Assembly: GCA_027621615.1 (NCBI GenBank)
Contig: JAQCBC010000036.1
Coordinates: 1-7,335, forward strand
Reading direction: 5' to 3'
DNA: 7,335 nt
Source of the DNA: a bacterium
Lineage (GTDB): Bacteria; Margulisbacteria; Marinamargulisbacteria; UBA6595
Shown here one piece after another: positions 1-7,335 of this stretch. The notes beneath the pieces were generated by a model, which saw only the letters and a list, made by a program, of their open reading frames with translations, searched no databases and was not told where the DNA came from. Position numbers and translations under genes: made by a program. Position 1 is the stretch's first letter; the number at the start of each line of letters is the position of its first letter.

Positions 1-709
1 CGGGCGTTTCTCCCGGGTTGAGGGGCATGCGCGCATCATCCACCATGATCCAAGTCCCATCGCGCCACACCACCGGCCGTTCTTTGGCAAAATACAACGG
101 CACAATGGGAATGTTTTCTAAATAAATGTATTGCCAAATGTCCAACTCCGTCCAATTTGATAACGGAAATACCCGAATGGACTCCCCATGCTTTTTTTTC
201 GTGTTGTATAACGACCACAACTCCGGCCGCTGATTTTTAGGATCCCACCGATGCTGGGCCGATCGAAACGAAAAAATACGCTCTTTCGCCCGTGACTTTT
301 CCTCATCCCGCCGGGCCCCACCAAAAGCGGCATCAAATTGGTGCTGATCCAAGGCCTGTTTCAAGGCTTGGGTTTTCATAATATCCGTATGAACCGCAGA
401 GCCATGCGTAAACGGCCCCACATCATTGGCAACCCCATCGGGGTTAATATGAACCAATAAATTCAAGTTGTATTCCTTGGCTAATTGCTCCCGAAACGCA
501 ATCATTTCTTTAAACTTCCACCGGGTATCAATGTGCATCACCGGAAACGGAATATCCGCCGGATAAAACGCCTTGCGTGCAATATGCAACAAAACCGACG
601 AGTCTTTTCCAATGGAATACAACATCACCGGATTGTCCGCCTCAGCCACCACCTCCCGCATAATGTGAATGCTATCCGCTTCCAATTGCTGCAAATGCGT
701 TAATGCCAT
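1..709 (-). CDS. cysD: Sulfate adenylyltransferase subunit 2 (CysD), C-terminus cut by left window edge
   Basis: CysD is the catalytic subunit of the CysDN ATP sulfurylase, which makes APS from sulfate and ATP in the cytoplasm while the GTPase CysN drives the reaction. The frame is open from an ATG at 709 to the edge and gives 236 residues; the E. coli protein has about 302, so roughly the last 65 are missing. Visible family marks are the PP-loop SIGKDSS (residues 32-38), the HIDTRWKF segment (59-66), [14 protein letters not shown] (131-144) and [11 protein letters not shown] (155-165), all close to E. coli CysD. The start is fixed by an AGGAGG site (719-724) nine bases upstream, inside the end of cysH. 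Only one base separates the cysH stop from this ATG. cysN is expected next, beyond the edge, but is not seen. Confidence 0.97.
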
Positions 710-710
710 C

Positions 711-1451
711 TCACTGACCCTCCTGTTTCTTTCGTACTACTTTACCATCCACCACATGCAACCCACATTCTTTGGTACTGGTTTCCCACCACCAACGCCC
801 TGATCGATTCGACTCCCCAGGCTGAATAGCCCGAGTGCATGGGGCACACCCAATGCTGGTATACCCCTGCGCATACAACGCATTCATGGGAATACGTTCC
901 GAGTCAACCACCGCCCACAAGTGTTCTTCGGTCCAATGAATTAATGGGTTAAACTTCGTTTTATCGTGCCCCGCATCCCATTCCGCTAAAGGCAACTGGG
1001 CCCGATCCGGGGATTGCAACCGACGCAACCCCGTAACCCAGGCATCGTATGGGGCTAATGCACGCTGCAACGGCTGTACTTTTCGGACAAAACAACACTG
1101 CTGACGCACAGCCACACTGGTATAAAATCCATTAATGCCGTGTTCCTGAACCAACGCTTCCACAGCCTGGGTGTCTGGACTGTATACTTGGTATCGGAAC
1201 CCGTAGGCTTGCTCAGTCTCCGCAAGCACTGTATAGGTTTCCGGATTCAATCGACCCGTATCCAATACAAAAATATGCGGATCCACCCCCTGCGCTTGAC
1301 AGGCCTTGACCCAATAGTGGGTTAAAACCTGGTCTTCAAGACTCAACGAAGACGCCACCACCACACGCTCCCCAAACGCATCCAAAATCCCAGCAATCGT
1401 TGTGGGTAAATCCGCCGTATCCAATGTGGTGTTAAACGCCGTTATATCCAT
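711..1451 (-). CDS. cysH: Phosphoadenylyl/adenylyl-sulfate reductase, [4Fe-4S] APS reductase type (CysH)
   Basis: This 246-residue cytoplasmic enzyme reduces activated sulfate to sulfite, using thioredoxin or glutaredoxin. The PP-loop-like SSLSLEDQV (34-42), LDTGRL (63-68) and GLRRLQS (141-147) form the nucleotide site, and KECGLH near the C-terminus carries the catalytic Cys229. A Cys pair at 119-120 and a CxxC at 202-205 are the four ligands of the [4Fe-4S] cluster. In this family that cluster marks enzymes that use APS directly (EC 1.8.4.10); E. coli-type PAPS reductases lack it. APS kinase (CysC) would then not be needed for assimilation, which is an inference. The gene begins three bases after the stop of the DUF2061 gene. 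No strong ribosome binding site precedes it, so its translation is probably coupled to that gene. Confidence 0.95.
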
Positions 1452-1454
1452 ACT

Positions 1455-1700
1455 CTAAATTTGATAATCATACGTCTTTTTGCCAAACGAAATCAGCGCC
1501 CACAATCGCTCATGCCCATAATACAATAGAATTTTTGATAAAAATTCAATGCTACCAATCGACAAGGCCATGGCCCACGTCCCGGTGATATACCAAGAAA
1601 TCAGGGTCGTGACCAACGTCGCCGTAATCCGCCACGAAAACGATTTGGCTAAACTGCGTCGATGTGTATCGCCTATGCTTTTCGTATTGTGACTTGCCAA
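1455..1700 (-). CDS. DUF2061 small membrane protein
   Basis: The product is an 81-residue protein of the DUF2061 family, recognised from the R-S-L-A-K-S-F-S-W-R-I-T stretch (residues 15-26), the IS-W-x-I-T-G segment (34-40) and the ALSIGSIEFLSKILLYYGHER region (45-65). It has two hydrophobic segments, about residues 25-39 and 43-62, so it should sit in the inner membrane. Its biochemical role is unknown. Family members are often found beside sulfate-activation and cysteine genes, and here the gene lies between sir and cysH. No ATG is available before residue 44. The best start is TTG at 1700, ten bases after a GAAGG site, which makes the gene overlap the end of sir by 28 bases. A role in sulfate or sulfite handling at the membrane is only a guess from context. 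Confidence 0.85.
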   Translation of the reverse strand: MASHNTKSIGDTHRRSLAKSFSWRITATLVTTLISWYITGTWAMALSIGSIEFLSKILLYYGHERLWALISFGKKTYDYQI

Positions 1701-3979
1701 TGGTTCTCTACCTTCTCTTTTTTCACAATGGTGTGGCCCTCTTGTTGCACCGAATTGGGCACATTTTCAATTGGTTCACCATCATCCAACAATACATCCA
1801 AACTGTCTCCAGATTTCAGAGCCTCTAAGGCTAATTTTGTTTTCACAAAGTTCATCGGACAGGCAACCCCACGAAAATCCTGGGTGACATGTTGGGCAGT
1901 ATGGCCCGATCCAGCGGCATCATCCAGCTTAAACTTTAACGAATCATCCATACCCTTATACAACGCCATCACCGCATTGGCTAATTCAACCACTGCGTCC
2001 GCATGTGGGACTAAGGCATCCGAAGATCCCAAGCCCAACAAGACCACGGCACTGTACTGTTTATCCACCAATTCGGTTTGAACAAAATGTTTTTCAAATA
2101 ATTTAAATACCTCGGTATCTGTTTTAGGGTCCAACCCACGGGTGACCAGCAACATACGCGACGTATGAAACAACAACGTTTTCAAGGCATCCGCAGGCTC
2201 TGCTGTATCGGGCAACGCTTTGATGATCTGCTTCATATTTTTTTGATCCACATCAATCATGTCAAACATACCAGCCGAACATTCCGCCGTGCCCAGCTGC
2301 TCTAGAGACAAGCGTTTTTTCGCCCCAAAGTCTGTATAAAACGACGCATCATCGGCATACGCTGGAACATCCCGATACTGGTCACACAAGGCTTTAATTA
2401 AATCAAATCCTTCTGAATCCAAATACGCATTATAGGTCGCATACTGATCTTTTTTAGCAATATAATCACGCAAAAACTGGTACACAAACTCGGGGATGGC
2501 ATGCGCCGCAATGTCCGTGACCCGTTGCGCATACTCCGTTTGCCCAGCCGCCACTTTCGCACCCGCCAAGACATTGTAGGCCGGATACAGATCCCCATCT
2601 TTTCGGCCCACTTTACCAAAAAATCCCAACTGTGCAATGTGATGCATCCCACAGGTATTGGGGCATCCCGACATGTTTAACCGGAAATCCGCAATCGCAT
2701 CAAAATCAAGATCACTCACAATCAACCGCTTTTGAATCGCTTTAGACAGCCCACGAGGCAAACAAATTCCCAACTTACAGGTTTGGGCGCCCGTACAGTT
2801 CATCATACGGCCAATAAATGCTGGCTGCTCCGACAACGTGTCCAACTGCTGGATCATGCGGTAAGCATTGCCCAAATACGCATCCGGTATGTTGCGCAAT
2901 CGGATATTTTGCGCCCGCTCGCACCGCATGGTGTTTGGCCCAAAATGATCCAAAAAGTCACACAAAATATCCGCATGATGCTTGTAAATATCCCCCAGCT
3001 TCAACGGAATCAAAATGGAGGATAGGCCCGGCTGCGATTGCGCCATCACATATCGATTTTTCCAATTCTCAAAGTCCTGCCCAGTGACCGTTTCAATAGG
3101 CAAATCCGTCGCTTGCGCCTCGTTATTTAATTCGGGCAAGACCAACGGGTCTTTCCCTTGAACCAACGCATATTCATCATGAAACAACTGCTTAAATTCT
3201 TCTTCACCAATTTTTTTCCATAAAAACTTAATGCGGTTTTGATTGCGGTTTCGACGGTTGCCATGCTTATCAAACATCGTTTTAATCGCACGGGTCACTG
3301 CATACACTTCTGTATCGGGAATCCACGCCAACAACAAATGACCCACCATGGGTTTGGCACCCATCCCACCAGAACAATAGACTTCAAACCCTTTCTGATC
3401 GCCATTCATTTTTGCCACAAACCCCAAACACGTGGCTTGTGTAAAAGATACATCATCCGGTGCCGTTGAAAATGCAATTTTAAACTTTCTAGGCAAATTC
3501 CATGAATCGGGCTCATGAATTAATCGAGTCGTCAACGCCATGGCATACGGATCCACATCAAACACATCCCCCGGACGAATCCCAGAATGCGATGGGGTCA
3601 AAATATTTCGAATGGTATTCCCACCTCCACCCCGAGTGCTTAGGCCCACGGATCGCAAGCCTTCAATAACCGTCATTAAATTTTCAATCGTCACATTGTG
3701 GACCTGAATTTCTTGCCGAGTCGTAAAATGCACTTCGCCACCACCATAGGCTTCTGCCAATTCAGCGGCCTTGCGCAGTTGCTCCGGTGTTAACCCCCCC
3801 GCTGCACACCGAATCCGAATCATATAGGTGTGATCTTGACGCTGCTCATACACCCCATGCGCCACACGAATAGCTTTAAACTTGGTGGGGTCAATGTTAC
3901 CCAATGAATAATCCACTAAATCATGAACAAATAAGGCTTGTTCTTCGGCTAATACAGGGGGGTTATCATAAAATCGCAT
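1673..3979 (-). CDS. sir: Siroheme sulfite reductase with C-terminal TusA domain
   Basis: This 768-residue protein is a nitrite/sulfite reductase hemoprotein that should reduce sulfite to sulfide with six electrons. Residues about 1-540 hold the two ferredoxin-like half-domains and siroheme domains: TTRQEIQVHN (86-95) and RGGGGNTIRN (116-125) match the siroheme-contacting regions, and Cys395, Cys401, Cys439 and Cys443 (NCTGAQTC and SGCPNTCG) ligate the [4Fe-4S]-siroheme centre. Residues about 545-685 form a mostly helical linker domain, possibly HEPN-like. Residues about 700-768 form a TusA-type sulfur-carrier domain whose Cys707 sits in CPMN rather than the usual CPxP. No flavoprotein domain is present, so the electron donor is probably ferredoxin or a separate protein. 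Nitrite reduction is the alternative, but the sulfate-assimilation neighbours and the TusA tail favour sulfite. The ATG lies one base after the hcyD stop, behind an AGGAG site (3986-3990). Confidence 0.93.
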   Translation of the reverse strand: MRFYDNPPVLAEEQALFVHDLVDYSLGNIDPTKFKAIRVAHGVYEQRQDHTYMIRIRCAAGGLTPEQLRKAAELAEAYGGGEVHFTTRQEIQVHNVTIENLMTVIEGLRSVGLSTRGGGGNTIRNILTPSHSGIRPGDVFDVDPYAMALTTRLIHEPDSWNLPRKFKIAFSTAPDDVSFTQATCLGFVAKMNGDQKGFEVYCSGGMGAKPMVGHLLLAWIPDTEVYAVTRAIKTMFDKHGNRRNRNQNRIKFLWKKIGEEEFKQLFHDEYALVQGKDPLVLPELNNEAQATDLPIETVTGQDFENWKNRYVMAQSQPGLSSILIPLKLGDIYKHHADILCDFLDHFGPNTMRCERAQNIRLRNIPDAYLGNAYRMIQQLDTLSEQPAFIGRMMNCTGAQTCKLGICLPRGLSKAIQKRLIVSDLDFDAIADFRLNMSGCPNTCGMHHIAQLGFFGKVGRKDGDLYPAYNVLAGAKVAAGQTEYAQRVTDIAAHAIPEFVYQFLRDYIAKKDQYATYNAYLDSEGFDLIKALCDQYRDVPAYADDASFYTDFGAKKRLSLEQLGTAECSAGMFDMIDVDQKNMKQIIKALPDTAEPADALKTLLFHTSRMLLVTRGLDPKTDTEVFKLFEKHFVQTELVDKQYSAVVLLGLGSSDALVPHADAVVELANAVMALYKGMDDSLKFKLDDAAGSGHTAQHVTQDFRGVACPMNFVKTKLALEALKSGDSLDVLLDDGEPIENVPNSVQQEGHTIVKKEKVENHWQVTIRKA

Positions 3980-3980
3980 A

Positions 3981-4403
3981 TTATTCTCCTACTATCTCAA
4001 GTGCTACATCATGCACGGTTATTGTGTTATCAGACTTATCAATTTGATACCCTTTAATACCCGGCACATCGGTTTGAAACGACACAATAATATAGACCAT
4101 GCTGGGGTCATTTAACAATCGCAAATCTTCTTCGGACAGTCTTGGTGGCGTTTCTGGATGCGAATGGTACACCACCTGCAAGTGTTTGCCCGCAGTGCGT
4201 GCTGATTTCAAAACCGCAAACTGATCCTCGGGCCGAAATGAAAAGTGCTCCGGACTATGATCAATATTTTCCAGGGGGTAAATGGTATCCACACAACCAT
4301 CCGACCCAGCCAAATACCCACACCCCTCATTGGGCAAGACCGTGCGCAACTCTGAAACCATGCGATCGATAACCGACTGTTTAATTTTTATTGTTTTAGT
4401 CAT
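3981..4403 (-). CDS. hcyD: JAMM/Mov34 metalloprotease, HcyD/Mec+-like
   Basis: This 140-residue protein is a zinc-dependent JAMM (MPN+) peptidase. It shows the complete motif: Glu26 in NEGCGYLAG, then His80-x-His82-x7-Ser90-x2-Asp93 in HSHPETPPRLSEED. Relatives include Mycobacterium Mec+, Pseudomonas QbsD and Wolinella HcyD. In the Wolinella pathway HcyD removes the extra C-terminal residue from the sulfur carrier and later hydrolyses the carrier-homocysteine adduct to free homocysteine. The carrier in this operon does have a residue after its glycines, so both jobs are expected here. The small size, with no other domain, fits the bacterial sulfur-carrier proteases. The ATG overlaps the hcyF stop as ATGA, and a GGAGG site (4410-4414) lies six bases upstream inside hcyF. 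The exact role is inferred from the neighbours. Confidence 0.92.
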   Translation of the reverse strand: MTKTIKIKQSVIDRMVSELRTVLPNEGCGYLAGSDGCVDTIYPLENIDHSPEHFSFRPEDQFAVLKSARTAGKHLQVVYHSHPETPPRLSEEDLRLLNDPSMVYIIVSFQTDVPGIKGYQIDKSDNTITVHDVALEIVGE

Positions 4404-5218
4404 GCTGCCCCTCCACGGCTTTTCAAATCACATACCGGCGCTTCGTAATTCACCAATTTTGTAATTGTAGGTGATTGCGAACACACCTTACACGCACTGT
4501 TTCGGCTCACTGAAATTGTTCTAAATTGCATCTGTTTCGCATTAAAACTGAGAATACGATCGGTTAACCCAGTGCCCACGCCCAACAAATATTTAATCGC
4601 CTCCGTGGCTTGGATAGTGCCCAGCATCCCCGCAATAGACCCCAACACACCGGCTTGAGAACACGTTGGCACCGCATTTTTAGGGGGCAAGTCATCAAAT
4701 ATACACCGATAACACGCATGCCCAGGTGCATAGGTAAACGTTTGCCCATCAAAGCGCAAAATACCCCCATGCGAAAACGCCTGCTTGGCCATGACACAGG
4801 CATCATTAATCAAAAACTTACTCTCAAAACTATCCGTCCCGTCTATTACAAAATCATATCCCTGCATCAACGCAAACGCATTGTGGGCTTCAAAGCGTTC
4901 ATGATATAGGGTCACGGAAACATCCGGGTTCATGGCATTAATTTTTTCCTGAGCTGATTCCGTTTTTAGCCGACCCACATCGGCAGTATAATGCGCAATC
5001 TGGCGCTGCAAATTACTCAAATCAACCCGATCCGCATCCACAATTCCCAAATGCCCCACACCAGCTGCCGCCAAGTACAACGCAATGGGGGACCCCAAAC
5101 CGCCCGCACCAATAATTAAGACACGACTAGACAACAATTTTTGCTGCCCATCGCCGCCCACATCCGATAAAATAATATGGCGAGAATATCGCTCAACTTG
5201 TGCATCACTGAATGTCAT
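4400..5218 (-). CDS. hcyF: ThiF/MoeB-family sulfur carrier adenylyltransferase, HcyF-like
   Basis: This 272-residue E1-like enzyme should use ATP to adenylate the C-terminal glycine of the sulfur carrier HcyS so that sulfide can form a thiocarboxylate. It carries the nucleotide motif GAGGLG (37-42), Asp61 and Asp63 followed by SNLQRQ (68-73), Lys85, and DGTDSFESKFLIND (126-139). Two CxxC pairs (CYRC at 169-172 and CKVC at 243-246) form the structural zinc site, and PTCSQAG (184-190) holds the conserved cysteine seen in MoeB/ThiF proteins. Its length is that of ThiF/MoeB; no rhodanese domain follows, so sulfur must come from another source, here most likely Sir. MoeB or ThiF for molybdopterin or thiamine is the alternative, but the neighbours favour HcyF. 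The ATG overlaps the metY stop as ATGA, behind GGAGG at 5223-5227. Confidence 0.93.
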   Translation of the reverse strand: MTFSDAQVERYSRHIILSDVGGDGQQKLLSSRVLIIGAGGLGSPIALYLAAAGVGHLGIVDADRVDLSNLQRQIAHYTADVGRLKTESAQEKINAMNPDVSVTLYHERFEAHNAFALMQGYDFVIDGTDSFESKFLINDACVMAKQAFSHGGILRFDGQTFTYAPGHACYRCIFDDLPPKNAVPTCSQAGVLGSIAGMLGTIQATEAIKYLLGVGTGLTDRILSFNAKQMQFRTISVSRNSACKVCSQSPTITKLVNYEAPVCDLKSRGGAA

Positions 5219-6468
5219 AGTACCTCCAACGCTTGTGTTAAATCGGCTATTAAGTCCGCCTCGGACTCCAAACCAACCGATAATCGAATCAAATCATCAT
5301 AGACACCGGCTTCGGTCGCTTGCTCATCAGTCAAATCCCGATAAATTGTTCGCCGTGGGCATACTGCCAACGTCTTGGCATCGCCCAAATTGACCAAACA
5401 CTGAATCACAGTCAGCGCATTTAAAAAGGCATAGGCCCGTGCTTTACTGCCCAGTCTCAGTGTCACCATACCGCCATAACGCCCACCAAATTGACGGGTG
5501 GCCACCGCATGGTCCGCATGGGTGGACAGCCCCGGATATTGCGTGACCGTAACCGCAGGGTGCTGATCCAAATACGTGGCCACGGCCATTGCGTTGCTGC
5601 AATGCCGATCCATACGCAAGCTCAATGTCTCAACCCCTTTTAAGGTTAAAAATGCATTTTGAGCCGCCAAACTATTCCCGGTTGTACCACGTACTTTTTT
5701 AAACGCAGCCATACCCCCCAATTCCCCCAACTTACCAACGGCTGTCTTTAAAATATCCGGCGAATTGGAAATGCAATTGGGCCAATGAAACAGGCCAGTG
5801 TCCACAATGGCGCCCCCAATCGCCAACCCGCCCCCACATAAATATTTTGTCGTCGCTACCGTAACAATGTCGATGCCCAAGGACTGCGATTGAGCCAAAT
5901 AGGGCGTCACAAAAGTGGTATCAACCACCAAAGGAATGCCATGGGCATGGGCCACATCGGCAATCGCACGAATATCCGGCACATCCAACTTGGGATTGCC
6001 AATGGCCTCTAAAAACACAAATCGGGTGCGCGCATCCAGCGCAGCTGCATACCCGGACACATCCGTACTATCCACAAACCGAACATCAATGCCCATCGAG
6101 GCAATAACCCCATGAAACAAATAATACGTACTGCCAAACAAGCTTTTGGCGACCACAACATTGTCTCCCGATTGGGCCAAGGTACAAAACACCGTCATAA
6201 TCGCCGCCATACCCGAAGACACACACACCGCTCCACGCCCCAATTCCAACGCCGTTAAGCGTTGCTCCAAGGCCGCTACCGTGGGATTGCCCGTACGTGA
6301 ATAATAAAACCCGGGCTGACGCCCATTAAAAATAGCCTCTAACGTATCCGGATCATGCGCAAATCCTGCTGACTGGTAAATCGGCACATTGGTCGCCCCT
6401 GTATCCGAATCCGGCGTATATCCGCTGTGAATGGCGCGGGTATCAAAAGACCAAGCATCCCCGTTCAT
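5215..6468 (-). CDS. metY: PLP-dependent O-acetylhomoserine sulfhydrylase family (MetY-like homocysteine synthase)
   Basis: This 417-residue cytoplasmic enzyme belongs to the Cys/Met metabolism PLP family. It should replace the acetyl group of O-acetylhomoserine with sulfur; in the Wolinella-type pathway the donor is the HcyS thiocarboxylate. Visible sites are YSRTGNPT (56-63), SSGMAAI (84-90), Asp183 in VVDTTFVTPYL, the PLP lysine Lys208 in ATTKYLCGGG, NLGDAKTL (360-367), and LIRLSVG with the substrate-binding Arg395. Compared with ordinary MetY, the GHG after the lysine is GGG and the usual HPAST segment reads CPRRT. The ATG at 6468 was chosen over an upstream in-frame TTG at 6510, which would lie inside hcyS and ahead of the ribosome binding site. 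The gap to hcyS is seven bases. O-succinylhomoserine sulfhydrylase or cystathionine synthase are less likely alternatives. Confidence 0.93.
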   Translation of the reverse strand: MNGDAWSFDTRAIHSGYTPDSDTGATNVPIYQSAGFAHDPDTLEAIFNGRQPGFYYSRTGNPTVAALEQRLTALELGRGAVCVSSGMAAIMTVFCTLAQSGDNVVVAKSLFGSTYYLFHGVIASMGIDVRFVDSTDVSGYAAALDARTRFVFLEAIGNPKLDVPDIRAIADVAHAHGIPLVVDTTFVTPYLAQSQSLGIDIVTVATTKYLCGGGLAIGGAIVDTGLFHWPNCISNSPDILKTAVGKLGELGGMAAFKKVRGTTGNSLAAQNAFLTLKGVETLSLRMDRHCSNAMAVATYLDQHPAVTVTQYPGLSTHADHAVATRQFGGRYGGMVTLRLGSKARAYAFLNALTVIQCLVNLGDAKTLAVCPRRTIYRDLTDEQATEAGVYDDLIRLSVGLESEADLIADLTQALEVL

Positions 6469-6481
6469 TGATCGATCAATG
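6466..6481. promoter_or_regulatory. 16-bp perfect palindrome over the hcyS stop and metY start
   Basis: The sequence CATTGATCGATCAATG is its own reverse complement. In the mRNA its first half holds the last hcyS codon (CAT) and stop (TGA), and its second half ends in the metY ATG. It can fold into a 6-bp stem with a TCGA loop that hides the metY start codon. The GGAGG site for metY (6483-6487) lies 14 bases from the ATG, longer than the 4 to 9 bases at the other junctions with a clear site. A ribosome finishing hcyS would open the stem, so coupled translation is a reasonable inference. A DNA-binding operator is less likely so deep in the operon. Confidence 0.4.
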
Positions 6482-6682
6482 GCCTCCACCCATAAAATAC
6501 AAAAATTCAATCACATCCCCATCCTGAATTAATGTGACATCAAAATCAGCTCGATTGAGCATTTTATCGTTGCACTGCACAGATACCATGTCGGGCATTT
6601 TAACCGACTCCTCGGTCAACAATTCAGTAATACTTGTAGCATTCACTGTTTTTTCTTCACCATTAATTACAACTTTTGCCAT
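6476..6682 (-). CDS. hcyS: ThiS-like sulfur carrier protein with removable C-terminal residue (HcyS-like)
   Basis: This 68-residue protein has the length and pattern of a ubiquitin-fold (beta-grasp) sulfur carrier: a basic first strand, NGEEKTV near the N-terminus, the LIQDGDVIEF turn and strand (51-60; DGD at 54-56), and a C-terminal MGGGH. Lined up with E. coli ThiS from the DGD, the third glycine (Gly67) falls on the terminal glycine of ThiS. His68 is therefore an extra residue that must come off before activation. This matches Wolinella HcyS, where an extra Ala is cut off by HcyD, and the presence of a JAMM protease gene three genes downstream. The ATG follows AAGGAG (6690-6695) by seven bases. 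ThiS for thiamine is unlikely because no thiamine genes are nearby and the tail is blocked. Confidence 0.9.
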   Translation of the reverse strand: MAKVVINGEEKTVNATSITELLTEESVKMPDMVSVQCNDKMLNRADFDVTLIQDGDVIEFLYFMGGGH

Positions 6683-6708
6683 TGCTTATCTCCTTATATT
6701 CCTTAAAA
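6683..6708 (-). promoter_or_regulatory. cysK-hcyS spacer with hcyS ribosome binding site
   Basis: This 26-base gap is the longest untranslated stretch in the window. It carries AAGGAG (6690-6695) as the hcyS ribosome binding site and a second, weaker AAGGA further upstream. No hairpin or terminator-like T run and no convincing promoter boxes are seen. cysK and the hcyS group are therefore probably co-transcribed. Confidence 0.7.
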
Positions 6709-7335
6709 TTATTGATCAAACAACACCGTGCTGAGATACCGCTCACCCGTATCGCAAATGATACACACAATGGTTTTTCCTTTGAATTCTGGGCGTTTGG
6801 CCAATTCAACGGCGGCATGCACATTAGCCCCCGATGAAATTCCAGACAAAATTCCTTCCGTTCGTGCCAAATATCGACCCATGCCCAATGCATCGTCGTT
6901 GCGAACCGTCAAAACTTCATCCAACACCGTTCGATCCAAATTATCGGGTATAAATCCCGCTCCAATACCTTGAATCATATGCGGTCCTGGTGCCTGCCCG
7001 GAAATGACAGCTGAATCTGCAGGCTCAACCCCCACAATGTGAATACGGGGCTGATACCGCTTCAACACAGACCCCACACCACTCACTGTTCCACCGGTGC
7101 CAACCCCCGCAACAAACGCATCAATCACACCACCGGTATCGCGCCAAATTTCTTCCGCTGTGGTATCCCGATGCTTTTGCGGATTGGCGGGGTTTTTGAA
7201 TTGCTGAGGCATAAAGGATCCCGGCGTTTTTTCCACCAACTCCTCAGCGGTCTGAATAGCTCCCGCCATACCCAAATGACCCGGTGTTAACACAACATTG
7301 GCTCCATAGGCTCTTAAAATGGCCCGACGTTCAAT
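6709..7335 (-). CDS. cysK: Cysteine synthase A (O-acetylserine sulfhydrylase), N-terminus cut by right window edge
   Basis: The frame is open to the right edge and gives the last 208 residues; full CysK proteins are about 305-325 residues, so about a third, including the PLP lysine, lies outside. The visible part starts IERRAILRAYGANVVLTPG and continues with NPANPQKH, the GVGTGGT loop that binds the PLP phosphate, VEPADSAVISG, GPHMIQGIGAGFIP, GISSGAN and a terminal TGERYLSTVLF. These match CysK rather than CysM-type enzymes; Mycobacterium CysM, which takes sulfur from the thiocarboxylate carrier CysO, differs in this half. The protein ends within a few residues of the YLST motif, without the longer tail of the E. 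coli enzyme. It would make cysteine from O-acetylserine and sulfide. A GTG at 7293 is internal and is not the start. Confidence 0.95.
   Translation of the reverse strand: MERRAILRAYGANVVLTPGHLGMAGAIQTAEELVEKTPGSFMPQQFKNPANPQKHRDTTAEEIWRDTGGVIDAFVAGVGTGGTVSGVGSVLKRYQPRIHIVGVEPADSAVISGQAPGPHMIQGIGAGFIPDNLDRTVLDEVLTVRNDDALGMGRYLARTEGILSGISSGANVHAAVELAKRPEFKGKTIVCIICDTGERYLSTVLFDQ

Follow-up and report, generated by a model that had tools for sequence, protein, structure and literature searches.

Sulfate-assimilation gene row of a Marinamargulisbacteria genome with an HcyS/MetY/E1/JAMM cassette and a predicted thiocarboxylate route to homocysteine

Homocysteine is the precursor of methionine, and a pathway in which its sulfur is drawn from a thiocarboxylate held on the carrier protein HcyS and transferred by MetY was reportedly worked out in Wolinella. 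To our knowledge, biochemical proof of this route comes from a single organism. A thiocarboxylate carrier, a JAMM protease and a PLP enzyme also make up the CysO/CysM/Mec system of Mycobacterium. Both types appear in Table 1 of Iyer et al. 2006 (PMC1779556), where rows 4c and 4d correspond to CysO/CysM/Mec and row 4e lists operons with a ThiS-like protein, a JAB protein, an E1 without rhodanese domain, SirA, sulfite reductase, OAH sulfhydrylase, PAPS reductase and ATP sulfurylase. The locus described here has the likeness of row 4e, and since the gene set is listed there it cannot be regarded as new. Two differences were found: the 2006 paper gives a SirA protein and ThiS-sulfite reductase fusions while the present locus carries a Sir-TusA fusion, and row 4e as printed names neither Margulisbacteria nor a cysteine synthase, both of which apply here.

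The window, that is the whole 7,335-nucleotide stretch that was analysed, carries all its genes on the minus strand in the reading order (partial) cysK, hcyS, metY, E1, JAMM, sir, DUF2061, cysH and (partial) cysD. The window end leaves only the 3' part of cysK (6709..7335; PF00291), a gene of cysteine synthase A type whose 208-aa part scored 310 bits against TIGR01139, below the cut-off of 351. It lies 26 bases upstream of hcyS (6476..6682), which codes for a ThiS-family sulfur carrier of 68 aa with the C-terminus YFMGGG-H. The metY gene (5215..6468; PF01053, 2e-116) codes for an O-acetylhomoserine sulfhydrylase homologue of 417 aa counted from the ATG, and is followed by the genes for an E1-like adenylating enzyme of 272 aa in the putative HcyF role (4400..5218; PF00899, 3e-80) and for a JAMM/Prok-JAB metallopeptidase of 140 aa in the putative HcyD role (3981..4403; PF14464, 5e-21). 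The sir-TusA gene (1673..3979) codes for a 768-aa protein of the siroheme sulfite/nitrite-reductase family (PF03460, PF01077) with a C-terminal TusA domain (PF01206). The row ends with a small DUF2061 membrane protein (1455..1700; PF09834), the APS/PAPS reductase gene cysH (711..1451; PF01507, above the NF002537 cut-off) and cysD, coding for the sulfate adenylyltransferase small subunit (2..709; above the TIGR02039 cut-off), the 3' end of which lies past the window.

The first-pass annotation had described carrier, PLP sulfhydrylase, adenylating enzyme and JAMM protease as consecutive genes with the sulfite reductase one base further on, and Pfam matches placed all four as it said; the gaps from hcyS through metY, E1 and JAMM to sir are 7, -4, -4 and 1 base. 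Every gene that it named is present, but it missed cysK in the block and the TusA domain on sir, and these bear on the origin and destination of the sulfur. We infer that the gene row is one operon. Among 27 genomes of the class, most likely Candidatus Marinamargulisbacteria (the source genome, 77% complete, and 26 others), the order cysK-hcyS-metY-E1-JAMM was observed in 17, namely the source and 16 of the other 26; because it recurs in this way the row is not a product of chance. The earlier suggestion that the gene order may represent a separate lineage holds within one class.

The locus is best explained as a sulfate-assimilation gene row with an HcyS/MetY/E1/JAMM cassette inside it, and it probably serves homocysteine synthesis from a thiocarboxylate held on HcyS. 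CysD, CysH and Sir would reduce sulfate to sulfide, and the TusA domain on Sir would likely pass the sulfur onward as a persulfide. JAMM would likely trim the carrier at MGGG, E1 would adenylate the exposed carrier glycine and the AMP would then be swapped for sulfur, which MetY would transfer from the carrier onto activated homoserine, while the neighbouring CysK would use free sulfide, or sulfur on that same carrier, for cysteine synthesis. The TusA domain occupies residues 701-767 of the protein, and in the predicted structure (pLDDT 86) a helical region plus a loose linker join it to Sir. The best fold match of the Sir model is M. tuberculosis NirA; the protein belongs to the Sir family by Pfam and its nearest curated family is likewise NirA, with the cut-off not reached. 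That MetY, JAMM and Sir reach no curated NCBIfam cut-off counts against the proposed explanation.

Alignment of the E1 sequences revealed that Cys186, which by analogy we take to be the catalytic cysteine, is invariant in all 17 rows, and PF00899 is the sole Pfam domain of the window protein. The metal site of JAMM is intact: Glu26, His80, His82, Ser90 and Asp93 are conserved without exception across the 15 aligned rows. Also counting against the explanation, the E1 scores above the cut-off for the MoeB subfamily (278 vs 266 bits). MoaE was found neither in the 77%-complete source genome nor in the class at large, save for one of the 27 genomes, and a molybdopterin role, named as an alternative in the first-pass annotation, is rejected on this ground in spite of the MoeB score.

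The MetY set comprised 125 sequences, seven of which were omitted from the first tree (six shorter than 390 aa and the duplicate L013). L036, which is identical to L121, was not used. A single branch (98/87), recovered in 99% of 200 bootstrap trees, separates the 42 cassette MetY rows from 41 others, the free-standing sulfhydrylases, the root of the tree not being fixed. PDB 3RI6, which we take to be the MetY of Wolinella, and the window MetY both fall on the cassette side of this branch, so that the comparison with the Wolinella protein called for earlier came out in favour of the assignment. One row, L129_3248, is a second MetY near a cassette; it carried the cassette label under the 6-kb rule and was moved to the others post hoc by its tree position. 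When L129_3248 is labelled as cassette and Wolinella is treated as a separate group, the cassette group requires three changes on the tree; after relabelling of L129_3248 one change suffices.

The two sides also differ in a sequence signature. The nine-residue PDPxYHG loop is absent and a Phe is present in 42 of 42 cassette rows (Phe111 in the window protein), while loop and Tyr occur together in 40 of the 41 others, the exception being L078. The 39 contig-edge rows, kept out of all counts and 13 of them omitted from the bootstrap-tree analysis, divide into 32 with loop and Tyr, six without loop and with Phe, and one without loop and with Tyr. It could be argued that MetY is an ordinary free-sulfide sulfhydrylase whose gene row is merely shared with a carrier of other use. 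The enzyme belongs to the same family as the free-sulfide enzymes, and in raw score and identity it is closer to the O-acetylhomoserine sulfhydrylase of T. maritima, its top PDB match (331.9 bits, 43%), than to the Wolinella MetY (296.5 bits, 41%), which counts against the carrier-dependent pathway. However, its place in a separate subfamily with a clean signature common to the Wolinella MetY, together with 12 HcyS-MetY fusion proteins, makes this quite unlikely.

The first-pass assignment to the HcyS/HcyF/HcyD/MetY type is supported by the MetY tree, the fusions and the invariant active sites, but the gene set has been in print since 2006. The window resembles the Wolinella system, as described, in having carrier, E1, JAMM, MetY and Sir together, the sequence comparison having been made for MetY alone. 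It differs in that its MetY lies outside the 3RI6 subclade, cysK is part of the block and TusA is fused to Sir.

The nearest PDB relative of HcyS is 2K5P/3CWI. Its C-terminus is MGGG followed by one residue (MGGGH), and residues past MGGG are present in 32 of 34 HcyS rows, one row having no tail and one no MGGG. The HcyS of genomes G015 and G013 stops exactly at GGG; because JAMM is nonetheless in the G015 block, tail trimming is not its sole use there. In relatives HcyS is fused to MetY, CysK or E1 with an MGGG junction in 27 of 27 cases, and release of the carrier would therefore need a cut.

Since cysK adjoins hcyS in all 16 block-bearing class relatives, one carrier might serve two amino acids, the HcyS thiocarboxylate supplying both CysK and MetY so that cysteine and homocysteine would each be made from protein-bound sulfur. 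Of 74 genomes of the same phylum, 10 carry HcyS fused N-terminally to CysK, and in eight of these ten no cassette-type MetY was found within the 6.7-19 kb stretch examined, some stretches ending at contig edges. The window CysK is, however, of the CysK and not the CysM type, and a cleaved fusion may only secure equal amounts. Nor do the cassette CysK form a subfamily of their own: in a tree of 72 CysK rows, less five omitted (two duplicates and three long frames) and with the 208-aa part as the window row, those from these and related loci were scattered with six changes, at least five of them forced. It follows that MetY, not CysK, diverged with the cassette, and a shared carrier is possible but doubtful.

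A carrier for cysteine alone, with JAMM releasing cysteine from the carrier adduct as in the CysO/CysM/Mec type, is highly improbable. The window shares with that type a predicted thiocarboxylate carrier, a JAMM and a PLP enzyme, and has carrier, E1 and JAMM close to a cysteine synthase, but it also has MetY, and its E1 has neither rhodanese domain nor extra length. The class has a similar-looking system elsewhere, in G012, G018, G020 and G022, where the E1 frames are longer (383-395 aa); the G022 synthase is CysM-like by best model, below cut-off, and the G018 synthase groups with it.

The carrier passes the curated ThiS cut-offs (PF02597, 34.5 bits; NCBIfam TIGR01683, 51.7 bits), so that the family model names it otherwise, a point against the homocysteine assignment. 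Thiazole synthesis through ThiG might be a second, or even the chief, function of carrier and E1. On another contig of the 77%-complete source genome a full-length ThiG lies beside a ThiH-like radical SAM protein with no ThiS there; hcyS was the only ThiS match found in that genome, also when searched with a profile built from 12 further ThiS of the class, and the cassette E1 the only full-length ThiF-family gene. The cassette E1 is also the sole full-length E1 in 11 of 16 class genomes having both ThiG and a full-length E1, and in G013 and G015 lepB lies mid-contig without thiS. Against this, a separate ThiS was found in 15 of 26 classmates, beside lepB in 14 of them, and in the source genome 41 bases separate the lepB match from a contig end; a thiS may therefore just have been missed, and its apparent absence was rejected as proof. 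Unlike the ThiS/ThiF/ThiG system, the window contains no thi gene and has a JAMM, which according to PMC1779556 is absent from thiamine operons. Were thiazole synthesis the main role, there would be no explanation for MetY, Sir and the fusions. Of the alternative roles first named, an additional one in thiamine synthesis is conceivable, since the 77%-complete genome encodes ThiG and yielded no second ThiS and no further full-length ThiF; we regard a thiazole role as possible but doubtful.

Searches for a source of the O-acetylhomoserine needed for homocysteine synthesis by MetY gave a mixed picture. No MetX was found in the 77%-complete source genome, where one weak contig-edge match was a short alpha/beta-hydrolase-like fragment, and no MetA in the 27 class genomes. 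A strong MetX match was present in 16 of 27 class genomes and in 11 of the 16 block-bearing relatives, all below the 500-bit cut-off, which was reached by none of 14 controls; the lack of a MetX match in the source genome and the other five relatives, and of MetA throughout, counts against the pathway.

In a broader and rather improbable scheme HcyS would be a sulfur hub, with Sir-TusA handing over reduced sulfur without release of sulfide and one thiocarboxylate feeding MetY (homocysteine), CysK (cysteine) and also ThiG (thiazole), the last by way of the cell's sole E1. In sister lineages the hub would deliver to different acceptors, in the extreme case to a threonine-synthase-like enzyme that replaces MetY and would make homocysteine from O-phosphohomoserine.

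This route to homocysteine had been described before in a different bacterium, and the present locus is a well-preserved further example, as predicted from its genes. Databases annotate carrier-dependent MetY and free-sulfide enzymes alike, and the signature of a missing PDPxYHG loop and Phe for Tyr is a testable separator of the two. The natural HcyS-MetY, HcyS-CysK and HcyS-E1 fusions offer direct substrates for studying JAMM cutting and the partners of the carrier.

The window carries a single, tightly packed minus-strand row of genes comprising a partial cysK, hcyS (the carrier), metY, E1, JAMM, sir-tusA, DUF2061, cysH and a partial cysD, separated from cysK onward by 26, 7, -4, -4, 1, -28, 3 and 1 bases, the value of -28 between sir-tusA and DUF2061 being contingent on the TTG start chosen for DUF2061. 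The preferred metY start is the ATG at 6468; the alternative TTG at 6510 falls within hcyS in the ORF listing. The first-pass annotation had placed the cassette of carrier, MetY, E1 and JAMM at 3981..6682, with sir starting one base past JAMM, and both the coordinates and the one-base gap are correct. Its gene content was right as to cassette and sir and left unmentioned the TusA domain that ends sir and the membership of cysK in the row.

A search of genomes for the same gene order, as had been proposed, indicated that 16 of the 26 other genomes of the class retain cysK-hcyS-metY-E1-JAMM (loci L112-L127); the nearest genomes searched have only the class in common with the genome of the window (908,703 bases, 77.22% complete, the window being its contig C11). 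The Sir-TusA fusion comes next in 11 of these 16, while the remaining five meet a contig end (L119, L125), carry Sir in two frames without a TusA match (L117) or have DUF2061 after JAMM (L123, L124). The JAMM-sir gap is 0.6-1 kb in three of the 11 Sir-TusA loci (L122, L126, L127); in L122 a 331-aa protein with no Pfam match (5022-6014) sits between the two genes. In L112 an Rrf2-type regulator precedes cysK and a CysN-like GTPase follows cysD. All four cassette genes, in differing orders, were also found beyond the phylum (Verrucomicrobiota, Kiritimatiellota, Geobacteraceae, Bacillota) in a scan of the best 80 of at least 547 MetY relatives, a distribution which is thus a sample.

Alignment of 17 Sir-TusA proteins revealed that Cys395, Cys401, Cys439 and Cys443, whose spacing is that of a siroheme-cluster site, were invariant, as were Cys567 (ECxxG) and Cys707 in the TusA motif CPMNFVK. 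The structural model (pLDDT 86.2) resembles NirA in its reductase part, is helical over residues 569-676 and runs through a loose linker (678-693) into a TusA fold. Sulfur may be relayed from siroheme through Cys567 and Cys707 to E1. The closest family model for the reductase is NirA, with a score under every curated cut-off, and we infer from the neighbouring genes that it reduces sulfite. Passages of PMC1779556 propose SirA as a rhodanese stand-in within these operons.

The window HcyS ends in YFMGGGH, and residues beyond MGGG were present in 32 of 34 HcyS rows, the exceptions being L112, where nothing follows MGGG, and L130, which is without that motif. The HcyS copy of class genome G013 also terminates at GGG. 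Protein searches that used the carrier portion of fusions as query, in which only 52, 9 and 50 candidates were scored and all counts are lower bounds, yielded natural fusions with an N-terminal carrier, namely at least 12 HcyS-MetY (P0005, P0007-P0013, P0015-P0018), at least three HcyS-CysK (P0001, P0002, P0004) and at least two HcyS-E1 (P0006, P0014), while a further match, P0003, has the carrier at the C-terminus instead. HcyS-CysK was found in 10 of 74 genomes of the phylum, possibly overlapping with the protein-search fusions. The MGGG junction occurs in all 17 protein-search and all 10 genome fusions; the glycine in such proteins can become exposed only through a cut. A JAMM gene lies within the fetched stretch for nine of the 10 genome fusions, the tenth stretch being a 7-kb contig, and passages of PMC1779556 propose in general terms that JAB proteins cut fused ThiS or MoaD. 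The HcyS-MetY fusions hint at MetY as the working partner of the carrier. L156 (contig C153 of genome G000) encodes, at 1245-1817, a second JAMM protein with a length of about 191 aa, and JAMM proteins of this size class occur away from the cassette in 24 of 27 class genomes.

Besides 118 MetY rows, the MetY tree included three chains from the PDB and a single fusion protein. The chains 3RI6 and 7KB0 are presumably the Wolinella and T. maritima enzymes, the table giving molecule names only; 3RI6 was labelled as cassette, and L129_3248, a second MetY near a cassette, was moved post hoc to the others, once its place in the tree was known. Given those labels, one branch parts 42 cassette rows from 41 free-standing rows, with SH-aLRT 96 in the quick tree (122 rows); in the careful tree (109 rows) its support is 98/87, and it recurs in 99% of 200 bootstrap trees. 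The root is not fixed, and the cassette rows are therefore one side of a branch and no proven clade. The comparison with Wolinella proposed in the first-pass annotation placed both the window and 3RI6 on the cassette side; both rows have long branches, and the window MetY is slightly closer to the T. maritima enzyme (43% identity) than to that of Wolinella (41%). In a further class genome, G006, which is additional to the 16, the HcyS-MetY-E1-JAMM locus (L174) has a MetY in the Wolinella subclade, therefore two versions of the system exist within one class. The MetY of L054, from a MAG record titled Rickettsia typhi, groups with Burkholderiales, and the title is probably wrong.

A nine-residue loop (PDPSYHGVS, residues 242-250 in the T. 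maritima enzyme) is absent in all 42 cassette rows, which also share a Phe (Phe111 in the window) where 40 of the 41 others have Tyr (Tyr113 in T. maritima), a position that corresponds to the Tyr which stacks against the cofactor of methionine gamma-lyase. The O-succinylhomoserine sulfhydrylases have Phe there too. The signature separates the two sampled MetY groups and nothing beyond. Three Desulfobulbaceae loci (L078, L081, L060) carry a MetY with the cassette signature and no cassette in the stretch; those of L060 and L081 stop at a contig end.

As to the acceptor substrate, MetX was not found in the genome of the window (77.22% complete), a strong match was present in 16 of 27 class genomes, and MetA was found in none of the 27. 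Of the 10 stretches of the phylum with an HcyS-CysK fusion cassette, seven (L238-L244) hold a 408-aa threonine-synthase-like protein at the site that MetY would occupy (7604-8827, plus strand, in L240); the two that have a cassette-type MetY lack it, and one stretch is cut short. It passes the TIGR00260 cut-off and could be a homocysteine synthase acting on O-phosphohomoserine or a plain ThrC. The CysK tree showed the cassette label scattered, with six changes, at least five of them forced (30 cassette versus 30 other rows). A CysO-like second carrier system was observed in G018 (L160), G022 (L181), G012 and G020; it comprises a carrier, a JAMM and a longer E1, accompanied by a cysteine synthase in L160 and L181, the stretches that were read, and coexists with the Hcy cassette in G012, G020 and G022.

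Full-length ThiG is present in 21 of 27 class genomes, that of the window included. Full-length E1 matches (>200 bits) were the cassette E1 or longer frames of 383-429 aa, and the cassette E1 is the sole one in 11 of the 16 class genomes having both ThiG and a full-length E1; mycobacterial MoeZR (PMC3227635) is a reported precedent for a shared E1. In the genome of the window (77.22% complete), hcyS is the only match to PF02597 and to a profile of 12 other class ThiS, and the lepB-adjacent site, home of thiS in 14 relatives, falls off the contig; in G013 and G015 lepB is mid-contig with no thiS beside it. The separate ThiS adjoining lepB in 14 class genomes (L158, L162, L163-L173, L183-L202) mostly have, among those read, residues behind GGG as well, and so may require a peptidase too.

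The Wolinella pathway is drawn here from citing passages in PMC5764234, PMC6225789 and PMC6271081. The portions of open-licence literature searched yielded no description of the block in Margulisbacteria or of an HcyS-MetY or HcyS-CysK fusion. The original interpretation as a Wolinella-type system is largely sound: the type of system is already known, the lineage is new, and the MetY signature and the natural HcyS fusions provide two useful new handles.
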